A DNA stretch of 64,000 nt from Desulfonatronovibrio magnus (GTDB lineage Bacteria > Desulfobacterota > Desulfovibrionia > Desulfovibrionales > Desulfonatronovibrionaceae), in NCBI RefSeq assembly GCF_000934755.1, contig NZ_KN882175.1, positions 517,736 through 581,735 on the forward strand, given 5' to 3'. The notes below the pieces were generated by a model. It searched no databases and had not been told where the DNA came from. It saw only the letters and a program-made list of their open reading frames with translations. Each line of letters starts with the position of its first letter. Positions within the stretch are counted from its first letter, which is position 1. Positions 1-64,000 of this stretch are shown here, in pieces. The position numbers and the translations under genes are program-made.

Positions 1-922
1 CATAAGAACGGATTATATCAATGTTCTGATCTCGCATGCGGGTGTACATCTTGGCATTTTGAATGGCAGTTGCCACATGAGCAGCAAAAACACTAAGCAA
101 CTGCAGGTCATCATTGGAAAAGAGGCTGCTGTCTTTTCTCAGGAGGACCACGGCACCAACCCGGTTCTGCTGAGAAAAAAGAGGAACCACCATCAGGGAG
201 TAAGGAAATTCCTGGTCTGCGAACATGGGTAGCTGACGGGCAGTATACTTATCAAGCAAGTATGACTTGGATTCATTCAATGATTCCTGAGCCAGCCTCT
301 GAACCCTGGCAAAAAATTCAGGATCTTCACGAAAAAGCCTGCCTCTGATCACTGATTTGGTCAAATTGCTTTTACCATCAGCTCTGGTGAACAGAACAGC
401 ACTGTCCGGAGAAAAATTACGCTGAACCTGCAAAACAAACTCATAACATATGGATTTGAGATCAAGCTGGGCATTAAGAGCATTGCTCAGATTGAGCATA
501 CGCACTATGTTGCTTAACCTGTTGCGCTCCAGCTTGGCGGTTCTGTCCCTGATCACCTTGCTGACCTTGACCAGAAGGTGATTTATATTAAATGGTTTGG
601 GCAGATAGTCTGCTGCCCCCTTTTTCATGCACTCTACAGCAGTTTCAATGGTGGCGAAACCGGTCATGATCAAAAAATCAATATCAAGCTGCTTTTCCTT
701 GATTTTCTCCAGCAGCTCCAAGCCATTCATCACCGGCATCCGAAGGTCTGAGATGATAACATCAACATCTTTATTGGCTGAAACAACCTCTAAGGCCTGC
801 TGCCCGTCTCCAGCCTGCAATACATTATAACCTTCATCCTTCAGTGCGTCTCTGCAGATTTCCCGCAGGCTTTCCTCATCGTCCACCACGAGAATTTTTA
901 CTGTTTCATTGCTGATATCCAT
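1..922 (-). CDS. Response regulator with REC and GAF-like domains (partial, 3' end outside window)
   Basis: The minus-strand frame stays open from ATG 922 to the window edge, so only the N-terminal 307 residues are present. Residues 9-125 form a receiver domain with the acidic pair D14-D15, phosphoacceptor D59 in SDLRMP, and the conserved lysine in LPKPF near residue 109. After a linker helix, residues 160-300 resemble a GAF domain (LMVVPLFSQQNRVGAVVLLR, then a FAAHVATAIQNAKMY helix). An HD-GYP, GGDEF or kinase output domain could follow outside the window. A putative AGGAAGG ribosome site lies 13 bases upstream, which is rather far. The family suggests a cytoplasmic signalling protein; the signal is unknown. 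Confidence 0.88.
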   Translation of the reverse strand, partial: MDISNETVKILVVDDEESLREICRDALKDEGYNVLQAGDGQQALEVVSANKDVDVIISDLRMPVMNGLELLEKIKEKQLDIDFLIMTGFATIETAVECMKKGAADYLPKPFNINHLLVKVSKVIRDRTAKLERNRLSNIVRMLNLSNALNAQLDLKSICYEFVLQVQRNFSPDSAVLFTRADGKSNLTKSVIRGRLFREDPEFFARVQRLAQESLNESKSYLLDKYTARQLPMFADQEFPYSLMVVPLFSQQNRVGAVVLLRKDSSLFSNDDLQLLSVFAAHVATAIQNAKMYTRMRDQNIDIIRSY

Positions 923-973
923 TTTGCTACATAAACCTTCCTGTTGATTTTCAATTCATCGTAAGATATATTA

Positions 974-1159
974 GTATCTATTGCGCTTCTATGGAAAGCG
1001 ATGGAAAGCGGGGACAGGCACTCCGGGACCCACTTGAGCATCATTTTGTGTTTAAAACAATTTTTGGGACAAGTGGGTTCCGGAAGAGCCAGCCCCCCTC
1101 CGGGCTTTATGCCTCCGGGCAGGAAGCCATGCCACAAGCAAAGCGCTAATCAGATACGA
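974..1159. repeat. R1 structured repeat, copy 1
   Basis: This element of about 186 bp has near-inverted ends, GTATCTATTGCGC on the left and GCGCTAATCAGATAC on the right. Its arms at 1023-1036 and 1070-1083 pair over 14 positions with one G-T wobble. Flanking GGGGAC and GCCCC segments extend the stem with mismatches. A 10-bp stretch (ATGGAAAGCG) is duplicated at 991-1010. It carries the 31-bp module at 1097-1127. It ends about 20 bp before tRNA-Pro, so the tRNA promoter must overlap it. Confidence 0.8.
1097..1127 (+). repeat. 31-bp GC-rich module inside R1 copy 1
   Basis: The module begins CCTCCGGGC, repeats GCCTCCGGGC internally and ends CAGGAAGC. R1 copy 4 (56590-56741) lacks it and joins the two flanks directly, so it behaves as a discrete insertion. 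Confidence 0.7.
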
Positions 1160-1179
1160 TATATTTATTTTTATCAAGT

Positions 1180-1256
1180 CGGGATGTGGCTCAGTTTGGT
1201 AGAGCGCAGCGTTCGGGACGCTGAGGCCCGGGGTTCGAATCCCCGCATCCCGACCA
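1180..1256 (+). tRNA. tRNA-Pro(CGG)
   Basis: The 77-nt cloverleaf has a perfect 7-bp acceptor stem (CGGGATG with CATCCCG) and an encoded CCA tail. The anticodon stem CAGCG/CGCTG closes a 7-nt loop with anticodon CGG at 1214-1216. The T arm contains GGTTCGAATCC. It converges with ugd on the opposite strand, 12 bp away. Confidence 0.96.
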
Positions 1257-1268
1257 ATGCTTCCGGTA

Positions 1269-2657
1269 TCAGGAATATTCAGCCTGCATTTTTATGGCTC
1301 CAGGGTCTTCACCCCTTTTTGTGTCCACCTCAGGACGCCCCACACATAAGTAAGCAAACCCCATTTCTCCAAGTATCCTTGGAGAGTAGAGATTCCTGCC
1401 GTCAAATATTATGGGAGAAGTAAGTTCCCCTTTGATTCTTTTGAAATCAGGATTTCTAAACTGATTCCATTCTGTGACAACAGCCAGTGCATCTGCACCT
1501 GACAAAGGTTCATACTGATCATTGACAATTTCAACCAGAGCATTGTCTTTAAGCTCCTGTGCGGCATTTTCCCCTGCTTCTGGATCGTAGGCCCTGATTC
1601 TCATACCATTGGAAGTTAGTTGACGGATGATTTCCAAAGCAGGAGCCTCTCTTATATCATCTGTATTGGCCTTGAAGGCCAGGCCCCACAAAGCCAGAGT
1701 TTTATCTTTAACGCCGCCTTGAGGCTCAAAATAACTCAAAATTTTTCGGGCAATCACCTGCTTCTGCTGTTTATTGAGTTCTTCCACAGCAGTCAGAACC
1801 CCGGGTGAATATCCATAGTCTAAGGCTGTACCAATAAGCGCCTTGACATCCTTGGGAAAACATGACCCTCCATAGCCTGCCCCCGGGTATATAAAGTGAT
1901 AACCAATGCGGTGATCAGAACCTATTCCAGTCCGTACATCGCCAATATCAGCCCCGACTTTTTCACAAATATTGGCTATTTCATTAATAAAAGATATCTT
2001 GGTAGCCAGCATGCAGTTGGCTGCATATTTGGTCATCTCAGCACTGCGCACAGACATGACTATCAACTTGTCTCTGCTTCTGGCAAAAGGAGAATACAGG
2101 GCCTTGAGCAACTCAGCAGTTCTGATGTTGTCTGTCCCTACAATAACCCTGTCCGGCTTCATAAAGTCTGATACAGCGTCACCTTCCTTGAGAAACTCGG
2201 GATTAGAAACAACATCAAACTCAAGCTCTGCTCCGCGTGTTGATATCTCGTCACGGATTATACTGCGCACCCTGTCTGCTGTGCCAACAGGGACAGTAGA
2301 TTTGTCCACAACAATTTTATAGTCCTGCATATATCGACCCACTTCATGAGCCACTTGATAAACATAGGACAAATCAGCCCTGCCATCATCCCCGGGAGGA
2401 GTTCCAACGCAGATGAATACAAACAGACTGTTGGCTAAACCTTCCTTGATATCTGTTGTAAAGTGCAGCCTTCCCTGGCTGAAGTTTCTCTGCACCATTT
2501 CTTCCAGCCCAGGCTCGTAAATATGTACCTTGCCTTGAGTCAGGCTTTCAATCACCTTGGGATTGATGTCCACACAATAAACGTTATTGCCCATCTCCGC
2601 GAAACAGGCCGCGCTTACCAAGCCTACATATCCGGTACCAACTATGCAAACGTCCAC
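1269..2657 (-). CDS. ugd: UDP-glucose 6-dehydrogenase
   Basis: The enzyme oxidises UDP-glucose to UDP-glucuronate with two NAD+, supplying precursors for exopolysaccharide or lipopolysaccharide. The N-terminal Rossmann fold shows VGTGYVGL at residues 6-13. The catalytic cysteine lies in GYGGSCFPKDVKAL near residue 260, with the K in FLKEG and the N in YAANCMLA also present. The C-terminal UDP-binding domain includes LWGLAFKANTDDIREAP. At 462 residues it is slightly longer than the usual 430-450, with an extra charged tail. It stands alone and converges with tRNA-Pro. Confidence 0.95.
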   Translation of the reverse strand: MDVCIVGTGYVGLVSAACFAEMGNNVYCVDINPKVIESLTQGKVHIYEPGLEEMVQRNFSQGRLHFTTDIKEGLANSLFVFICVGTPPGDDGRADLSYVYQVAHEVGRYMQDYKIVVDKSTVPVGTADRVRSIIRDEISTRGAELEFDVVSNPEFLKEGDAVSDFMKPDRVIVGTDNIRTAELLKALYSPFARSRDKLIVMSVRSAEMTKYAANCMLATKISFINEIANICEKVGADIGDVRTGIGSDHRIGYHFIYPGAGYGGSCFPKDVKALIGTALDYGYSPGVLTAVEELNKQQKQVIARKILSYFEPQGGVKDKTLALWGLAFKANTDDIREAPALEIIRQLTSNGMRIRAYDPEAGENAAQELKDNALVEIVNDQYEPLSGADALAVVTEWNQFRNPDFKRIKGELTSPIIFDGRNLYSPRILGEMGFAYLCVGRPEVDTKRGEDPGAIKMQAEYS

Positions 2658-2840
2658 ATTATTCTCCTTTAATCATATTGTACAGTCTTTTGCGCAAAAT
2701 AAAAGAGACTGCAATAATATGTCCTGTTTTTAAATCCTTTGCAGGATAGCTTTATTTTATTTCAAAGATAGTTTCAACAAACTTTTTTTCGTCCCGACCA
2801 TTACCTTTTGCCAAAGAACAGCTATAACTCCCTCAAATCC

Positions 2841-2876
2841 AAAAAAAAGGGGGGCGCCTCTTGAGACGACCCCCCT
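2841..2876 (-). terminator. Rho-independent terminator of the qrc operon
   Basis: On the minus strand an AGGGGGG arm (rightmost) pairs with CCCCCCT across a short interior loop, followed at once by eight T residues (2841-2848). It lies about 30 bp past the qrcD stop codon. Confidence 0.85.
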
Positions 2877-2906
2877 GTATTCAAATGTTTGCAAGTAAAA
2901 AAATTA

Positions 2907-4136
2907 TCAGCTGTTGAGCTTTCTCTCCTGTGGGAAAACAGGCAGATATCTGTAGGACAGGCTGATAATCAGAATACAATATGCTGTGACTTCAATACAT
3001 GTCATCCACTCAGTCCAGGCCGGTACATAAACCGTCCAGGTATCAAAAGGCATGACTGGATGAGCAAGGGTCTGCACAGTAAAGACAAACCTGTTAACCA
3101 CTACGCCGACGCACGCCAGAAATGCTCCGAGATAAAGCAGGCCTGGCTGATTGCGGAACTTGGGAACAATGAGCATGATTGCCGGAATTACTCCGCACAG
3201 CCCAAGTTCAAACCACAGCAGCCACGTACCGTATACTTCATTGTAAAGCTGGCTGAAAGTCAGTCCCATTTTGGGCAAGGTATCAGTGGCCCAGTACCAT
3301 GTATCCAGTATCTTGAAAAAGAGATAAAAACACAGCAGAGAACCTGCTATTTTACCGAGAAGCGCCTTGGTCTTGAAGTCTACAAGTTTGCGTCCGGTAA
3401 TCTTTTCCATCATTGTGGCCACAAGCATGGTGAACGCAGGACCTGAGGCAATGGCTGAAGCAATAAACAAAAAGAATGTCCATGGCCAGATGAAAAAATG
3501 TTCACGATACGCAAATGGCTGGCTGAACAGAACTCCGTACATACCACCCAGGGATCCCTGGTGAAAAAATGACAGGAAGGTTCCTATTCCAGCAAATAAT
3601 GGCATGTACACGTGAAAGTTGTGTGCCAGATGATGCAGAAATCTGATTTTATTAAGCTTGCGGTTTTCAAGAATAATGGGAATAAATTCAATGATAAGCA
3701 CTATCAGATAACAGGTTATGCAAAAGATAACCTCTGTCAGCATGGAGTGCACATTGGGGTGCCAGTATCCAAACCAGGCTCTCAGGGGCTGTCCAACTTC
3801 AAGAGTCAGGATGATCATAGCCCCGGAATAGCAGACAAAACCAACAATCACTGCCAGATTAATTATGTTTTTAAGTTGATCGATTCTAAGGATATAGGTT
3901 AGAAATCCCGAGAAAAAGGCCCCTGCCCCAAGAGCAATAACTGCCAGATCAAAGACGATCCACAATCCAAATGCAAAATAGTTATTAAGCCCGGTTGTTA
4001 TCAGTCCTGTGGACCAGACTACATATGAGGCATAAACCCCGAGGAGTACGAACACTCCCAGAAACCCAATCCAGACCATAAATTTGCCAAAAGAGCATCT
4101 TTCGACGCCTTCAGGAAGCCATTCTTTATCAATCAT
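2907..4136 (-). CDS. qrcD: Menaquinone reductase, integral membrane subunit QrcD
   Basis: This NrfD/PsrC-type subunit anchors the Qrc complex and provides the quinone site. The 409 residues hold about ten hydrophobic helices, beginning with a segment at 19-42, and short polar loops as expected for NrfD proteins. It is the last gene of qrcABCD, starting 3 bp after qrcC and followed by a strong terminator. In Desulfovibrio vulgaris, Qrc accepts electrons from the periplasmic type I cytochrome c3 pool and reduces menaquinone. Assignment rests on the four-gene context and the NrfD-like profile. Confidence 0.93.
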   Translation of the reverse strand: MIDKEWLPEGVERCSFGKFMVWIGFLGVFVLLGVYASYVVWSTGLITTGLNNYFAFGLWIVFDLAVIALGAGAFFSGFLTYILRIDQLKNIINLAVIVGFVCYSGAMIILTLEVGQPLRAWFGYWHPNVHSMLTEVIFCITCYLIVLIIEFIPIILENRKLNKIRFLHHLAHNFHVYMPLFAGIGTFLSFFHQGSLGGMYGVLFSQPFAYREHFFIWPWTFFLFIASAIASGPAFTMLVATMMEKITGRKLVDFKTKALLGKIAGSLLCFYLFFKILDTWYWATDTLPKMGLTFSQLYNEVYGTWLLWFELGLCGVIPAIMLIVPKFRNQPGLLYLGAFLACVGVVVNRFVFTVQTLAHPVMPFDTWTVYVPAWTEWMTCIEVTAYCILIISLSYRYLPVFPQERKLNS

Positions 4137-4139
4137 TGC

Positions 4140-4916
4140 TTACACTCCTTTGGTGGGTTCATGTTCAAGGTAGTTATCGCCCTGTCTGCGCACCCACTCC
4201 CTTTTGCTCATATAGTAAAGCTGAGGGTCGGTGCCGAGCCTTTCCAACAGCCTGAATGCATAGGGGCTTTTGGCAAGCTTGGCTACTTTATGCTCAGGAT
4301 TCATGAGGTCACCAAATGTAATGGCGCCAGTAGGACAATTCTGGGCGCAGGCAGTAGTATAATCATCCTCATCCAGCTTATTGGGATCCCTGCCGTCATA
4401 CCTGGCCTTTTCTTTGGCAGCCTTGAACCGGTGATGGCAGTAATGACACTTTTCAACTACTCCTCTCGGCCTGGTGGAAGTAAAAGGAGTCAGGGTTTTT
4501 TCCATTCCCTGGGGCCAGACCGGATCATGCCAGTTAAAATAACGGGCACGGTAAGGACAGGCTGCCATGCAATAGCGACAACCTATACATCTTGGTGATA
4601 TCTGACTGACTATGCCCCCTTCCTCATCCTTGGTGGTGGCAATTACCGGACAGACAGGCACGCAGTTCGGGTTACCGCACTGCACACAGGGTCTTGGCAG
4701 ATAGGCGATATCATGATCAGGAAAAGGTTTTCCATTGGAAAGCCGATATACCAGCATCCAGGTCATGGAATACAACTTGTCGGTAGCGTCCGGCATGGGA
4801 GCCATATTGTTTTCAGCCTGGCAGGAAATCATGCACGCTCCGCAGCCGGTGCACTTATCCAGGTCTATGACCATCCCCCATTTGATTTTAAACTCTTTTA
4901 ATTTGTATATAGCCAT
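4140..4916 (-). CDS. qrcC: Menaquinone reductase, iron-sulfur subunit QrcC
   Basis: This 258-residue ferredoxin-like protein carries four cysteine groups: CTGCGACMISC near residue 22, CVQCGNPNCVPVC near 77, CIGCRYCMAAC near 107, and CHYCHHR paired with CAQNC further on. The layout matches four-cluster electron-transfer subunits of the DMSO reductase superfamily. It would link QrcB and QrcA to the membrane subunit QrcD. There is no signal peptide, so export would occur by co-translocation with the Tat-targeted QrcB, as in related complexes. The gene starts 34 bp after qrcB. Confidence 0.94.
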   Translation of the reverse strand: MAIYKLKEFKIKWGMVIDLDKCTGCGACMISCQAENNMAPMPDATDKLYSMTWMLVYRLSNGKPFPDHDIAYLPRPCVQCGNPNCVPVCPVIATTKDEEGGIVSQISPRCIGCRYCMAACPYRARYFNWHDPVWPQGMEKTLTPFTSTRPRGVVEKCHYCHHRFKAAKEKARYDGRDPNKLDEDDYTTACAQNCPTGAITFGDLMNPEHKVAKLAKSPYAFRLLERLGTDPQLYYMSKREWVRRQGDNYLEHEPTKGV

Positions 4917-4950
4917 TTTTTACCTCTTAATGTCTTTTCATAGGAAGCGA

Positions 4951-7008
4951 TTAAGCAATGCTCACTCTGGTCCTGTTCCATACCGGGACTCCAGTTCCCT
5001 GCTCATCCTGGACTACAAGCAGTTTATAGGCATTGTCACCTTTACATCTGCTGAATTCATCCCAGGCAGTATGACCGAATCCGGTAAGAATAGCTGCTAC
5101 ATCGTCCATTACAGTCTCTGCAATATTCACCAGCGCCTTGCAGGTACCTGCCTCAGAGGTCAGGGTGACCACCTGTCCCTGGCGCAAATTATGCTTAAAG
5201 GCTGTAGCGCTGTTGATTTGTATCAGGAAACCATCCGAGGTAAGTTCGCTTTCTTTTATGGTAACGGTGGCGAAAGGCGGGATGGCTATCTTGTCGTTCC
5301 CTATGCGTAACTTGCTCAAAGGAGCCAGCTGCACTGGATACTGTGCGTTGCCATTCTCCGGAGGAGCTGCTCCAAGACTAAGTGGAAGAGTCGGAAGACC
5401 CTGGTACACATGATTATCGCTTGTATATACATCCCCTCGCAGAATGTTGCGCCAATTGGCTCCAATGGCTTCTGCTCTGGCCCGCATAACTCTTTCTAAA
5501 GAATTGTAGCCCAGATCCAGTCCCAGCTTGCCGGCCATGGCAAGAATCACATCCCCGGTTTCCATGGTGTTGAAAATTGGATCAATGACAGGCCTGGCTG
5601 CACTGTAGACAACCTTGCCGCTGCCAAAAGGAGTATATGCATCGTCTGATCTCTCAAGAAAATGAGGGTTGGGCAACAGCAGATCACATTTTTTGGCCGT
5701 TTCATCCATAAAGGTATTGAAGCAGACCTTGAATGGAATTTGCTCAAAGGCTTCAGCCGCTTTTTCAGCCCCTGGCAGCGCGTATACCGGATTGGCGTCA
5801 TAAACCATCATGACATCCGGAACGTTATGACCTGACTCTATCCCCTGCATGAATCCCACCAGACTTCTCAAGGCAGACTGATCCGGGCTCACAGCAGCTT
5901 CAACCACATTGGGAGCAAATGGCAGGGTCTTCATACCACCAGGTTTATTGAGATTATCAAGAAGCAGGTTCACAAGTAAGCCTGCCGCCAGGCTCAGAGA
6001 GCCATTTCCCTTACCGGTTTCCGAGCCGGAAATGACAACAGGATTTGAAGCTCTTGTTAATTCCATGGCCAGTTCACGAATCTTATCCGGTGCAACACCA
6101 GTTGATGCGCTGACTTTGCCTGGATCATAGTTGTTGACAATATTTCTTCTGACCGGACTCAAATCTGCTCCAAGAGCACGTCCTGCCCCTTCCTGAATGA
6201 GGTAGTAGGCTATGCCAAGAGCCAGAGCCTCTTGCTGGCCAGGCTTCATGGGCACCCATTTGTCTGCAGATGCACCTGACCCTGTCTGTACAGGACCAGC
6301 ATATACAAACTTGCCCTTTCTTGCACTGAAAGCTTTTTGGTTGCGGACAGGTGTACCCCAGTTAGAAAGTGCGTCAGCCCCCAGCATCAGGACATAGTCC
6401 GAATTTTCAATGTCGTACCCAACCTGACCGTTACCGTTCATCAAGCCGTCCCAGGCATGGGTGGTTGTCTGATAATCTCCAGGCATCTGAAAAAAGTTCG
6501 GGCTGCCCATTAAAGTGGTAAAACCCGAGAGCAACTCATTTATTGTTCCGTTTTCATCTCCGCTTACAACTGCAAGCCGATCAGATCCTTGAACCTCACG
6601 TAACTTTTCCTCTAAGATTGATTTGGCTTCTTCCCATGTAATGGACTCAAACCTGTCCGGGCCTGTTTTTTTCATGGGCCCTGGTATCCTGGAGGGGCTG
6701 TAAAGCAGCTGTACAGCACATGCTCCAAGAGGGCAGATACCACCCTGACTCATGGGATGATCCTGATCTCCTTTGGCTGTTACAGGGCGTCCGGCTACTG
6801 TTACAATTTCCAGTCCACATCCCGAAGCACACAGCTTACAGGTTGATTTGACATTGTATATTTCCCCATACTCCAGACTTGGAATCCACGGCCAGTTTTG
6901 TGTCCAGATGGATATATCGTCTGTGATTTTCCAGGGCACCGGGGTAAAAAGTGTCCCGGCAGCTCCGCCGACTACAAAGGTAATAAAACTTCTTCTGTCA
7001 AGTGCCAT
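4951..7008 (-). CDS. qrcB: Menaquinone reductase, molybdopterin-oxidoreductase-like subunit QrcB
   Basis: This 685-residue member of the molybdopterin oxidoreductase superfamily starts with a Tat-like leader (RRSFITFVVGGAAG at residues 5-18). A CKLCASGC motif near residue 57 would ligate one iron-sulfur cluster. In characterised Qrc this subunit keeps the fold but lacks a molybdenum cofactor, and it is shorter than catalytic relatives, which fits here. The gene starts 13 bp after qrcA with an AAGGGG ribosome site. The call relies on the family fold plus the complete qrcABCD order. Confidence 0.93.
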   Translation of the reverse strand: MALDRRSFITFVVGGAAGTLFTPVPWKITDDISIWTQNWPWIPSLEYGEIYNVKSTCKLCASGCGLEIVTVAGRPVTAKGDQDHPMSQGGICPLGACAVQLLYSPSRIPGPMKKTGPDRFESITWEEAKSILEEKLREVQGSDRLAVVSGDENGTINELLSGFTTLMGSPNFFQMPGDYQTTTHAWDGLMNGNGQVGYDIENSDYVLMLGADALSNWGTPVRNQKAFSARKGKFVYAGPVQTGSGASADKWVPMKPGQQEALALGIAYYLIQEGAGRALGADLSPVRRNIVNNYDPGKVSASTGVAPDKIRELAMELTRASNPVVISGSETGKGNGSLSLAAGLLVNLLLDNLNKPGGMKTLPFAPNVVEAAVSPDQSALRSLVGFMQGIESGHNVPDVMMVYDANPVYALPGAEKAAEAFEQIPFKVCFNTFMDETAKKCDLLLPNPHFLERSDDAYTPFGSGKVVYSAARPVIDPIFNTMETGDVILAMAGKLGLDLGYNSLERVMRARAEAIGANWRNILRGDVYTSDNHVYQGLPTLPLSLGAAPPENGNAQYPVQLAPLSKLRIGNDKIAIPPFATVTIKESELTSDGFLIQINSATAFKHNLRQGQVVTLTSEAGTCKALVNIAETVMDDVAAILTGFGHTAWDEFSRCKGDNAYKLLVVQDEQGTGVPVWNRTRVSIA

Positions 7009-7021
7009 TTTTTACCCCTTT

Positions 7022-7564
7022 TTATTTATGACAAACATAGCAAGCATTGCTTGTACCGGTTTCAGCATGGCATCGCTCGCATTCCCACATCTTCATTGTG
7101 TCCCTGCTGTACTTGGTCAGCCTGTTCTCATAGTATTTTGGCCAGGCTTCAGCTGTTTCCACGGCCGGATGACAGGTCTGACAATCATACATTTCATGAG
7201 CAATATGCGAGAAATAAACGTTGTCAGGCTGCTTTTGATAAATGAGCCAGGGAACTTCCTTTTCCTCCCACACATACTGCTCAACAAAAATAATCTCGTC
7301 AGGGTCATCAAACATGACATCCATATGACATGCTGAGCATTCTTCAGTAGTTGGTATGCCCGAGAAAGAGCCATCCTCATAATAGTAGTGACAGTCATAG
7401 CAGTCCATCCCCACCACTTCTACATGAGAGATATGGCTGAACCAAAAGGGCTGCTGCTTTTCACTGAACAGCATTTTGGGAAAAAGCCCCCATCCGAAAA
7501 CAAGGGCGCCGATAAAGCCCACCACAAAAGGGAGCAGCAAATAGCTTTTTTTCTTTTTCGCCAC
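7022..7564 (-). CDS. qrcA: Menaquinone reductase, multihaem cytochrome c subunit QrcA
   Basis: A GTG start follows GGAGG at a good distance. An uncleaved-looking membrane anchor (residues 8-25) precedes a periplasmic haem domain. Five CXXCH motifs are visible: CYDCH, CSACH, CQTCH, CERCH and CYVCH, the last near the C-terminus. The characterised D. vulgaris QrcA is described as hexahaem, so either the sixth haem uses a non-standard motif or this version has five. It is the first gene of the operon and the likely entry point for electrons from cytochrome c3. A TATAAT-like box lies around 7603-7608 in the shared upstream region. Confidence 0.93.
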   Translation of the reverse strand: MAKKKKSYLLLPFVVGFIGALVFGWGLFPKMLFSEKQQPFWFSHISHVEVVGMDCYDCHYYYEDGSFSGIPTTEECSACHMDVMFDDPDEIIFVEQYVWEEKEVPWLIYQKQPDNVYFSHIAHEMYDCQTCHPAVETAEAWPKYYENRLTKYSRDTMKMWECERCHAETGTSNACYVCHK

Positions 7565-7782
7565 TTTTTCCTCCGTTCAATCCATAAAAAATTAAAAAAT
7601 TATATAATGAAATATCATTAAAGCCCCCGGCCGAGCCAAAGGACTTTGCGCAGATGCTGAGACCATTTGATTGACGAATTGTTTTGCGTACACTATGCAA
7701 GACCTGCCACAGGTGTCAAGAGCAAAAGAAAAAATTCACAAAAGAAAAATTACAACCTCTCTCCAGAACCTTTGATTTTTAT

Positions 7783-8976
7783 ATGATCCAAGACTTTAAT
7801 ATCCTTATTTCAGGGCATTTGAAGGAGCTTAAGGACACTTCTCAGTTCAGAACCATTCCTTTACTTGATCATGGATCCGAGCTCTTTCTTGAACATGAGA
7901 ATCAAAGACTACTTAACCTTGCGTCCAATAACTACCTTGGCCTGGCCAGTCACGATGCCCTCAAAACAGCCGCCATTAATGCAACATCTGTTTATGGTAC
8001 TTCAGCTTCAGCCTCAAGGCTCATTTCAGGAAATTTTGCACTTTATGACCAGCTTGAAAAAGAACTTTGCGCTTTCAAGAAGAAACCTGCTTCGCTAATT
8101 ACAGGCTCAGGCTACTCGGCCAATCTCAGTATACTGAGCAGTCTTGCAGGAAGGAATTCCGTAATCTTATGTGATAAGCTCAACCATGCCAGCATCATTG
8201 ATGGAGCCTTGCTCTCAGGTGCCAGACTCCTCAGGTATCGTCATAGTGACATGGACCATCTCAAGTATCTAATTACAAAGCACCAGGACCGGCCTGACAA
8301 ATTCCTGATCACAGATACAGTTTTCAGTATGGATGGCGACTTTGCCCCTCTTGAGGACATTGCTGAAATATGCGCAGGAAATAATATTATCAGTATAATA
8401 GATGAAGCTCATGCCACAGGAATTTTCGGGCATGGCCGGGGCCTGGCTCATCAACTTGGCCTCACGGATTCTATAGACGTCCATATGGGTACCTTCAGCA
8501 AAGCATTAGGATCGTATGGAGGCTATATTGCTTCAAGCAGAGATATAATTGATATGATCATTAACAAAGGCCGAGCCTTTATTTTTTCCACTGCCCTGCC
8601 TCCAGGTGTCATGGCAGCCAATCTGGCTGCTTTGAAACTTGTCAGCAGCAATCCGGATAAAAGCGCAAAACTTTTAAACATTGCTGCTCAGCTCAGGGCT
8701 CACCTTAAACAACTGGGTTTTGACACCGGTTACAGTCAGTCGCAGATTATTCCTGTTATTCTTAAGGACAGTCATATAGTGCTTAAAGCCAGACAAAAAC
8801 TCATTGATAAAGGCATATTTACCGGCGCTGTTCGCCATCCTACAGTCCCTGTAAACACAGCACGCCTGCGCATTTCTCTGCGAGCAGACCTCATGCCTGA
8901 ACATCTTGATCTCATTTTTCAGGCTTTTGACCATCTTGCCAGCGAACTGTCTTTACCGCCTGCATGTCGATTATGA
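7783..8976 (+). CDS. bioF: 8-amino-7-oxononanoate synthase
   Basis: BioF condenses pimeloyl-ACP (or -CoA) with L-alanine in a PLP-dependent decarboxylation. The 397-residue product shows NYLGLASH, the DEAHATGIFG cofactor aspartate region, and FSKALGSYGG with the PLP lysine. The frame is open upstream to a TTG at 7684, but homology begins only after ATG 7783, which gives the normal family length. No strong ribosome site is visible. It is separated from the other bio genes by about 6 kb, and the HAD/methyltransferase pair follows downstream. Confidence 0.93.
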   Translation: MIQDFNILISGHLKELKDTSQFRTIPLLDHGSELFLEHENQRLLNLASNNYLGLASHDALKTAAINATSVYGTSASASRLISGNFALYDQLEKELCAFKKKPASLITGSGYSANLSILSSLAGRNSVILCDKLNHASIIDGALLSGARLLRYRHSDMDHLKYLITKHQDRPDKFLITDTVFSMDGDFAPLEDIAEICAGNNIISIIDEAHATGIFGHGRGLAHQLGLTDSIDVHMGTFSKALGSYGGYIASSRDIIDMIINKGRAFIFSTALPPGVMAANLAALKLVSSNPDKSAKLLNIAAQLRAHLKQLGFDTGYSQSQIIPVILKDSHIVLKARQKLIDKGIFTGAVRHPTVPVNTARLRISLRADLMPEHLDLIFQAFDHLASELSLPPACRL

Positions 8977-9017
8977 ACATCTTTACAACCTTGAGGTTGA
9001 TTAGTAAAAGAGATTGT

Positions 9018-9084
9018 TGACAGTTACTGGTTCCTGGTTCTTTGTTCTTTGTTCTTCGTTCGTGGTTGCTGGTTCTGTTTTTGA
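9018..9084. repeat. Degenerate 7-bp tandem array H1
   Basis: About eight consecutive heptamers related to TGGTTCT or TTGTTCT lie between bioF and the HAD gene. Their period equals that of five other arrays in the window, but the consensus differs. Confidence 0.7.
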
Positions 9085-9191
9085 TTTTCTGTTCATTAAT
9101 GCATCTTTAGTGGTAATAGTTCAGCAAGATCGAATAAGAAGATCAGGCGCTAAACAATTGCCATTTTTGAAACTTTTTTCAGGAGCTTTGT

Positions 9192-9815
9192 ATGCGACAA
9201 TTTGAGATAAAATGGGCTGTTTTTGATTATGGAGGAGTACTTGCTGAAGAAGGTTTTGTGGCCGGACTAAAGGCTATTGCAGAACAGGAAAATCTTGACC
9301 CTGATACCCTGTTTGAATCCACCAGGGATTTGATTCATGACACCGGTTATTTAACCGGCAAGGTTCTGGAAGAAACCTTTTGGAGAGAGTTTAGAAAGCA
9401 AACCGGTATTCAAAGAACCGATGATGACCTGAGAAATCAAATTTTGTCCAGATTCAAAATTAGGCCCTGGATGCTGGACATTGTCCAGGAGCTGAAAAAA
9501 GCTGAAATAAATACAGCCATTCTCAGCGATCAGGTTAACTGGTTAGATGAACTGGACGTCAGGGACGACTTTTTCAAATATTTTGACAGGGTATACAACA
9601 GCTTTCATGTAGGTCTCAGCAAAATTGAAACCGACATCTTTGACGAGCTTATTACCTGGCTCAATGCATCTCCTGCAGAAATACTGTTTGTAGACGATCA
9701 CCCTGGCCATACAAGAAGAGCTGAGTCTCGAGGGCTTCAAACTATCCATTATCAGGACAGACAAGGCTTTACAGTCCGTTTATCCCAATTATGCCCGACG
9801 ATTACCAGCGCATAG
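9192..9815 (+). CDS. HAD-superfamily hydrolase
   Basis: The 207 residues contain all four HAD motifs: motif I FDYGGVL near residue 11, motif II ILSDQ, a motif III lysine in GLSKIE, and motif IV FVDDHPGH. The second acid of motif I is replaced by glycine, as in YihX-like sugar phosphatases of the family, so a small-molecule phosphatase is likely. The substrate is not deducible. AGGAG lies six bases before the ATG. It overlaps the next methyltransferase gene by 25 bp, which suggests coupled translation. Confidence 0.85.
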   Translation: MRQFEIKWAVFDYGGVLAEEGFVAGLKAIAEQENLDPDTLFESTRDLIHDTGYLTGKVLEETFWREFRKQTGIQRTDDDLRNQILSRFKIRPWMLDIVQELKKAEINTAILSDQVNWLDELDVRDDFFKYFDRVYNSFHVGLSKIETDIFDELITWLNASPAEILFVDDHPGHTRRAESRGLQTIHYQDRQGFTVRLSQLCPTITSA

Positions 9816-10414
9816 CGCCTGTTTACGATTTAATTCTCGACCCTCTTCTCAATCCCCTCAGGCGCAGGATTTCCAATATAATGCAGGAGTACAGGGTTGG
9901 AAAAGTGGTGGACCTTGGATGTGGCACAGGAAAACAGTGCGCGTTTCTTCACCGCGCAAACTTGGATGTGTATGGAGTGGACAGGTCTGCATCCATGCTT
10001 TCCAAAGCCTCAAATAACACTCCTGAAGGGATAAAGTATCAGCTTCAGGACTTCACAAGTACTGCGTTCCAGGATAATTACTTTCAGGCATCATTGATCA
10101 GCCTTGTTCTCCACGAGCATGATCAGAAAACGCAGCACAGCATGCTGACCGAGGCAAGGCGTGTTACTGAACAGGGTGGCATAACGGTCATTCTGGAGCA
10201 TCATGTGCCAGACAGTCTAAGCTCCTGGATAATGCACCATATTTCATGCATACCTGAAAGGCTGGCTGGTCGCAGACACTACCATAATTATATTTCCTTT
10301 ATGAAAAACAGGGGACTGCCTGGTCTGCTGGATAGTCGCCATGATCTAATTATAGTACGTGCTGAACCATATTTTTTTGGAGGGCTTATGCTTTATGTGT
10401 TAAAGTGCGCCTGA
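9791..10414 (+). CDS. Class I SAM-dependent methyltransferase
   Basis: The 207-residue protein has the SAM-binding motif VVDLGCGTGKQ near residue 39, an acidic residue after strand 2 (YGVDRS), and a UbiE-like layout ending in a hydrophobic C-terminus. The start lies inside the end of the HAD gene. It may act on a lipid, quinone or small molecule; neither context nor sequence settles this. It differs from the bioC gene at 15871, which has the longer BioC-type C-terminus. Confidence 0.82.
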   Translation: MPDDYQRIAPVYDLILDPLLNPLRRRISNIMQEYRVGKVVDLGCGTGKQCAFLHRANLDVYGVDRSASMLSKASNNTPEGIKYQLQDFTSTAFQDNYFQASLISLVLHEHDQKTQHSMLTEARRVTEQGGITVILEHHVPDSLSSWIMHHISCIPERLAGRRHYHNYISFMKNRGLPGLLDSRHDLIIVRAEPYFFGGLMLYVLKCA

Positions 10415-10460
10415 TGCGGTTCGGCCTGTAAACAAATAACAAGACAATACGAATCCTGAA

Positions 10461-10479
10461 AAGCGCTAAACAGATACAA
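10461..10479. repeat. Solo R1 end motif
   Basis: An AAGCGCTAAACAGATAC sequence identical to the right end of full R1 elements sits directly upstream of the ferritin ribosome site, without the rest of the element. It may be a remnant or a single-ended insertion. Confidence 0.5.
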
Positions 10480-10495
10480 AAAAAGGAGAAAAGTG

Positions 10496-10999
10496 ATGTT
10501 GACTGAAAAAATGGAAAAAAATCTAAACAAACAGGTTAATGCCGAACTTTATTCATCTTATCTTTACTTGTCCATGTCCGCTTATTTCAGCGAGATAAAT
10601 CTTGGAGGATGTGCTCATTGGATGCGTCTCCAGGCCGAAGAAGAACTGGCCCACGGCCTGAAAATCTACGATTACATCAATGAACGGGGCGGAAGGCCCG
10701 TTCTCGGCAGTATTGACGCACCTCCCCAGTCCTGGGATTCACCTGTGGATGTCTTTGAAAATGTCCTCAAGCACGAACAAAAGGTAACGTCCATGATCAA
10801 TGAACTTGTTGATCTGGCCATAAAAGAAAAAGACCATGCTACCAACAATTTTCTGCAGTGGTTTGTAGCTGAGCAGGTTGAAGAGGAAGCAAGCGCCAGT
10901 GACGTTTTGCAGAAGGTAAAACTTGCATCCAGCGATGCAGGCGGTATGTTTTTCCTTGACCAGGAATTTGGCAAAAGGGTTTTGCACAGTGAAGAATAA
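10496..10999 (+). CDS. ftnA: Non-haem ferritin
   Basis: This iron-storage protein oxidises Fe(II) at a diiron centre and stores it in a 24-mer shell. The 167 residues form a four-helix bundle. Ferroxidase ligands are visible as E17 in [11 protein letters not shown]50 and H53 in EEELAHG, and E94 in the HEQK stretch, with a glutamine in the EQVEEE helix. GGAG lies seven bases before ATG 10496; the GTG three bases earlier would be too close. The downstream maf gene overlaps its last 11 bases. Confidence 0.94.
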
Positions 11000-11660
11000 C
11001 TTTTGCCGGCAGGACCTGGACAGCACTCTGCCTCCTGGGCCGTTCAGGCCTGCTGCGCGCCTGATTCTGGCTTCAGCTTCTCCAAGGCGTCAGTTTCTCT
11101 TGTCCACCCTTGGCATAAGCTTTGAAGTTATTCCTGCAAATTATCGGGAGCCCCCTCCGCGCGAGAATCAGCAACCACAAGATTATGCTTTGGAACTGGC
11201 AGCAGCAAAAGGAAATGAGGTTGCTGAAAAAAATCCGGCAGCCATAGTCATCGCTGCTGATACCATTGTGGTGCATGACAATATCATTATGGGCAAACCC
11301 ACTTCCAAAGATCACGCTCTGAAAATGCTAAAGTCTTTACAGGGATCAGTTCATCAGGTCATAACAGCAGTGAACATCAGCTATGCAGCTTCTTCTAAGC
11401 AGGAAGCATTTTACAATATTACTGATGTAGAAATGGCTGAAGCATCAACTGATCTTCTAAAATGCTACATTAACACTGGTGAGCCCGCAGACAAAGCAGG
11501 CGCTTACGGCATTCAGGGCTTGGGAGGATTTCTAATTAAATCTCTAAGCGGATCATACACCAATGTGGTGGGATTGCCTTTATCAGAAGTTTGGAGCAGG
11601 CTTTTGCAGATTCAGGCAATAAGAGTGTCAGGATCTGTGCAACCCTTGGCGTGTGCATAG
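10989..11660 (+). CDS. maf: Maf-type nucleotide pyrophosphatase
   Basis: Maf proteins hydrolyse non-canonical or excess dTTP/UTP to monophosphates. The core starts with [10 protein letters not shown] and contains the catalytic region [17 protein letters not shown] and [13 protein letters not shown]. An ORF start at 10923 lies deep inside ferritin. GTG 10989, which overlaps the ferritin stop, gives 223 residues and is preferred, although the first 30 residues precede the conserved fold. Translation is probably coupled to ferritin. Confidence 0.88.
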
Positions 11661-11697
11661 AAATTCGCTGTGATGGCAAGCTTTTCAAGGAAAACAG

Positions 11698-12180
11698 ATG
11701 GGTAACTTGAGACTCAACAAGACAAAAATTCTTACAGGTGCGGCTACTCTGGGCTTTGTGGGTCACCTTCCCAAAGCCCCGGGTACCTGGGGGTCCTTTG
11801 TGGCCATGCTTGCAGCACCATGGCTCTTTATTCCATATTCACTGAGCACCAAACTCACTATACTTTTCGTTCTTTTTTTTGTGGGTTCCTGGGCCTGCTC
11901 AGCTGCTGAGAAGACCTTTGGCAAAAAAGATCCCAGTCAGGCTATTATTGATGAAGTTCTTGGTCAGTGGATAACCTTCCTGTTCATTACCACTGCAGCC
12001 ATTTTACCTCTGTTGCTTGGCTTCATCCTGTTTCGAGTTTTCGACATTACCAAGCCCTTTCCTGTGCGGCAGTCTGAAAAATGGCTTCCAGGCGGCTATT
12101 CAGTTATGCTGGATGACCTTATTGCTGGTCTTTACGCGTTGGCAGCCTTAAGTTTGATACTTTATCTGATCCCAGCTTAA
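11698..12180 (+). CDS. pgpA: Phosphatidylglycerophosphatase A
   Basis: PgpA dephosphorylates phosphatidylglycerophosphate to phosphatidylglycerol at the inner membrane. The 160-residue protein has the signature GHLPKAPGTWGS near residue 22 and the acidic site IIDEVLGQW, with four hydrophobic helices. AAGGA lies seven bases before the ATG. It is the third gene of a ferritin-maf-pgpA run and starts 37 bp after maf. Confidence 0.93.
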   Translation: MGNLRLNKTKILTGAATLGFVGHLPKAPGTWGSFVAMLAAPWLFIPYSLSTKLTILFVLFFVGSWACSAAEKTFGKKDPSQAIIDEVLGQWITFLFITTAAILPLLLGFILFRVFDITKPFPVRQSEKWLPGGYSVMLDDLIAGLYALAALSLILYLIPA

Positions 12181-12229
12181 ATACATGCACTAGTTCAGAA
12201 TTATTACTGAAACCCTGCCAAAAAAACAA

Positions 12230-12520
12230 AAACATCTGAACCGCAAAGGTGCGAAGGTCTCAAAGTTAAAGACAATAAAGAAGATATTTTTGAAAACCTG
12301 ACATCGGCTTTCAAAAAGGCTGCCTTTTCATTTGCCGCCTGCCTTGTTAAACAGACATAGTCTCCGTCGCAGACGGGTTTAACTGGGTTCCCCGGCAAAT
12401 GAAAAAACTTCTTTCTTCCTTTGCGCCCTTTGCCTGCCCGGTTAAACAACGCTGAAAGCGTTCCTGCGCAGCAGGGTTTAACTGGGCGTCTTGAGTGAGT
12501 CTTTTTACCCAGGGCTAAAC
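12230..12520. repeat. Composite palindromic repeat with two GTTAAAC...GTTTAAC modules
   Basis: The 412-bp gap between pgpA and the chemoreceptor has no gene. It holds a low-complexity background (GCAAAGGTGCGAAGGTC, CCTTTGCGCCCTTTGC) interrupted by two modules with inverted ends GTTAAAC and GTTTAACTGGG, near 12344-12380 and 12441-12485. The first is itself flanked by inverted CATTTGCCG / CGGCAAATG (12329-12402). Confidence 0.6.
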
Positions 12521-12538
12521 TATTACAAAAATTCAATA

Positions 12539-12567
12539 AGCAGGGAACATTCCGGATGCTCCCTGCT
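12539..12567 (-). terminator. Rho-independent terminator of the chemoreceptor gene
   Basis: Eight-base arms AGCAGGGA and TCCCTGCT pair around a 13-nt loop. On the minus strand they are followed by TATTGAATTTTT. The hairpin lies about 25 bp past the stop codon. Confidence 0.75.
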
Positions 12568-12592
12568 TTCCCAAAAAGATCAGCTTATACTT

Positions 12593-14749
12593 TTATGCCT
12601 GATCTTTCATTTCCTGGACCAGAGACTGAAGATCACTGGCCTGTTTTGCCAGATCACTGATTGCCTGGGCAGACTGTGCCATGACGTCAGCAGTTTCACC
12701 TGCTACCCTGTTAATATCATCTACAGAGCGGTTGATCTCTTCACTCGCTGATGACTGTTCTTCTGAAGCAGTAGCAATGGCGCGAACCTGATCTGAAGAG
12801 CGCTCCGCAAGAGAAACAATCTCCTCGAGCTGTTGGCCTGACAGGTTGGACAGATCAGTTGCTGTTTTTACTGACTCCACAGTAGAATCAACACTCTTGG
12901 CATTGTTTCTAACGTCTTCCTGAATGGCTTGAATAGATTCTCCAACTTCCTTGGTGGCGTTCATGGTCTTTTCAGCCAGCTTTCTGACCTCGTCAGCTAC
13001 AACTGCAAAGCCCCTGCCGGCTTCACCTGCTCTTGCAGCCTCGATGGCAGCGTTGAGCGCCAGGAGATTGGTCTGGTCTGCTATATCTTCAATAACAGTC
13101 ATAATTCTTCCGATTCCCTCAGCTCTTTGCCCCAGTCCTGCAATCTTGGACTTTAGCTCTTCAGCTGCTGTCTGGACCTGTTTAATAGCCTTGATGGCAT
13201 CCTGCACGGTCTTGGAACCCTTTAAGGCGTTATTCTGGGCTTCTTCTGAAAATTCAGCAGCCTGTGAGGCATTTTTGGCAACTTCAAGAACAGTAGCGTT
13301 CATTTCTTCCATGGCGGTTGCTGTTTCCTGTGTCCTTTGCTGCTGGTCTTCAGACCCGCGACTGGCCTGCTCCACCTGAGCGGAAAGTTCTTCTGATGCT
13401 GAAGATATACTTTCAATAATATCTTCAATTTTTGAAGCTGCACTGAGCATTCCTTCTCTTTGAGCCTGCTCAGCCTTCTTCATGGCCTCTTCAGCCTTTA
13501 AGCGAAACTGTTCGGCTTTTTCGGTTTCTTCTCTGGCCTGGCTGGTTTTCTCATCCGCCTCAAATATTTTTTCTTTAAGATTGTCCACCATTACCTGCAG
13601 GCTTCCTGCCAGATCCTGCATTTCATCCTTGGAGCTAACATCAAGCTGCTGGTCAAGATCTCCATTAGAAACCTTGGAGGCAAAATCATTTATCCTTTTA
13701 AGGGGCCTGATTACTGCATAGTTAGTGGTCAACTGCCCTACAACCAGCAAAAGGATTAAAAGCCCGGCCATAATTGCCAGCAAAGTGATTGTAAGGTTAC
13801 GGATTAATGCCTGCTCAACAGATGTATCCAGCACGTAGGCCATCACTCCTACCTGGTTTCCTGTGAAATCAACCACTGGAAACACTGACAATGAATAGTT
13901 TCCTGCAGTTTCCACAGCCAGTTCACGTGTGCCTCTCTCCAACAGTCTGGATGAAATTAACTGGTTTATTCTTGCATCTTCAGTGCCTGAAACCTTGACG
14001 AACCGGTTATCAATAACAGGATGGCGGGACTCATCCTGAAGCCTCTGGGCAATACGCAGCAAATCATAATTCATGTACAAAAGCAGCTCATGTCCTTCAG
14101 CTGCTGCTGCCGCCTCAACAATGGGCTCAAATTCAATAAGCATTTCCACTGAACCCAGCTGATTACGGCGATCATCCATAACAGGCAGAACACTGCGCAC
14201 AGTAAAACCGCCTCGACCAATTTCAAGCCCTTCAACAGCCCTGCCCGAACGGTTGACCTGCATAACTGTTTGCCTGAATTCTGAAATATCATCTGATTCA
14301 TCAACCCATTGTCCGTCACGTATGAAATTTTTCTCTCTCCACAACCGAACCAGGCTTCTGCCATTGGGAAGATGAAAATGAAGCATTAGGGGCTCACCTC
14401 TGACTGCTTCAAAACTGTCCAGCATGTCACTTAGGTTGGCACGCAGCATCTCCCTGGCTCTTTGTGATTCAGGAGAAGCACCGTCATTGATATTTCCGGA
14501 AAGAGCAACCCGGTAAGCTTCCGCCACTGCAGGCAGCCTGGAAAAAAGAGCTGATACTGACTCTGCCTCGCGAAATGCAAGAGACATGGCTGAGTCAATT
14601 TCATCTGCTTTACTTTGTCCGATTTCGCGAATGAATTCATTGCTGACACGATTCAGCTGATAGTTGAGGACAACAAAAATAATTACTACCAGTGCCACCA
14701 GCGACACTAACATGGGAATAAATATTTTCCCCCTGATCTTAAAACGCAT
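12593..14749 (-). CDS. Methyl-accepting chemotaxis protein
   Basis: This 718-residue transmembrane chemoreceptor has one helix at about 12-32, a large periplasmic ligand domain (33-320) resembling a double-Cache fold, a second helix at about 321-343, a HAMP domain to about 395, and a cytoplasmic coiled-coil signalling domain. The hairpin tip is recognisable near residue 563 ([15 protein letters not shown] and [14 protein letters not shown]), which contacts CheA and CheW. The C-terminus ends in KDQA with no CheR-binding pentapeptide. No chemotaxis operon surrounds it, so it feeds a pathway encoded elsewhere. The ligand is unknown. Confidence 0.95.
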
Positions 14750-15048
14750 ATCAACCTCCCGAGGCTGTGAAAAAATTAACTGAAACAGAATCAGCCAAAT
14801 ATATTACGGACATGAATTAATGACTGTCAGCGGCTATCTGCAAGGCTTGCAGCCTAAAAAAATGTAGTGAGCATCACTGAAATAGATATCAAATAAATGC
14901 AAATATTACCGGATAGTTTCATTTTTGTCTACACAGATTATCTTTTCACAAACTGAAAACAACAAATTCAGTCAGTGAGTATACAGCCGACCTGCAAGGG
15001 GCAAAACCAGGATTGACACTAAAGCTTTCCACAACTATCAGGCTTCCT
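14750..15048. other. Intergenic region with a 15-bp perfect palindrome
   Basis: No coding potential is evident between the divergent chemoreceptor and esterase genes, apart from a possible TTG start for the latter at 15013. CTGCAAGGCTTGCAG at 14838-14852 is a perfect inverted repeat. It could be an operator but has no T-tract that would make it a terminator. Confidence 0.4.
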
Positions 15049-15687
15049 ATGCATGAAGCAGTAAATCATCACCCCGGCATGACTGACTCACGAAAAAGAC
15101 TCTTTATCTCGGGCTGGGCCGGTTTTCCGGAACTTTTTCCACAAATATCAAGAAACTTCACTTTTGTTTTGCCTTTTGGTCCTGAGCACGAGTATTTTGA
15201 ACAAAAATATGTGAATCAACACTGGGATACAATTGCAGGCTGGTCACTTGGAGCTCATCTTTGCCTTAAAAAATTACATGAGCTCAAAACCTCGCATCTT
15301 ATTTTGATTGCGCCGTTTCTTGACTTCTGCACCTACACGCCGCCGGAAAAAGTAAGAGAGATGATCGCCGGTCTTAAACGTAAACCACAAGCCCTGACCC
15401 GCTGGTTCTGGAAGCAATGCGGCATAACCCGGACCGGCATCAGGATTGAGCATCATCAGGAATTGCTTATGGGGCTTGAGTATCTACTTGATTCAAGCAT
15501 CAAAAGCCTGCCAGAAGTCACTATAAATTCTGTCACCATAATGCACGGAGTCAGAGACAGAATAGTCCCTGCCCGGGCATCAGAAATATTACTGGAGTCC
15601 ATACCTGGTGCCTGCTACATTACGTTGCCATACGGTCACTTTATTCCTGAAGCTGAGATTCTGCAGCGCATCAAGACATCAAATTAA
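15049..15687 (+). CDS. Alpha/beta hydrolase, candidate pimeloyl-ACP methyl ester esterase (BioH/BioG-like)
   Basis: The 212-residue protein has a complete serine-hydrolase triad: Ser66 in GWSLGAH, Asp170 in HGVRDRIVP, and His197 in YGHFIPE. E. coli BioH also uses a GWSLG elbow, and the shorter length here is closer to BioG. It lies 183 bp upstream of bioC on the same strand, and no other bioH-type gene is in the window. The inferred role is demethylation of pimeloyl-ACP methyl ester, ending the BioC-initiated cycle. The start is uncertain: a TTG at 15013 with AAGGGG upstream would add 12 residues. Confidence 0.7.
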   Translation: MHEAVNHHPGMTDSRKRLFISGWAGFPELFPQISRNFTFVLPFGPEHEYFEQKYVNQHWDTIAGWSLGAHLCLKKLHELKTSHLILIAPFLDFCTYTPPEKVREMIAGLKRKPQALTRWFWKQCGITRTGIRIEHHQELLMGLEYLLDSSIKSLPEVTINSVTIMHGVRDRIVPARASEILLESIPGACYITLPYGHFIPEAEILQRIKTSN

Positions 15688-15870
15688 TACTGAAAACTGA
15701 ACATAGATCCTGGCCCTCTGGACCATTATCCATACTGAATCTCATTGAATAAGCGTTAATTCACAACATTTTCTAAAAAACTTCATTGTCTTCCGTGTAT
15801 TCCGCGGGCTGTATTTTTTATTTTGAAAAGAAACTACAGGTTTGTTTGAAATACCCTGAAACGCCTATAC

Positions 15871-16647
15871 ATGCATAATACTATTCGCCACAAATTTGAC
15901 AGGTCAAGCATTACATACAGGGCAAACGCCCCTGTCCAGGATCACGTTGCAGCTAAATGCGCCATGAGAGTTCCGAAAGGATTCTCTGGCAATATCCTGG
16001 AAATCGGAGCAGGTGGTGGTCTGTTAAGCGAAAAAGTACTTGCAAGAATTAGTCCTGCCAGTCATTACTATGCCTTAGACATTTCTAAGGCCATGCTCAA
16101 CATCATTAAAAATCCCGGCATGCAATCAGATATCTTTCCTGGCATTGAAAAAGTGCAGGCTGATGGAGAATACCCGCCCTTTCAAGATTGCTCCTTAGAT
16201 CTTATGCTGAGTTCTTCCACCATGCAGTGGTACAAAAACAGCCCAGCTTCAATGACTCGAAATCTTCAACTTTTAAAACCAGGTGGACTGTTTTCCCTTG
16301 GCCTTTTTGTGCAAGGCACTTTTAAGGAAATGGAACATGTCAGCTCTTTAACAGGGTTTGGATCAACCCATATTCTTCCTGTAGCTTCTGAGTGCCTGTC
16401 TGCTCTGCAAAAAGAAAAGTTAGAGCTTGCTTCAGAAATAGAAACCAAAACAATTCAATATGACTCAGTTCTTTCATTTCTGAAAAAACATAAGCAAACA
16501 GGTGCAACTTTTTCAGGAAAAAAAGCTCGATTTGGCAGGGAAAGGCTTAGAAAATTTATTGCTGCATACGAGGAGCATTACGAAAAAGATGGGAAAATTC
16601 AGGTCAGCTACCAGATTTTGTATATATGGGGCCGCAAGTTGCTTTGA
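15871..16647 (+). CDS. bioC: Malonyl-ACP O-methyltransferase
   Basis: BioC methylates the free carboxyl of malonyl-ACP so that fatty acid synthase can build a pimeloyl chain. The 258 residues start with a KFDRSSITY-type N-terminus typical of BioC. They continue with the SAM motif ILEIGAGGGLLSE, an acid after strand 2 (YALDIS), and the LMLSSSTMQWY segment characteristic of BioC. The C-terminal half follows the family layout (SVLSFLKKHKQTGA). No clear ribosome site precedes the ATG. Repeat units start about 60 bp after the stop. Confidence 0.88.
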   Translation: MHNTIRHKFDRSSITYRANAPVQDHVAAKCAMRVPKGFSGNILEIGAGGGLLSEKVLARISPASHYYALDISKAMLNIIKNPGMQSDIFPGIEKVQADGEYPPFQDCSLDLMLSSSTMQWYKNSPASMTRNLQLLKPGGLFSLGLFVQGTFKEMEHVSSLTGFGSTHILPVASECLSALQKEKLELASEIETKTIQYDSVLSFLKKHKQTGATFSGKKARFGRERLRKFIAAYEEHYEKDGKIQVSYQILYIWGRKLL

Positions 16648-16706
16648 GCAAATGTCAAACCCTGACTGTCTGGTTTGGTTGAAATAGGATCATAGGTACT
16701 TAGAAG

Positions 16707-17011
16707 CTCCTCACCCGGGCGGACTGGGACCGTACTTGTGAGTAAGTTTAAGACTCTGTCACTTTTCTGGAAATTGGGACAGTCCCCGCGAGGTACTATA
16801 AAAAAGTAATGATACTGCATTGGTTCCTGGAAAAAATTTGCTTAAATGAAAAAATTTACACAGCGAGGGACAGTCCCTGTGCCAAGCGTAAAGCTCTCAT
16901 CTTTGACGGAATTTTTCAGGCAAATGTGCATCATTCATAAGCAAAAATCGTAAAACATGAAAATTGTAACCGTCTGATTTTATTAGCAAAAAGATTGTAG
17001 TTACTTGTAAG
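16707..17011 (+). repeat. Modular repeat unit A1
   Basis: The unit of about 305 bp starts CTCCTCACCCGGGCGG and ends AGTTACTTGTAAG. Its cargo includes two GGGACAGTCCC palindromes and is nearly identical to units B (19806) and D1 (30098). A diverged end motif (TAGGTACTTAGAAG) precedes it, so it stands in a head-to-tail chain. No credible gene lies inside; a minus-strand ORF shared by the copies is a by-product of the repeat. Confidence 0.8.
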
Positions 17012-17419
17012 CTCCTCACCCGGGCGGCATGGGACCAAACATGTGAGTAACTGTCTTTAAAGTGGAGCCTGCATCCTGCAGGCTATTTAATTCCAGGCGG
17101 CTGGAAGCCGCCTCCACCTTGAAGAACAGTCCCATATTTATGCCCCTCGTTTTCAGGCTCCAGCCTGGGGGCGTTTTTCTCTTGCGGCTCCAGCCGCTTC
17201 TTAAAATGTTGCTGGAGCTACAAAAAAAGAGGTGTAATAGCCTCAAAACGTTAGAGATTGCCGCGCTCGAAGACTCGCTCGCAATGACACCTGAGCTGTC
17301 AGGAATGTAGTTGCTGAAAACCTGTCACCCTCGAGGGAGCCTGAGCGACTGAAGCAATCTGTATGGTAAAACCATAATACTCTGATTTTATTAGCAAAAC
17401 GATTCCAGTTACTTAGAAG
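17012..17419 (+). repeat. Modular repeat unit A2 (composite cargo)
   Basis: It begins immediately after A1 with the same CTCCTCACCCGGGCGG end and finishes AGTTACTTAGAAG two bases before the bioB stop codon. Inside, in order, are blocks matching the cargo of unit C2 (CTGCATCCTGCAGGCT palindrome), unit C1 (GCGGCTCCAGCCGC palindrome) and unit D2 (a GATTGCCGCGCTCG segment and a GAAGCAATCTG segment). Confidence 0.8.
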
Positions 17420-17421
17420 CA

Positions 17422-18390
17422 CTAAAGCACCTCAAGCCCCATCTCCCTGATCAACCTCATATCTTCACCACTGTTTCTGCCTTGTCTGGTAAGATAATTT
17501 CCAGTCATGACCGAACTGGCCCCGGCCGGATAAATAAATGGATGCAGCTCACCAAGGTTTTCCACTCTACCGCCACATACAATAATATCTTTTTCCGGCA
17601 GAATATAACGAAGCATGCAAATGATTTTCAAACATCTCAACGGAGTTATGCGCGGAGAATTTTCCAATGGGGTGCCTGGAATGGGAACCAAAAAATTAAC
17701 TGGTACACTAACAACATCCAATTCTTTAAGCACCATAGCCAGCTGTATGACGTGAGCGTCAGTCTCACCCAGACCGAAAACCGCACCGCTGCATACATCC
17801 AGACCAGCCTTAACAGCGGCATTTATGGTCTGGACGCGATGAGAAAAATCATGGGTGGTACATATTTTTGCAAAAAAATCAGGTGCAGTCTCAAGATTGT
17901 GATGGTAGCGAGTAAGACCTGCTTCCTTTAAAAGTTTAAAATCCATCTCAGTCAAAATACCAAGAGATGCACAAACACTGACATTACGTGCCTTAAGCTC
18001 AACAACCGCCTTACAGACCTCCTCCACTTCATTGCGGGACAGTCCTTTGCCTGAAGTCACAATGGAGAACCTTCCGCACCCGGTTCCTGCGGCTACCATG
18101 CCGATATCCACAAGCTCATGATGAGATTTCAGTGGATAGTTATGGATACGCTGCTTATAGTGGGCTGATTGAGCACAAAACGAACAGTCTTCAGAACAGC
18201 TGCCTGACTTGGCGTTGGTAATGGAGCATACCCCGATTTTTGCTCCATGATATTTTTCTCTCAAAAGAGTGGCTCCAGGGAATAGTTGAAACGTATCCCT
18301 GTAAGGCAGCTCCAGAAGATTCTTGATTTCTTTTTCCGTCAGACGCTGGCCTGACTCTGATTTCACAGCTAACTCATAAAAATAGTTCAT
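17422..18390 (-). CDS. bioB: Biotin synthase
   Basis: This radical SAM enzyme inserts sulfur into dethiobiotin. The [4Fe-4S] motif CSEDCSFC lies near residue 65. The [2Fe-2S] ligands include the later cysteines and the arginine in CGGR near residue 273. Length (322 aa) matches the family. ATG 18390 lies inside the end of bioD and has AAGGA nine bases upstream; the TTG one codon earlier is less likely. It is last in the LysM-bioD-bioB run, and its stop codon abuts repeat unit A2. Confidence 0.96.
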   Translation of the reverse strand: MNYFYELAVKSESGQRLTEKEIKNLLELPYRDTFQLFPGATLLREKYHGAKIGVCSITNAKSGSCSEDCSFCAQSAHYKQRIHNYPLKSHHELVDIGMVAAGTGCGRFSIVTSGKGLSRNEVEEVCKAVVELKARNVSVCASLGILTEMDFKLLKEAGLTRYHHNLETAPDFFAKICTTHDFSHRVQTINAAVKAGLDVCSGAVFGLGETDAHVIQLAMVLKELDVVSVPVNFLVPIPGTPLENSPRITPLRCLKIICMLRYILPEKDIIVCGGRVENLGELHPFIYPAGASSVMTGNYLTRQGRNSGEDMRLIREMGLEVL

Positions 18391-18994
18391 CAAATTTTTT
18401 CCTTAACATATCAGGAGTTATTGACTCAAGAGAGTCAAGCTGGGCTATAACCTGGACATTGCTAAACCTTTCAATAGCCTGTTTATGGTCACGATTGATT
18501 CCATCGCTTAAAATAACGCCCAGAATATCAATAGAGCGGGTTTTCAAGGCTTCAATGGTCAGCAGGGTATGATTGATCACTCCAAGTTTGTTGCGGGCTA
18601 CTATCAAAGCTGGCAGATTCAGCTTTTGAATCAGGTCGATCATCAGGAAATCATTATTAAGAGGTACCAGCAGTCCTCCGGCCCCTTCAACAATTAAAGG
18701 AAACACATCAGGAGATTTGATCTTCTCCGGATCAATATATGAACTGTCTAAGGCAGCTGCGAGATGAGGAGATAGTGGTTCTGCAAAAGAATAAACTTCC
18801 GGAATAATCCTGTTCTCCGTGATACCGGCCATTTGCCTGACCATATCACTGTCTGAGACCAGCCTGGAACCTGTCTGCACCGGCTTCCAGTAAAAAGCAT
18901 CAAGTCCGCGCACCAGCATGGAACTGACTATGGTTTTACCAGCTTCAGTATCAACCCCTGTTACAAAAAATCTGTCAGGAAAAACAAATGCCAT
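18374..18994 (-). CDS. bioD: Dethiobiotin synthetase
   Basis: BioD closes the ureido ring of dethiobiotin from DAPA, CO2 and ATP. The P-loop variant TGVDTEAGKT lies at residues 12-21, FYWKPVQTGS follows near residue 40, and VEGAGGLLVPL near residue 107 is diagnostic. The ATG shares its A with the upstream LysM stop codon (TGATG), and the gene overlaps bioB by 17 bp, so the three are translationally coupled. Length is 206 residues. Confidence 0.95.
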   Translation of the reverse strand: MAFVFPDRFFVTGVDTEAGKTIVSSMLVRGLDAFYWKPVQTGSRLVSDSDMVRQMAGITENRIIPEVYSFAEPLSPHLAAALDSSYIDPEKIKSPDVFPLIVEGAGGLLVPLNNDFLMIDLIQKLNLPALIVARNKLGVINHTLLTIEALKTRSIDILGVILSDGINRDHKQAIERFSNVQVIAQLDSLESITPDMLRKKFDELFL

Positions 18995-19659
18995 CAATTG
19001 TTCCTGGTGCCTACAATAAGCTTTTGACCCGGGTGAATGGCATCATTGGGTGACAGGTTATTCAGTTCCCTGATTCTGTCCACTGATATGTTATGCCTGA
19101 GTCCTATGCGAAAAAGATTTTCACCAGGCTGAACTTCATGTAAAATATGATCTGCATCTGCTGAGGGAGCTGCTGCAGGTTCAGGAGGTGCAGGCCGTGG
19201 TGCCGGCTCTGGCGCAGGCCTTGGTGCCGGCTGCGGTGCTGGACGCGAAGCAACTCTTGCAGATTGATCTTCCATCTCTGAAAACCTCTGCCGCAAATCG
19301 TCAAGAGTTTCGCGCTGGGCCTCTAAAGCGGCTCTAAGATCAGCGGTTTGCCCCGGCTCTGCTGCAAAAGGATCCCGGCCTAACAATTGTCCTTCAATTT
19401 CCATGACCCTGTGCTCCAGAGTATCCATTCTGGCAATCACTTCTCTTAGCTCTGCCACAGGATATTCCGGGCTGCTGCCACCCCTGGCAAAGATGACAAT
19501 AATCAGAATAAGAATAATCGCTCCTGCTGCAGCCAGGGCATAAATAATCATGTTTTCCTGCTGCCGGCCCGCATTTACTGCTACATTCCTTCTTCCGCTG
19601 GAAACAGGCGTTTCCTGCTCCAGATCATCAAGCTTGTTAATCCAGTTTTTCTTTTCCAT
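18994..19659 (-). CDS. Membrane-anchored coiled-coil LysM protein
   Basis: The 221-residue protein has a cytoplasmic N-terminus, one membrane helix at about 38-58 (IIYALAAAGAIILILIIVIF), a coiled-coil stretch at 68-125, a Pro-Ala/Arg linker (repeated PAPRPAPEP-like), and a C-terminal LysM domain from about 168 (HEVQPGENLFRIGLRHNISV). LysM domains bind peptidoglycan, so it likely spans from the inner membrane to the cell wall. It is the first gene of the LysM-bioD-bioB run, an unexpected partner for biotin genes. The upstream gap is filled with repeats. Confidence 0.85.
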   Translation of the reverse strand: MEKKNWINKLDDLEQETPVSSGRRNVAVNAGRQQENMIIYALAAAGAIILILIIVIFARGGSSPEYPVAELREVIARMDTLEHRVMEIEGQLLGRDPFAAEPGQTADLRAALEAQRETLDDLRQRFSEMEDQSARVASRPAPQPAPRPAPEPAPRPAPPEPAAAPSADADHILHEVQPGENLFRIGLRHNISVDRIRELNNLSPNDAIHPGQKLIVGTRNN

Positions 19660-19704
19660 GATAAACTCCTTATCTTGAGAGCTTTATAGTTTTATTTACT
19701 TGAG

Positions 19705-19767
19705 AGTTAAAAGTTATCTGTTATCTGTTAGCTGTTAGCTGTTAGCTGTTATTTGTTATTTGTTATT
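19705..19767. repeat. Degenerate 7-bp tandem array H2
   Basis: About eight uninterrupted heptamers vary between CTGTTAT, CTGTTAG and TTGTTAT. It lies immediately upstream of the LysM gene and is preceded by a TTGAGAGTTAAAAG motif that also borders other repeats here. Confidence 0.8.
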
Positions 19768-19805
19768 TACCATCAGCTTTGTCAACAATCTCAGCTACTT
19801 ACCAA

Positions 19806-20111
19806 CGCCTCACCCGGGCGGCCCGGGACCGAACCTGTGAGCAACTTAAAGAGTCTGTCACTTTTCTGAAAATTGGGACAGTCCCCGCGAGGTACTATAA
19901 AAAAGATTGATACTGCATTGGTTCCTGGCAGAAATTGGCTTTAATGACAAAATTTACACAGCGAGGGACAGTCCCTGTGCCAGGCGCAAAGCTCCCATCT
20001 TTGACGGAACTTTGCTGGCAAATGTGCATGAATCATAAGCAAAAATCGTGAAAATGGTAAAAATTATAAACGTCTGATTTTATTAGCAAAACGATTCCAG
20101 TTACTTGTAAG
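19806..20111 (+). repeat. Modular repeat unit B
   Basis: The unit has the same ends and GGGACAGTCCC-containing cargo as A1. A truncated second start (CTCCTCACTCGGGAG at 20112) follows directly, showing a broken head-to-tail neighbour. Confidence 0.78.
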
Positions 20112-20172
20112 CTCCTCACTCGGGAGATCGGGCTGCATGGGTGAAGCGTTCATTATGTTCAAAATCCCATGC

Positions 20173-20284
20173 TTAAACCTTCTACCTTCACCCCTCATTC
20201 TTCTCCCTTCTCCCTTCAGCCTTCTCCCTTCAGCCTTCTCCCTTCAGCCTTCAGCCTTCCACCTTCAGCCTTCTCCCCTCAGCC
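20173..20284. repeat. Degenerate 7-bp tandem array H3
   Basis: About sixteen heptamers alternate between CTTCAGC, CTTCTCC and close variants. The array runs right up to the bioA stop codon at 20285. Confidence 0.82.
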
Positions 20285-21565
20285 TCAAATATTCTCAGCT
20301 GCATAGCGCATCGCTTGTGTCAGCTTAGCCACATCTTCCCTGTCTGCCACATATGGAGGCATTACATAAATCAAATTCAAAAAAGGCCTGATCCACACCC
20401 CAAGCTCAACAAACATCTTCTGAGCCAAAGCTGTATCCACCATGTCCTCCATCTCCAGAACTCCAATAGCACCCAGCACTCTGACTTCCCTGACCCCGGG
20501 CAAATCAATGCAGCTTTCAAGCCCCTTGCGCAGTTCCTGTTCTATAAACATTATCTTTTTTTGCCAGTCACAATCAAGTAAAAGTTGTATACTCGCCACA
20601 GCTGTAGCGCAGGCCAGGGGGTTGCCCATAAAGGTTGGACCATGCATAAATGCTCCGGGAGATCTGCTGGATATAACCTCAGCAATCCGGTCAGTACACA
20701 TGGCAGCGGCAAGGCTCATGTAGCCTCCGGTCAAAGCTTTGCCCACGCACATTATATCCGGAGTAATGCCGGCATGCTCACAGGCAAAGAGTCTGCCTGT
20801 TCTGCCAAAACCTGTGGCGATTTCATCAGCAATAAGCAGAAGATCATATTGTCTGCAAAGCTGCTTAACAGCATTGAGATATTCAGGTGAATAAAATTTC
20901 ATCCCCCCTGCCCCCTGAACAACAGGCTCAAGAATAAATGCAGCAACTTCACGGTGATGCTGCTTTATAAGATCTGCCGCTTTTTCGAGATGTTCAGGCA
21001 GGCAAGGTTCAGCAAAACCGCATCCAGGCGATGGTGCAAAAAAATTCCTGGGCAGAAAGCCTGAAAACAATGTGTGCATTCCAGTTACCGGATCACAGAC
21101 AGACATTGCCCCGAATGTGTCCCCATGATAGCCTCGTTCAAGGCTTATAAACTTTGTTTTTTCAGGTTTACCAGCAGCATGCCAGTATTGCAGCGCCATC
21201 TTCAAGGCAACTTCCACGGAAACCGAGCCTGAATCACAGAAAAAAACCTTTTCCAATCCCTGGGGTGTCAAGTCCCTGAGCATTTGCGCAAGTTCAACAG
21301 CAGGTTCATGGGTAAAGCCGCCAAACATGACATGTGCCATCTTGTGCAGCTGTTTTTGCACAGCCTCATTTAAAACAGGGTGATTATAGCCATGAATAAC
21401 GCACCACCAGGAAGCCATACCATCAACAAGCTCTGTTCCGTCTTGCAGCCTGACCCTGACACCGGAAGCTGATTCCACAGGGTAAACTGGCAGAGGTGAA
21501 GCAAGAGAAGTGTAGGGATGCCAGATATGGCCCCGGTCAAAGTCGAGCATTTGTGTCCAGTTCAT
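20285..21565 (-). CDS. bioA: Adenosylmethionine-8-amino-7-oxononanoate aminotransferase
   Basis: This class III PLP aminotransferase makes DAPA from KAPA with SAM as amino donor. BioA-specific features are HIWHPYTS near residue 13 and MASWWCVIHGYNHP near residue 50, which form the substrate pocket. IADEIATGFGRTG holds the PLP aspartate, and the PLP lysine lies in VGKALTGGYM. Length (426 aa) is normal. No strong ribosome site is visible. Repeats of about 600 bp (H2, B, H3) now separate it from LysM-bioD-bioB. Confidence 0.95.
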   Translation of the reverse strand: MNWTQMLDFDRGHIWHPYTSLASPLPVYPVESASGVRVRLQDGTELVDGMASWWCVIHGYNHPVLNEAVQKQLHKMAHVMFGGFTHEPAVELAQMLRDLTPQGLEKVFFCDSGSVSVEVALKMALQYWHAAGKPEKTKFISLERGYHGDTFGAMSVCDPVTGMHTLFSGFLPRNFFAPSPGCGFAEPCLPEHLEKAADLIKQHHREVAAFILEPVVQGAGGMKFYSPEYLNAVKQLCRQYDLLLIADEIATGFGRTGRLFACEHAGITPDIMCVGKALTGGYMSLAAAMCTDRIAEVISSRSPGAFMHGPTFMGNPLACATAVASIQLLLDCDWQKKIMFIEQELRKGLESCIDLPGVREVRVLGAIGVLEMEDMVDTALAQKMFVELGVWIRPFLNLIYVMPPYVADREDVAKLTQAMRYAAENI

Positions 21566-21614
21566 AAGTATTTACGGGTTTGATGTTCACAATTGGCAGT
21601 TTTGATCATTTTTC

Positions 21615-23198
21615 TTATACCCATCCAATGGCCCTGACAACAATCTGTACTCCAGCAATCTCGTACGACTTGGACAGCCTGGCCAGAATAGTCTCATCTT
21701 CCAAAGGAACGAAAAGAGCTATAGTGATGGAAGGTAAGGTAAGATTGCTGGCATAGCTTGCAGCCTGCTGGATATAACGTTTCGTTTTGGCCTGATTTGT
21801 ATAGTTTTTTACCTCAATGACTCCTTCTTTGTCAGTGCATTTCAAATGCAGATCTACGCGGCCATTACCTGTAGGAAACTCGGGGCTGACGATACAATAG
21901 TCCTGCACTGCGTTTTGCAGCCAGGCATAAAGATGGAAATGTCCCACGTACTCAGTATAGTGCAAATCTGTGCGACGAGGCTGATTGTGCCAGGGATTGA
22001 GCCCGGAATCCTTGAGCCGTTGCAGGTAAAAAACATAACGATCCAGCAATGCAGGCAGATTTAATTCCGGCCCTGAGAAAACATCCAAAAGCTCATCCAT
22101 CGGCTCTAATGGCAGTATCGGGGGCCGCTCGCCCATCAGATCCCTGGTCAAAGCATTGTAAAGGCATGTCTGAATATAAGGTGAAGCAAAGCGGCATACA
22201 TACCTGACGGCTCCACCATCAAGATTTTTTTCCTTGTCGATCACACCCAGCAGATAAAGATAACTGCACCACTCGGCTCTTATGCTGAAGGGCAGATCAG
22301 AGCGAGTAAACAGGTCAAGAACCTGGGGCAGATAGGGCGACTGTGCTTTCTTAATAAGATTGAGGATGGAATTATTCCACTCAGTATGCACAACAGCAAG
22401 ATATGTCTCTTCCCAAACTGCCATATCAATTACCTTATCCTGGCCTGGATTGAATTTGGTGGTCAGCAACTCTCCAAACCAGCAGACCAGACCAGGCTGT
22501 CCGCAAGTAGCTGCATGGACAGCATTTACTACCTCCGGGCTGACCTTTTGCCCACTTTCAGTCTGGTACTGACCAAATAGATCACTGACTTCCGCCTTTG
22601 TAAAATTCGGCACATGCAGGGAACGCTGAACATTGAAGGGCGATCCCCGCTCACTATCTACACCGAGAACAGCCCTGACACCAATGAGAGCCAAACCATG
22701 CAGAACAAAATTACTCCGATCCAGATACATGTCTCGGAACAGACTCACCAGTCGATCAATGACTAAGGCCGGCAGTTTGTCAAATTCATCAATCAGCAAA
22801 ATAACAGGGCGATCAAACAAACCTGAATCAGCCAGGAACAACTCACTTAGTTCCTCCCAGGATCTGGGTCTGTCAATTCTCTGCTTAAAGGCACGGCGGA
22901 ACAAATGCGGTACCCTGTCCAGAAAAACATCCGGCGAATCCTCCTGTTCCATAACAATGCCCTGCATGGACATCATGGCCACATGAAACAGTTCTTTATA
23001 TTGATCTTTAACAGCTTGAGCCACCTGCTGCATCACCCATGTCTTTCCAGACTGTCGGGGTGCCCAAAGGGTAAAATAGTGTCCGCCTTTCTGGGGATTG
23101 CCTATCAACTGCTCAATACAATTATCAATCAAGGCAGTGCGCGCAACGCAGAAATGCTCTTGGCAGTCCACAGGTCCGTATGAATGAAAATATCTCAT
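21615..23198 (-). CDS. AAA ATPase fused to a PD-(D/E)XK nuclease-like domain
   Basis: The 527-residue protein has Walker A APRQSGKTW near residue 47 and Walker B VILLIDEFDKL near residue 132, followed by an arginine-rich sensor region. The C-terminal 110 residues fit a PD-(D/E)XK fold, with GRVDLHLK and then VIEVKNYT. This combination is common in the large AAA-ATPase-like plus PDDEXK family, often multi-copy in genomes and of unknown function. It may be a selfish or defence element. It is a single gene with repeats downstream of its start and 49 bp from bioA. Confidence 0.8.
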   Translation of the reverse strand: MRYFHSYGPVDCQEHFCVARTALIDNCIEQLIGNPQKGGHYFTLWAPRQSGKTWVMQQVAQAVKDQYKELFHVAMMSMQGIVMEQEDSPDVFLDRVPHLFRRAFKQRIDRPRSWEELSELFLADSGLFDRPVILLIDEFDKLPALVIDRLVSLFRDMYLDRSNFVLHGLALIGVRAVLGVDSERGSPFNVQRSLHVPNFTKAEVSDLFGQYQTESGQKVSPEVVNAVHAATCGQPGLVCWFGELLTTKFNPGQDKVIDMAVWEETYLAVVHTEWNNSILNLIKKAQSPYLPQVLDLFTRSDLPFSIRAEWCSYLYLLGVIDKEKNLDGGAVRYVCRFASPYIQTCLYNALTRDLMGERPPILPLEPMDELLDVFSGPELNLPALLDRYVFYLQRLKDSGLNPWHNQPRRTDLHYTEYVGHFHLYAWLQNAVQDYCIVSPEFPTGNGRVDLHLKCTDKEGVIEVKNYTNQAKTKRYIQQAASYASNLTLPSITIALFVPLEDETILARLSKSYEIAGVQIVVRAIGWV

Positions 23199-23384
23199 GA
23201 CATTGACTCCTGCACATCTATTTCCGTATACCCTTTATCGCTGAAGCCACACTTTATTTTAAGCTGGAAGAAGACTGGATGTTTTGAGGCTCGCGGCGGG
23301 CACAAGTGCCTGCTCCCGGTAGCCGGGACAATCTTTTTTTAGCCTTGACAAGAGCAATAATGCCCAAGCTCCTAATCCTTCAGC
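23199..23384. other. Gene-free segment with small palindromes
   Basis: This first part of a 524-bp gap shows no gene. GGGCACAAGTGCC and CCCGGTAGCCGGG (23315-23327) are short inverted repeats; neither has a T-tract. Confidence 0.4.
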
Positions 23385-23512
23385 CTCAAGCCTTCAGCCC
23401 TCTGTTTTCTGCCTTCAACTTTCCGCTTTCTACTTTCTACTTTCTACTTTCTGCCTTCCACCTTCAGCCTTCAGCCTTCTCCCTTCTCCCTTCAGCCTTC
23501 AGCCTTCAACAA
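23385..23512. repeat. Degenerate 7-bp tandem array H4
   Basis: About eighteen heptamers mix CTTCAGC, CTTTCTA and CTTCTCC types. It lies 210 bp upstream of the helicase start. A TTGAGAGTTCAG motif occurs at 23632, between array and gene. Confidence 0.78.
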
Positions 23513-23722
23513 CCGCCAGAACGCTTCCACAAAAAACAAGATTCACGCTGCTGCCTGCTCATTTGCTTTATGCAGGCAATCTTGACAGCAAAGAGTACAG
23601 ATGGCAACATAATCGAGATAAAATAATAATCACTTGAGAGTTCAGATTTCGTAGAGTTAAATAAACACTTATAAAATCTTACACCTAACCCCAATACTGT
23701 CAAGACACACCATCACAGTCAC

Positions 23723-26700
23723 ATGATTAAACCAGCCGACCACGCCCAGCGCTCTTATGCCTTAGATCCATCAAAATCATTTATAGTTCAGGCCCCTGCA
23801 GGTTCAGGCAAGACAGAACTTCTGACCAGACGTTTTCTGCGTCTTTTATCACTGGTACGTGAGCCTGAAGAAATCCTGGCCATTACTTTTACCCGAAAGG
23901 CTGCTGCTGAAATGCGCAGCCGCATCATTACCTCCCTGAAAGATGCAGCGCTCGGCACAACTGTAGAGCAGCCTCACGAGGCTGAAAACAGAGCTCTTGC
24001 TCAAGCCGCCCTGGACCAGGACCGTCAAAGAGAATGGAATATTCTGCAGAATCCATCACGGTTAAAAATCAGAACCATTGATTCTTTCTGCCTTTATCTT
24101 GCCGGTAGAATACCGGTTCAATCCGGCCTTGGTGGAGAACCTGAAGTTACCCAGGATCCCAGTCATCTTTACAGCCAGGCTGCAGAAAATACTCTGCTGG
24201 AACTTAATCGGGACAGTCAATGGTACGAGCCATTGAAAAGAATCCTTCTGCTGCTGGACAATGACTGGGCAAAAGCCAGAGATTTGATCATCAACATGCT
24301 GGAGCTCAGGGATCACTGGCTAAGGCTAATTGGATCCGTTCCAGACCGTGACAATATGCGTCGTATTCTGGAAAACCATCTGCAGAATGAAGTTCGGCGC
24401 GGACTGGAGCATCTTTCACTGGTGGCTGGCAGATGTCTTAGTCCTGAAATCATTTCCACTCTTGTGAGGTGTATGCGGCATGCCTGTTCCAACCTCGAGA
24501 ACACCAACCCGCAATCCATTATTCTGAAATGGAATGATGCACCAAAGTTTCCTGGTGCCAAATACGCTGACAAAGACAAATGGCTGGCCCTCAGGGAACT
24601 TCTTATGACCAGACAGGGAGAATGGCGGAAAACAGTTACCAAAAACATCGGCTTCCCTCCGGCTCAGAAAGGTAAGAAGGGTTGCGAGAACAGTGAGCGC
24701 AAATCAGAAATAATAGAACTTCTAAACAGCGTTTTTCCTTCTCAGAAAGATTTCAAGGAGGCTCTGGTCGGCATTGACCTTCTTCCCGAGGCCGAATTTC
24801 TCGACCCCACCTGGCAGGATCTATCCAGCCTGGTAGACATTCTAACTATGGCTGTAGGCCAGCTTTACCTCGTCATGGTTCAGAAAAAACAAGTGGACTA
24901 CACAGAAGTTGCCAGGTCTGCTCTCCAGGCCCTGGGCAGCGAAAGTGAACCTTCAGAGCTGCTTTTGCGCTTAGATTATCAGATTCAGCATATTCTTTTT
25001 GATGAATTTCAGGATACCAGCATCAGCCAGCAGGAAATGCTGACCCGCATTACTTCCGGATGGACCGGCAATGATGGCAGAACAATTTTTCTTGTAGGTG
25101 ATCCCATGCAATCCATATATGCTTTCAGGGACGCAGATGTTGGTGTTTTTCTAAGCGCTAAACAGACTGGAATAGGACAGATTAAACTCCATCCTCTGGA
25201 ATTGAGTGTCAATTTTCGTTCTGATCAGGTGGTTGTGGACTGGGTTAATCAAGTCTTTCCCGATGTTTTCCACTCTCATGAAGACCTTGTCAGTGGAGCT
25301 GTCACCTACTGTCCCATGCAGGCATGGCATGGTCAACAGGGGCTGGTTCAAATTCATCCCTTTGTTGATTCAGAGCCGACTGTTGAGGCAGCAAGAGTAT
25401 TGGATATAATCAACGATACCAGAGATAAATATCCTGAGGACAGTATTGCTGTACTGGTCAGAAACAGATCCCACCTGCAGGATATTGTCGGGCTTATGCG
25501 TGGGGAAAAAATTGACTTTCAGGCCGTGGAAATTGAACCTTTGCATGAGCGACAGGTGGTTTTAGACCTTTTATCTTTGACCAGAGCATTGTTAAGACCA
25601 GGGGAATCCCTGTCCTGGTTGTCTGTTCTGCGCGCCCCATGGGCTGGTTTAGATCTCAAAACTCTGACCAGTATAGTAGAACATGACCGGCAGAAATCCA
25701 TTCTTGAAAAAATTGCTCAACCTGATTTGCTCAAGGGAATTGACCATGAGGCTCTGAAAAGAATTGAAAAACTTAAGTCCATAATAATTCCTGCCATCCA
25801 AAATCGAGATAGAAAGCCTTTGAACTCCCTTGTGGAAGCTGTCTGGTTTTCTCTGGGCGGACCTGCCTGTCTTGAAACCAGTCAGGAAATTGAAGATGCC
25901 CAGGCATTTTTCAGACATTTGCAATCCAATCTGAAAAGCTGGTCCATCGAAGATCTCAAGCATTTCCAGGAATCACTGGCCAGGCTGTATTCCAGGCCCG
26001 GCTTTCAAAGCGACAATCCTGTCCAGATAATGACTGTACATAAGGCCAAAGGCCTGGAATTTGATACTGTCATTATCCCGGCTCTGCAAAAACCTCCAAG
26101 AGGATCAGACAAGCTCATGCTGCAATTCATGGAATTGCCGGCCCAGGATGAAACAGGATTTTCCAGACTTCTTCTGGCTCCCATCGCACCTTATGGAGAA
26201 GAATCTCACCCTACTTATAAATACATTGAGAATCTTAAAAAAGAACGAGAATTAAATGAAGCCGGCCGCCTTTTATACGTGGCTGTAACCAGAGCAAAAA
26301 AAAGGCTGCATCTGACAGGTACTGTGAAACAAAAGCTGATAGAAGATCAATTGCACATCAGCACTCCCCCTGATAATACTTTTGCCAAAATTATATGGAC
26401 GGTCCTGGAGCCTGAATTTTTAAACGCGTCTGCTAATAGCAATGGGCTCAAGCAAACTACAGCTGAACCACAACCCAGGCACAACATCTTGACAAGGATT
26501 GCCCCGGACTGGACCCAGCCTGAGTTGCCAGTCAATCAGTTTGATTTTCTGAAGAAAACCCAGTTGACCAAAGAGAGCTTTGAACCTGTAACATACCACT
26601 GGGCCGGTGATGCCATCAGGCATACAGGCACACTTGTACATGATCTTCTGCGGACCATAGCCCAGCAGGGGCTGACAGACTGGAGCGATGAAAAGGTGGA

Positions 26701-27127
26701 CAATATGGAGGATTCCATAGAGAAAGCCCTTTTACGCCTTGGAGTAAGCAGAGTCGATCTGAATCTTGCCATGAAAAAAGTAACCAGGGCCATCAAGAAC
26801 ACCATTAATGATCCAACAGGCAGATGGATCCTTGACAATCATAAACAGGCCCGTAATGAATACGCCTTAAGTTCTTACATTGATGGAAAACTGATCAGGG
26901 TCGTCATGGACAGAACTTTCCTGGACAGTTACAATACAACATGGATAATCGACTATAAAACAGGTACCCACGAAGGGGGAAACCTGGAAAGCTTCCTGCA
27001 CACTGAGATGGAAAGACACAGCAAGCAGATCAGCACGTACAGGAAGATTATGTTTCTTCATGGCGCAAAAAACGTAAGGGCAGGTCTGTATTTCCCTCTT
27101 CTCAAGTCATGGTTGGAAATGCCCTGA
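23723..27127 (+). CDS. UvrD-family helicase-exonuclease, RecB/AddA-like
   Basis: This 1134-residue SF1A helicase has Walker A APAGSGKTE near residue 25, motif Ia ITFTRKAAAEM, motif II FDEFQDTS near 427, motif III VGDPMQSIYAFRDAD, NFRS, motif V MTVHKAKGLEFD near 770, and motif VI LLYVAVTRAKKR near 850. The C-terminal nuclease has IIDYKTG near 1075. This is the layout of AddA/RecB subunits, which resect double-strand breaks for RecA. Such genes usually follow an AddB-type partner, but none is adjacent: an H4 heptamer array and the divergent ATPase gene lie upstream. It runs in the same direction as the next two genes. Confidence 0.92.
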   Translation: MIKPADHAQRSYALDPSKSFIVQAPAGSGKTELLTRRFLRLLSLVREPEEILAITFTRKAAAEMRSRIITSLKDAALGTTVEQPHEAENRALAQAALDQDRQREWNILQNPSRLKIRTIDSFCLYLAGRIPVQSGLGGEPEVTQDPSHLYSQAAENTLLELNRDSQWYEPLKRILLLLDNDWAKARDLIINMLELRDHWLRLIGSVPDRDNMRRILENHLQNEVRRGLEHLSLVAGRCLSPEIISTLVRCMRHACSNLENTNPQSIILKWNDAPKFPGAKYADKDKWLALRELLMTRQGEWRKTVTKNIGFPPAQKGKKGCENSERKSEIIELLNSVFPSQKDFKEALVGIDLLPEAEFLDPTWQDLSSLVDILTMAVGQLYLVMVQKKQVDYTEVARSALQALGSESEPSELLLRLDYQIQHILFDEFQDTSISQQEMLTRITSGWTGNDGRTIFLVGDPMQSIYAFRDADVGVFLSAKQTGIGQIKLHPLELSVNFRSDQVVVDWVNQVFPDVFHSHEDLVSGAVTYCPMQAWHGQQGLVQIHPFVDSEPTVEAARVLDIINDTRDKYPEDSIAVLVRNRSHLQDIVGLMRGEKIDFQAVEIEPLHERQVVLDLLSLTRALLRPGESLSWLSVLRAPWAGLDLKTLTSIVEHDRQKSILEKIAQPDLLKGIDHEALKRIEKLKSIIIPAIQNRDRKPLNSLVEAVWFSLGGPACLETSQEIEDAQAFFRHLQSNLKSWSIEDLKHFQESLARLYSRPGFQSDNPVQIMTVHKAKGLEFDTVIIPALQKPPRGSDKLMLQFMELPAQDETGFSRLLLAPIAPYGEESHPTYKYIENLKKERELNEAGRLLYVAVTRAKKRLHLTGTVKQKLIEDQLHISTPPDNTFAKIIWTVLEPEFLNASANSNGLKQTTAEPQPRHNILTRIAPDWTQPELPVNQFDFLKKTQLTKESFEPVTYHWAGDAIRHTGTLVHDLLRTIAQQGLTDWSDEKVDNMEDSIEKALLRLGVSRVDLNLAMKKVTRAIKNTINDPTGRWILDNHKQARNEYALSSYIDGKLIRVVMDRTFLDSYNTTWIIDYKTGTHEGGNLESFLHTEMERHSKQISTYRKIMFLHGAKNVRAGLYFPLLKSWLEMP

Positions 27128-27198
27128 GTTCGCATTTTATCAATGACAGCAAGTTTTTGCATGAAGTGATTCCAAGCAACTAAAACCAATACACCGTA

Positions 27199-28530
27199 AT
27201 GATTAAAAAAATAATTGACTTTCTAAGCAAGAATATCTGGCGGATCAATACTGAGGATTTGCCGGCGCTCAAAGGCTATTTAGTTCATTTGCTGCAGATA
27301 GTTATGCTGGCTGTATACGGATTCGGCAAAAACGACTGCATGCGCCGAGCCTCAGCCCTGACTTACTATACCCTGCTTTCCATAGTACCTGTCATGGCCA
27401 TGGCCTTTGGCATTGCCAAAGGTTTTGGACTGGAAGATGCCCTTTACCGGCAGCTTGAGCATTACCTTGGAGCTCACGAGGATATCCTGGAACAGGTAGT
27501 CGGGTTTTCTTATACACTTTTAGAAGAAACCAGGGGCGGAATCATTGCTGGGGTGGGTTTTATTTTCCTGCTCTGGTCTGTGGTCAAGGTACTGACCAAT
27601 ATTGAACTGTCATTCAATGCGGTTTGGGGTATAGAAACACCGAGAGGATGGGTCAGGAAAATTACCGAGTATATTTCCATCATGCTCATAGCTCCAATCC
27701 TGATTATCATATCCGGAAGCATGACTGTCTTTCTGTCAACAGAACTCGGAGTTCTGGCCACAGAAACCAGATGGCTGAGCTTTATGGATGTTCTGGCTGG
27801 CCTCGTCCCCAGAGTCTTGCCGTATCTTCTTATCTGGCTGCTGTTCATCTTTTTGCTCATGGCCATGCCCAATACCAGGGTCAAGCTCAAATCAGCGGTA
27901 ATTGCCGGCATTATTTCCGGAACCCTTTTTCAGATCATGCAATGGGTTTACATAACCATTCTCATGGGTACTCTGCAATATAACGCAGTTTATGGCAGTT
28001 TCGCCGCTCTGCCACTTTTTCTGATCTGGCTGCAGGCAAGCTGGATGATTGTTCTCTTTGGTGCTGAACTTTCATTTGCCCATGCCAACGTAAGGCGCTT
28101 TATCTATGCCTCTGAGGTAAAAGACATCAGTCAACATCATAAACATAAAATATCACTGCTGACCATGACCCTAATTATCAAAAATTTTCAGATACAAGGC
28201 CAGGGCACAGCCTCCAGCCAGATTGGTGACAAGCTCGGTCTGCCCCCCCTGCTTGTCAATGAAACCATAAAGGATCTTGTAAAAGCAAAGCTCGTTGTCA
28301 AAATTTCACAAACTGAAGAAGAACATAATGTTTATCAGCCAGGAAAAGATATTAACATTTTAAGCATCAGCTATGTACTTCAAGAGTTGCAGAAAAGCGG
28401 ATCATCAGATATCCCTGTAACCGGAGGCCAGGCTTGGAGATACATATCCACGTCCATGGATCGATTCTATGAAGCCGTGGAAAAGTGTCCCGATAATAAA
28501 TTACTCAAGGACATGCCTGAACTTGAATAA
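27199..28530 (+). CDS. YihY/virulence-factor-BrkB family membrane protein with C-terminal winged-helix domain
   Basis: The 443 residues begin with the YihY-type segment (SALTYYTLLSIVPVMAMAFG) and contain six hydrophobic helices up to about residue 295. The remaining 140 residues are soluble and resemble a winged helix (SSQIGDKLGLPPLLVNETIKDL). The family was once called RNase BN, but that activity belongs to a different gene; transport or lipid roles have been proposed. It starts 71 bp after the helicase. Confidence 0.86.
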   Translation: MIKKIIDFLSKNIWRINTEDLPALKGYLVHLLQIVMLAVYGFGKNDCMRRASALTYYTLLSIVPVMAMAFGIAKGFGLEDALYRQLEHYLGAHEDILEQVVGFSYTLLEETRGGIIAGVGFIFLLWSVVKVLTNIELSFNAVWGIETPRGWVRKITEYISIMLIAPILIIISGSMTVFLSTELGVLATETRWLSFMDVLAGLVPRVLPYLLIWLLFIFLLMAMPNTRVKLKSAVIAGIISGTLFQIMQWVYITILMGTLQYNAVYGSFAALPLFLIWLQASWMIVLFGAELSFAHANVRRFIYASEVKDISQHHKHKISLLTMTLIIKNFQIQGQGTASSQIGDKLGLPPLLVNETIKDLVKAKLVVKISQTEEEHNVYQPGKDINILSISYVLQELQKSGSSDIPVTGGQAWRYISTSMDRFYEAVEKCPDNKLLKDMPELE

Positions 28531-28586
28531 AACAGAAAACCTGTTATTGGTTAATTATATTAAAATAAGACAAAAAGGACCGGTTT

Positions 28587-28979
28587 ATGGACGCAAACAA
28601 AATCAAGGACAAAATAACTCCCCAGGTATTAGAGACAATTTTCCCCATTGAACGCAGCAATGACTTTTTTGAAGCATTTTATGGAGATTCTGCTGACAGC
28701 CATTTTGACATTCGGCTTGGCCTGGAGAAAGTTGAAGAATCAAGGATTATACTTGCCTTCCACCTTATTCAACGCCCAGGCAAGTGTCTGGCCTGCAATA
28801 TGACCTATGGACTGCCCCAGGTTCTGGACAGACATCCCATCATCAACATCAATGGACTTGTCAGTGATCTTGCTTCGCAAGTTGGACTTGATCCATCCCA
28901 AGTTCAATGGAAGCTGGGCAATACTCATGAAAAATCATCGGAATTGCATACAGTCCCTTTGATTATTACATTTAATTGA
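28587..28979 (+). CDS. Conserved-looking hypothetical protein, 130 aa
   Basis: I do not recognise this family. AAGGA stands seven bases before the ATG and the codon use looks like that of its neighbours, so it is probably real. The protein is soluble, with no signal peptide or membrane helix. A GKCLACNMTYGLP stretch near residue 66 contains a CxxC pair, followed by DRHPIININGLVSDLA. It may be co-transcribed with the YihY gene 56 bp upstream. Repeat unit C1 begins 10 bp after its stop. Confidence 0.7.
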   Translation: MDANKIKDKITPQVLETIFPIERSNDFFEAFYGDSADSHFDIRLGLEKVEESRIILAFHLIQRPGKCLACNMTYGLPQVLDRHPIININGLVSDLASQVGLDPSQVQWKLGNTHEKSSELHTVPLIITFN

Positions 28980-28988
28980 GAGTTAGAC

Positions 28989-29218
28989 GCTTATAAGTAA
29001 CTTGAATCATATTGCTAATAAATTCAAATACTTACAAATTTCAGTATATTTGCTCTTGTTCCCAGGCTGGAGCCTGGGAACACCTATTTTTTTGTGGCTC
29101 CAGCCACATTTTGAAGAAGCGGCTGGAGCCGCAAGAGTAAGATGTCCCCAGGCTGGAGCCTGGGAACGAGAGGTGTAAGTTACTCGCAGGTTAGGTCCCG
29201 GTCCGCCCGGGTGAGGAG
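28989..29218 (-). repeat. Modular repeat unit C1
   Basis: Read on the minus strand, it begins CTCCTCACCCGGGCGG (29218 downwards) and ends AGTTACTTATAAG near 28989. Cargo consists of repeated GGCTCCAGCC-type palindromes, including GCGGCTCCAGCCGC. A TTGAGAGTTAGACG motif lies at its end, next to the hypothetical gene. Confidence 0.75.
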
Positions 29219-29376
29219 CTTACAAGTAAATTAAAATGTCCCAATTTTCAAATATGGGACTGTTCTTCAATGTGGAGGCGGCTTCCAGCCGCCTGGGCTT
29301 TAATAGCCTGCAGGATGCAGGCTCCACGTTTGAAGACAGTTACTCACAGGTTCGGTCCCGGGTCGCCCTGGCAAAA
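29219..29376 (-). repeat. Modular repeat unit C2
   Basis: On the minus strand it starts near 29376, three bases after the nitroreductase stop codon, with a diverged start end. It carries the CTGCATCCTGCAGGCT and GGCGGCTGGAAGCCGCC palindromes. It closes with TTTACTTGTAAG, which touches the start of C1. Confidence 0.72.
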
Positions 29377-29379
29377 CGT

Positions 29380-29985
29380 CTACAAAGTTATCTCTTCTAA
29401 GCTCTTTCTAGGTCTCGGGGCTGGATCTTCTGCAGGATACCCAACAGCAAGTAGTGCCACAACAGCCACATCAGGTGACAAATCATACCTGTCCTTAATC
29501 GCCTGCTCCTCGTACATCCCCACCCAGCATGTTCCAAGTCCGAGCTCCACAGCCTGAAGCATCATCTGTGTAATGGCTATGGAGCAGTTGGAAGCTGCTG
29601 CCGCACGCAACACCTCCTGACTGGCATTTCCGGCCTTGTTAACATACTCTTCAATACCTGCCTGCATCTTTGGCGGCAAAACACCGCTATCTTTCAAGAA
29701 TCTGAAACTCGCTCTGGCATCATCAATGTACTTACTCAAATCAGCGCAACAGATAATAACTGCATTTGCTCCACCAATCCAGCGCTGCCCCTTGGTGACT
29801 TCATCAGCCATCCAGGCAATGTCATCTTTATCCTGGACCACCTTGAACCTCCAGGGCTGGGCGTTTAAGCCTGATGGAGCCAGTCTTGCTGCTTCCAGAA
29901 GCTGAGTGATCTGCCCCTGCTTGATTTCTGCATCCTTAAATTTCCGGATGCTTCTTCTTGCCTGAATAGCCTCAGTTACATTCAT
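29380..29985 (-). CDS. Nitroreductase-family protein
   Basis: This FMN-dependent oxidoreductase of 201 residues has the N-terminal FMN-binding signature ARRSIRKFKD and APSGLNAQPWRF, and the C-terminal LGLGTCWVGMY and ALLAVGYP segments. The upstream frame is open to 30018, but ATG 29985 has a strong AAGGAGGA ribosome site. Likely substrates are quinones, flavins or nitro compounds; sequence does not decide. It stands alone between repeat blocks. Confidence 0.92.
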   Translation of the reverse strand: MNVTEAIQARRSIRKFKDAEIKQGQITQLLEAARLAPSGLNAQPWRFKVVQDKDDIAWMADEVTKGQRWIGGANAVIICCADLSKYIDDARASFRFLKDSGVLPPKMQAGIEEYVNKAGNASQEVLRAAAASNCSIAITQMMLQAVELGLGTCWVGMYEEQAIKDRYDLSPDVAVVALLAVGYPAEDPAPRPRKSLEEITL

Positions 29986-30097
29986 AATTTCCTCCTTAAA
30001 TTCTTTACATGACATCACTCACAACCCATTTATCAGCCTGATTAGTTATCAGCAAAAGGGTTGATAAGAATTATCTTTTCAACTTGAGAGTTAAAAG

Positions 30098-30433
30098 CTC
30101 TTCACCCGGGCGGACCAGGACCGAACGTATGAGTAACTTTACGAGTCTGTCACTTTTCTGGAAATTGGGACAGTCCCCGCGAGGTACTATAAAAAAGATT
30201 GATGCTGCATTGGTTTCTGGAAGAAATTTGCTTTGATGAAAAAATCTACACAGCGAGGGACAGTCCCCCTCCGGGCTGTAAGCCTCCGGGCAGGAAGCTG
30301 TGCCAGGCGCAAAGTTTCCATCTTTGACGGAACTTTTCTGGCAAATGTGCATCAATCATAAGCAAAAATCGTAAAAATGTGATAGCTGTAACTGTCTGAA
30401 TTTATTAGTAAAACAATTATAGCTACTTGTAAG
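30098..30433 (+). repeat. Modular repeat unit D1
   Basis: This unit matches A1 and B along its length except for a 31-bp insertion at 30268-30298. It starts with a slightly changed end (CTCTTCACCCGGGCGG) preceded by a TTGAGAGTTAAAAG motif, and ends ACTTGTAAG. Confidence 0.78.
30268..30298 (+). repeat. 31-bp GC-rich module inside unit D1
   Basis: The module starts CCTCCGGGC, contains GCCTCCGGGC and ends CAGGAAGC, matching the module in R1 copies 1-3. Units A1 and B have GTCCC joined directly to TGTGCC at this point, so the insertion boundaries are visible to the base. Confidence 0.75.
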
Positions 30434-30662
30434 CTCCTCACCAGGGGGACCGGGACCGAACCTGTAAGTAACTAAAAAATCAGCCTTAACACGTTAGAGA
30501 TTGCCGCGCTCGAAGACTCGCTCGCAATGACAGCTGAGCTGTCAGGGATGTAGTTGCTGAAAACCTGTCACCCACGAGGGAGCCTAAGCGACCGAAGCAA
30601 TCTGTATGGCAAAATCATAATACTTTGAATTTATTACATATACGATTGTAGTTACTTAGAAG
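30434..30662 (+). repeat. Modular repeat unit D2
   Basis: It follows D1 head to tail. The cargo is the GATTGCCGCGCTCG / CGCTCGCAATGAC block and the GAAGCAATCTG block, the same as the last third of A2 without its palindromes. It ends AGTTACTTAGAAG. From here to the BCCT gene (30663-30807) I see nothing. Confidence 0.75.
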
Positions 30663-30807
30663 TTATCAGTTTATTGTTACTATTTGAAGAAAAAAACATT
30701 ATGATTTCAAATGGTTAGTCTTTGGAAACGTCTGGATATCTAAAGCTTGTAAAATGGCAATAAATCCAAGGGGTTGCACAAGAACTTTTGACTGTCCAGT
30801 TTTCAAG

Positions 30808-32304
30808 TTAAAATCGTTTAAGCAGACTTTCCCCAGGTTCGGAAACCAGCCCCTTCCATAAATTAAAGCACATAAACAAAAGGACAAATGTAAAGGGCAA
30901 AGCCGCAGTGATGGCCATCTTCTGCAATGCAGCCAAGCCTCCTGACACAAGCAGTATGGCAGCCACAGAAGACTGAGTCACCCCCCAGATCATTTTTTTA
31001 GACAGTGATGGGTTAGGTGACCCATCACTGGTCATGATGCCAAGGACAAAGGTAGCTGAGTCTGCTGATGTAACAAAAAAGACAATCAAAAGCAGAATTG
31101 CCACATTGGATAAAATTGCCGCTCCAGGGTAGTAATCAAATACAGCAAATAAGGCAGTTGACACATCTTTTTGCGCTGCCAGTCCTATTTCAGCACCCTG
31201 TTCAAGCTCTAAAAATAATGATGATCCCCCAAAAACACTGAACCATACAAAAGTCATCAAGGTTGGCACAAGTAATGCCCCGCTGATAAACTCCCTGATA
31301 GTCCTTCCCTTGGAAATCCTTGCCACAAAAATCCCAACAAAAGGTGACCAGGCAATCCACCAGGCCCAGTAAAACAGAGTCCAATTCTTGTACCAGTCAT
31401 GCCCCAGGAACGGATTAACCGACAGGCTCATTTCAAGAAAATTGCCCATATATCCGCCCATTGTATCTGTAAATACATTGAAAATATATGAAGTCGGCCC
31501 AAAAATGAGCATAAAGACAAGAAGCATAGAAGCCAGAAAAATATTGGATTTACTCAAAGTCTGAATCCCTTTGTCCAGTCCCACGGCAGCAGAAACCATA
31601 AACAGGCAGGTCGTGATGAAAATAATGATAAGAGTGGCCGTGTTGCTTGAAGGCAATCCATAAAGGTGCTCCAGACCACTGTTGATCTGCATGGCACCCA
31701 GCCCGAGAGATGTGGCAATACCGAAAATAGTGGCAAAAACCGCAAGAGTATCAATCAGATATCCCCAGGGGCCGTAAATCCGATTGCCCAGCATGGGGTA
31801 AAAGCAGGAACTTATCAAGGGCGGCATTCCTCTGCGAAAAGAAAAATAGGCAATGCTCAGGCTCATAACAATATAAATTGCCCAGGGGTGGAGACCCCAG
31901 TGAAAAAAACTGTAACGCATGGCAAAAGTTGCTGCCTGTCCGCTCTGACTTTCCAGGTATTCAGGTGGATCCATAAAATGACTTAACGGCTCCGCCACTC
32001 CCCAGAATATCAGACCAATGCCCATACCAGCGGCAAAGAGCATGCTGAACCACCCGAAGTAAGTATACTCCGGTTTCTCGTGGTCCTTTCCCAGTTTGAT
32101 TTCACCATACTTGCTCAGGGCCAGGACAATACAAAAAACGAGGAAAAAGAAGCCGGACAACATGTACGCCCATCCAAAGTGGGCTATAATGGCACCATGG
32201 AGCGCAGTGGAAAATGTGTCCAACCCTTGAGGGTCATAGATGCCTGCAAAGACAAATAAACCCACAATTATCAATGATGTGGTAAAAACTTTATTTTCAA
32301 ACAA
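30808..32304 (-). CDS. BCCT-family betaine/choline/carnitine-type transporter
   Basis: This 498-residue inner-membrane carrier has twelve predicted helices. The AAGMGIGLIFWGVAEPL segment near residue 93 matches the GMGIG signature of sodium-coupled members such as BetP. The tryptophan-rich WTLFYWAWWIAWSPFVG near residue 308 is the substrate cage. It probably imports glycine betaine or a related osmolyte. The C-terminal tail is short, lacking the long osmosensing extension of BetP. It stands alone, with repeat unit D2 downstream. Confidence 0.92.
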   Translation of the reverse strand: MFENKVFTTSLIIVGLFVFAGIYDPQGLDTFSTALHGAIIAHFGWAYMLSGFFFLVFCIVLALSKYGEIKLGKDHEKPEYTYFGWFSMLFAAGMGIGLIFWGVAEPLSHFMDPPEYLESQSGQAATFAMRYSFFHWGLHPWAIYIVMSLSIAYFSFRRGMPPLISSCFYPMLGNRIYGPWGYLIDTLAVFATIFGIATSLGLGAMQINSGLEHLYGLPSSNTATLIIIFITTCLFMVSAAVGLDKGIQTLSKSNIFLASMLLVFMLIFGPTSYIFNVFTDTMGGYMGNFLEMSLSVNPFLGHDWYKNWTLFYWAWWIAWSPFVGIFVARISKGRTIREFISGALLVPTLMTFVWFSVFGGSSLFLELEQGAEIGLAAQKDVSTALFAVFDYYPGAAILSNVAILLLIVFFVTSADSATFVLGIMTSDGSPNPSLSKKMIWGVTQSSVAAILLVSGGLAALQKMAITAALPFTFVLLFMCFNLWKGLVSEPGESLLKRF

Positions 32305-32343
32305 AAGCTCCTCCCTGTATGCTGTTTACTGCTATGCTGCCTG

Positions 32344-33294
32344 TCAATTTGCAGCAAGCATAGCCTCAAGCTCAAGTCTGAGATGCTTTGCTGCCGGGGC
32401 AGTCTGCTCAAAAATTTCTTTAGAACGATGAAAGTGCAGTAACCTGATATCTCTAACTTCAGGTTTAATGTAAAGATCCGGCTTGAGCCATTTCATTTTC
32501 TGAGCAGTAATGGCCTGTTGCATTATTTCAAAAGTATTGAACAAAGAATCTGTAAAGTCTATCTCATTGGAGTCATTGTCTGATTTTTCCCCGGATACGT
32601 CAATTGCTACTGTATAATCGCATTTCCCTTCAAGCAGATCATATGGGAGAGGATTAACAGTGCCTCCGTCTACAAGGAGACGTCCATCCCTTGGAACCGG
32701 AGCAAACAGCCCTGGAACAGCCATGCTGGCTTTAACGGCTGAAATCAGATCCCCTGAGCTCATAACAACCTGGTCTTTCTTCCAGTAATCAGCTGCCACA
32801 ACATACAACGGAATATCAAGTTCCTCAAAACTGGAAACCTTGATTTTCTCTTTCATAAAGTTAAGAAATCCCTGACTGTCTACAAGACCTCCAGCATCCA
32901 GGTCCAGCCTGAGTATGTCCATAAGCTGCAAACCGGAATCGCCCTTTACCAGAGATCTGAAAACATCAAAATTATCACCGGAAAATTCCTGTACAATCTC
33001 CCGGATCTCTTTGCCTGAAAGGCCTGAAGCATACAAAGCGCCCATAATAGCTCCGATGCTTGAGCCTGCTATGGCACAGGGTCGTATTTCAAGCTCATCA
33101 AAGACTTCCAGAACTGGAATATGAGCCAGCCCGGTAGCTCCTCCTGAGCCTAAGGCCAAACCAATGGAAACAGCATTCTCCTGACCTGCAAAAGACCAGG
33201 AGCCTTTCAAAGGATTAACCGCCATCCAGACAGCTGTCATGCCCGCTGCAGTTAAAAAATTTCTTCGTGACAGCTTACTTGATTCATATCGCAT
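32344..33294 (-). CDS. Patatin-like phospholipase with Tat signal
   Basis: The 316-residue protein starts with a twin-arginine leader (SRRNFLTAAGMTA). The patatin fold follows with an oxyanion loop (GSGGATG), nucleophile motif GSSIG near residue 75, and catalytic aspartate in VDGGTVNPLP. This family hydrolyses acyl lipids through a Ser-Asp dyad. An ORF extension to 33408 has no ribosome site, whereas AAGG lies six bases before ATG 33294. Export is inferred from the leader. It starts 950 bp from the BCCT gene on the same strand with a 39-bp gap between them. Confidence 0.88.
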   Translation of the reverse strand: MRYESSKLSRRNFLTAAGMTAVWMAVNPLKGSWSFAGQENAVSIGLALGSGGATGLAHIPVLEVFDELEIRPCAIAGSSIGAIMGALYASGLSGKEIREIVQEFSGDNFDVFRSLVKGDSGLQLMDILRLDLDAGGLVDSQGFLNFMKEKIKVSSFEELDIPLYVVAADYWKKDQVVMSSGDLISAVKASMAVPGLFAPVPRDGRLLVDGGTVNPLPYDLLEGKCDYTVAIDVSGEKSDNDSNEIDFTDSLFNTFEIMQQAITAQKMKWLKPDLYIKPEVRDIRLLHFHRSKEIFEQTAPAAKHLRLELEAMLAAN

Positions 33295-33416
33295 TCTTTG
33301 CCTTATTCCTTGATGAATATTCGTTTTTTGTAATAGCAACTTACCTTTTTTAAGCCTGTAGAAAAAAACAAAAAAGTTTTCTAACCTTGAAATTGCAACA
33401 AAGCCCAATATCCTTA

Positions 33417-33466
33417 TTCTTCAGCCTTAAGTCTTCCACCTTAAGCCATAAGTCTTCAGCCTGAAA
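33417..33466. repeat. Degenerate 7-bp tandem array H5
   Basis: About seven heptamers of the CTTCAGC / CTTAAGT / CTTCCAC type lie between the histidine kinase stop and the patatin gene. Confidence 0.65.
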
Positions 33467-33502
33467 AAAATACAGTAATCACCCCAACATAACGTTCCTT
33501 GT

Positions 33503-34903
33503 TTAAATTGGGTTTTGAGCAGAGGCCGCATCAGTCAGGATTTTTTTGAAAGGTAAGTGAACCTGGACAGTAGTCTGTCCTGGAATAGAACTGTCAAGCG
33601 TCAGTAAACCATTGTGGGCTTGGGCAGCCAGTCTGGCAGAATATGCTCCAAGTCCGCTGCCGGTTTTTTTCCCGGCAGAAACATATTTCCGGGCGTAGCG
33701 CTCACGGATTTGCATGGGAACTTCACCTTGATTTGTAATGCTGATAATCAGCTCATCCGACTCTGAGTTAATGCTGACAACGACTTGCCCACCCCGGGGC
33801 GAAGCTTCCACAGCATTATTAACAAGATTCAACAGCATGGAATAAACAAGAGACTCCGCACCATGAAAGACAATGGGCCTGGCTTGGTCAACAGACATGC
33901 CGTCAACCTGGATGCTAACCGTTACCATATATTGCCTGGCAAGGATGGACACATCTTCTTCAATTTGACGAAGCAAAGAAAGCATGTCAATTTTTTCTGC
34001 CTGAAATACATACCTTCCCTGTTCGATTTGCAAAATTTCAAGACGTTGGTTAAGCATATCCCGGAGACGCAACCCTGCAGACTTGATACGCTCCAAAGGC
34101 TGCAGGGCTTCTTTGCGGTCTTGTATGAACTGAGATATCTTCTCCGGCAGGTGGATAATGGGAACCAGAGGACGTTTGAGGTCATGGGCCAGCAGATGTT
34201 CCACCTCTTCACGAAACCTCAAGTTACGCTCAATCTCGTCTTTTTGTTCCAGGATCTGCCTGTTCAATGCATCACTGATCAGCAGCAGCATGGACAAAGA
34301 TACCAGAACAATGACTCCAATGGTACTCAAGGCAAACCCTGTGTGAAATACTCCGTGCCACCAGTTCTGTTCAGGAGTAACTGCGATATGTAAAAAAAAG
34401 CGCAGCCAGAAGATTGTTCCATTAAAGATAAAAAGCCAGCCAGTAAGCCGGATTGATCGACTCAGGGGAACAGAACTCAGCAGGCTCAGTGCAATCCCAT
34501 AATTCATTATGGAGTAGACAATATTGGTCACTATTATGCGGACAAAAATAGAGTCATGGATAGCACAAAACCAGAATAGTCCTCCCATATGAAACAGCAA
34601 AAGCACGACAATAAGCATGAGTTGTGACCTGCTGAACCCTGGACGACCAAGATAAGTCAGGAAGCCTCTCCAGAATAGTATGTAATCGAGAAATATTAAT
34701 AGATGTGCCACCTGTATGGACAGGATATCTGGGATGACCCCACGCATGGCGAGCAAAAAAAGACCCACTGTAAGCAATATATACCCGCAAACCCACCATC
34801 CGGGTCCTTTTACGGGAAAACTAAGTCTGTAGACCACACAAAAGAATATAGCGGCAATGAATACGATAAAAGCTTGAGCAAAAAGTAATGTTTTTATTTC
34901 CAT
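33503..34903 (-). CDS. Membrane sensor histidine kinase
   Basis: The 466-residue protein has seven hydrophobic helices in residues 1-220, resembling 7TM-type sensor modules, then a dimerisation helix with H-box LLAHDLKRP near residue 238. An ATPase domain has N-box LNLVNNAVEAS and G-box GSGLGAYSA. The signal is unknown. It is divergent from the response regulator at 34975, 71 bp away, and the two are the likely cognate pair. Confidence 0.9.
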   Translation of the reverse strand: MEIKTLLFAQAFIVFIAAIFFCVVYRLSFPVKGPGWWVCGYILLTVGLFLLAMRGVIPDILSIQVAHLLIFLDYILFWRGFLTYLGRPGFSRSQLMLIVVLLLFHMGGLFWFCAIHDSIFVRIIVTNIVYSIMNYGIALSLLSSVPLSRSIRLTGWLFIFNGTIFWLRFFLHIAVTPEQNWWHGVFHTGFALSTIGVIVLVSLSMLLLISDALNRQILEQKDEIERNLRFREEVEHLLAHDLKRPLVPIIHLPEKISQFIQDRKEALQPLERIKSAGLRLRDMLNQRLEILQIEQGRYVFQAEKIDMLSLLRQIEEDVSILARQYMVTVSIQVDGMSVDQARPIVFHGAESLVYSMLLNLVNNAVEASPRGGQVVVSINSESDELIISITNQGEVPMQIRERYARKYVSAGKKTGSGLGAYSARLAAQAHNGLLTLDSSIPGQTTVQVHLPFKKILTDAASAQNPI

Positions 34904-34974
34904 ATTAAACTATTCAAAATATTTGTCTATGCTTGAGCAACAGACATCTATTTGCACATAGGGAGGCGTTCTAA

Positions 34975-35592
34975 ATGCCCGGCAAACTGGACGAAATTTA
35001 CGTCAAAACCTTAATTGTTGATGACGACCCTGAACATGCTGAAGTATTCTGTGATTTAATTTCAGACTTGAAGTTGACCATTTCCATAGCCAACAGCGGC
35101 CAAGAAGCCCTGAGCTTATTACAGAAACAAAAATTTCAGATAGTACTTACCGATCTGATCATGCCGGGCATGAACGGTATGGAGTTGATGCACCAGATTT
35201 TGGTTCACCATCCAGCCATGATTGTAATCATGATAACGGGTTCAGGTGACTTGCAGGGAGCAGTAAGGGCCATGCAGCTCGGTGCTTTTTCATATTTCAG
35301 CAAGACCGGGGAGCCAGAAGATTTACGTAAAGAAATCCGCAAGGCCATGGAAATCATTAATTTGCGGAAACAAGTGGCACAACATGTTCCCGCAAAACTT
35401 GCTTTGCCATTGTCAGACCATAATAACTCAACAGCGCCACCAGTCTCCCTGAAACAAGCCAGACGCATGGCTGAAGCAGTTCACATCAGAAATGTATTGA
35501 TACAGGTTAGCGGCAACAAAACACAGGCTGCCAGCATTCTGGGTATTACCTACCGACAGCTTTTAAACAGGCTCAAGGATCTGGAGCTTTAA
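34975..35592 (+). CDS. Response regulator with Fis-type helix-turn-helix
   Basis: The 205-residue protein has a receiver domain with D16-D18 and phosphoacceptor D60 in LTDLIMPGMNG, and a C-terminal Fis-like helix-turn-helix (NKTQAASILGITYRQLLNRL). It lacks the AAA+ domain of sigma-54 activators, which resembles the RegA/PrrA/ActR layout. GGGAGG precedes the ATG by eight bases. Divergent orientation with the histidine kinase suggests a two-component pair controlling unknown targets. Confidence 0.9.
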   Translation: MPGKLDEIYVKTLIVDDDPEHAEVFCDLISDLKLTISIANSGQEALSLLQKQKFQIVLTDLIMPGMNGMELMHQILVHHPAMIVIMITGSGDLQGAVRAMQLGAFSYFSKTGEPEDLRKEIRKAMEIINLRKQVAQHVPAKLALPLSDHNNSTAPPVSLKQARRMAEAVHIRNVLIQVSGNKTQAASILGITYRQLLNRLKDLEL

Positions 35593-35711
35593 TTAGATCC
35601 CAAATCAATCCTGCCCCTTCAGCATTTTAGATCTTGTCTGCATACTACCTCGGCAGAGTAAATGCTCTGGTCTCTTACCCTGCCTGTCTCGGTTAACTTT
35701 GAAATCTTAGT

Positions 35712-37145
35712 TTATCCGCGTTGCAGAGGCATGGTAAGGCAGTGCGGACCACCGTGTCCTGCCCATAATTCCCGAGCTTCAAAGGTTTGAACTTCAATTC
35801 CATCCTGTTCCAGAGCAGCCCTGGTCAGGGGTGTTCCATTGTAAGCGATAACCTTGCCTGGAGCTGTAGCCACAACATTGGCTGCCTGCCTGCGCAACTC
35901 ACCAAGTGTCCTGCCAAGGAAGAATGCAAAACTATCAGCACTGTCATCCGGCTCCCGGCCTCCTACATAGGTGACCTTATAGCCTTTGGAACGAATATAA
36001 TCCACAAGCTTCATTTCGCCTGTATCTTCTTTTTTGCCTGACCCAGCTCTGTATATGGATATTTTTCCAAAGTTTTTCAGAAATTCAATCCCCTGATCCG
36101 CATCTTCAGCAGATATTTGCAGGTCAGCGCGGGCACCTTTAATATATCGAGTCAAGGGATCCTGGCCAGCGTACTCCTCTTCAAGCAACCAGGGCATTGT
36201 CAGTGCATGCTTGTGGTTAACATGCGTAAAAAAGGTATCAAGATGCAGGAAAAGATACCTTAAGTTTGCCAAAGCAGCGCTTAGTCCCTGGTCTGATCCA
36301 CGTGAAAGATAATCAGTCTGATGAACCTGCACAGCAACAACATCCATCCCCAGCCTTTTTGCCAGCATTGGAGCAGCCCGCGGATCAGTACGCTGACCTG
36401 TTCCTATAAACATGGTCTGTTCGTCAACAACCTGGGCGTCTCCACCTTCCAGAATTATTCCCTCGCTGACCGCGTCAAAAACTACTGGAAATTCTGAAAG
36501 CATGGGGGAGTGCAACAAGGCAAACCTCAAAACTTTGTTTTCCCGATGCCGCCTGTTGGAAAAGGCATTGCAGACCACCAAACCTTTTGGAGTCATAACT
36601 CCAGCATCCCTGGTCCATATTGATGAGCTGGTATCGTTAAAAAAGTTGCGATAAGTTCCGTCATTCCAAAGCTTGTATTGATATGTGCGGTCGCGTCCAA
36701 GCAGTGTCTCAGCCGTAACCTTGTCTGCACTGCCGGATAATCTGGGATGAGCTACGCTTAGCCATGACTGCCAGCTCCCTGATTTTCTGGCCTCTTCAAT
36801 GGCGCTTTCCAGAATGACTTGAAGTTCCAGAGTTTCTGCTCCACTTTCACGGAGCAGACTAAGCAGTAAGGAGTGCTGCTGCACAGATGCCTCAATATCC
36901 TGTTCAAGATAAGGAGTCAGGGAGCTGCTTGTACGATCCACAAGGTAGTCGTCCAAAGTAGGACTGTGTACAAGAACTCGCTTGAGTATGCCTATATCGT
37001 TTTGGACAAAGGCATGGCTGGTTCCAAAAGCTGAATTAAGTGGAACAGCTATTCCGGTTAGAGTAAAAGCCGCAGACAAAGCTGCACCAGCGCTTAGTTT
37101 TAAAGCTGTTCTGCGATTCATTTTGGATTTTATGAAACTGTCCAT
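35712..37145 (-). CDS. Arginine deiminase-family protein with Tat signal peptide
   Basis: Arginine deiminases convert arginine to citrulline and ammonia. The fold's active-site landmarks are visible: WTRDAG, EGGD, the His-x-Asp pair in LHLDTFF, and the nucleophilic cysteine in GGPHCLTMP near residue 469. Unlike cytoplasmic ADIs, it opens with a twin-arginine leader (NRRTALKLSAGAALSAA), indicating export to the periplasm. Residues 100-150 carry a segment I cannot match. No arcB, arcC or arcD genes are adjacent. The start could be M1 or M9. Confidence 0.85.
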   Translation of the reverse strand: MDSFIKSKMNRRTALKLSAGAALSAAFTLTGIAVPLNSAFGTSHAFVQNDIGILKRVLVHSPTLDDYLVDRTSSSLTPYLEQDIEASVQQHSLLLSLLRESGAETLELQVILESAIEEARKSGSWQSWLSVAHPRLSGSADKVTAETLLGRDRTYQYKLWNDGTYRNFFNDTSSSIWTRDAGVMTPKGLVVCNAFSNRRHRENKVLRFALLHSPMLSEFPVVFDAVSEGIILEGGDAQVVDEQTMFIGTGQRTDPRAAPMLAKRLGMDVVAVQVHQTDYLSRGSDQGLSAALANLRYLFLHLDTFFTHVNHKHALTMPWLLEEEYAGQDPLTRYIKGARADLQISAEDADQGIEFLKNFGKISIYRAGSGKKEDTGEMKLVDYIRSKGYKVTYVGGREPDDSADSFAFFLGRTLGELRRQAANVVATAPGKVIAYNGTPLTRAALEQDGIEVQTFEARELWAGHGGPHCLTMPLQRG

Positions 37146-37289
37146 ATATATTCTCCATAAACTGGTTCATACTTGAGTGTTCAAAGTTCCCGGATCTTCA
37201 TTCCTGGGCGTAAGAGATAAAGTCAATAAATTTGAATACATACCTGTCCAGAAAGACATATTGATCTGCCAAAAACGCTAATAAAAGGG

Positions 37290-39332
37290 TCACTCAACGT
37301 AAACCCGGAAACGATCATCAGGAGAACCTGCAAAGAAAACATAACTTCCATTAGGAACATAGACAGATCCGGTGTCCACCACGCTGTCATAAAGCATGTC
37401 TGTAAGGCTTGTCACAATAACCCGACCTTCATCAGGCTTTTGAAATCTGAGAACCAGGTCATCCTCAATCCTCAGCCATTCATTGAAACCGTCTCTGCCG
37501 ATCCTGACGCTGGCAGCCAGATTTCCAAAGGGAATAGAGCTTATCTGTATACCTTTAAAATCATCTGCAAGAGAAAACAGGAAGTTTTGATGCAGAGACC
37601 ATAAGCTTTCCTGATATTCGGTAAAAAGAAAACCTGATTGATCGCGAAACGCTGTTGCCGCCATGCGGGCGGAAAAGTCCCCGTCAACTTGTTTTATCCC
37701 GTTAAAATCAAGATAGCCGGGAAGCTCTGGATGCATCAGTGATCGTGCAGGAAATACGTAAACGTCATTAATGTACGCAGGCGCATTTCTGACCAGCCAT
37801 ACCTTATTGTGAAGGTCTTCCTTGAGTTGCCGGGGCTGTTCTGCGGGCTTAAGTTTCTGGTACATGAGACGATCAAACTCGTACGGATATTCTCCGCTTA
37901 TGACTATATAATCGTTGTCCTCAACAGTTGTGAAATACACCTCCAAGTTGGCGTCAAAATTAAAAAAAGACCCGTTGTTGTAGGTGAAGGGCATTGTTGG
38001 CCCGGCAAGCCCAGGGTATGACATCCCGTCTGGCTGCGGAATAATGAGCAGGAGCTCATCATCTCTGTCAAAGCTTATCTGCACCAGGTCGCCTCCAGTG
38101 TAGTATCCCTCATAATCCAGAATATAGTCTGGAATTGGTTCTGGAAGTACCGGCTTTGTCGGGGTTTCTTCAGAAATTTTTTCCATCAGTCCCTTGTCCA
38201 GCATCAGCCCGTCCAGGACGGGGCGGGTCAGAGCTTCGACGGATGCTCTGCCTGATATGCTCAGAGCAACCACAAGCCTTTCCTGGGGTATAACCTGCAG
38301 ATTGGTTGAATAGAATCCAGTACCACCGGTTTTGGCCAGTACCTGGAAGCCCTTCTCCAGATACCCCGGAAGCTCTGAATAGTCCCAGCCGAATGCATTC
38401 ATCATCTGCCTCCCCCTGAGCTTGTCGGAAAAGGCAGTCGGCTGTGAGGACAAGAGCATCTCAAGGGAGCTGTCCGAGAGGATCCGGCCCGGTCCTTGCG
38501 GAGTAAGACTGTCTCCGAAACGGCAAAGATCTTCTGCGGTAGATGATAAACCTCCGGCACCATAAACAGGGAAGACCTCCCGTGGATACTTTACCCCTGT
38601 TTCCGTCGCAAAGTACTCAGCCACATTGACCCCGCCGCTTTCTCCGATACTGGCCCCGGTGTTCACCATACTCAGAGGTATGAAGATTCTTTGCGTCAAA
38701 AACTCAAGATAGCCCAGGCCGGAAACACGCTCAACAATCATCTCAGCCAGGGTGAAGCCATCGTTGCAGTAAATGGACATGACACCCGGGTCATGCTTAA
38801 GGTGGCTGAGCCCAAGAATTTGCAGCATGACTTGATGCATGCCATGGTCCGGCTCGTATCCAAAGTAAAACGAAGAACCAGGCAGGCCGGAGGAGTGGTT
38901 GAAGAGCATCCTCACGGTGATGTCCCTGTAACGCTCATCCTGCATGGTAAATTCAGGAAGATAGGTCTTGACTGGTTCGTCCAGGACTATTCTGCCTTCG
39001 TCCACCAGCATCAGGATGGCCACCGCTGCAAACATCTTGCTGGTAGAGCCGATGTTGAACCGTGTATTGGCATCCACTGGCCGGTTGGTGGCCCGGTCCG
39101 CCACGCCTATACCCTCGGAATAGACAATTTCACCATGGTCCATGATGGCAACAGTGGCGCCGCTGCCCATGCCTGAGGTAATGGCCTTCCAGATGGTCTC
39201 CCTGGCCGCTGTCACAGCGTTGGCATACTCTGATGAAGCCTCCTTGTCAGCGGCTTTGAGACCGGTTCCGGGGAGAAGGACAAAAAAAGTCAAACATAAG
39301 GCTAAAAAGGCAATACATCTTTGTCTAAGCAT
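37290..39332 (-). CDS. Secreted serine hydrolase, class C beta-lactamase fold
   Basis: The 680-residue protein has a Sec signal peptide (residues 1-27). The beta-lactamase/DD-peptidase-like domain has SxxK in GSTSKMF near residue 95 and YxN as YCNDG near residue 185. From about residue 385, roughly 290 residues form an extra beta-rich region (YYTGGDLVQISFDRDDELLL). Members act as esterases, D-peptidases or beta-lactamases, and the substrate cannot be inferred. It is transcribed alone. Confidence 0.86.
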   Translation of the reverse strand: MLRQRCIAFLALCLTFFVLLPGTGLKAADKEASSEYANAVTAARETIWKAITSGMGSGATVAIMDHGEIVYSEGIGVADRATNRPVDANTRFNIGSTSKMFAAVAILMLVDEGRIVLDEPVKTYLPEFTMQDERYRDITVRMLFNHSSGLPGSSFYFGYEPDHGMHQVMLQILGLSHLKHDPGVMSIYCNDGFTLAEMIVERVSGLGYLEFLTQRIFIPLSMVNTGASIGESGGVNVAEYFATETGVKYPREVFPVYGAGGLSSTAEDLCRFGDSLTPQGPGRILSDSSLEMLLSSQPTAFSDKLRGRQMMNAFGWDYSELPGYLEKGFQVLAKTGGTGFYSTNLQVIPQERLVVALSISGRASVEALTRPVLDGLMLDKGLMEKISEETPTKPVLPEPIPDYILDYEGYYTGGDLVQISFDRDDELLLIIPQPDGMSYPGLAGPTMPFTYNNGSFFNFDANLEVYFTTVEDNDYIVISGEYPYEFDRLMYQKLKPAEQPRQLKEDLHNKVWLVRNAPAYINDVYVFPARSLMHPELPGYLDFNGIKQVDGDFSARMAATAFRDQSGFLFTEYQESLWSLHQNFLFSLADDFKGIQISSIPFGNLAASVRIGRDGFNEWLRIEDDLVLRFQKPDEGRVIVTSLTDMLYDSVVDTGSVYVPNGSYVFFAGSPDDRFRVYVE

Positions 39333-39463
39333 TGTTTATCTCCATGTAATAAAAAAAATGTTCTGTAATATTTTAGACCTTTTGATGCGGGCAGACCTTC
39401 TCCTTTACAGAATCCAGGATTAATGGCTGTGATCAAACGGTTTCCTGCTTACAGTGAATAATG

Positions 39464-40393
39464 TCAAAAAAATATTGACTTTCTCTTGTCCAGGCGAGTC
39501 AACCCAAGGAAACGGGCTTTTTGTTTGAGTTCCTCCACAACTGATCCAGGTACATTTTTCATAAGTTCGGGAAACTCTGCTGCATTGCCTGCAGGATGAT
39601 ACTGGCCCATAATATTTATATAAGTGTCAGCAGGCAGGTTCTGAGCTATAAAGTCCAGCCACATCTCTGATCCAGCCAGGTCATCCGGCATTACAAGGTG
39701 CCTTATCATCAGCCCCTTATAAGCTCTGCCCTTATCATCTATGATTAAAGAACCCATCTGCCTGTGCATTTCAAGAACAGCCTGTTTTGCTTTTTCAGGA
39801 TAATCAGGTGCATGTGCATACTTATCCGCATGCCGGCTGTGGAAAAATTTGATGTCAGCAAGGTAAATATCTACAATGCCGTCAAGAAGTCTGAGGGAGC
39901 TCAGCTCGTCATAAGAGGATGTGTTGTAGACTAGGGGAATTTTTAGCCCTTTGCTGGAGGCGATGAGTATACTTTTTAAAATTGGCAGGATCACATGGGA
40001 AGGGGTGACCAGATTGATATTTTCAGCCCCACTGCTCTGCAGATCAAGAAATATTTCTGCAAGATCGCTATGTGAATATTCCTTAAAGCCTGAAGTATTG
40101 CAGCTTATGTCGAAATTCTGGCAGAAAGTACAACCCAGGTTGCAATGAGCAAAGAAAACCGTGCCTGAACCTCCCCGGCCCACAAGGGGGCTTTCTTCTC
40201 CAAAGTGCAGGTTGTACGAAGCTACCTGTGCATATCTTTCAGTGCTGCAAAAGCCTGTTTCACCATCCAGCCGGTTAACCTCACATTTCCTGGGGCAAAG
40301 GGTACAGGACAAGGAAATTTGTTCAGCCTGTGTGATTTTGTCAGCAATACGGCCGTCTTTAAGAGAGTTGATATATAATGGTACTGCTGTCAT
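39464..40393 (-). CDS. Radical SAM protein, PflA-like
   Basis: The 309-residue protein has the radical SAM cluster motif CNLGCTFC near residue 90, preceded by a cysteine-rich N-terminus (CTLCPRKCEVNR and GFCS) that may hold a second metal site. The pattern matches proteins annotated as putative pyruvate-formate-lyase activating enzymes, whose targets are mostly unknown. The upstream frame extends to a TTG at 40420; ATG 40393 is preferred. A single-domain response regulator lies 72 bp upstream on the same strand. Confidence 0.85.
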   Translation of the reverse strand: MTAVPLYINSLKDGRIADKITQAEQISLSCTLCPRKCEVNRLDGETGFCSTERYAQVASYNLHFGEESPLVGRGGSGTVFFAHCNLGCTFCQNFDISCNTSGFKEYSHSDLAEIFLDLQSSGAENINLVTPSHVILPILKSILIASSKGLKIPLVYNTSSYDELSSLRLLDGIVDIYLADIKFFHSRHADKYAHAPDYPEKAKQAVLEMHRQMGSLIIDDKGRAYKGLMIRHLVMPDDLAGSEMWLDFIAQNLPADTYINIMGQYHPAGNAAEFPELMKNVPGSVVEELKQKARFLGLTRLDKRKSIFF

Positions 40394-40465
40394 GATGAAG
40401 AGCCCTCTATCATTGAACAAATTGATTACAATGCTATCAAGATGAAAACATGCCGGAGACTGAGC

Positions 40466-40891
40466 TCAAGACTGCTTGATTTCGGCTTGTTCAATGGGAT
40501 CAAATCCCAGTTCAGTTAAAATATAATTAAGACGCTGAACATGGACTGGCTTCACAAGATAGGCATCTGCTCCACCATCATACATGGCTTTTTTGACATT
40601 TTGCTCGTCTCCGAGGGCTGTGAGCATGATTATCCTTACCAGCTGGGAGCGTTCAACGCCCTGTGACATCTCAAAATCACGTATCTGCCTTAAGGCCTGC
40701 TGACCATCAACTCCAGGCATCATAATGTCCAGCAGAATAAGATCGTATGGCTGCTGAGAAGTCCAGGCCCTGCGAAAAGCGTCCATCGCTGCTTTTCCAT
40801 CCGTGACCTCTTCACATTCTCCATATGATTTCATAAGTCTTTTTAATACCATTCTGCTGTAAAACTGATCCTCAACAATTAGTACTCTCAT
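40466..40891 (-). CDS. Single-domain response regulator (CheY-like)
   Basis: The 141-residue receiver has E7-D8 as acidic pair, phosphoacceptor in LLDIMMPGVDG, the T in MLTALG, and the lysine in YLVKPV. There is no output domain beyond a short C-terminal extension. An AAGGAGG ribosome site six bases from ATG 40891 defines the start. It probably acts in a phosphorelay whose kinase is elsewhere; the nearby hybrid kinase (44227) is not operonic with it. Confidence 0.9.
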   Translation of the reverse strand: MRVLIVEDQFYSRMVLKRLMKSYGECEEVTDGKAAMDAFRRAWTSQQPYDLILLDIMMPGVDGQQALRQIRDFEMSQGVERSQLVRIIMLTALGDEQNVKKAMYDGGADAYLVKPVHVQRLNYILTELGFDPIEQAEIKQS

Positions 40892-41019
40892 GTTAGTCCT
40901 CCTTGAATCCATTACCGGACCCTGAAGGTAATCCTTAACATAAAAACTGACTACTGTAGGCCGTTTCCACCTTATAGATGATTAGACGGATTTACTCCTG
41001 TAAGCAGACACTAATAAAT

Positions 41020-41916
41020 TTAGATAAAGATAACCTCAGTGCCGATTCCTCCCTTGGTGAAAATTTCCAGAATAATGGAATTTTCCACCCTGCCATCAAT
41101 AATATGCGCCTTTTCAACGCCTTCTTCAATGGCTTCAAGACAGCATTTGAGCTTGGGGATCATACCGCCTGAAGCCGCACCGGATTCAATAATTTCCACT
41201 GCCTCCCTTCTGGTCAGAGAGGAAAATTTCTGACCTTCAGCAGACTTGACCCCATCAACATCGGTCAGCAAAATAAGTTTTCTGGCCTTAAGGGCCGAAG
41301 CTACTGCACCGGCAACAGAGTCAGCGTTGATATTATATGTTTCCCCATATCTATCCACACCTACAGGGGCTATGATGGGGATAAATCCCTGATTTTGAAC
41401 TGCCACAATAAGCCTGTTGTCAATATCAATGACCTCACCCACTTTGCCAAGATCAATAATTTCGGGAGGAGCATTTTTTTTGTCAATAATCATTTCCAGC
41501 TTGCGGGCCATAATGGTCTGTCCATCTTTGCCTGAAAGACCAACAGCCCTGCCCCCATTGAGATTGATTAAATTGACTATCTCCTTGTTGACCTTGCCCA
41601 CGAGAACCATTTCCACTACATCCATGGTGGCCTCATCCGTGACCCTAAGGCCCTGGCGAAACTGACAGGCAATGTTGAGCTGTTCAAGCATGCGGCCGAT
41701 CTGGGGGCCGCCTCCGTGAACTATGACCGGATTAATGCCAATATACTTAAGTAGAATCACATTAAGAGCGAAACTTTTTTTCAAGTTTTGATCAATCATG
41801 GCGTGGCCACCATACTTGATGACCACGGTCTGTCCATAAAACTCCTTGATATAAGGCATGGCTTCCAGAAGTATTCTGGCTTTGTAAGCCGCGCTTTGAG
41901 TATCTATTCCGGTCAT
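41020..41916 (-). CDS. argB: Acetylglutamate kinase
   Basis: ArgB phosphorylates N-acetylglutamate in the second step of arginine synthesis. The 298-residue protein has [11 protein letters not shown] near residue 28, the VHGGGPQI nucleotide loop near 70, and the C-terminal DGR ([10 protein letters not shown]) of the hexameric, arginine-sensitive type. The frame continues upstream to 42036, but that part is translated R1 repeat. ATG 41916, with AAGG seven bases before it, gives the family length. It follows hslVU on the same strand, with R1 copy 2 between. Confidence 0.95.
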
Positions 41917-41945
41917 AATCCTGCCTTTATTGTAGAAATTATGTC

Positions 41946-42125
41946 TCAGTTTAGCGCTTTGCATGTGGCATGGCTTCCTGCCCGGAGGCATACAGCCCGG
42001 AGGGAGACTGGCTCTTCCTGAACCCGCTTGTCCCAAAAATAAGATATTTTCAGCACAAAATGATGCTCAAGTGGGTCCAGGAGTGCCTGTCCCCTGCTTT
42101 CCTTAAAAGAGCTAAACAGATACGA
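41946..42125. repeat. R1 structured repeat, copy 2
   Basis: This copy is reversed relative to copies 1 and 4. The left end is CAGTTTAGCGCTTTGCATG and the right end GAGCTAAACAGATACG. The hairpin arms, CTGAACCCGCTTG and CAAGTGGGTCCAG, pair with one mismatch and one wobble. The 31-bp module lies at 41973-42003. It sits between hslU and argB. Confidence 0.78.
41973..42003 (-). repeat. 31-bp GC-rich module inside R1 copy 2
   Basis: The reverse-complement form runs from GCTTCCTGCCCGGAGGC to CCCGGAGG. It occupies the same relative site as in copy 1. Confidence 0.7.
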
Positions 42126-42167
42126 AATTATAACATGCTGATTTTGCTGTCTGTATGTTTCAAATTA

Positions 42168-42206
42168 CTTGTTAATACCTCACCCGGGGGGCATGGCCGG
42201 AACGTT
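42168..42206. repeat. Short relic of a modular repeat unit
   Basis: An ATTACTTGTTAATAC end motif is joined to CCTCACCCGGGGGGC with no cargo. It lies directly beside the hslU stop codon (42208-42210). Confidence 0.55.
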
Positions 42207-42207
42207 T

Positions 42208-43611
42208 TTAAAGAATGTATCTTGAGAGATCTTTGTCAGCCTGCACATCCTTCAGCTGATCCAGAACGTAATCTTTATCAGCAGTTATCTTCTGACCTCC
42301 CATCTCCGGAGCTTTAAAGGACAGTTCCTGCAACAGCTTTTCCATAATGGTGTAAAGCCTTCTGGCTCCTATATTTTCAGTTTCATCATTAACTTTCTGG
42401 GCAAAACTGGAAAGCTCAAGCAGAGATTCATCCGTGAAATCAAGGGTGATGCCTTCTGTTTCCAACAGGGCTTTATATTGTTTTGTCAAAGCGTTTTGAG
42501 GTTCTGTAAGAATTCTGTAAAAATCTTCACTGGTCAACGCGGTCAGTTCCACCCTGAGGGGAAAGCGCCCCTGAAGCTCAGGAACCAGGTCTGAAGGCTT
42601 GGAATAATGAAAGGCTCCGGCAGCAATGAATAAAATATGATCAGTTCTGATCATGCCGTATTTGGTGTTAACCACACAACCTTCCACCACAGGCAGAAGA
42701 TCTCGCTGCACGCCTTCTCGTGATACTTCAGCTCTGGAGCCTTTATCGCCGCCGCAGACCTTATCAATTTCATCAATAAAGACGATGCCGCTTTGCTCCA
42801 CTCTTTCCCGGGCAATCTCGGTTACCTTGTCCATATCCACCAGCCTTTCAGATTCCTCCTGCACCAGAATCTCATAGGCATTTCTTACCTTTACTTTCTT
42901 GGTCTTGGTCTTTTTGGGAAAAACCCGGCTAAACATATCACGAAACTGCATTTCCATGTCCTCAAGCCCGGGCATAGCCATTATTTCCACATTGGCGCCT
43001 GTCTTGACATCAACTTCAACAACCCTGTCATCAAGCTTGCCGTCTCTCCAGAGTTTCCGAAGCTTTTCCCTGGTCCGGTCATGCTGTTCTTCTGCCTGAG
43101 CAGCAGGCGGGGGCACCAGGACCTCATCACCAGCCGGTTGCGCTTGTGGTTGAGACTGCTGGAAATTCTGATGAGCAGGGGCTGGTGTTTTTTTAGGAGG
43201 AAGCAGAAGATCTAACAGTCTTTCTTCAGCATTGGCCTCAGCTTTGGACTGGACCTTTTTTCTTTCCTCTTCCCTGACCATGTTAATGCCTATCTCCATG
43301 AGATCTCTTATCATGGATTCCACGTCCCGGCCCACATAGCCTACCTCTGTAAACTTTGTGGCTTCAACTTTGAAAAAAGGCGAACCAGCCAGTTTGGCCA
43401 GACGTCTGGCAATCTCGGTTTTTCCAACACCGGTTGGCCCGATCATTATAATGTTCTTAGGTGCTATTTCCTCTCTTAATTCAGGATCAAGCTGCTGCCT
43501 GCGCCATCTGTTGCGCAAGGCAATAGCCACCATGCGTTTGGCATCATCCTGCCCGATAATAAATTTATCCAACTCTGATACAATTTCCCTTGGAGTAAGT
43601 GTGGTACTCAT
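42208..43611 (-). CDS. hslU: ATP-dependent protease ATPase subunit HslU
   Basis: HslU unfolds proteins and feeds them to HslV. The 467 residues show Walker [10 protein letters not shown] near residue 56, pore loop GYVGRD near 90, a charged intermediate domain (residues 130-240, with a Gln/Pro-rich insert), and Walker B FIDEIDK near 278. The C-terminus is LSRYIL, the tail that inserts into HslV. It starts 14 bp after hslV. Confidence 0.97.
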
Positions 43612-43625
43612 TAAAACCTGTCCTT

Positions 43626-44162
43626 TCAGTCTATTTTTTCCAGTATGATTTTGTCATTGGTATATACACATATTTCTGCTGCAATCTTCATGGATTTCTC
43701 CACGATTTCCGAGGCCTTGAGTTGAGAATTTTCACTCATGGCCCGGGCAGCAGCCAGGGCATAAGCACCGCCCGACCCTATGGCAGCTATGCCGTCATCC
43801 GGCTCAATAACATCTCCGTTGCCAGTAATTATCAGCACATTGTTCTTATCCGCTACAATAAGCATGGCTTCAAGCCGGCGCAGATACTTATCCATGCGCC
43901 ATTCCTTGGCCAGTTCAACGCTGGCCCTGAGCAGGTTTCCCCGATATTCCTCCAGCCTGGCCTCAAACCTTTCAAACAGGGTAAAAGCATCAGCTGTAGC
44001 TCCAGCAAAACCTGCTATAATCTGATCATTATACATTCTCCTGACTTTCCTGGCAGTATGCTTCATAACCATGGCCTGACCAAATGTTACCTGGCCGTCT
44101 CCAGCCATGGCCACAGCCTGATCCTTTTTCACTGCCAGAATAGTTGTTCCCTTTAACTCCAT
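43626..44162 (-). CDS. hslV: ATP-dependent protease peptidase subunit HslV
   Basis: This threonine protease of the proteasome fold forms double hexameric rings capped by HslU. The 178-residue product has [10 protein letters not shown] at residues 5-14, [10 protein letters not shown], and [14 protein letters not shown]. The catalytic threonine should be T6, so five residues (MELKG) would have to be removed, unlike E. coli HslV where only the initiator Met is lost. AAAGGAG lies about ten bases upstream. The order hslV-hslU-argB suggests one operon. Confidence 0.96.
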
Positions 44163-44226
44163 ATAATTGCTGCTCCTTTATCGCGATTGTAATTTAGTGA
44201 ATCTCTTTGTTGAATGGCCAAAGAAA

Positions 44227-46857
44227 TTATCCATTATCAATATCCAGGGCAAGCCGGATTTTGGTGACAAGCTCTTGAACCTGATAAGGCTTGGCAACAA
44301 AATCCAAAAGTCCATGAGAACCGGGATCCCTGGACATGGGATGATCCATATATCCGCTGGCAATAATAATTCTTGCGTCAGGATCAATCTTGAGTATTTC
44401 CCGTGCGCATTGCTCTCCCCCCATGCCGGGCATACCCAGATCCATCACAATAACATCAATGTCATGAGACGAAAAAATATCAATGGCTTCTTCACCAGAA
44501 CCTGCATCAAGGACCTTGAAGCCATAATGCTCAAACATGTCCACGGTTATTTCTCTTATATCCGCTTCATCGTCAACCACCATAATAGTGGGAGCGTTGC
44601 CGGAACTGACCTTAATGATTTCATAGTCCAAGTCCTGTTCCGATGGCTTTTGCTGCTTACTGGCTGGAAGAAGAATTGTAAACTTTGTTCCTGAGCCCAC
44701 CTCGCTATGGCAGAAAATATACCCGTTATGCTCCTTGATGATGCCGAACACCGTAGGCAGACCAAGCCCGGTTCCCTTGCCCAGTTCCTTGGTGGTGTAA
44801 AATGGATCATACATTCTTTCTCTGATCTTTTCATCCATGCCTGCCCCGGTATCACTCACGGAAAGAGCAACATACCTGCCTGGAGCAACATCCCTGCAAG
44901 GACTGCTTAGCGCTTTCACATTATCAATATTCACCTGCTCAGTGCGTACTATGATGTCTCCAGATCCATCTATTGCATCACCGGCATTTTTGATAAGGTT
45001 CATCAGCACAAGCTCAATCTGGTGGCGGTCAATTAACACTTCGCTTATGTCGGAATCAAGATCGTGAGTCAGATTTATCATTTTGGGCAGTGCATGCCTG
45101 AGAATTTCCATTTCCTGCAGTACCAGGTCATTGAGATTGACTTGTGACAGTTGGGGCTCCATTTTTCTGCTAAAGGCCATGATTCTTTTAACAAGGCTTA
45201 CGCCCCTGTCCACAAGAGCTGATATACGTTTAAGAAATCTTTGGATGCCATGGTCCTCATGTCTGGCATTCATCAACTGCACCTGACCTGAGACTGCCTG
45301 TAAAATATTATTGAAATCATGGGCAATGCCTCCGGCCAGAACTCCAAGGGCTTCCATCTTTCTGGCCTGATGGAGTTCCTGCTCCATCTTCCTGTTCTCT
45401 GCTGCCTGCAGCTCCTTCTGGGTCATATCCATAAGAAATGAAACCACCCGTCCGTCAGGCAAAGCGGAAAAGCTGAGTTCTACCTTCTTATGGCTGCCGG
45501 ACCTGTCTTTAATTCCCACCATTCTGGTAACTGTCTGACCTGAAGCAGCATTTATCCAGTCTTTTCTAAGACACTCCAAATCCTCAGGATCTTCTGTTAT
45601 CCTGGCTAACCATGAGCCAAGTTCATGAACATCACTTCTTTTATACCCGGTCAGCTGGAAAAACTGCTGATTTACATCCAGGATTTCTCCAGAATTGCCA
45701 ACCACCATCTGAGCCAGAGGAGAACTGTCAAATAATGAGTAAATAAGCATGCGCTCTTTCTCAAGAGACTTCTCAGTCTGCTTGAGTCTGGAAATATCAG
45801 ACCCTGTGTAGATCATCCAGTCCTGTCCAGACTCATTATCAGTAAAATGACGACTATACCACAATATATGCAGTTTTTTGCCTGATCTGGTCAGAATGCT
45901 CATTTCTTCGCCATTCACTGTAAAGCCTGTCTTATGATGCTCAAACAGTTTTTTTATGAACTTGCTTCTTCTCTTGGGAACTATTTCCCATAATCCTTTG
46001 CCCACAATTTCATCGCGACTGAAGCCGCTCAGGGAGCAAAGGTAGTTATTGGCCATGGCCACGCGTCCGTTTTTATCCACTACCACAATTATAATACTGA
46101 TAATTTCAAACAGATTGGAGATAAACTGATTCTTGGATTTGATGGAGTTCATCATCCCTTCTATAGTTCTGCTCAGGTATGTGAACTCTGCAACGCCCTT
46201 GTAATCCGGAGACTCTTCATTTTTCAGCCTGCTGATAATCTTGGAAAGCGGTGCTGAAACATTGACTATAATTAAAAGCATGATCAGCAGCACACCGGCT
46301 CCCAATATGCTCAGCACACCCCAGTAGACAGCTTTGATATGCCCCAGCATAGACTCATAGTACTGGGTATCCTGCATGATATAAATATCCCAGTCCCAGA
46401 GTTCAAAATGAAGCCTGCCGGTAAGATAGTCTGAACCTTTTAGTGTGGACACGGAAATGGCAGGTAGATCCTGGAAAAAGTCATAAATTGTTTTATCTTC
46501 TTTGGTTGTGTTAAAAGACATGACCGCTTGTCCGGATCCTGTGAAAATGGCCCCGGATAGCTGCTGGCTCTCAAGATAGATTTCAATTTCAGACATGGTT
46601 CTGGCCTGAACAATGGTATAATTCAAATGAGAACCTGAAGTTATAAGCAGAAAATCATTAAGATTACCGTCGCAGATGTCATAGATGCTATCCATCATCC
46701 AATGCATTTTTTCGCGCATATGTCTGTCCAGAAAGTCATCTACAGTGCCCACTACCAAGCTTTGCAGCCAGAAGGAAATAACTAACAGCCCGAGCAGAAG
46801 AGGAACAATCATCCTGACGAAAATACTCTGCAGCGGACTGCTTTTATCACCGTCCAT
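44227..46857 (-). CDS. Hybrid sensor histidine kinase (PAS-PAS-HisKA-HATPase-REC)
   Basis: The 876-residue protein has a membrane helix at 13-33, a periplasmic domain to about 178, a second helix at 180-202, then two PAS domains (about 240-355 and 372-480). The HisKA region has GGIAHDFNNILQ near residue 512. An ATPase domain follows with LIKNAGDAIDG and GKGTGLGL, and a C-terminal receiver has phosphoacceptor D806 in VMDLGMPG. Its start overlaps the upstream substrate-binding-protein gene by 11 bp, implying that the periplasmic protein supplies the ligand signal. Confidence 0.93.
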   Translation of the reverse strand: MDGDKSSPLQSIFVRMIVPLLLGLLVISFWLQSLVVGTVDDFLDRHMREKMHWMMDSIYDICDGNLNDFLLITSGSHLNYTIVQARTMSEIEIYLESQQLSGAIFTGSGQAVMSFNTTKEDKTIYDFFQDLPAISVSTLKGSDYLTGRLHFELWDWDIYIMQDTQYYESMLGHIKAVYWGVLSILGAGVLLIMLLIIVNVSAPLSKIISRLKNEESPDYKGVAEFTYLSRTIEGMMNSIKSKNQFISNLFEIISIIIVVVDKNGRVAMANNYLCSLSGFSRDEIVGKGLWEIVPKRRSKFIKKLFEHHKTGFTVNGEEMSILTRSGKKLHILWYSRHFTDNESGQDWMIYTGSDISRLKQTEKSLEKERMLIYSLFDSSPLAQMVVGNSGEILDVNQQFFQLTGYKRSDVHELGSWLARITEDPEDLECLRKDWINAASGQTVTRMVGIKDRSGSHKKVELSFSALPDGRVVSFLMDMTQKELQAAENRKMEQELHQARKMEALGVLAGGIAHDFNNILQAVSGQVQLMNARHEDHGIQRFLKRISALVDRGVSLVKRIMAFSRKMEPQLSQVNLNDLVLQEMEILRHALPKMINLTHDLDSDISEVLIDRHQIELVLMNLIKNAGDAIDGSGDIIVRTEQVNIDNVKALSSPCRDVAPGRYVALSVSDTGAGMDEKIRERMYDPFYTTKELGKGTGLGLPTVFGIIKEHNGYIFCHSEVGSGTKFTILLPASKQQKPSEQDLDYEIIKVSSGNAPTIMVVDDEADIREITVDMFEHYGFKVLDAGSGEEAIDIFSSHDIDVIVMDLGMPGMGGEQCAREILKIDPDARIIIASGYMDHPMSRDPGSHGLLDFVAKPYQVQELVTKIRLALDIDNG

Positions 46858-48046
46858 ATTCCAACCTCGGCTGTGAAGTAGACAGGCTCGGAGGCCAGAC
46901 TATCTCCTGCTGACCTCTTTGCCACTGAACAGTAAAAGGTACATGTCTGATCTGGGCCCCCCTGTAATTCACTCCGTAGCGGCCAAGAACAGTAAATGCC
47001 CTTTTTTGTGCCAGTACCTCGCGCAATTGCTGCAAATCAAAACTGCCGCTTGTTTCCATGGCTCTAACCATCAGCTGACCTGCCGCATATGCCGTAGCTG
47101 CGTGATAGTTGGGAGCCTGACCGTAACTCAGCTCAAAGTCTGCGTTAAAGCGGTGCACTCCAGGATATACTAAATTTGAATGATAACGCCATATGGCTGT
47201 GGAAAATGTATTTTCACTGAGCTCTCTTAGATTTTCATAATATGCGTCACTAACCGGACCCACTGTGGAATAGTATGCTGCAGGTTTATAATCTGCATCC
47301 AGGATGGCCCTGCGCATCATGACGGAAGCCTCAAAATAGCCGAACTTCATAAGTGCTTGAGCATCCTTTTCCCTTGCCCTGGCTGCCACTGCGACAAACT
47401 CGTCGTAATCAAGCTCCACTTCCTCAAAAATGGTAATATTCATACCCAGGCGCTGGGCCCATTGCAAGGCACCTTGAGCCGCACTTCTGGAAAAAATATC
47501 CGGAGAATTGATCATGGCGATATTTCTTATGTTACGCATGGACATTATCTCTAAAAAACCCTGAGCATATTGATCCGCAGGACTGTATAAGCCAAAGAGA
47601 TACTTATAGCCATGTTCCCACAATGAAGGTGCAGAAGCTCCTGAAGCCAGCACAGGAATTTTATATTCCTCAAAAAGAGGGACAACTGTTTCAGTATGTG
47701 CACTGGAATATGGTCCAAAAACAAAATCAGCCTTGTCCGTGGAGAGCATTTGCTGGTAATGGTCATAAAGTTTTTCAAGACACCCCTGATTATCCAGAAT
47801 GCTGACCTGCACTTGACGGCCCAGAATGCCGCCGGCGGCATTGACGTGTTTTTCCCAGAGAAGAAAGCCCTTTTTCTGCATTGCGCTCATATGGGCATGA
47901 GAACCTGTGAGGTCCAGGCTGACTCCAAACACAACATGTTCAGGCTCTGCAGCAGCCTGAGCATGAGTATTGAATAACCCGGAGATACCGAAAACAATTA
48001 CAAATAAAACCTTTACTAATACAGTAGCGCAAAATCTCGAGCACAT
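46847..48046 (-). CDS. Periplasmic ligand-binding protein of the branched-chain amino acid type
   Basis: This type I periplasmic-binding protein (399 aa) has a signal peptide (VLVKVLFVIVFGISGL, then an AQA-type cleavage site). The mature part begins VVFGVSLDLTGSHA and continues with HVNAAGGILGRQV and DFVFGPYSS, as in LivJ/AmiC-like proteins. No ABC permease or ATPase genes are near; it overlaps the hybrid kinase, so it is more likely a sensor subunit than a transporter component. A GGGGGGAT stretch precedes ATG 48046; an ATG at 48064 is possible. Confidence 0.9.
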   Translation of the reverse strand: MCSRFCATVLVKVLFVIVFGISGLFNTHAQAAAEPEHVVFGVSLDLTGSHAHMSAMQKKGFLLWEKHVNAAGGILGRQVQVSILDNQGCLEKLYDHYQQMLSTDKADFVFGPYSSAHTETVVPLFEEYKIPVLASGASAPSLWEHGYKYLFGLYSPADQYAQGFLEIMSMRNIRNIAMINSPDIFSRSAAQGALQWAQRLGMNITIFEEVELDYDEFVAVAARAREKDAQALMKFGYFEASVMMRRAILDADYKPAAYYSTVGPVSDAYYENLRELSENTFSTAIWRYHSNLVYPGVHRFNADFELSYGQAPNYHAATAYAAGQLMVRAMETSGSFDLQQLREVLAQKRAFTVLGRYGVNYRGAQIRHVPFTVQWQRGQQEIVWPPSLSTSQPRLEYGR

Positions 48047-48153
48047 GTTTGATCCCCCCGGCATTGCTTACAAACAATATCACATTCTGCAGCCAATATA
48101 TCCGCTCAATGTTGTGCATAAAGCATTAAACACTTTTTGACACAAAATCATAC

Positions 48154-48183
48154 TTGACCTTGCTTGGATGAAAATTCTATACA
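48154..48183 (+). promoter_or_regulatory. Sigma-70-type promoter for upp
   Basis: TTGACC (48154-48159) and TATACA (48178-48183) are separated by 18 bp and lie about 55 bp upstream of the upp start. Confidence 0.5.
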
Positions 48184-48237
48184 AACATAATTTTGTTTTA
48201 AAATCCAGTAGCAATTTATCCCAAAAGGAGGTTTTCC

Positions 48238-48864
48238 TTGGCTGTTCACGTGGTTGATCACCCTTTAGTCCGGCACAAACTCGGCTTGATTCGCCAAAAC
48301 GATGTTGGCACTAACAACTTTCGTGCCTTATGCCTTGAATTGACTCGTTTTTTATTCTATGAAGCCACTAAAGATCTTGAACTGGAGTCCAAAACAGTAC
48401 AGGGCTGGGCCGGTCCGGTTCCAGTCCAATCCGTCAAAGGCAAAAAAATAACTCTGGTGCCCATCTTGAGGGCTGGACTGGGTATGCTTGACGGTGCCTT
48501 AGATCTCATACCCGGAGCCAAGGTAAGCGTGGTAGGCTTTTACCGCAACGAAGAAACTCTTGAACCGGTTAAATATTATGTGAAACTGGCTTCAGACATT
48601 GCCAACCGGACAGCCATCATACTTGACCCCATGCTGGCTACCGGAGGAACCCTGCTGGCCACTATAGATCTGCTCAAGTCTTCGGGATGCCGTACCATCA
48701 AGGGAGTATTTCTAGTGGCTGCTCCTGAGGGCCTGGCAAAGGTAACCGACAAGCACCCTGACATTGATATTTACCTTGCTGCAATAGACGAGAAACTCAA
48801 TGCTCAGGGCTACATTCTTCCTGGACTTGGGGACGCTGGGGATAGAATCTTTGGTACAAAATAG
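48238..48864 (+). CDS. upp: Uracil phosphoribosyltransferase
   Basis: Upp makes UMP from uracil and PRPP. The 208 residues include the family signature [11 protein letters not shown] near residue 78 and the PRPP loop [11 protein letters not shown] near residue 129. The uracil-binding C-terminus ends in [12 protein letters not shown]. The start is TTG, supported by a perfect AAGGAGG six bases upstream and by the N-terminus VHVVDHPLV. The uracil permease gene follows after a terminator. Confidence 0.96.
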
Positions 48865-48892
48865 GCGCTTTTTTCAAGGCGCCTGTTTTTTT
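48863..48892 (+). terminator. Rho-independent terminator after upp
   Basis: AGGCGC pairs with GCGCCT around a T-rich 10-nt loop, followed by GTTTTTTTG. It begins inside the upp stop codon and may only attenuate read-through to uraA. Confidence 0.8.
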
Positions 48893-49014
48893 GTAAAACT
48901 TTAGCTTTTTACATGTGCCAGGAAACCGGCCTTTGAAAATTGCATAAAGCTCCACTGTGCTTTTTTCAAATACCGGGCGAACTGCTATTTTTTTAAAAGG
49001 AGATAAAATACAAG

Positions 49015-50265
49015 ATGGACAATTCCACCACCATGCCATACCAACTGCGCATCAAAGACAGCCTGATGGGTGCGCAGATTCTGTTCGTGGCCTTTGGAGC
49101 TCTGGTTCTCGTCCCCCTGCTCACCGGACTTGATCCCAGTGTAGCCCTTTTTACAGCCGGTCTTGGCACCCTGATCTTTCAATTCATAACCGGCAGACAA
49201 ATTCCCATTTTTCTGGCCTCTTCCTTTGCTTTTATCGCTCCTATTATTTATGGAGTACAAACCTGGGGCATTCCTGCCACCATGTGCGGTCTCATGGCTG
49301 CGGGCCTTTTGTATGTACTGCTGAGTATAATCATTTCCCTGCGCGGACCTGGGGTTATTCTTCGCGTTCTGCCTCCCATTGTAACTGGTCCGGTGATAAT
49401 GGTCATAGGCCTGGTCCTTGCACCTGTGGCGGTCAACATGGCCCTTGGTAAAACAGGAGACGGTTCTGTTCAGTTAGTTCCGGAAACAACAGCACTGATC
49501 ATATCCATGCTTTCTCTTGGAGTAACCATAGCTGTTTCAATATTTGCAAAGGGAATTATCAGGCTGATTCCCATACTTGCCGGGATCATGGTTGGATACG
49601 CAGTCTGTATTCCTCTTGGGCTGGTAGACTTTTCACCTGTCAGGGAAGCGTCCTGGATTGCTGTCCCCAATTTCACCTTTCCTGAATGGAACTGGCACGC
49701 CATCCTGTTCATAGTGCCTGTGGCCATTGCACCAGCCATTGAACATTTTGGAGACATTATGGCCATCAGCTCTGTAACTGGCAAAAACTATATTGAAAAG
49801 CCCGGCATCAATAAAACACTTCTTGGGGATGGTGTTGCTACTTCAGTAGCCTCCATGCTGGGCGGACCTCCAAATACCACTTACTCTGAAGTTACAGGGG
49901 CTGTAGCCCTGCTTAAAATATTCAATGTGGGAGTAATGACATGGGCTGCTATCTTCGCCATTTTACTGGCCTTTGTGGCCAAATTGGGCGCACTTCTTTC
50001 CACTATTCCGGTTCCGGTCATGGGTGGAATCATGATCCTGCTTTTCGGGGCCATCATGGTTGTGGGAATTGGCAGTCTGGTTCGGGCCGGGGTTGACATG
50101 ATGCAGCCCAGAAACATGGCCATAGCCGCTGTTATTGTTGTTTTTGGAATTGGCGGAATGTCATTTTCTGCCGGAGAATTCTCATTGCAGGGTATTGGAC
50201 TGGCCGGAATAGTCGGGGTTGTTCTGAATCTGGTCCTGCCGAGAAAACAGGCAATAGCTGATTAG
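49015..50265 (+). CDS. uraA: Uracil permease (NCS2 family)
   Basis: This 416-residue uracil:proton symporter has 12-14 membrane segments. NCS2 landmarks are AFGALVLVPLLTGLDPSVALFT near the N-terminus, the substrate-site acid in APAIEHFGDIMAI near residue 243, and the GGPPNTTYSEVTG motif near residue 283. GGAG lies 11 bases before the ATG. With upp 150 bp upstream it forms a uracil salvage pair. Confidence 0.94.
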   Translation: MDNSTTMPYQLRIKDSLMGAQILFVAFGALVLVPLLTGLDPSVALFTAGLGTLIFQFITGRQIPIFLASSFAFIAPIIYGVQTWGIPATMCGLMAAGLLYVLLSIIISLRGPGVILRVLPPIVTGPVIMVIGLVLAPVAVNMALGKTGDGSVQLVPETTALIISMLSLGVTIAVSIFAKGIIRLIPILAGIMVGYAVCIPLGLVDFSPVREASWIAVPNFTFPEWNWHAILFIVPVAIAPAIEHFGDIMAISSVTGKNYIEKPGINKTLLGDGVATSVASMLGGPPNTTYSEVTGAVALLKIFNVGVMTWAAIFAILLAFVAKLGALLSTIPVPVMGGIMILLFGAIMVVGIGSLVRAGVDMMQPRNMAIAAVIVVFGIGGMSFSAGEFSLQGIGLAGIVGVVLNLVLPRKQAIAD

Positions 50266-50343
50266 ATACTGAAGGTTGATAGGCTGTAACTAAAAAAACT
50301 CAAGACATTTTTTAAATCAGAAATACCAATGTGCAATGCCGTG

Positions 50344-50412
50344 AGCCTTCAGCCTTCAGCCTTCAGCCTTCAGTCTTCAGCCTTCAGTCTTTATGCTTCA
50401 GCCTTTATTCTT
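50344..50412. repeat. Degenerate 7-bp tandem array H6
   Basis: About nine heptamers, mostly exact CTTCAGC copies with some CTTCAGT, lie between the convergent uraA and permease genes and almost touch the permease stop codon at 50419. Confidence 0.82.
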
Positions 50413-50418
50413 GAACGT

Positions 50419-51507
50419 TCAATCTGCGGCTTCCTCATCAGCCAGATCATTTAAATCTGCATGGACCTGTTTTGGCCAGGCGCGGATAACAGCCTGAACC
50501 AGGGTTGCAAGAGGTATGGCAAAAAAGATGCCCCAGAATCCCCACAGACCTCCAAACACAAGGATTGCAGCAATTACACCTACAGGATGAATATCCACTA
50601 CCTCAGCCAGAAGAAGAGGGGCCAGAACATTGCCATCCAGCATCTGAATAATGGCATAAACAATAAGAACCCAGACAAATTCTGAACCCAGCCCCCATTG
50701 AAAATACGCCACCAGGGCAACTGGTACCGTAGCCACTGCAGCCCCCACATAGGGTATGAGCACTGAAAAGCCCACTATGGCTCCAAGAAGAACAGCATAC
50801 TGTAGTTTTAAAATGGTAAATATCAGGTAAGTACAGATCCAGACAATAATAATTTCCCAGGTTTTGCCTCTTATATAGTTGGCAATCTGCATGTTGACGT
50901 CTTCCCACACCTGTACAGCAAGGGAGCGGTCTCTCGGCAGAAATGAAGAAAACCATTCCAGAATTTTTTCTTTATCTTTGAGAAAGAAAAATACCAGCAA
51001 AGGCACAATAACTAAGTAAACCAGCAATGTGATCAGCCCCATCACTGAAGCAACCGATATAGACAATATGTTTTGAGCCAGTTTACCAACTTCGCCTCTG
51101 ATGACTGAAAAAATTTCAAATACCTGTTCTTCCGAAATAAACTTGGGATAATGTTCTGGAAGCTGAAGTAAGAGGTTCTGAGCTTCTGCTATCATCGAGG
51201 GCAACTGCTGCACCAGCTGGGTGATTTGCTTGGTCAGCATGGGAACCAGCCAGAAAAAGGTAAAAAACAGGATCATTACAAAAAACAAAAAAGTAATGAT
51301 GACTGCAAGTAATTGCGGAGCTCCCCTTTTTGTGAACTGCTTGACAACGCCATCCAGCAGGTAGGCAATTATCAGTCCCGCAAAAAAAGGAACGAGCATC
51401 TTGCCCAAAAAATAAATCACTGCAAATCCTGAAAGCAGCAGGACAAGCAGTATAACTACTTGCGGGTTGTTAAACTGGTTTTCAAACCAATTTTTGACTA
51501 ATTGCAT
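50419..51507 (-). CDS. AI-2E family transporter (PerM/DUF20)
   Basis: The 362-residue protein has the family's hydrophobic pattern: two helices at the N-terminus (12-45), one at about 60-85, a soluble stretch, and four or five C-terminal helices with GFSVLIPYVGAAVATVPVA and DGNVLAPLLLAEVVDIHP. Family members export small molecules or act as sodium antiporters, so the autoinducer name is no guide to function. It is transcribed alone. Confidence 0.88.
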   Translation of the reverse strand: MQLVKNWFENQFNNPQVVILLVLLLSGFAVIYFLGKMLVPFFAGLIIAYLLDGVVKQFTKRGAPQLLAVIITFLFFVMILFFTFFWLVPMLTKQITQLVQQLPSMIAEAQNLLLQLPEHYPKFISEEQVFEIFSVIRGEVGKLAQNILSISVASVMGLITLLVYLVIVPLLVFFFLKDKEKILEWFSSFLPRDRSLAVQVWEDVNMQIANYIRGKTWEIIIVWICTYLIFTILKLQYAVLLGAIVGFSVLIPYVGAAVATVPVALVAYFQWGLGSEFVWVLIVYAIIQMLDGNVLAPLLLAEVVDIHPVGVIAAILVFGGLWGFWGIFFAIPLATLVQAVIRAWPKQVHADLNDLADEEAAD

Positions 51508-51599
51508 AAATCCCCCAATACCGTATCAGCTTTGCTCTTTTGAGAAAACATAAGGCAGACATTCCGGCACTGAACTTTTACAAAATATCACAATTCGTA

Positions 51600-51768
51600 A
51601 CAGTTTAGCCATTTGCATGTGGCACGGCTTCCTGCCCGGAGGCATACAGCCCGGAGGGGGACTGGCTCTCCCAGCCCTTGTTTTATTAAGTCTGTGTTTT
51701 ACATCAACAAAAAACAAGGGCTGGGGTGCCTGTCCCCTGCTTACCTTAGAAAAGGGCTAAACTATTAC
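51600..51768. repeat. R1 structured repeat, copy 3 (changed hairpin arms)
   Basis: The orientation is as in copy 2. Outer sequences and the 31-bp module (51627-51657) match the other copies, but the inner arms are CCAGCCCTTGTTTT (51671-51684) and AAAACAAGGGCTGG (51711-51724), a perfect 14-bp stem with different sequence. It ends 22 bp before zupT. Confidence 0.78.
51627..51657 (-). repeat. 31-bp GC-rich module inside R1 copy 3
   Basis: The module is the same sequence as in copy 2 and sits at the same position relative to the GACTGGCTCT segment. Confidence 0.7.
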
Positions 51769-51790
51769 CACAATTCTATCAGGAGTTACC

Positions 51791-52594
51791 ATGTTTGAAG
51801 AAAATATCATGCTCGCTTTTTCCCTGACCCTCTTGGCCGGATTATCCACGGGCATAGGCAGTTTCATTGCTTTTTTCACTAAACATACCAACAAGGCTTT
51901 TTTATCCATAGCCCTGGGTTTTTCCGCCGGAGTCATGATTTATATTTCATTCGTAGAACTCATGCCCGAAGCTTTAGAAATGCTTGAACCTGAGCACGGT
52001 CACAACCTGGCGGCCTGGATCATGACCGCCGGCTTTTTTGCCGGAGTATTCTTCATTGCCGTGATAGACCGTATGGTGCCGGAACATGAGAATCCCCATG
52101 AAGCAAGAAGAGTAGAAGATTTAAATGAAGGTATAGACAGAGGCAAAATGCACAGGATGGGAATTTTTGCTGCCCTGGCCATTGCCATACACAACTTTCC
52201 CGAAGGCATGGCAACCTTTTTTGCCACCCTTGCTGATCCTACTTTGGGAATAGCTATAGCCATCGCCATTGCACTGCACAACATCCCGGAAGGAATTGCC
52301 GTGGCTGTGCCCATTTATTACTCCACTAAAAGCAGAGCCAAGGCATTCTGGCTGTCACTTTCCACCGGTCTGGCCGAACCCCTTGGCGCATTGATCGGCT
52401 TCATGATTTTGCGGCCCTTCATATCTCCCACATCCATGGGCTTTATTTTTGCCTTTATCGCGGGAATAATGGTTTTCATTTCTTTAGATGAACTCTTCCC
52501 CGCAGCCAAGGAGTACGGCAAAGGGCATCTGGCCATCTATGCCCTTATTGCGGGCATGCTGATTATGGCCATTACTCTGCTTTTGCTGATGTGA
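51791..52594 (+). CDS. zupT: Zinc transporter ZupT (ZIP family)
   Basis: This 267-residue inner-membrane importer of zinc and other divalent metals has eight predicted helices. The metal-binding helices are clear as AIHNFPEGMA near residue 132 and ALHNIPEGIAVAVP near residue 157. A histidine/acid-rich loop (HENPHEARRVEDLNEG) lies between helices 3 and 4. AGGAG stands six bases before the ATG. It is preceded by R1 copy 3 and stands alone. No zinc-regulator operator was recognised. Confidence 0.94.
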   Translation: MFEENIMLAFSLTLLAGLSTGIGSFIAFFTKHTNKAFLSIALGFSAGVMIYISFVELMPEALEMLEPEHGHNLAAWIMTAGFFAGVFFIAVIDRMVPEHENPHEARRVEDLNEGIDRGKMHRMGIFAALAIAIHNFPEGMATFFATLADPTLGIAIAIAIALHNIPEGIAVAVPIYYSTKSRAKAFWLSLSTGLAEPLGALIGFMILRPFISPTSMGFIFAFIAGIMVFISLDELFPAAKEYGKGHLAIYALIAGMLIMAITLLLLM

Positions 52595-52621
52595 CAATAA
52601 GCAGGACTTGGGATGGTGGTG

Positions 52622-52876
52622 TTAAATATCGCTGTTTTCCCTTATTTTAACTTCTTCATAAGGAGCAAGAACCTTTCTGTACCATTCCAGCTTGGCATGT
52701 TCCATGGCTGAAGAACACATGCTGATATTCTCATAGCTTTCGCCCATGCGCTCTAAAATAAGCTTTGACAACTTATAAATGCAGTAATTGAGCTCACCCT
52801 GGTTCTGCACCTGGGATGCAAGCTGGCTGATGGCAGAGTCAAATACTTCTCTTCTTGTCTGACTGATATATGGCAA
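52622..52876 (-). CDS. Small DUF6899-like protein
   Basis: The 84-residue protein begins PYISQTRRE, has GELNYCIYKLSKLIL, and ends LEWYRKVLAPYEEVKIRENSDI, a pattern I recall from the small DUF6899 family. The start is TTG with GGAG eight bases upstream. It follows the MoaD-like gene by 5 bp, so the two are co-transcribed. Function is unknown; some relatives are encoded near tungsten or molybdenum enzymes, which is recall rather than evidence here. Confidence 0.7.
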   Translation of the reverse strand: MPYISQTRREVFDSAISQLASQVQNQGELNYCIYKLSKLILERMGESYENISMCSSAMEHAKLEWYRKVLAPYEEVKIRENSDI

Positions 52877-52881
52877 TACTT

Positions 52882-53178
52882 TTACTCCTTCCTGTCTGAC
52901 TTATTATCCCTGATACCCAGCAAAACCCGGTAAGGTCCCGGAGTACCGGGTGGGATCAGTGCTACACGATCATTGTCCTGCAGAGGAATATTCAGAGGCT
53001 GCACCCGACCATTGATAAAAGCAGCCTCTACAAGACTTTTGTCAATACCCAGCCTGGTCAAAAGATGATCTACAGTTTCATTTTCTTCAATTGCCATACA
53101 CTCATCCAGGGCCTTGACGCCCAGCTTATCCAGCTCTGCCTGAAGAAATGAAAATGCTCTGAAACATATGCTTGCCAT
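52882..53178 (-). CDS. MoaD/ThiS-like ubiquitin-fold protein without terminal GG
   Basis: The 98-residue protein has the beta-grasp pattern, with IEENETVDHLLTRLGI, AAFINGRVQPLNIPLQDNDR and VALIPPGTPG. Unlike sulfur-carrier MoaD or ThiS it does not end in Gly-Gly but continues PYRVLLGIRDNKSDRKE. GGAG lies eight bases before ATG 53178. The longer frame to 53298 translates a repeat relic and overlaps the upstream radical SAM gene. It may serve metal-cofactor synthesis or be a scaffold; neither is shown. Confidence 0.75.
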   Translation of the reverse strand: MASICFRAFSFLQAELDKLGVKALDECMAIEENETVDHLLTRLGIDKSLVEAAFINGRVQPLNIPLQDNDRVALIPPGTPGPYRVLLGIRDNKSDRKE

Positions 53179-53204
53179 AAATAACACTCCATGAATCGCA
53201 ACAT

Positions 53205-53253
53205 TTTCGGCCGCTTCTCGCAGGTTCTGTCCCGGTCCACCCGCGGATAAGAA
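53205..53253 (-). repeat. Short relic of a modular repeat unit
   Basis: On the minus strand, directly after the radical SAM stop codon, comes GCTTCTTATCCGCGGGTGG and then a GGGAC-AACCTGCGAG stretch. This is a diverged form of the unit start found at 16707 and elsewhere. Confidence 0.5.
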
Positions 53254-53255
53254 GC

Positions 53256-54908
53256 TCACATAAACTTTTCCATGCCGCAGCGCCTGCATTTCAGGCATCC
53301 TGTATCAGGACAGGGTTTAGTTTGCATAACTCTGAAATATTTTTCCCATTCCTGCATTAGATAAGACTTGCTGACTCCAACATCCAAGCCATCCCAGACA
53401 AAACTCTGATCTAAGGACAAGTCCTGGTCAATGTATTCTTCCATCCTGCCCGGCCATTCCCGCAATGCTTTCTTCCAGCTGCCTGTTTCAGCAGCAAGAA
53501 TGATCAACTCGTATAACTTTTCATCTCCCTTTGACAACAACCCCTGAACCCTTGCAGCAAAGGGCTTTTCCGCCTGAAATCTGAGCCCCTTGTATCCTGT
53601 ACACATTTTTTTAAATATCTTGACCTTTTCATTGAAAAAATTTTCCTTATCCATGCGTGACCATTGCAGAGGAGTCCAGGGTTTGGGTACAAACATGGAC
53701 ACGCTGATATTAATCAGATCCAGGCCCTTATGTCTATTGCCCATTCCTTCTTTTCTAGCCTGATTCAGTCTTTTGAGAAAAACCGACAGATCATTAAAAT
53801 CATCAATTTCTTCTCCTGGCAATCCCAGAATGAAATATAATTTCAGAGTATTGTATCTCTGAGTGCTTAAATTTTTTACAACCTGAAAAAATATATCCTC
53901 ATCAAAATTTTTATTAATTGCTGTTCTGATTCTCTGACTGATCCCCTCCACAGCAAGAGTTATGCTTCTGGCCCCTGCTCTGCGCAAAAACTGAAGAAAA
54001 TCTTCATCCAACCCACTGGCCCGCATGGATGACAGGGAAAACTTTATACCTTTAGAGTAAAGCCAGTGCAAAAAATGCTTTAAGTCCGCCCAGTCTGTAA
54101 GAGCGGTACCAACTAAACCTACCTTTCCAGGAGATTGCTCACGCACCAGTTTTTTTAAATCTTCCAGTCTGGACTGCCTGTGAGGGCGATAAATAAATCC
54201 AGCTGCGCAAAACCTGCACCCATAGGGACACCCTCGATTAACTTCCAGCAGCAGGCTGTCCTTGAAGACTGATGCACCTGAAACAAATGTTGAAAAAGCA
54301 GGTTTTTCAAGGGTTCCTGTCAGGCCCGGCATAATCAGCCTTTTAACAGGAAGTCCAGTTTCAGAAGTAAGTATTCCCGGGAGAGTTTTGACCTGCTCCA
54401 ATGCAGCCTTTGAGCCAAGATTATCTAACCAGCAATCCCTGATTACTCTGGCGGACAAGCTGAACCCTGCCTCGGATTCCCCAACAAAAATAAAGTCAAA
54501 CCCGGGCAATAAAGGATATGGATTGAGAAATGCAACAGGCCCACCTGCCATGATAACAGGCCAGTCACTTCTCTGGTCTGCGTAAAGGGGAATACCCTCA
54601 GCATTTAAAATCTTAATTATATTGGGAAAATCACCTTCAAAATTAAGACTGAAGCATATTAACGGGAACTGCACCAGAGCTCTGCCTGTATCAGGACTGC
54701 AGGCACGGGTCATGTCCTGGCTGAGAAAAAACCTCTGCACATAAAACCCGTCATCAGCTGACAGTTGCTGATAAACCATCTGCCACCCCAGAGTGGACAG
54801 TGCAACGCGCTCCCGTTCTGGAAACACCAGTGCCACTGGCAAACGTCCGCCCCACTCTCCTGCCTCTTTTAAAACACTGCCGGACATATCGTTAGTCCGG
54901 GTGTGCAT
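53256..54908 (-). CDS. Radical SAM protein with B12-binding-like N-terminus
   Basis: The 550-residue protein has an N-terminal region (about 20-200) laid out like a cobalamin-binding Rossmann domain (VIMAGGPVAFLNP, FIFVGESE). The radical SAM core carries CPYGCRFC near residue 228. The C-terminus is cysteine-rich (CPDTGCLKCRRCG), suggesting a zinc or extra iron-sulfur site. It resembles uncharacterised B12-binding radical SAM families. It is followed by the MoaD-like and DUF6899-like genes, perhaps one operon. The start is M1 or M8; neither has a clear ribosome site. Confidence 0.85.
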   Translation of the reverse strand: MHTRTNDMSGSVLKEAGEWGGRLPVALVFPERERVALSTLGWQMVYQQLSADDGFYVQRFFLSQDMTRACSPDTGRALVQFPLICFSLNFEGDFPNIIKILNAEGIPLYADQRSDWPVIMAGGPVAFLNPYPLLPGFDFIFVGESEAGFSLSARVIRDCWLDNLGSKAALEQVKTLPGILTSETGLPVKRLIMPGLTGTLEKPAFSTFVSGASVFKDSLLLEVNRGCPYGCRFCAAGFIYRPHRQSRLEDLKKLVREQSPGKVGLVGTALTDWADLKHFLHWLYSKGIKFSLSSMRASGLDEDFLQFLRRAGARSITLAVEGISQRIRTAINKNFDEDIFFQVVKNLSTQRYNTLKLYFILGLPGEEIDDFNDLSVFLKRLNQARKEGMGNRHKGLDLINISVSMFVPKPWTPLQWSRMDKENFFNEKVKIFKKMCTGYKGLRFQAEKPFAARVQGLLSKGDEKLYELIILAAETGSWKKALREWPGRMEEYIDQDLSLDQSFVWDGLDVGVSKSYLMQEWEKYFRVMQTKPCPDTGCLKCRRCGMEKFM

Positions 54909-55144
54909 TAAAAGCTGAGCACTTTTCGAAACTGTTCACGAAAAAAGTGACCCTTTGGAATCAGCTGCATGATAATACTGTTTTAAATGAAACATTGCCG
55001 GTTAAATAGCTCTAAGCGCAAGCGAGGAACATTCAGCCTGTGATCTTATGCCAGCAGGCCTTTCCTGATGATGAGCCTGCAAGCCGTTAACTCAATTTAC
55101 GCTTGTTTCAATTACCAGCTTGCATGTTTGCATTTTCAAGTCAG

Positions 55145-56371
55145 CTAATCAGCCTGCCTCCTGATAAATGAAGGTATCTCAAACTCATCCTCATCAAATA
55201 TAAACTCCTCATTTTTTTTGGTAGACCCTGTCTTTCCATCAGCATTGGCAAGACTATCAATATTCTTCTTGGTTCTCAAGTATGTAGGGATATTCAGATT
55301 TTCTCTGCTGTCGGGATTTACCTGCATGGACCGCGGTCTTTTGACCAGTCTGGTATTGGTTTTCTGGGTATCCAGTTTGGTAACATTGGGATTTTTATCT
55401 TCAACCTTGTCAAAGGCTCCTTCAATGCCTGTGGCAATAACGGTAATCCTGATTTCGTCCTCAATCTCCTGATCAAAGACTGTTCCAAAGTAGATCTGGG
55501 CATCCTCATGCGCTGCCTCATGAATTATCTCAGCAGCTTCACTGACCTCGTCAATGGCCAGATCAGTACCACATGTAACATTCATAAGAACTCCCCTGGC
55601 TCCATCAATGGATACATCCTCTAATAAAGGACTGGTTATGGCTTTCATGGCTGCTTCCCTGGCCCGTCCTTCACCCTTGGCAATGCCTGTACCCATCATG
55701 GCCAGCCCCATCTGAGACATTACCGCCTTGACGTCTGCAAAATCTAAGTTAATGAGTCCAGGGACCATAATCAGATCGGAAATGCCCTTAACGCCATAAT
55801 AAAGTACTTCGTCGGCCTTTTTCAGCATTTCAAGAAAAGATGCCTTTTTCGAGGCCAGCGATAGAAGTCGGTCATTAGGAATGGTAATAATACTGTCCAC
55901 CACTTCCTTGAGAGCTTCAATACCTTTATCGCCCTGACTGCGCCGCCTTTTGCCCTCAAAATAAAAGGGCTTGGTCACAACAGCAACCGTAAGAGCCTCC
56001 ATCTCCCGGGCAACCCTGGCAATGACCGGTGCTGCTCCTGTACCTGTGCCACCGCCCATTCCAGCAGTAACGAACACCATGTCGCACCCTTCTAAGGTCT
56101 CTTTGAGCTGATCAATACTCTCCTGAGCAGCTTCCTTGCCAACTTCCGGATCAGCTCCGGCTCCCAGTCCCTTGGTCAGCTTCTCGCCCAGCTGAATCTT
56201 GTGCTCTGCTCTAGAATGCTTCAAGGCCTGAACATCAGTGTTGGCTACTATAAAGGTCACACCTTTCATTGCCGAACAAATCATATTGTTGACAGCATTT
56301 CCACCGCCACCTCCAACACCTACTACTTTTATCCTGGCATTGCCTTCCATTTCTATTTCCTGAAATTCCAT
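55145..56371 (-). CDS. ftsZ: Cell division protein FtsZ
   Basis: This tubulin-like GTPase forms the Z ring. The 408-residue protein has [14 protein letters not shown] near residue 16, the [10 protein letters not shown] tubulin signature near 110, and the T7 catalytic loop in [11 protein letters not shown] near 209. The tail has two similar motifs, NLNIPTYLR and the terminal [12 protein letters not shown]; the latter is the usual FtsA/ZipA-binding peptide. ATG 56371 has AAGGAGG five bases upstream; the longer frame to 56488 is not supported. A 402-bp gap with R1 copy 4 separates it from ftsA. Confidence 0.97.
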
Positions 56372-56589
56372 GGCTTCCTCCTTACCCCTGTATATTCTTT
56401 GTTCAATTTCTATATTTTTATCGGCATGAACCTGGCAACAAAACTTAATAAACTCAGCATTTGGCCAAATTTGGACTGGTGCCCGCACAAATGCGTGAAC
56501 CTTGCTGCAGGGTTTACCGCCGGTAGCTTTTCACATCCTGTTGTATTTTCAAGTGTGCCCCCTGAAATAAACTGATTAGATCCATCATA

Positions 56590-56741
56590 CCTGTTTATCG
56601 CTTTTATGGAAAGCAGGGGACAGGCACTCCGGGACCCACTTGAGCATCAATTTGTGCTCAAAATGACTCATTTTTTGGGCAAGTGGGTCCCGGAAGAGCC
56701 AGTCCCCATGCCACAACATCCAAAGCGCTAAACATATTCGA
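56590..56741. repeat. R1 structured repeat, copy 4 (without the 31-bp module)
   Basis: This shortest copy lies between ftsA and ftsZ. Arms CCGGGACCCACTTG (56629-56642) and CAAGTGGGTCCCGG (56680-56693) pair perfectly over 14 bp. The outer end is AAAGCGCTAAACATATTCG. CAGTCCCC is joined directly to ATGCCAC where other copies hold the module. The remaining 56372-56589 shows nothing else clear. Confidence 0.8.
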
Positions 56742-56773
56742 TCCATCAATGAACATGGTTTGAGCATGGGGCA

Positions 56774-58000
56774 TCATTTGATGTCCACAAACCACTTGCG
56801 CATCTTGGTCAAAATGCGGTTAAACATATTTTTATCTCTTATGCGGAAACTTTTTTCAGTGCTCTCTTTTTCAGCACCATAAATCAACACGCCTACTGCA
56901 GTAGCAAACATGGGATTATTGACTACATCCTTAAGTCCCCCTACTTTTCTGGGATAACCAATTCTGGTAGGCAACCCGAAAATTTGTTCTGCCAATTCCT
57001 GTGAGCCTTCAATAAGAGAAGCACCACCGGTAAGGACTACGCCTGCGCCAATGGAATTTTTAAAACCTGAACGAAGCAGCTCCTGATCCACGAGCACCAG
57101 CAGCTCTTCCATGCGAGGCTCACATATTTCAGCCAGAACATGTCGGGACAGCTTCCGAGAAGGTCGTCCTCCAACGCTGGGTACCTCGATAACTTCATCT
57201 TCTTCGATCATGTCTGCCAGAGCACAACCATATCTGGTCTTGATTTTTTCTGCTGCCACCATGGGTGTTCGCAGACCAAAAGCAATATCATTGGTCAGAT
57301 TGGCTCCTCCTATGGCAATAACGCCAGTATGTTTAATGGAATCATTGCTGAATATGGCAACATCAGTGGTGCCGCCGCCAATATCCACCAGGGCTACTCC
57401 TATCTCTCTTTCTTCCTCGGTAAGCACAGCCTTGGATGAAGCAAGAGATTCAAGAACTATATCTGACACATCAAGACCGGAGCGGTGGCAGGATCTAACA
57501 ATATTTTGAGCACTGCTAACAGCTCCGGTCACTATATGCACCTTGACCTCTAACCTGACTCCGGCCATTCCAAGAGGATCAGCAATACCTCTCTGATCAT
57601 CCACAATATATTCCTGCGGCAAAATATGTATTACTTCCCGATCCAGAGGAATGGCTACAGCCTTGGCCGCGTCAATGACCCTTTCTACATCACGGCTGCC
57701 CACTTCGCCACCTTTGACAGCAATAACCCCATGACTGTTAAAGCCCTTTATATGGCTGCCGGCAATGCCTGCATACACTGCCCTGATTTCACAGCCTGCC
57801 ATGAGTTCCGCCTCTTCTAAGGCCTTTTTTATTGACTGGACAGTCTGTTCAATATTCACCACCACTCCTTTGCGCAGACCAGTGGACGGACTTGTTCCAA
57901 TCCCCACAATATCCACGCCTTCGGGTGTCATTTCGCCCACAACAGCGGATATTTTTGTGGTGCCCAGATCTAGCCCTACGATTAGATCAGCTTTGGCCAT
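56774..58000 (-). CDS. ftsA: Cell division protein FtsA
   Basis: This actin-like ATPase tethers FtsZ to the membrane. The 408 residues show VGLDLGTTKIS near residue 8, the 1C domain (AGIAGSHIKGFNS), phosphate-2 motif VDIGGGTTDVAIF near 206, and the adenosine motif VVLTGGASLIEG near 332. The C-terminal amphipathic helix is NRILTKMRKWF. ATG 58000 with AAGGAG is preferred; the frame to 58099 overlaps ftsQ. It follows ftsQ by 61 bp. Confidence 0.96.
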   Translation of the reverse strand: MAKADLIVGLDLGTTKISAVVGEMTPEGVDIVGIGTSPSTGLRKGVVVNIEQTVQSIKKALEEAELMAGCEIRAVYAGIAGSHIKGFNSHGVIAVKGGEVGSRDVERVIDAAKAVAIPLDREVIHILPQEYIVDDQRGIADPLGMAGVRLEVKVHIVTGAVSSAQNIVRSCHRSGLDVSDIVLESLASSKAVLTEEEREIGVALVDIGGGTTDVAIFSNDSIKHTGVIAIGGANLTNDIAFGLRTPMVAAEKIKTRYGCALADMIEEDEVIEVPSVGGRPSRKLSRHVLAEICEPRMEELLVLVDQELLRSGFKNSIGAGVVLTGGASLIEGSQELAEQIFGLPTRIGYPRKVGGLKDVVNNPMFATAVGVLIYGAEKESTEKSFRIRDKNMFNRILTKMRKWFVDIK

Positions 58001-58061
58001 AACTCCTTCCTTATTTTTAACAGTTTTGCCCTTTGCAAGTGGTCCGGGCATTTTTTCCGAC

Positions 58062-58886
58062 TCAATCCCTGTAGGCCACCCATGCATGACTGCCTGCAAT
58101 AATGATCCTCTGCACTGAATCGGTTTCCCCTCTGGTTCGCAAATCAGCCCAAAGTCGGTTCAACTTAACTGGACCGGAGCGTAAATTTTTTCTGTCCATA
58201 ATTATTTTCATTCTTTGAGATTCCACCCGCATTTCAACGGTGCCTGAGTTCCGGATGTTAATCCAGGAAATATCCTGCAATGAAAATGGAAATGCCCGGT
58301 TCTCCAGCATCATGACCAGTGATTCAAGATCTTCTTCTCTTTTGTCTCGTTCAATATATAGAACCGGCAAAGAGACAAACCTGCCCGGGCTGAGACTGGT
58401 AATGATTCGCCCCCGGGCATCTGCATAACACATTTTTTCACCGTCCTGAATCCAGAAATAGGCCTGCCTCTCACTGATATTGATAACCAGCTTATCAGGA
58501 AAAACCCGCTGCAATGATACGCTTTCAACCCATGGATTGACCCGGAGCCTTGATTGCAGTTCCGACATACGCAGCTGCAGAACATTATCACCGGGGTTTA
58601 CCTCCATGAGCTCTGTAAGCTTGGCATAGGTCAGCTGCTTATTCCCGTTGACTTCAATATGCTTAAGAGCAAAAAAATCACTGTGCATGGCCAGGTTATA
58701 ACCATACAGAATCCCAATGCTGACGGTTATCAGAAAAATTATGCTCAGAGCCAGCAGAAACGAGGCACCCATAAGTCGCAAAAGGCCCATAAAAAGACCT
58801 TTAATCAGGCCCTTTTTTCGAGGCTTTCTGTACTTATTGGAGCGAACAGAACGATGACCAGTTCTGACGCTTGCGCTGTATGCCAT
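58062..58886 (-). CDS. ftsQ: Cell division protein FtsQ
   Basis: This bitopic divisome protein links with FtsB and FtsL. The 274 residues have a basic cytoplasmic N-terminus (KYRKPRKKG), one membrane helix at about 38-62, a POTRA domain starting FALKHIEVNGNKQLTYAKL, and the FtsQ beta domain (NPWVESVSLQRVFPDKLVI). Its ATG shares a base with the murB stop codon, indicating coupled translation. Confidence 0.93.
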   Translation of the reverse strand: MAYSASVRTGHRSVRSNKYRKPRKKGLIKGLFMGLLRLMGASFLLALSIIFLITVSIGILYGYNLAMHSDFFALKHIEVNGNKQLTYAKLTELMEVNPGDNVLQLRMSELQSRLRVNPWVESVSLQRVFPDKLVINISERQAYFWIQDGEKMCYADARGRIITSLSPGRFVSLPVLYIERDKREEDLESLVMMLENRAFPFSLQDISWINIRNSGTVEMRVESQRMKIIMDRKNLRSGPVKLNRLWADLRTRGETDSVQRIIIAGSHAWVAYRD

Positions 58887-59764
58887 CAGATAACCCTGAT
58901 TTCCAGTTCCAGGTTTACTTCAAACTTTTTTCTGACCTTTTCTGTTGCCTCATTTATCAGATCAAGAGCCTCTGAGCTTTCAGCTCCACCCATATTAATT
59001 AGAAAGTTGGCATGTCTGCCGGAAAAACAAGCATTTTTTCTTGCTCTTCCCCGCATTCCGGCCTTATCGAGAAGCTGACCCGCAGCCATGTTGTGACTTG
59101 GATTTTTAAATACACAGCCTGCTGTCTGCTCTAAAACCGGCTGGGTCAATTTTTTCTTCAGATAATTTTCCTTGATTCTGTCTCTGACATCACGCGGCTT
59201 AGCTTGAGTCAACTGAAAACTGGCCCTTATTATTATGTATTGACTGTAATCATAATTAATTTTGAATTTTCTGTAACTGTATGTAAAATCTTCTTTATCT
59301 AACTCTGCAACACCATGCTCAAGACTCCAGACTGTCAGCCCTGTAATGTGCGCCAGGGTTTCAGATCCATAAGAACCGGCATTCATGGCCACAGCCCCCC
59401 CCACAGTGCCCGGGATCCCGGCCAGACCTTCCAGGCCGCTCAGCCCCCGGACAGCACACCATCTTAGAAATCCCGGCAAACTCTGAGCTGCATCAACTGA
59501 TACCAGAACGTCGTTGTGAAATTGTTTAATAATTCTGGTTTCACTTCTGCCTGCCCAGCTCAACAAAACCAGATCTCGCTCACCATCCTGAAACAATATA
59601 TTACTGCCGCGCCCCACAACTAATATGTCCTGTCCAAGTTCAGAACATATAGTTTGCAGCTTTTCCAGATCTCTAATATTTTCCAGATATACTGCAGAAG
59701 CAGCCCGTCCTCCCATACGCAAGGTGGACATGCTTCTCAGATCGGGCCGGTCAATAATTTTCAT
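58886..59764 (-). CDS. murB: UDP-N-acetylenolpyruvoylglucosamine reductase
   Basis: MurB reduces UDP-GlcNAc-enolpyruvate to UDP-MurNAc with FAD and NADPH. The 292-residue protein has the FAD motif [10 protein letters not shown] near 48, [21 protein letters not shown] near 113, and the C-terminal [11 protein letters not shown] of type II enzymes. The residue that usually protonates the intermediate is Ser in GSxFKNP; here the motif reads TAGCVFKNP, with Cys. The gene overlaps murC by four bases. Confidence 0.95.
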
Positions 59765-61128
59765 GCTGCGCCTTTGAGAAAAGCTTCCCCTGTCTTCCAG
59801 ACATTGCCTGCACCCATTGTAATAAACAGATCACCGGGTTTGAGAATGTTACTCAGTTCCCCCTGAACTTCCTCCAATGTTGCAAAATAGTTGACCCCGG
59901 TTTTGCTTATCTGTCTGATACCCTGAGCCAGGCTCTGACCGTTGACACCTGGAATGGGTGATTCTGATGCAGGATAAATTTCTGTCAGCAACAATTCATC
60001 AACACCTGCCAGCACTTTGCAGAAATCCCCAAAAAGAGCCTGGGTTCTGGTAAAACGATGAGGCTGAAAAAGGACTACCAGCCTCCTGTCCGGATAACAT
60101 TGCCTTGCGGTTTCAATGGTCGCCTTGATTTCCGTGGGATGATGTCCATAGTCGTCTACCACCATGACCTGATTTTTTATTCCCTTGATTTCAAACCTGC
60201 GACCAACTCCACCAAAGGATGACAAACCTGTCAGAATATCCTCGGAACCAAGACCGCAATGCATTGAAATGCCAATGGCCGCCAGGCTGTTGAGAACATT
60301 GTGCCTTCCCGGGTGACTCAATCTGACTTTTGCCCAGTATTCATTCTTAATCATTACATTGAATTCCGAGTCCTGACCCCTGGACAAAATTTCAGCCCTG
60401 ATATCGTTGCCTTCATTCAGTCCATAAGTCACAACTGGACGATTGACCTGCTGAAGTAATGACTTTACCCCGGCATCATCACCGCATACTACATTGACAC
60501 CGTAAAATGGAACGCTGTTCATAAAATTGACAAAGCATTCCTTAATTTCTTCATAATCTTTGTAGTAATCAAGATGGTCTGCATCAACATTTGTAACTAT
60601 GTTCATAATGGGTTTGAGGCAAAGAAATGAACCGTCTGACTCGTCTGCCTCGGCAATGAGATATTCTCCGGTTCCTGGCAGGGCATTGCTGCCGTATGAA
60701 TTGAGCAGTCCTCCGATAATCACAGTGGGATCTAATCCTGCTTCTTTAAATATTGTACCGAGAAAAGAAGTTGTGGTGGTCTTGCCATGCGTTCCGGCAA
60801 CAGCTATTCCAGTCTTGAGACGCATAAGCTCAGCCAGCATTTCCGCGCGCGGTATTACCGGTATGTTATGCTCTCTCGCGGCTTTTACTTCTGGATTATC
60901 ATCTTTTACTGCTGTGGATTTGACCAGTACCTGAGCATCTCCAAGATTTTCTGACCTATGACCGTAATAAACTTCAGCCCCAAGCAATTTCAGCCTGCTC
61001 ACAGCACTTCCATTTGACAGGTCAGAACCAGTAACCTCATAACCCAGATTGAGCAGGACTTCAGCTATGCCGCTCATTCCGGACCCGCCAATGCCTACCA
61101 TATGTATTTTATTTATATTGCCCTTCAT
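59761..61128 (-). CDS. murC: UDP-N-acetylmuramate-L-alanine ligase
   Basis: MurC adds L-alanine to UDP-MurNAc using ATP. The 455 residues show the N-terminal [19 protein letters not shown]-loop GTHGKTTTT near residue 113, EADESDGSF near 172, and the C-terminal domain with [10 protein letters not shown] near 335. Its ATG overlaps the murG stop as ATGA. Length is normal. Confidence 0.97.
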
Positions 61129-62228
61129 GCTCTGTCTGTTTTGCCCTGTTTTTCTGATACCAAATATTCTATCTGTTTCACGATTTCCTCTGCAGCCTCG
61201 GCCTTGCCCTCACGCATGGCTGCTTTACCCATGTTTCTAAGTTTATCAGGTGCAGCCAGCAAGTCTCCGATTACTCTGGCAGGATGTATTTCACTTAAGT
61301 AACTCTGGGCCAGAACCAGTGCTGCTCCCAGGCCTTCCAAGTGTCTGGCGTTAATCATCTGATGATCATGCGTGGCATAGGGGAACGGAACAAGTACTGA
61401 AGGCCTGCCCATGGCGCACAACTCAGAAATGGTAGATGCTCCTGCCCTGCAGAGCACCAGTGTAGCAAAGCTGTAGGCATCAACCATATTGTCAATAAAT
61501 GGTTCCACCCTGGCTTCGGGAAATTCCCGGTCATAAACCTTTTGGACCCTGGCAAAATCATTTTGTCCGGTCTGATGCCATATCTCCACTCCCAGTGCTT
61601 TAAATTCACTCAAACTGCTGACAACGGCATCATTGACTGCCCGGGCTCCCTGACTGCCGCCAAGAACCAGAAGACGCCTTTTATGTCTATCCAGTTCCGG
61701 ACTGTTTCTCGATGCTTCAACAAATTCTCTGCGCACAGGATTTCCGGTCTGAACAGTTTTTTCCGGAGGGAAATATCCGTTTATATCAGGAAAGCTGAGC
61801 ATCACTTTGTCAACTCTTTTACTTAATATTCTGTTGGTCACGCCTGGAATGCTGTTCTGCTCGTGAATGGCTGTAGGATATTTCAGCCATCTTGCTGCCA
61901 GTACCGGCATGAATCCGGCATAACCTCCAAAGCCAATTACTATTTGAGGTTTGAAAGAACGGATAAATTTCATGGACTGAGCCAGACTTCTAACCATCCA
62001 GACCATTGCCCCAAGAGATCTGATTCCGCGACCCAGAACTCCTCTCGCTGGAAAAGCTTTAAATTTGATACCTGCTTTTTGTGTTATTTCCCGTTCAGGA
62101 CCATACTCACCACCTGCGAAAACAATTTCGCAACCTGGATACATTTCTGAAATTTTTTGAGCCGTGGCAATGGCAGGAAATATATGGCCTCCAGTGCCCC
62201 CGGTGGTCAGCAGGACCTTCTTGAGCAT
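61125..62228 (-). CDS. murG: Lipid II synthase MurG (GlcNAc transferase)
   Basis: MurG transfers GlcNAc to lipid I at the inner face of the membrane. The 367-residue GT-B protein has [12 protein letters not shown] near residue 8, [12 protein letters not shown] near 126, [12 protein letters not shown] near 187, and the donor-binding [15 protein letters not shown] near 262. Two consecutive ATGs occur; ATG 62228 is better spaced from GGGAG and shares its A with the ftsW stop. Confidence 0.97.
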
Positions 62229-63340
62229 CATTTCTCCCTTGAGAGATTAAGTAAAAACCCTGCGCAAAACATGGCAACCAGCAGACTGCTCCCTCCATAA
62301 CTGACAAAAGGCATGGGCAGTCCCTTGGGTGGAAGCATGCCCAGAACCACTGCAAGATTGAGCAGACTTCCAAGCATAAGTATCGCACCCATGCCAAATC
62401 CTGCAAAACGATCTTCAAGTCGGCTTTGTCTTATGGAAATGACAAGCGTTCTCCAGATTACTATTCCCAGAAGCACAAAAAAGAGCGAGATGCCGATAAA
62501 ACCCAGCTCCTCGCCTATCACCGCCATAATAAAGTCATTGTGCGCTTCGGGCAGAAAAAAAAGTTTCTGCCTTCCTTCTCCGAGACCCAGCCCCCATATT
62601 CCGCCTGATCCAAATGCATATAGAGACTGCACTAATTGATATCCTGAATCCTGAGCATCCTGAAAGGGGTCAAGAAAAGAAAACCATCTTCTAAACCTGT
62701 ATGGAGACTGCACTATGAGAATAGCGGCTGTAATTGCCGCCAGAACAGAAGAGGAAAAGAGATAAATTAACTTGGTTCCACCCACCAGACTCATCAGAAA
62801 AAACAAAGCTGCAATATAAACGGCACCGCCAAAGTCCGGCTGGGCCAGCAGCAATAGACAAAACATTCCGGTAATCAGGGTGGGAGGCACAAAACCTACA
62901 CTGAAACTTTTGACCTTATCCTGCTTGCCTGCGAAAAAACTTGCCAGATAAAGGACTAAGGCCACCTTGGCAGCCTCTAACGGCTGAATATTTATTGCCC
63001 CCAGGCTGAGCCATCTCGTTGCACCTCCTGCACTGACACCAAGGGGAGAGTAAAGGGTAAGCAGAAAAGCGACGAGTGTTCCGAAAATCCAGAAATATTT
63101 CAGCCTGTAAAAAACGTTTATGGGAGTCAGGTAAACCAGCAGCATGACAATGGTTCCTGCTGAGGCATAAATTACCTGTTTTCTGAAAAAAAAGTATTTG
63201 TCAGCATAAAACCTCTCGGCCATGATGGCACTGGTGCTTAGTATCATGGTTAATCCCAGCCCGCACAAGATCATTACCGCAAATAACAGCCACAAATCCG
63301 GGGTGCTGGTATGATTTCCTCTATGCTGTTCAGTCATCAC
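62228..63340 (-). CDS. ftsW: Lipid II polymerase FtsW
   Basis: This SEDS-family glycosyltransferase builds septal peptidoglycan. The 370-residue membrane protein has about ten helices, WLSLGAINIQPLEAAKVALV near residue 106, the extracellular loop-4 acid region (FSFLDPFQDAQDSGYQLVQS), and the C-terminal GLPMPFVSYGGSSLL. It starts ATGA-coupled to murD and has an acidic-polar cytoplasmic N-terminus. Confidence 0.96.
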   Translation of the reverse strand: MMTEQHRGNHTSTPDLWLLFAVMILCGLGLTMILSTSAIMAERFYADKYFFFRKQVIYASAGTIVMLLVYLTPINVFYRLKYFWIFGTLVAFLLTLYSPLGVSAGGATRWLSLGAINIQPLEAAKVALVLYLASFFAGKQDKVKSFSVGFVPPTLITGMFCLLLLAQPDFGGAVYIAALFFLMSLVGGTKLIYLFSSSVLAAITAAILIVQSPYRFRRWFSFLDPFQDAQDSGYQLVQSLYAFGSGGIWGLGLGEGRQKLFFLPEAHNDFIMAVIGEELGFIGISLFFVLLGIVIWRTLVISIRQSRLEDRFAGFGMGAILMLGSLLNLAVVLGMLPPKGLPMPFVSYGGSSLLVAMFCAGFLLNLSREK

Positions 63341-64000
63341 TTATCCGTATTTCTGGTGGAAATATTCAGTTTTTCAAGCACTAATGACTTAAAAGTATCC
63401 CCTCTATCTTTATAGTCAGAAAATTGATCAAAACTGGCTGTACCCGGAGACAACAACATGGTCTCTCCCTGTTGCATCTCTGAAAGGGCCTTGTCTAAAG
63501 CCTGATCCATAGTGGGAAAGTACTCTACATCAGTATGATCTCTCCAGGCTTCTTGAAATATTTCTCGACCGCTCCCGTAAAGATAGACCTTGGCCACTCT
63601 GGCTGTTACCAGCGGAACAAGTTGAGAAAAATCTCCTCCTTTGTAAACTCCACCTGCCAGGAGCCTTATGGGTTTATCAAAGGCATTTAAAGCTGCAGAA
63701 ACAGCAGTTGTGGTCGTAGCTTTTGAATCATTGACAAACACTTTGCCCTGATATTTTAAAAATACCTCCTGCCGGTGTGCTGGAGGATTAAAATCATAAA
63801 TGGCATCCTGAAATGTTCCAGGCTCTATTCCAAAATATCTGCATGCCTGAAATGCTGCTTCCATATTGGCCTGATTGTGTTCTCCGGCAAGAGCGGGACA
63901 TGAAAATCTCTTACCAGGTACAAAATAAATCCTTTTACCCTTTAACAGGCCTGCAGCTTCCATCCTGTCCTGTAAAGCCAAATCAATTACCGCCAGATCA
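63337..64000 (-). CDS. murD: UDP-N-acetylmuramoylalanine-D-glutamate ligase (partial, 5' end outside window)
   Basis: The frame continues past the window end, so only the C-terminal 220 or so residues are seen. They include the carbamylated-lysine/HNxxN region as GEHNQANMEAA, VFVNDSKATTTTAV, the LLAGGVYKGGDFSQL loop, and LLSPGTASFDQFSDYKDRGD, all typical of MurD. It overlaps ftsW by four bases and heads the order murD-ftsW-murG-murC-murB-ftsQ-ftsA-ftsZ. Confidence 0.95.
   Translation of the reverse strand, partial: DLAVIDLALQDRMEAAGLLKGKRIYFVPGKRFSCPALAGEHNQANMEAAFQACRYFGIEPGTFQDAIYDFNPPAHRQEVFLKYQGKVFVNDSKATTTTAVSAALNAFDKPIRLLAGGVYKGGDFSQLVPLVTARVAKVYLYGSGREIFQEAWRDHTDVEYFPTMDQALDKALSEMQQGETMLLSPGTASFDQFSDYKDRGDTFKSLVLEKLNISTRNTDK

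Follow-up and report, generated by a model that had tools for sequence, protein, structure and literature searches.

How did a single repeat unit come to hold, between one pair of ends, three blocks that nearby units carry singly? The question is raised by unit A2, which lies in a 64,000-nucleotide stretch of DNA (the window; G000:C114:517736-581735) within a 4.81-Mb draft genome. In the initial annotation, A2 was described as a composite of the blocks of units C2, C1 and D2, and as direct evidence for gain or loss of cargo between fixed ends.

Composition and setting of unit A2

The exact edges of A2 are 17009-17416, a small shift from the annotated 17012-17419. Its parts are as follows.

17009..17416, + strand: unit A2, a complete E-B1-B2-B3-T composite of 408 bp
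17009..17052, + strand: E, the fixed left end (nhmmer E match), with a CCYGG..CCRGG hairpin and terminating in GAGTAACT
17053..17139, + strand: B1 block, with 100% identity over 87 bp to four other units
17062-17117, + strand: B1 core, a REPIN-like inverted hairpin pair, GTGGAG-[CCTGCATCCTGCAGG]...[GCGGCTGGAAGCCGC]-CTCCAC (DNA fold z -4.8)
17140..17230, + strand: B2 block, truncated, without its 3' CCCAGGCTGGAGCCTGGGAACAAGAG repeat
17231..17369, + strand: B3 block, GATTGC...GCAATC, with its own leader AATAGCC
17370..17416, + strand: T, the fixed right end (...TTTTATTAGCAAAACGATTCCAGTTACTTAG), followed by target AAG

The other units in the window are listed below.

16704..17008, + strand: A1, an E-A-T unit directly upstream of A2 and head-to-tail with it
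19803..20108, + strand: a further E-A-T unit
28993..29221, - strand: C1, an E-B2-T unit with a complete B2 (extra 3' palindrome) and a B2-specific tail
29229..29371, - strand: C2, a truncated E-B1 unit with a partial E and no T
30095..30430, + strand: D1, an E-A-T unit whose A block carries the P insert
30431..30659, + strand: D2, an E-B3-T unit, head-to-tail after D1

When A2, C2, C1, D2 and A1 were aligned in the orientation of E, no block differed in order or strand, and the concatenation-like layout therefore stands. The B1 block of A2 matched C2 (94% over 81 bp), B2 matched C1 (86% over 69 bp), and B3 together with T matched D2 (91% over 181 bp). D2 matches A2 at E and across B3-T and, as had been noted, lacks B1 and B2. 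Chance similarity is excluded by 116 partial matches when the genome was searched with the whole unit, and by 422 genome-wide matches of the E core (up to 3 mismatches) against none for the reversed control pattern.

A2 was nevertheless not put together from the C2, C1 and D2 of the window itself. C2 and C1 are not its direct donors, because C2 is truncated and A2 carries only the first two thirds of the B2 of C1. Moreover, B2-B3 is an older composite present in 25 copies, and the B1 of A2 (87 bp, hairpin flanks included) is identical in units L126, L020, L010 and C114:163607. In the three of these B1-identical units that were compared directly, E differs from that of A2 at 5-6 of 45 positions and B1 at 0 of 87. 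The best genome-wide match to the B2-B3 of A2 is a unit without B1 (L012, 92%), and 77 bp of B2 are identical in L011, a unit with a different type of B3 head. The matches to B1, B2 and B2-B3 thus point to different units, suggesting that A2 is a mosaic, an older B2-B3 composite that acquired B1 at its E side.

A2 is flanked by converging genes, a BioC-like methyltransferase (below the family cut-off) on the left and bioB on the right. Neither E nor T was found in the bioB neighbourhoods of 11 relatives. Therefore, the A2 site is private to the lineage among the genomes examined, which is not a demonstration of stepwise gain.

Placement, block combinations and block order

Profile searches of contig C114 (797 kb) detected 108 E and 97 T hits. 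T follows E on the same strand, and together they make up 68 strong arrays, each with one to four head-to-tail units. Units were solitary or in head-to-tail arrays of 2-4 and nearly always intergenic; on C114, despite its coding share of 84%, only one of the 68 arrays overlapped an ORF longer than 600 bp. The arrays showed no orientation bias relative to flanking genes (++ 17, -- 20, C114) and a weak replication-strand bias (27:41, one contig). In a terminator scan, A2 had 4 hairpins compared with 0.9 in shuffles. A terminator or regulator role was rejected: hairpins exceed shuffles, yet array orientation is unbiased relative to neighbouring genes. Rfam gave no family at gathering score, and the miRNA and snoRNA matches were far under the cut-off. 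A tRNA origin of E, considered for its GGTTCG-like letters, was also discarded, the window's only tRNA being a tRNA-Pro (1180-1256).

For the block survey we parsed 1.2 Mb, comprising the whole of C114 and regions matching A2 or E, which held 221 E units; by this choice, composites are over-represented outside C114, while the order rule is independent of sampling. The units carried A (65), B3 (36), B1-A (30), B2-B3 (25), B1 (15), B2-T2 (8), B2 (7), B1-B2-B3 (4), T2 (4) or B1-A-B3 (3). The remaining combinations, including B1-A-B2-B3, occurred once each, giving about 18 overall, and no recognised block was found in 15 units. The annotation had called for more genomic copies to be examined; these revealed many combinations and one constant order. 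Cargo change between fixed ends is thus upheld, but the term "direct evidence", which would call for strains that differ by one block at a single locus, was too strong.

The order B1 < A < B2 < B3/T2 was obeyed by 91 of the 93 steps within units (91 canonical to 1 reverse), and the two off-order steps probably arose in parsing, where a unit boundary was missed. From one unit to its neighbour, these classes followed one another in canonical order 20 times, in reverse 33 times and as the same class 16 times. The strict order, unshared by neighbouring units, is given neither by random fusion nor by random nested insertion.

Every cargo class begins at a common E joint, immediately after GAGTAACT. 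Blocks A, B3 and Q were almost confined to E-T frames (56/57, 37/37 and 7/7), and B1 and T2 occurred outside such frames too. Over all units, cargo was less diverged than E for B1 (0.056 vs 0.146), P, B2, B3 and T2, but not for A, and cargo distance hardly correlated with E distance. A difference in constraint between cargo and E could explain part of this. Among the four main cargo blocks, B1 showed the lowest divergence, decoupled from that of E, and B2 was more diverged than B3.

The P insert is a 31-bp sequence (CCTCCGGGCTGTAAGCCTCCGGGCAGGAAGC) found at the same GGGACAGTCCCC-like position both in block A (window 30256-30314) and in the X family (copies e.g. at 1085-1143), two families that are otherwise unrelated. 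It is almost invariant within E-T units (divergence 0.008).

Insertion site and origin of the composites

The first unit of an array has TT(A)N upstream and begins with AAGC, and the last ends in AGTTACTT(GT or AG), with AAG as the next letters in 95% of cases. The joints inside arrays read GTTACTT(GT/AG)^AAGCTCC in 35 cases (^ marks a junction). The left terminus of units is AAGCTCCTCACC and the right terminus AGTTACTTRN; there are no terminal inverted repeats, and the sole likeness between the ends is an internal 8-nt match of GAGTAACT to the T end. Empty sites in the X family read CCTTAAAAGCGCTAAACAG, i.e. CCTTAA^AAGCGCTAAACAG, and filled sites CCTTAA^AAGCTCC...ACTTGT^AAGCGCTAAACAG, E...T having entered between CCTTAA and AAGCGCTAAACAG. 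Array flanks and filled X sites both place insertion at TTNN^AAGC without target duplication. A duplication was rejected from the array flanks, which mismatch where left and right deviate. AAGC is assignable to element or target, so that the exact cut is ambiguous within these four letters. The fixed edges and the site preference are observed directly; E...T is probably mobile as a unit.

The X family itself is a second repeat of about 150 bp (window 1000-1160, 41940-42120, 51595-51760 and 56590-56740), with inverted ends like GTATCTGTTTAGCGCTTT and palindromes GGGGACAGGCACTCC/CCAGTCCCC. E-T arrays are inserted in its copies at CCTTAA^AAGC at several loci.

The middle pair of the E hairpin switches from C-G to T-A jointly in 13 of 110 distinct copies, and its mutual information was reached by 0 of 2000 shuffles. 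This concerns one pair only; E folds no more strongly than shuffles (z -0.65), and T does not fold (z 0.34). The covarying pair fits folded-strand recognition or copying under a paired constraint.

The initial annotation left gain and loss undecided, and we favour gain by joining. Single-block A units end with a tail, Ab (...AAAAATCGTAAAAATGTGAAAACTGTAA), and single-block B2 units with AGCAAATATACTGAAATTTG (B2b). In composites, the Ab and B2b tails are shortened or missing for all blocks except the last. Deletion of blocks from a composite cannot create such class-specific tails, and joining is therefore simpler than loss. Five loci with B1-E'-B1 and L010 with B1-E'-B2-B3 retain pieces of a second E inside the composite, which fusion of adjacent units across their T/E joint would leave behind. 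All four A-to-B2 joints differ, and A is truncated at them. The independence of all B1-B2 joints was not accepted: A2 and L031 share one, and the others may be later small indels. In relatives, each E-T frame holds one block, which is B3 or T2 in G002, G004 and G005, B2 in G006 and B1 in G009. The query was itself a composite, so that any composites in these genomes would have come out with the best scores. Among the relatives, E is split after GGGACC in G004 (L108/L044) by about 90 bp of unrelated palindromic sequence. In the more distant G017 (L119, L049), E is followed by other cargo, GAATAAGGAAATGATCATT...ACCCCTAACCCC, and further cargo classes therefore exist.

We consider it fairly probable that the A2 family is a non-coding E...T mobile repeat whose composites arise by joining. 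The family is probably non-autonomous and has the fixed ends E and T. The flanks and the empty and filled sites show that units enter intergenic TTNN^AAGC, often beside one another, and so build head-to-tail arrays. Tails, joints and E relics suggest that a join retains the E and cargo of the left unit and the cargo and T of the right unit, and that composites are subsequently copied as units. A2 may descend from a B2-B3 unit that had already been amplified and then gained B1 at its E side, either by a join with a B1-headed unit or by addition of B1. The putative mover is probably a single-strand or site-specific transposase supplied in trans. In 1.2 Mb we saw no E...T unit that encloses a transposase gene, and the 10 Y1_Tnp matches all lay outside E-T units, about a quarter of the genome having been scanned for long E...T pairs; this counts against the joining model. 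A Y1 gene near a unit (L095) was rejected as an autonomous copy since it lies outside the unit and is broken. The block order is a second difficulty, as fusion of random neighbours predicts reverse composites, against the single one within units and the 20:33 ratio between neighbours. Low divergence of cargo relative to E, moreover, could partly reflect stronger constraint on the cargo.

The block order is better accommodated if new palindromes insert right after E, at GAGTAACT^, so that the order from E to T is the order of arrival, with B1 newest and B3/T2 oldest. That every cargo abuts GAGTAACT, that B1 has the lowest divergence of the four main blocks and is decoupled from E, and that B1-like elements exist outside frames and flank a RAYT gene all agree with this reading. 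It is unlikely, however, although worth keeping in view: the A-to-B2 joints are variable with A truncated there, partial E relics between blocks require a second E, an empty GAGTAACTGTCAC site for B1 was looked for and none was found, and B2 is more diverged than B3, which does not clearly fit the age order. We give still less weight to a related idea, in which E-T units would be cassettes moved by a dedicated enzyme via a circle (T/E joint ACTTGTAAGCTCC x TTNN^AAGC), with cargo always added on the E side; each unit would then be a time-ordered record of invading repeat families.

Loss of different blocks from a full-length B1-A-B2-B3 ancestor would explain the constant order, and one such unit exists (L020), but this reading, already disfavoured, is very improbable because the single-block 3' tails are missing from the longest composites and relatives carry single blocks only. 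Equally hard to credit is a history in which REP/REPIN elements nested in the ordinary way and copies then exchanged sequence by homologous recombination or gene conversion, E and T being merely the commonest flanks and no mobile unit: B1 and T2 outside frames and cargo more uniform than E would suit it, against the near confinement of A, B3 and Q to E-T frames and the X sites, where E...T appears to have arrived whole.

Comparison with known repeats

The E-T family extends a known type of organisation, that of composite bacterial repeats, rather than forming a system of a new kind. In mode of organisation only, it resembles the BOX elements of Streptococcus, which consist of boxA-[boxB]n-boxC, with boxE/F and boxD in S. 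suis (PMC3049150). Both are short, interspersed, intergenic and non-coding, hundreds of bp in length, with strong secondary structure (PMC3049150), fixed end modules and a variable interior. BOX varies mainly the copy number of one internal module, whereas E-T units draw on five or more unrelated palindromic blocks, always ordered alike, and stand head-to-tail as whole units; host and sequence also differ.

The insertion of E-T, after TTNN, without duplication, with a left hairpin and no coding capacity, works like that of IS200/IS605-derived elements such as the PATEs of Haloquadratum (PMC3119063). PATEs likewise lack terminal inverted repeats, target duplications and a transposase gene, have a palindrome near an end and host other small repeats (PMC3119063). 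Unlike PATEs, E-T units have a palindrome near the left end only, T being unfolded, and modular cargo, and no IS605-type relative was found. Membership of the IS200/IS605-derived elements is not claimed, since T has no hairpin and no full-length partner was present among the 10 Y1_Tnp matches.

REP dimers within larger palindromes are known (PMC3116915, PMC3733652). B1 is similar to a REPIN in its two inverted hairpins (GTGGAG-hairpin...hairpin-CTCCAC, fold z -4.8), and a RAYT-type Y1_Tnp gene in L092 is flanked on both sides by B1-like copies of the GTGGAGCCTGCTTCCAGCAGGC type. The tag of B1 is GTGG, not GTAG/CGTC; GTGG has been reported as a variant in one GTAG family (PMC3733652). Most B1 copies, unlike REPINs, are locked within E-T frames, and the E-T unit itself is no REP doublet. 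In L092 (1-2889, - strand), the RAYT-like Y1 domain and the B1-like repeats lie apparently in frame inside a DNA-methylase-like ORF of more than 960 aa.

The small noncoding repeats of Deinococcus radiodurans, compared by their description only, are also many, intergenic and called mosaic, and the part of that account considered here mentions no rule of fixed ends and fixed order (PMC1978522). Integron cassettes share the head-to-tail arrays and a joint that regenerates the insertion site. An integron cassette/attC identity was rejected, as the joint GTTACTT(GT/AG)AAGC in 35 joints has no GTTRRRY core; E-T units, unlike cassettes, contain no ORF and are spread over more than 60 places on one contig.

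Descriptions of composite bacterial repeats usually come after the event. In this case, a single genome offers more than 400 E ends, about 18 combinations, joint scars, and empty and filled sites, together with single-block relatives in sister species, and the origin of such repeats thereby becomes countable and testable.

Degenerate 7-bp tandem arrays (CCTTCAG/CCTTCTC) also lie beside gene ends in the window, at 20160-20300, 23360-23540 and 50330-50430.
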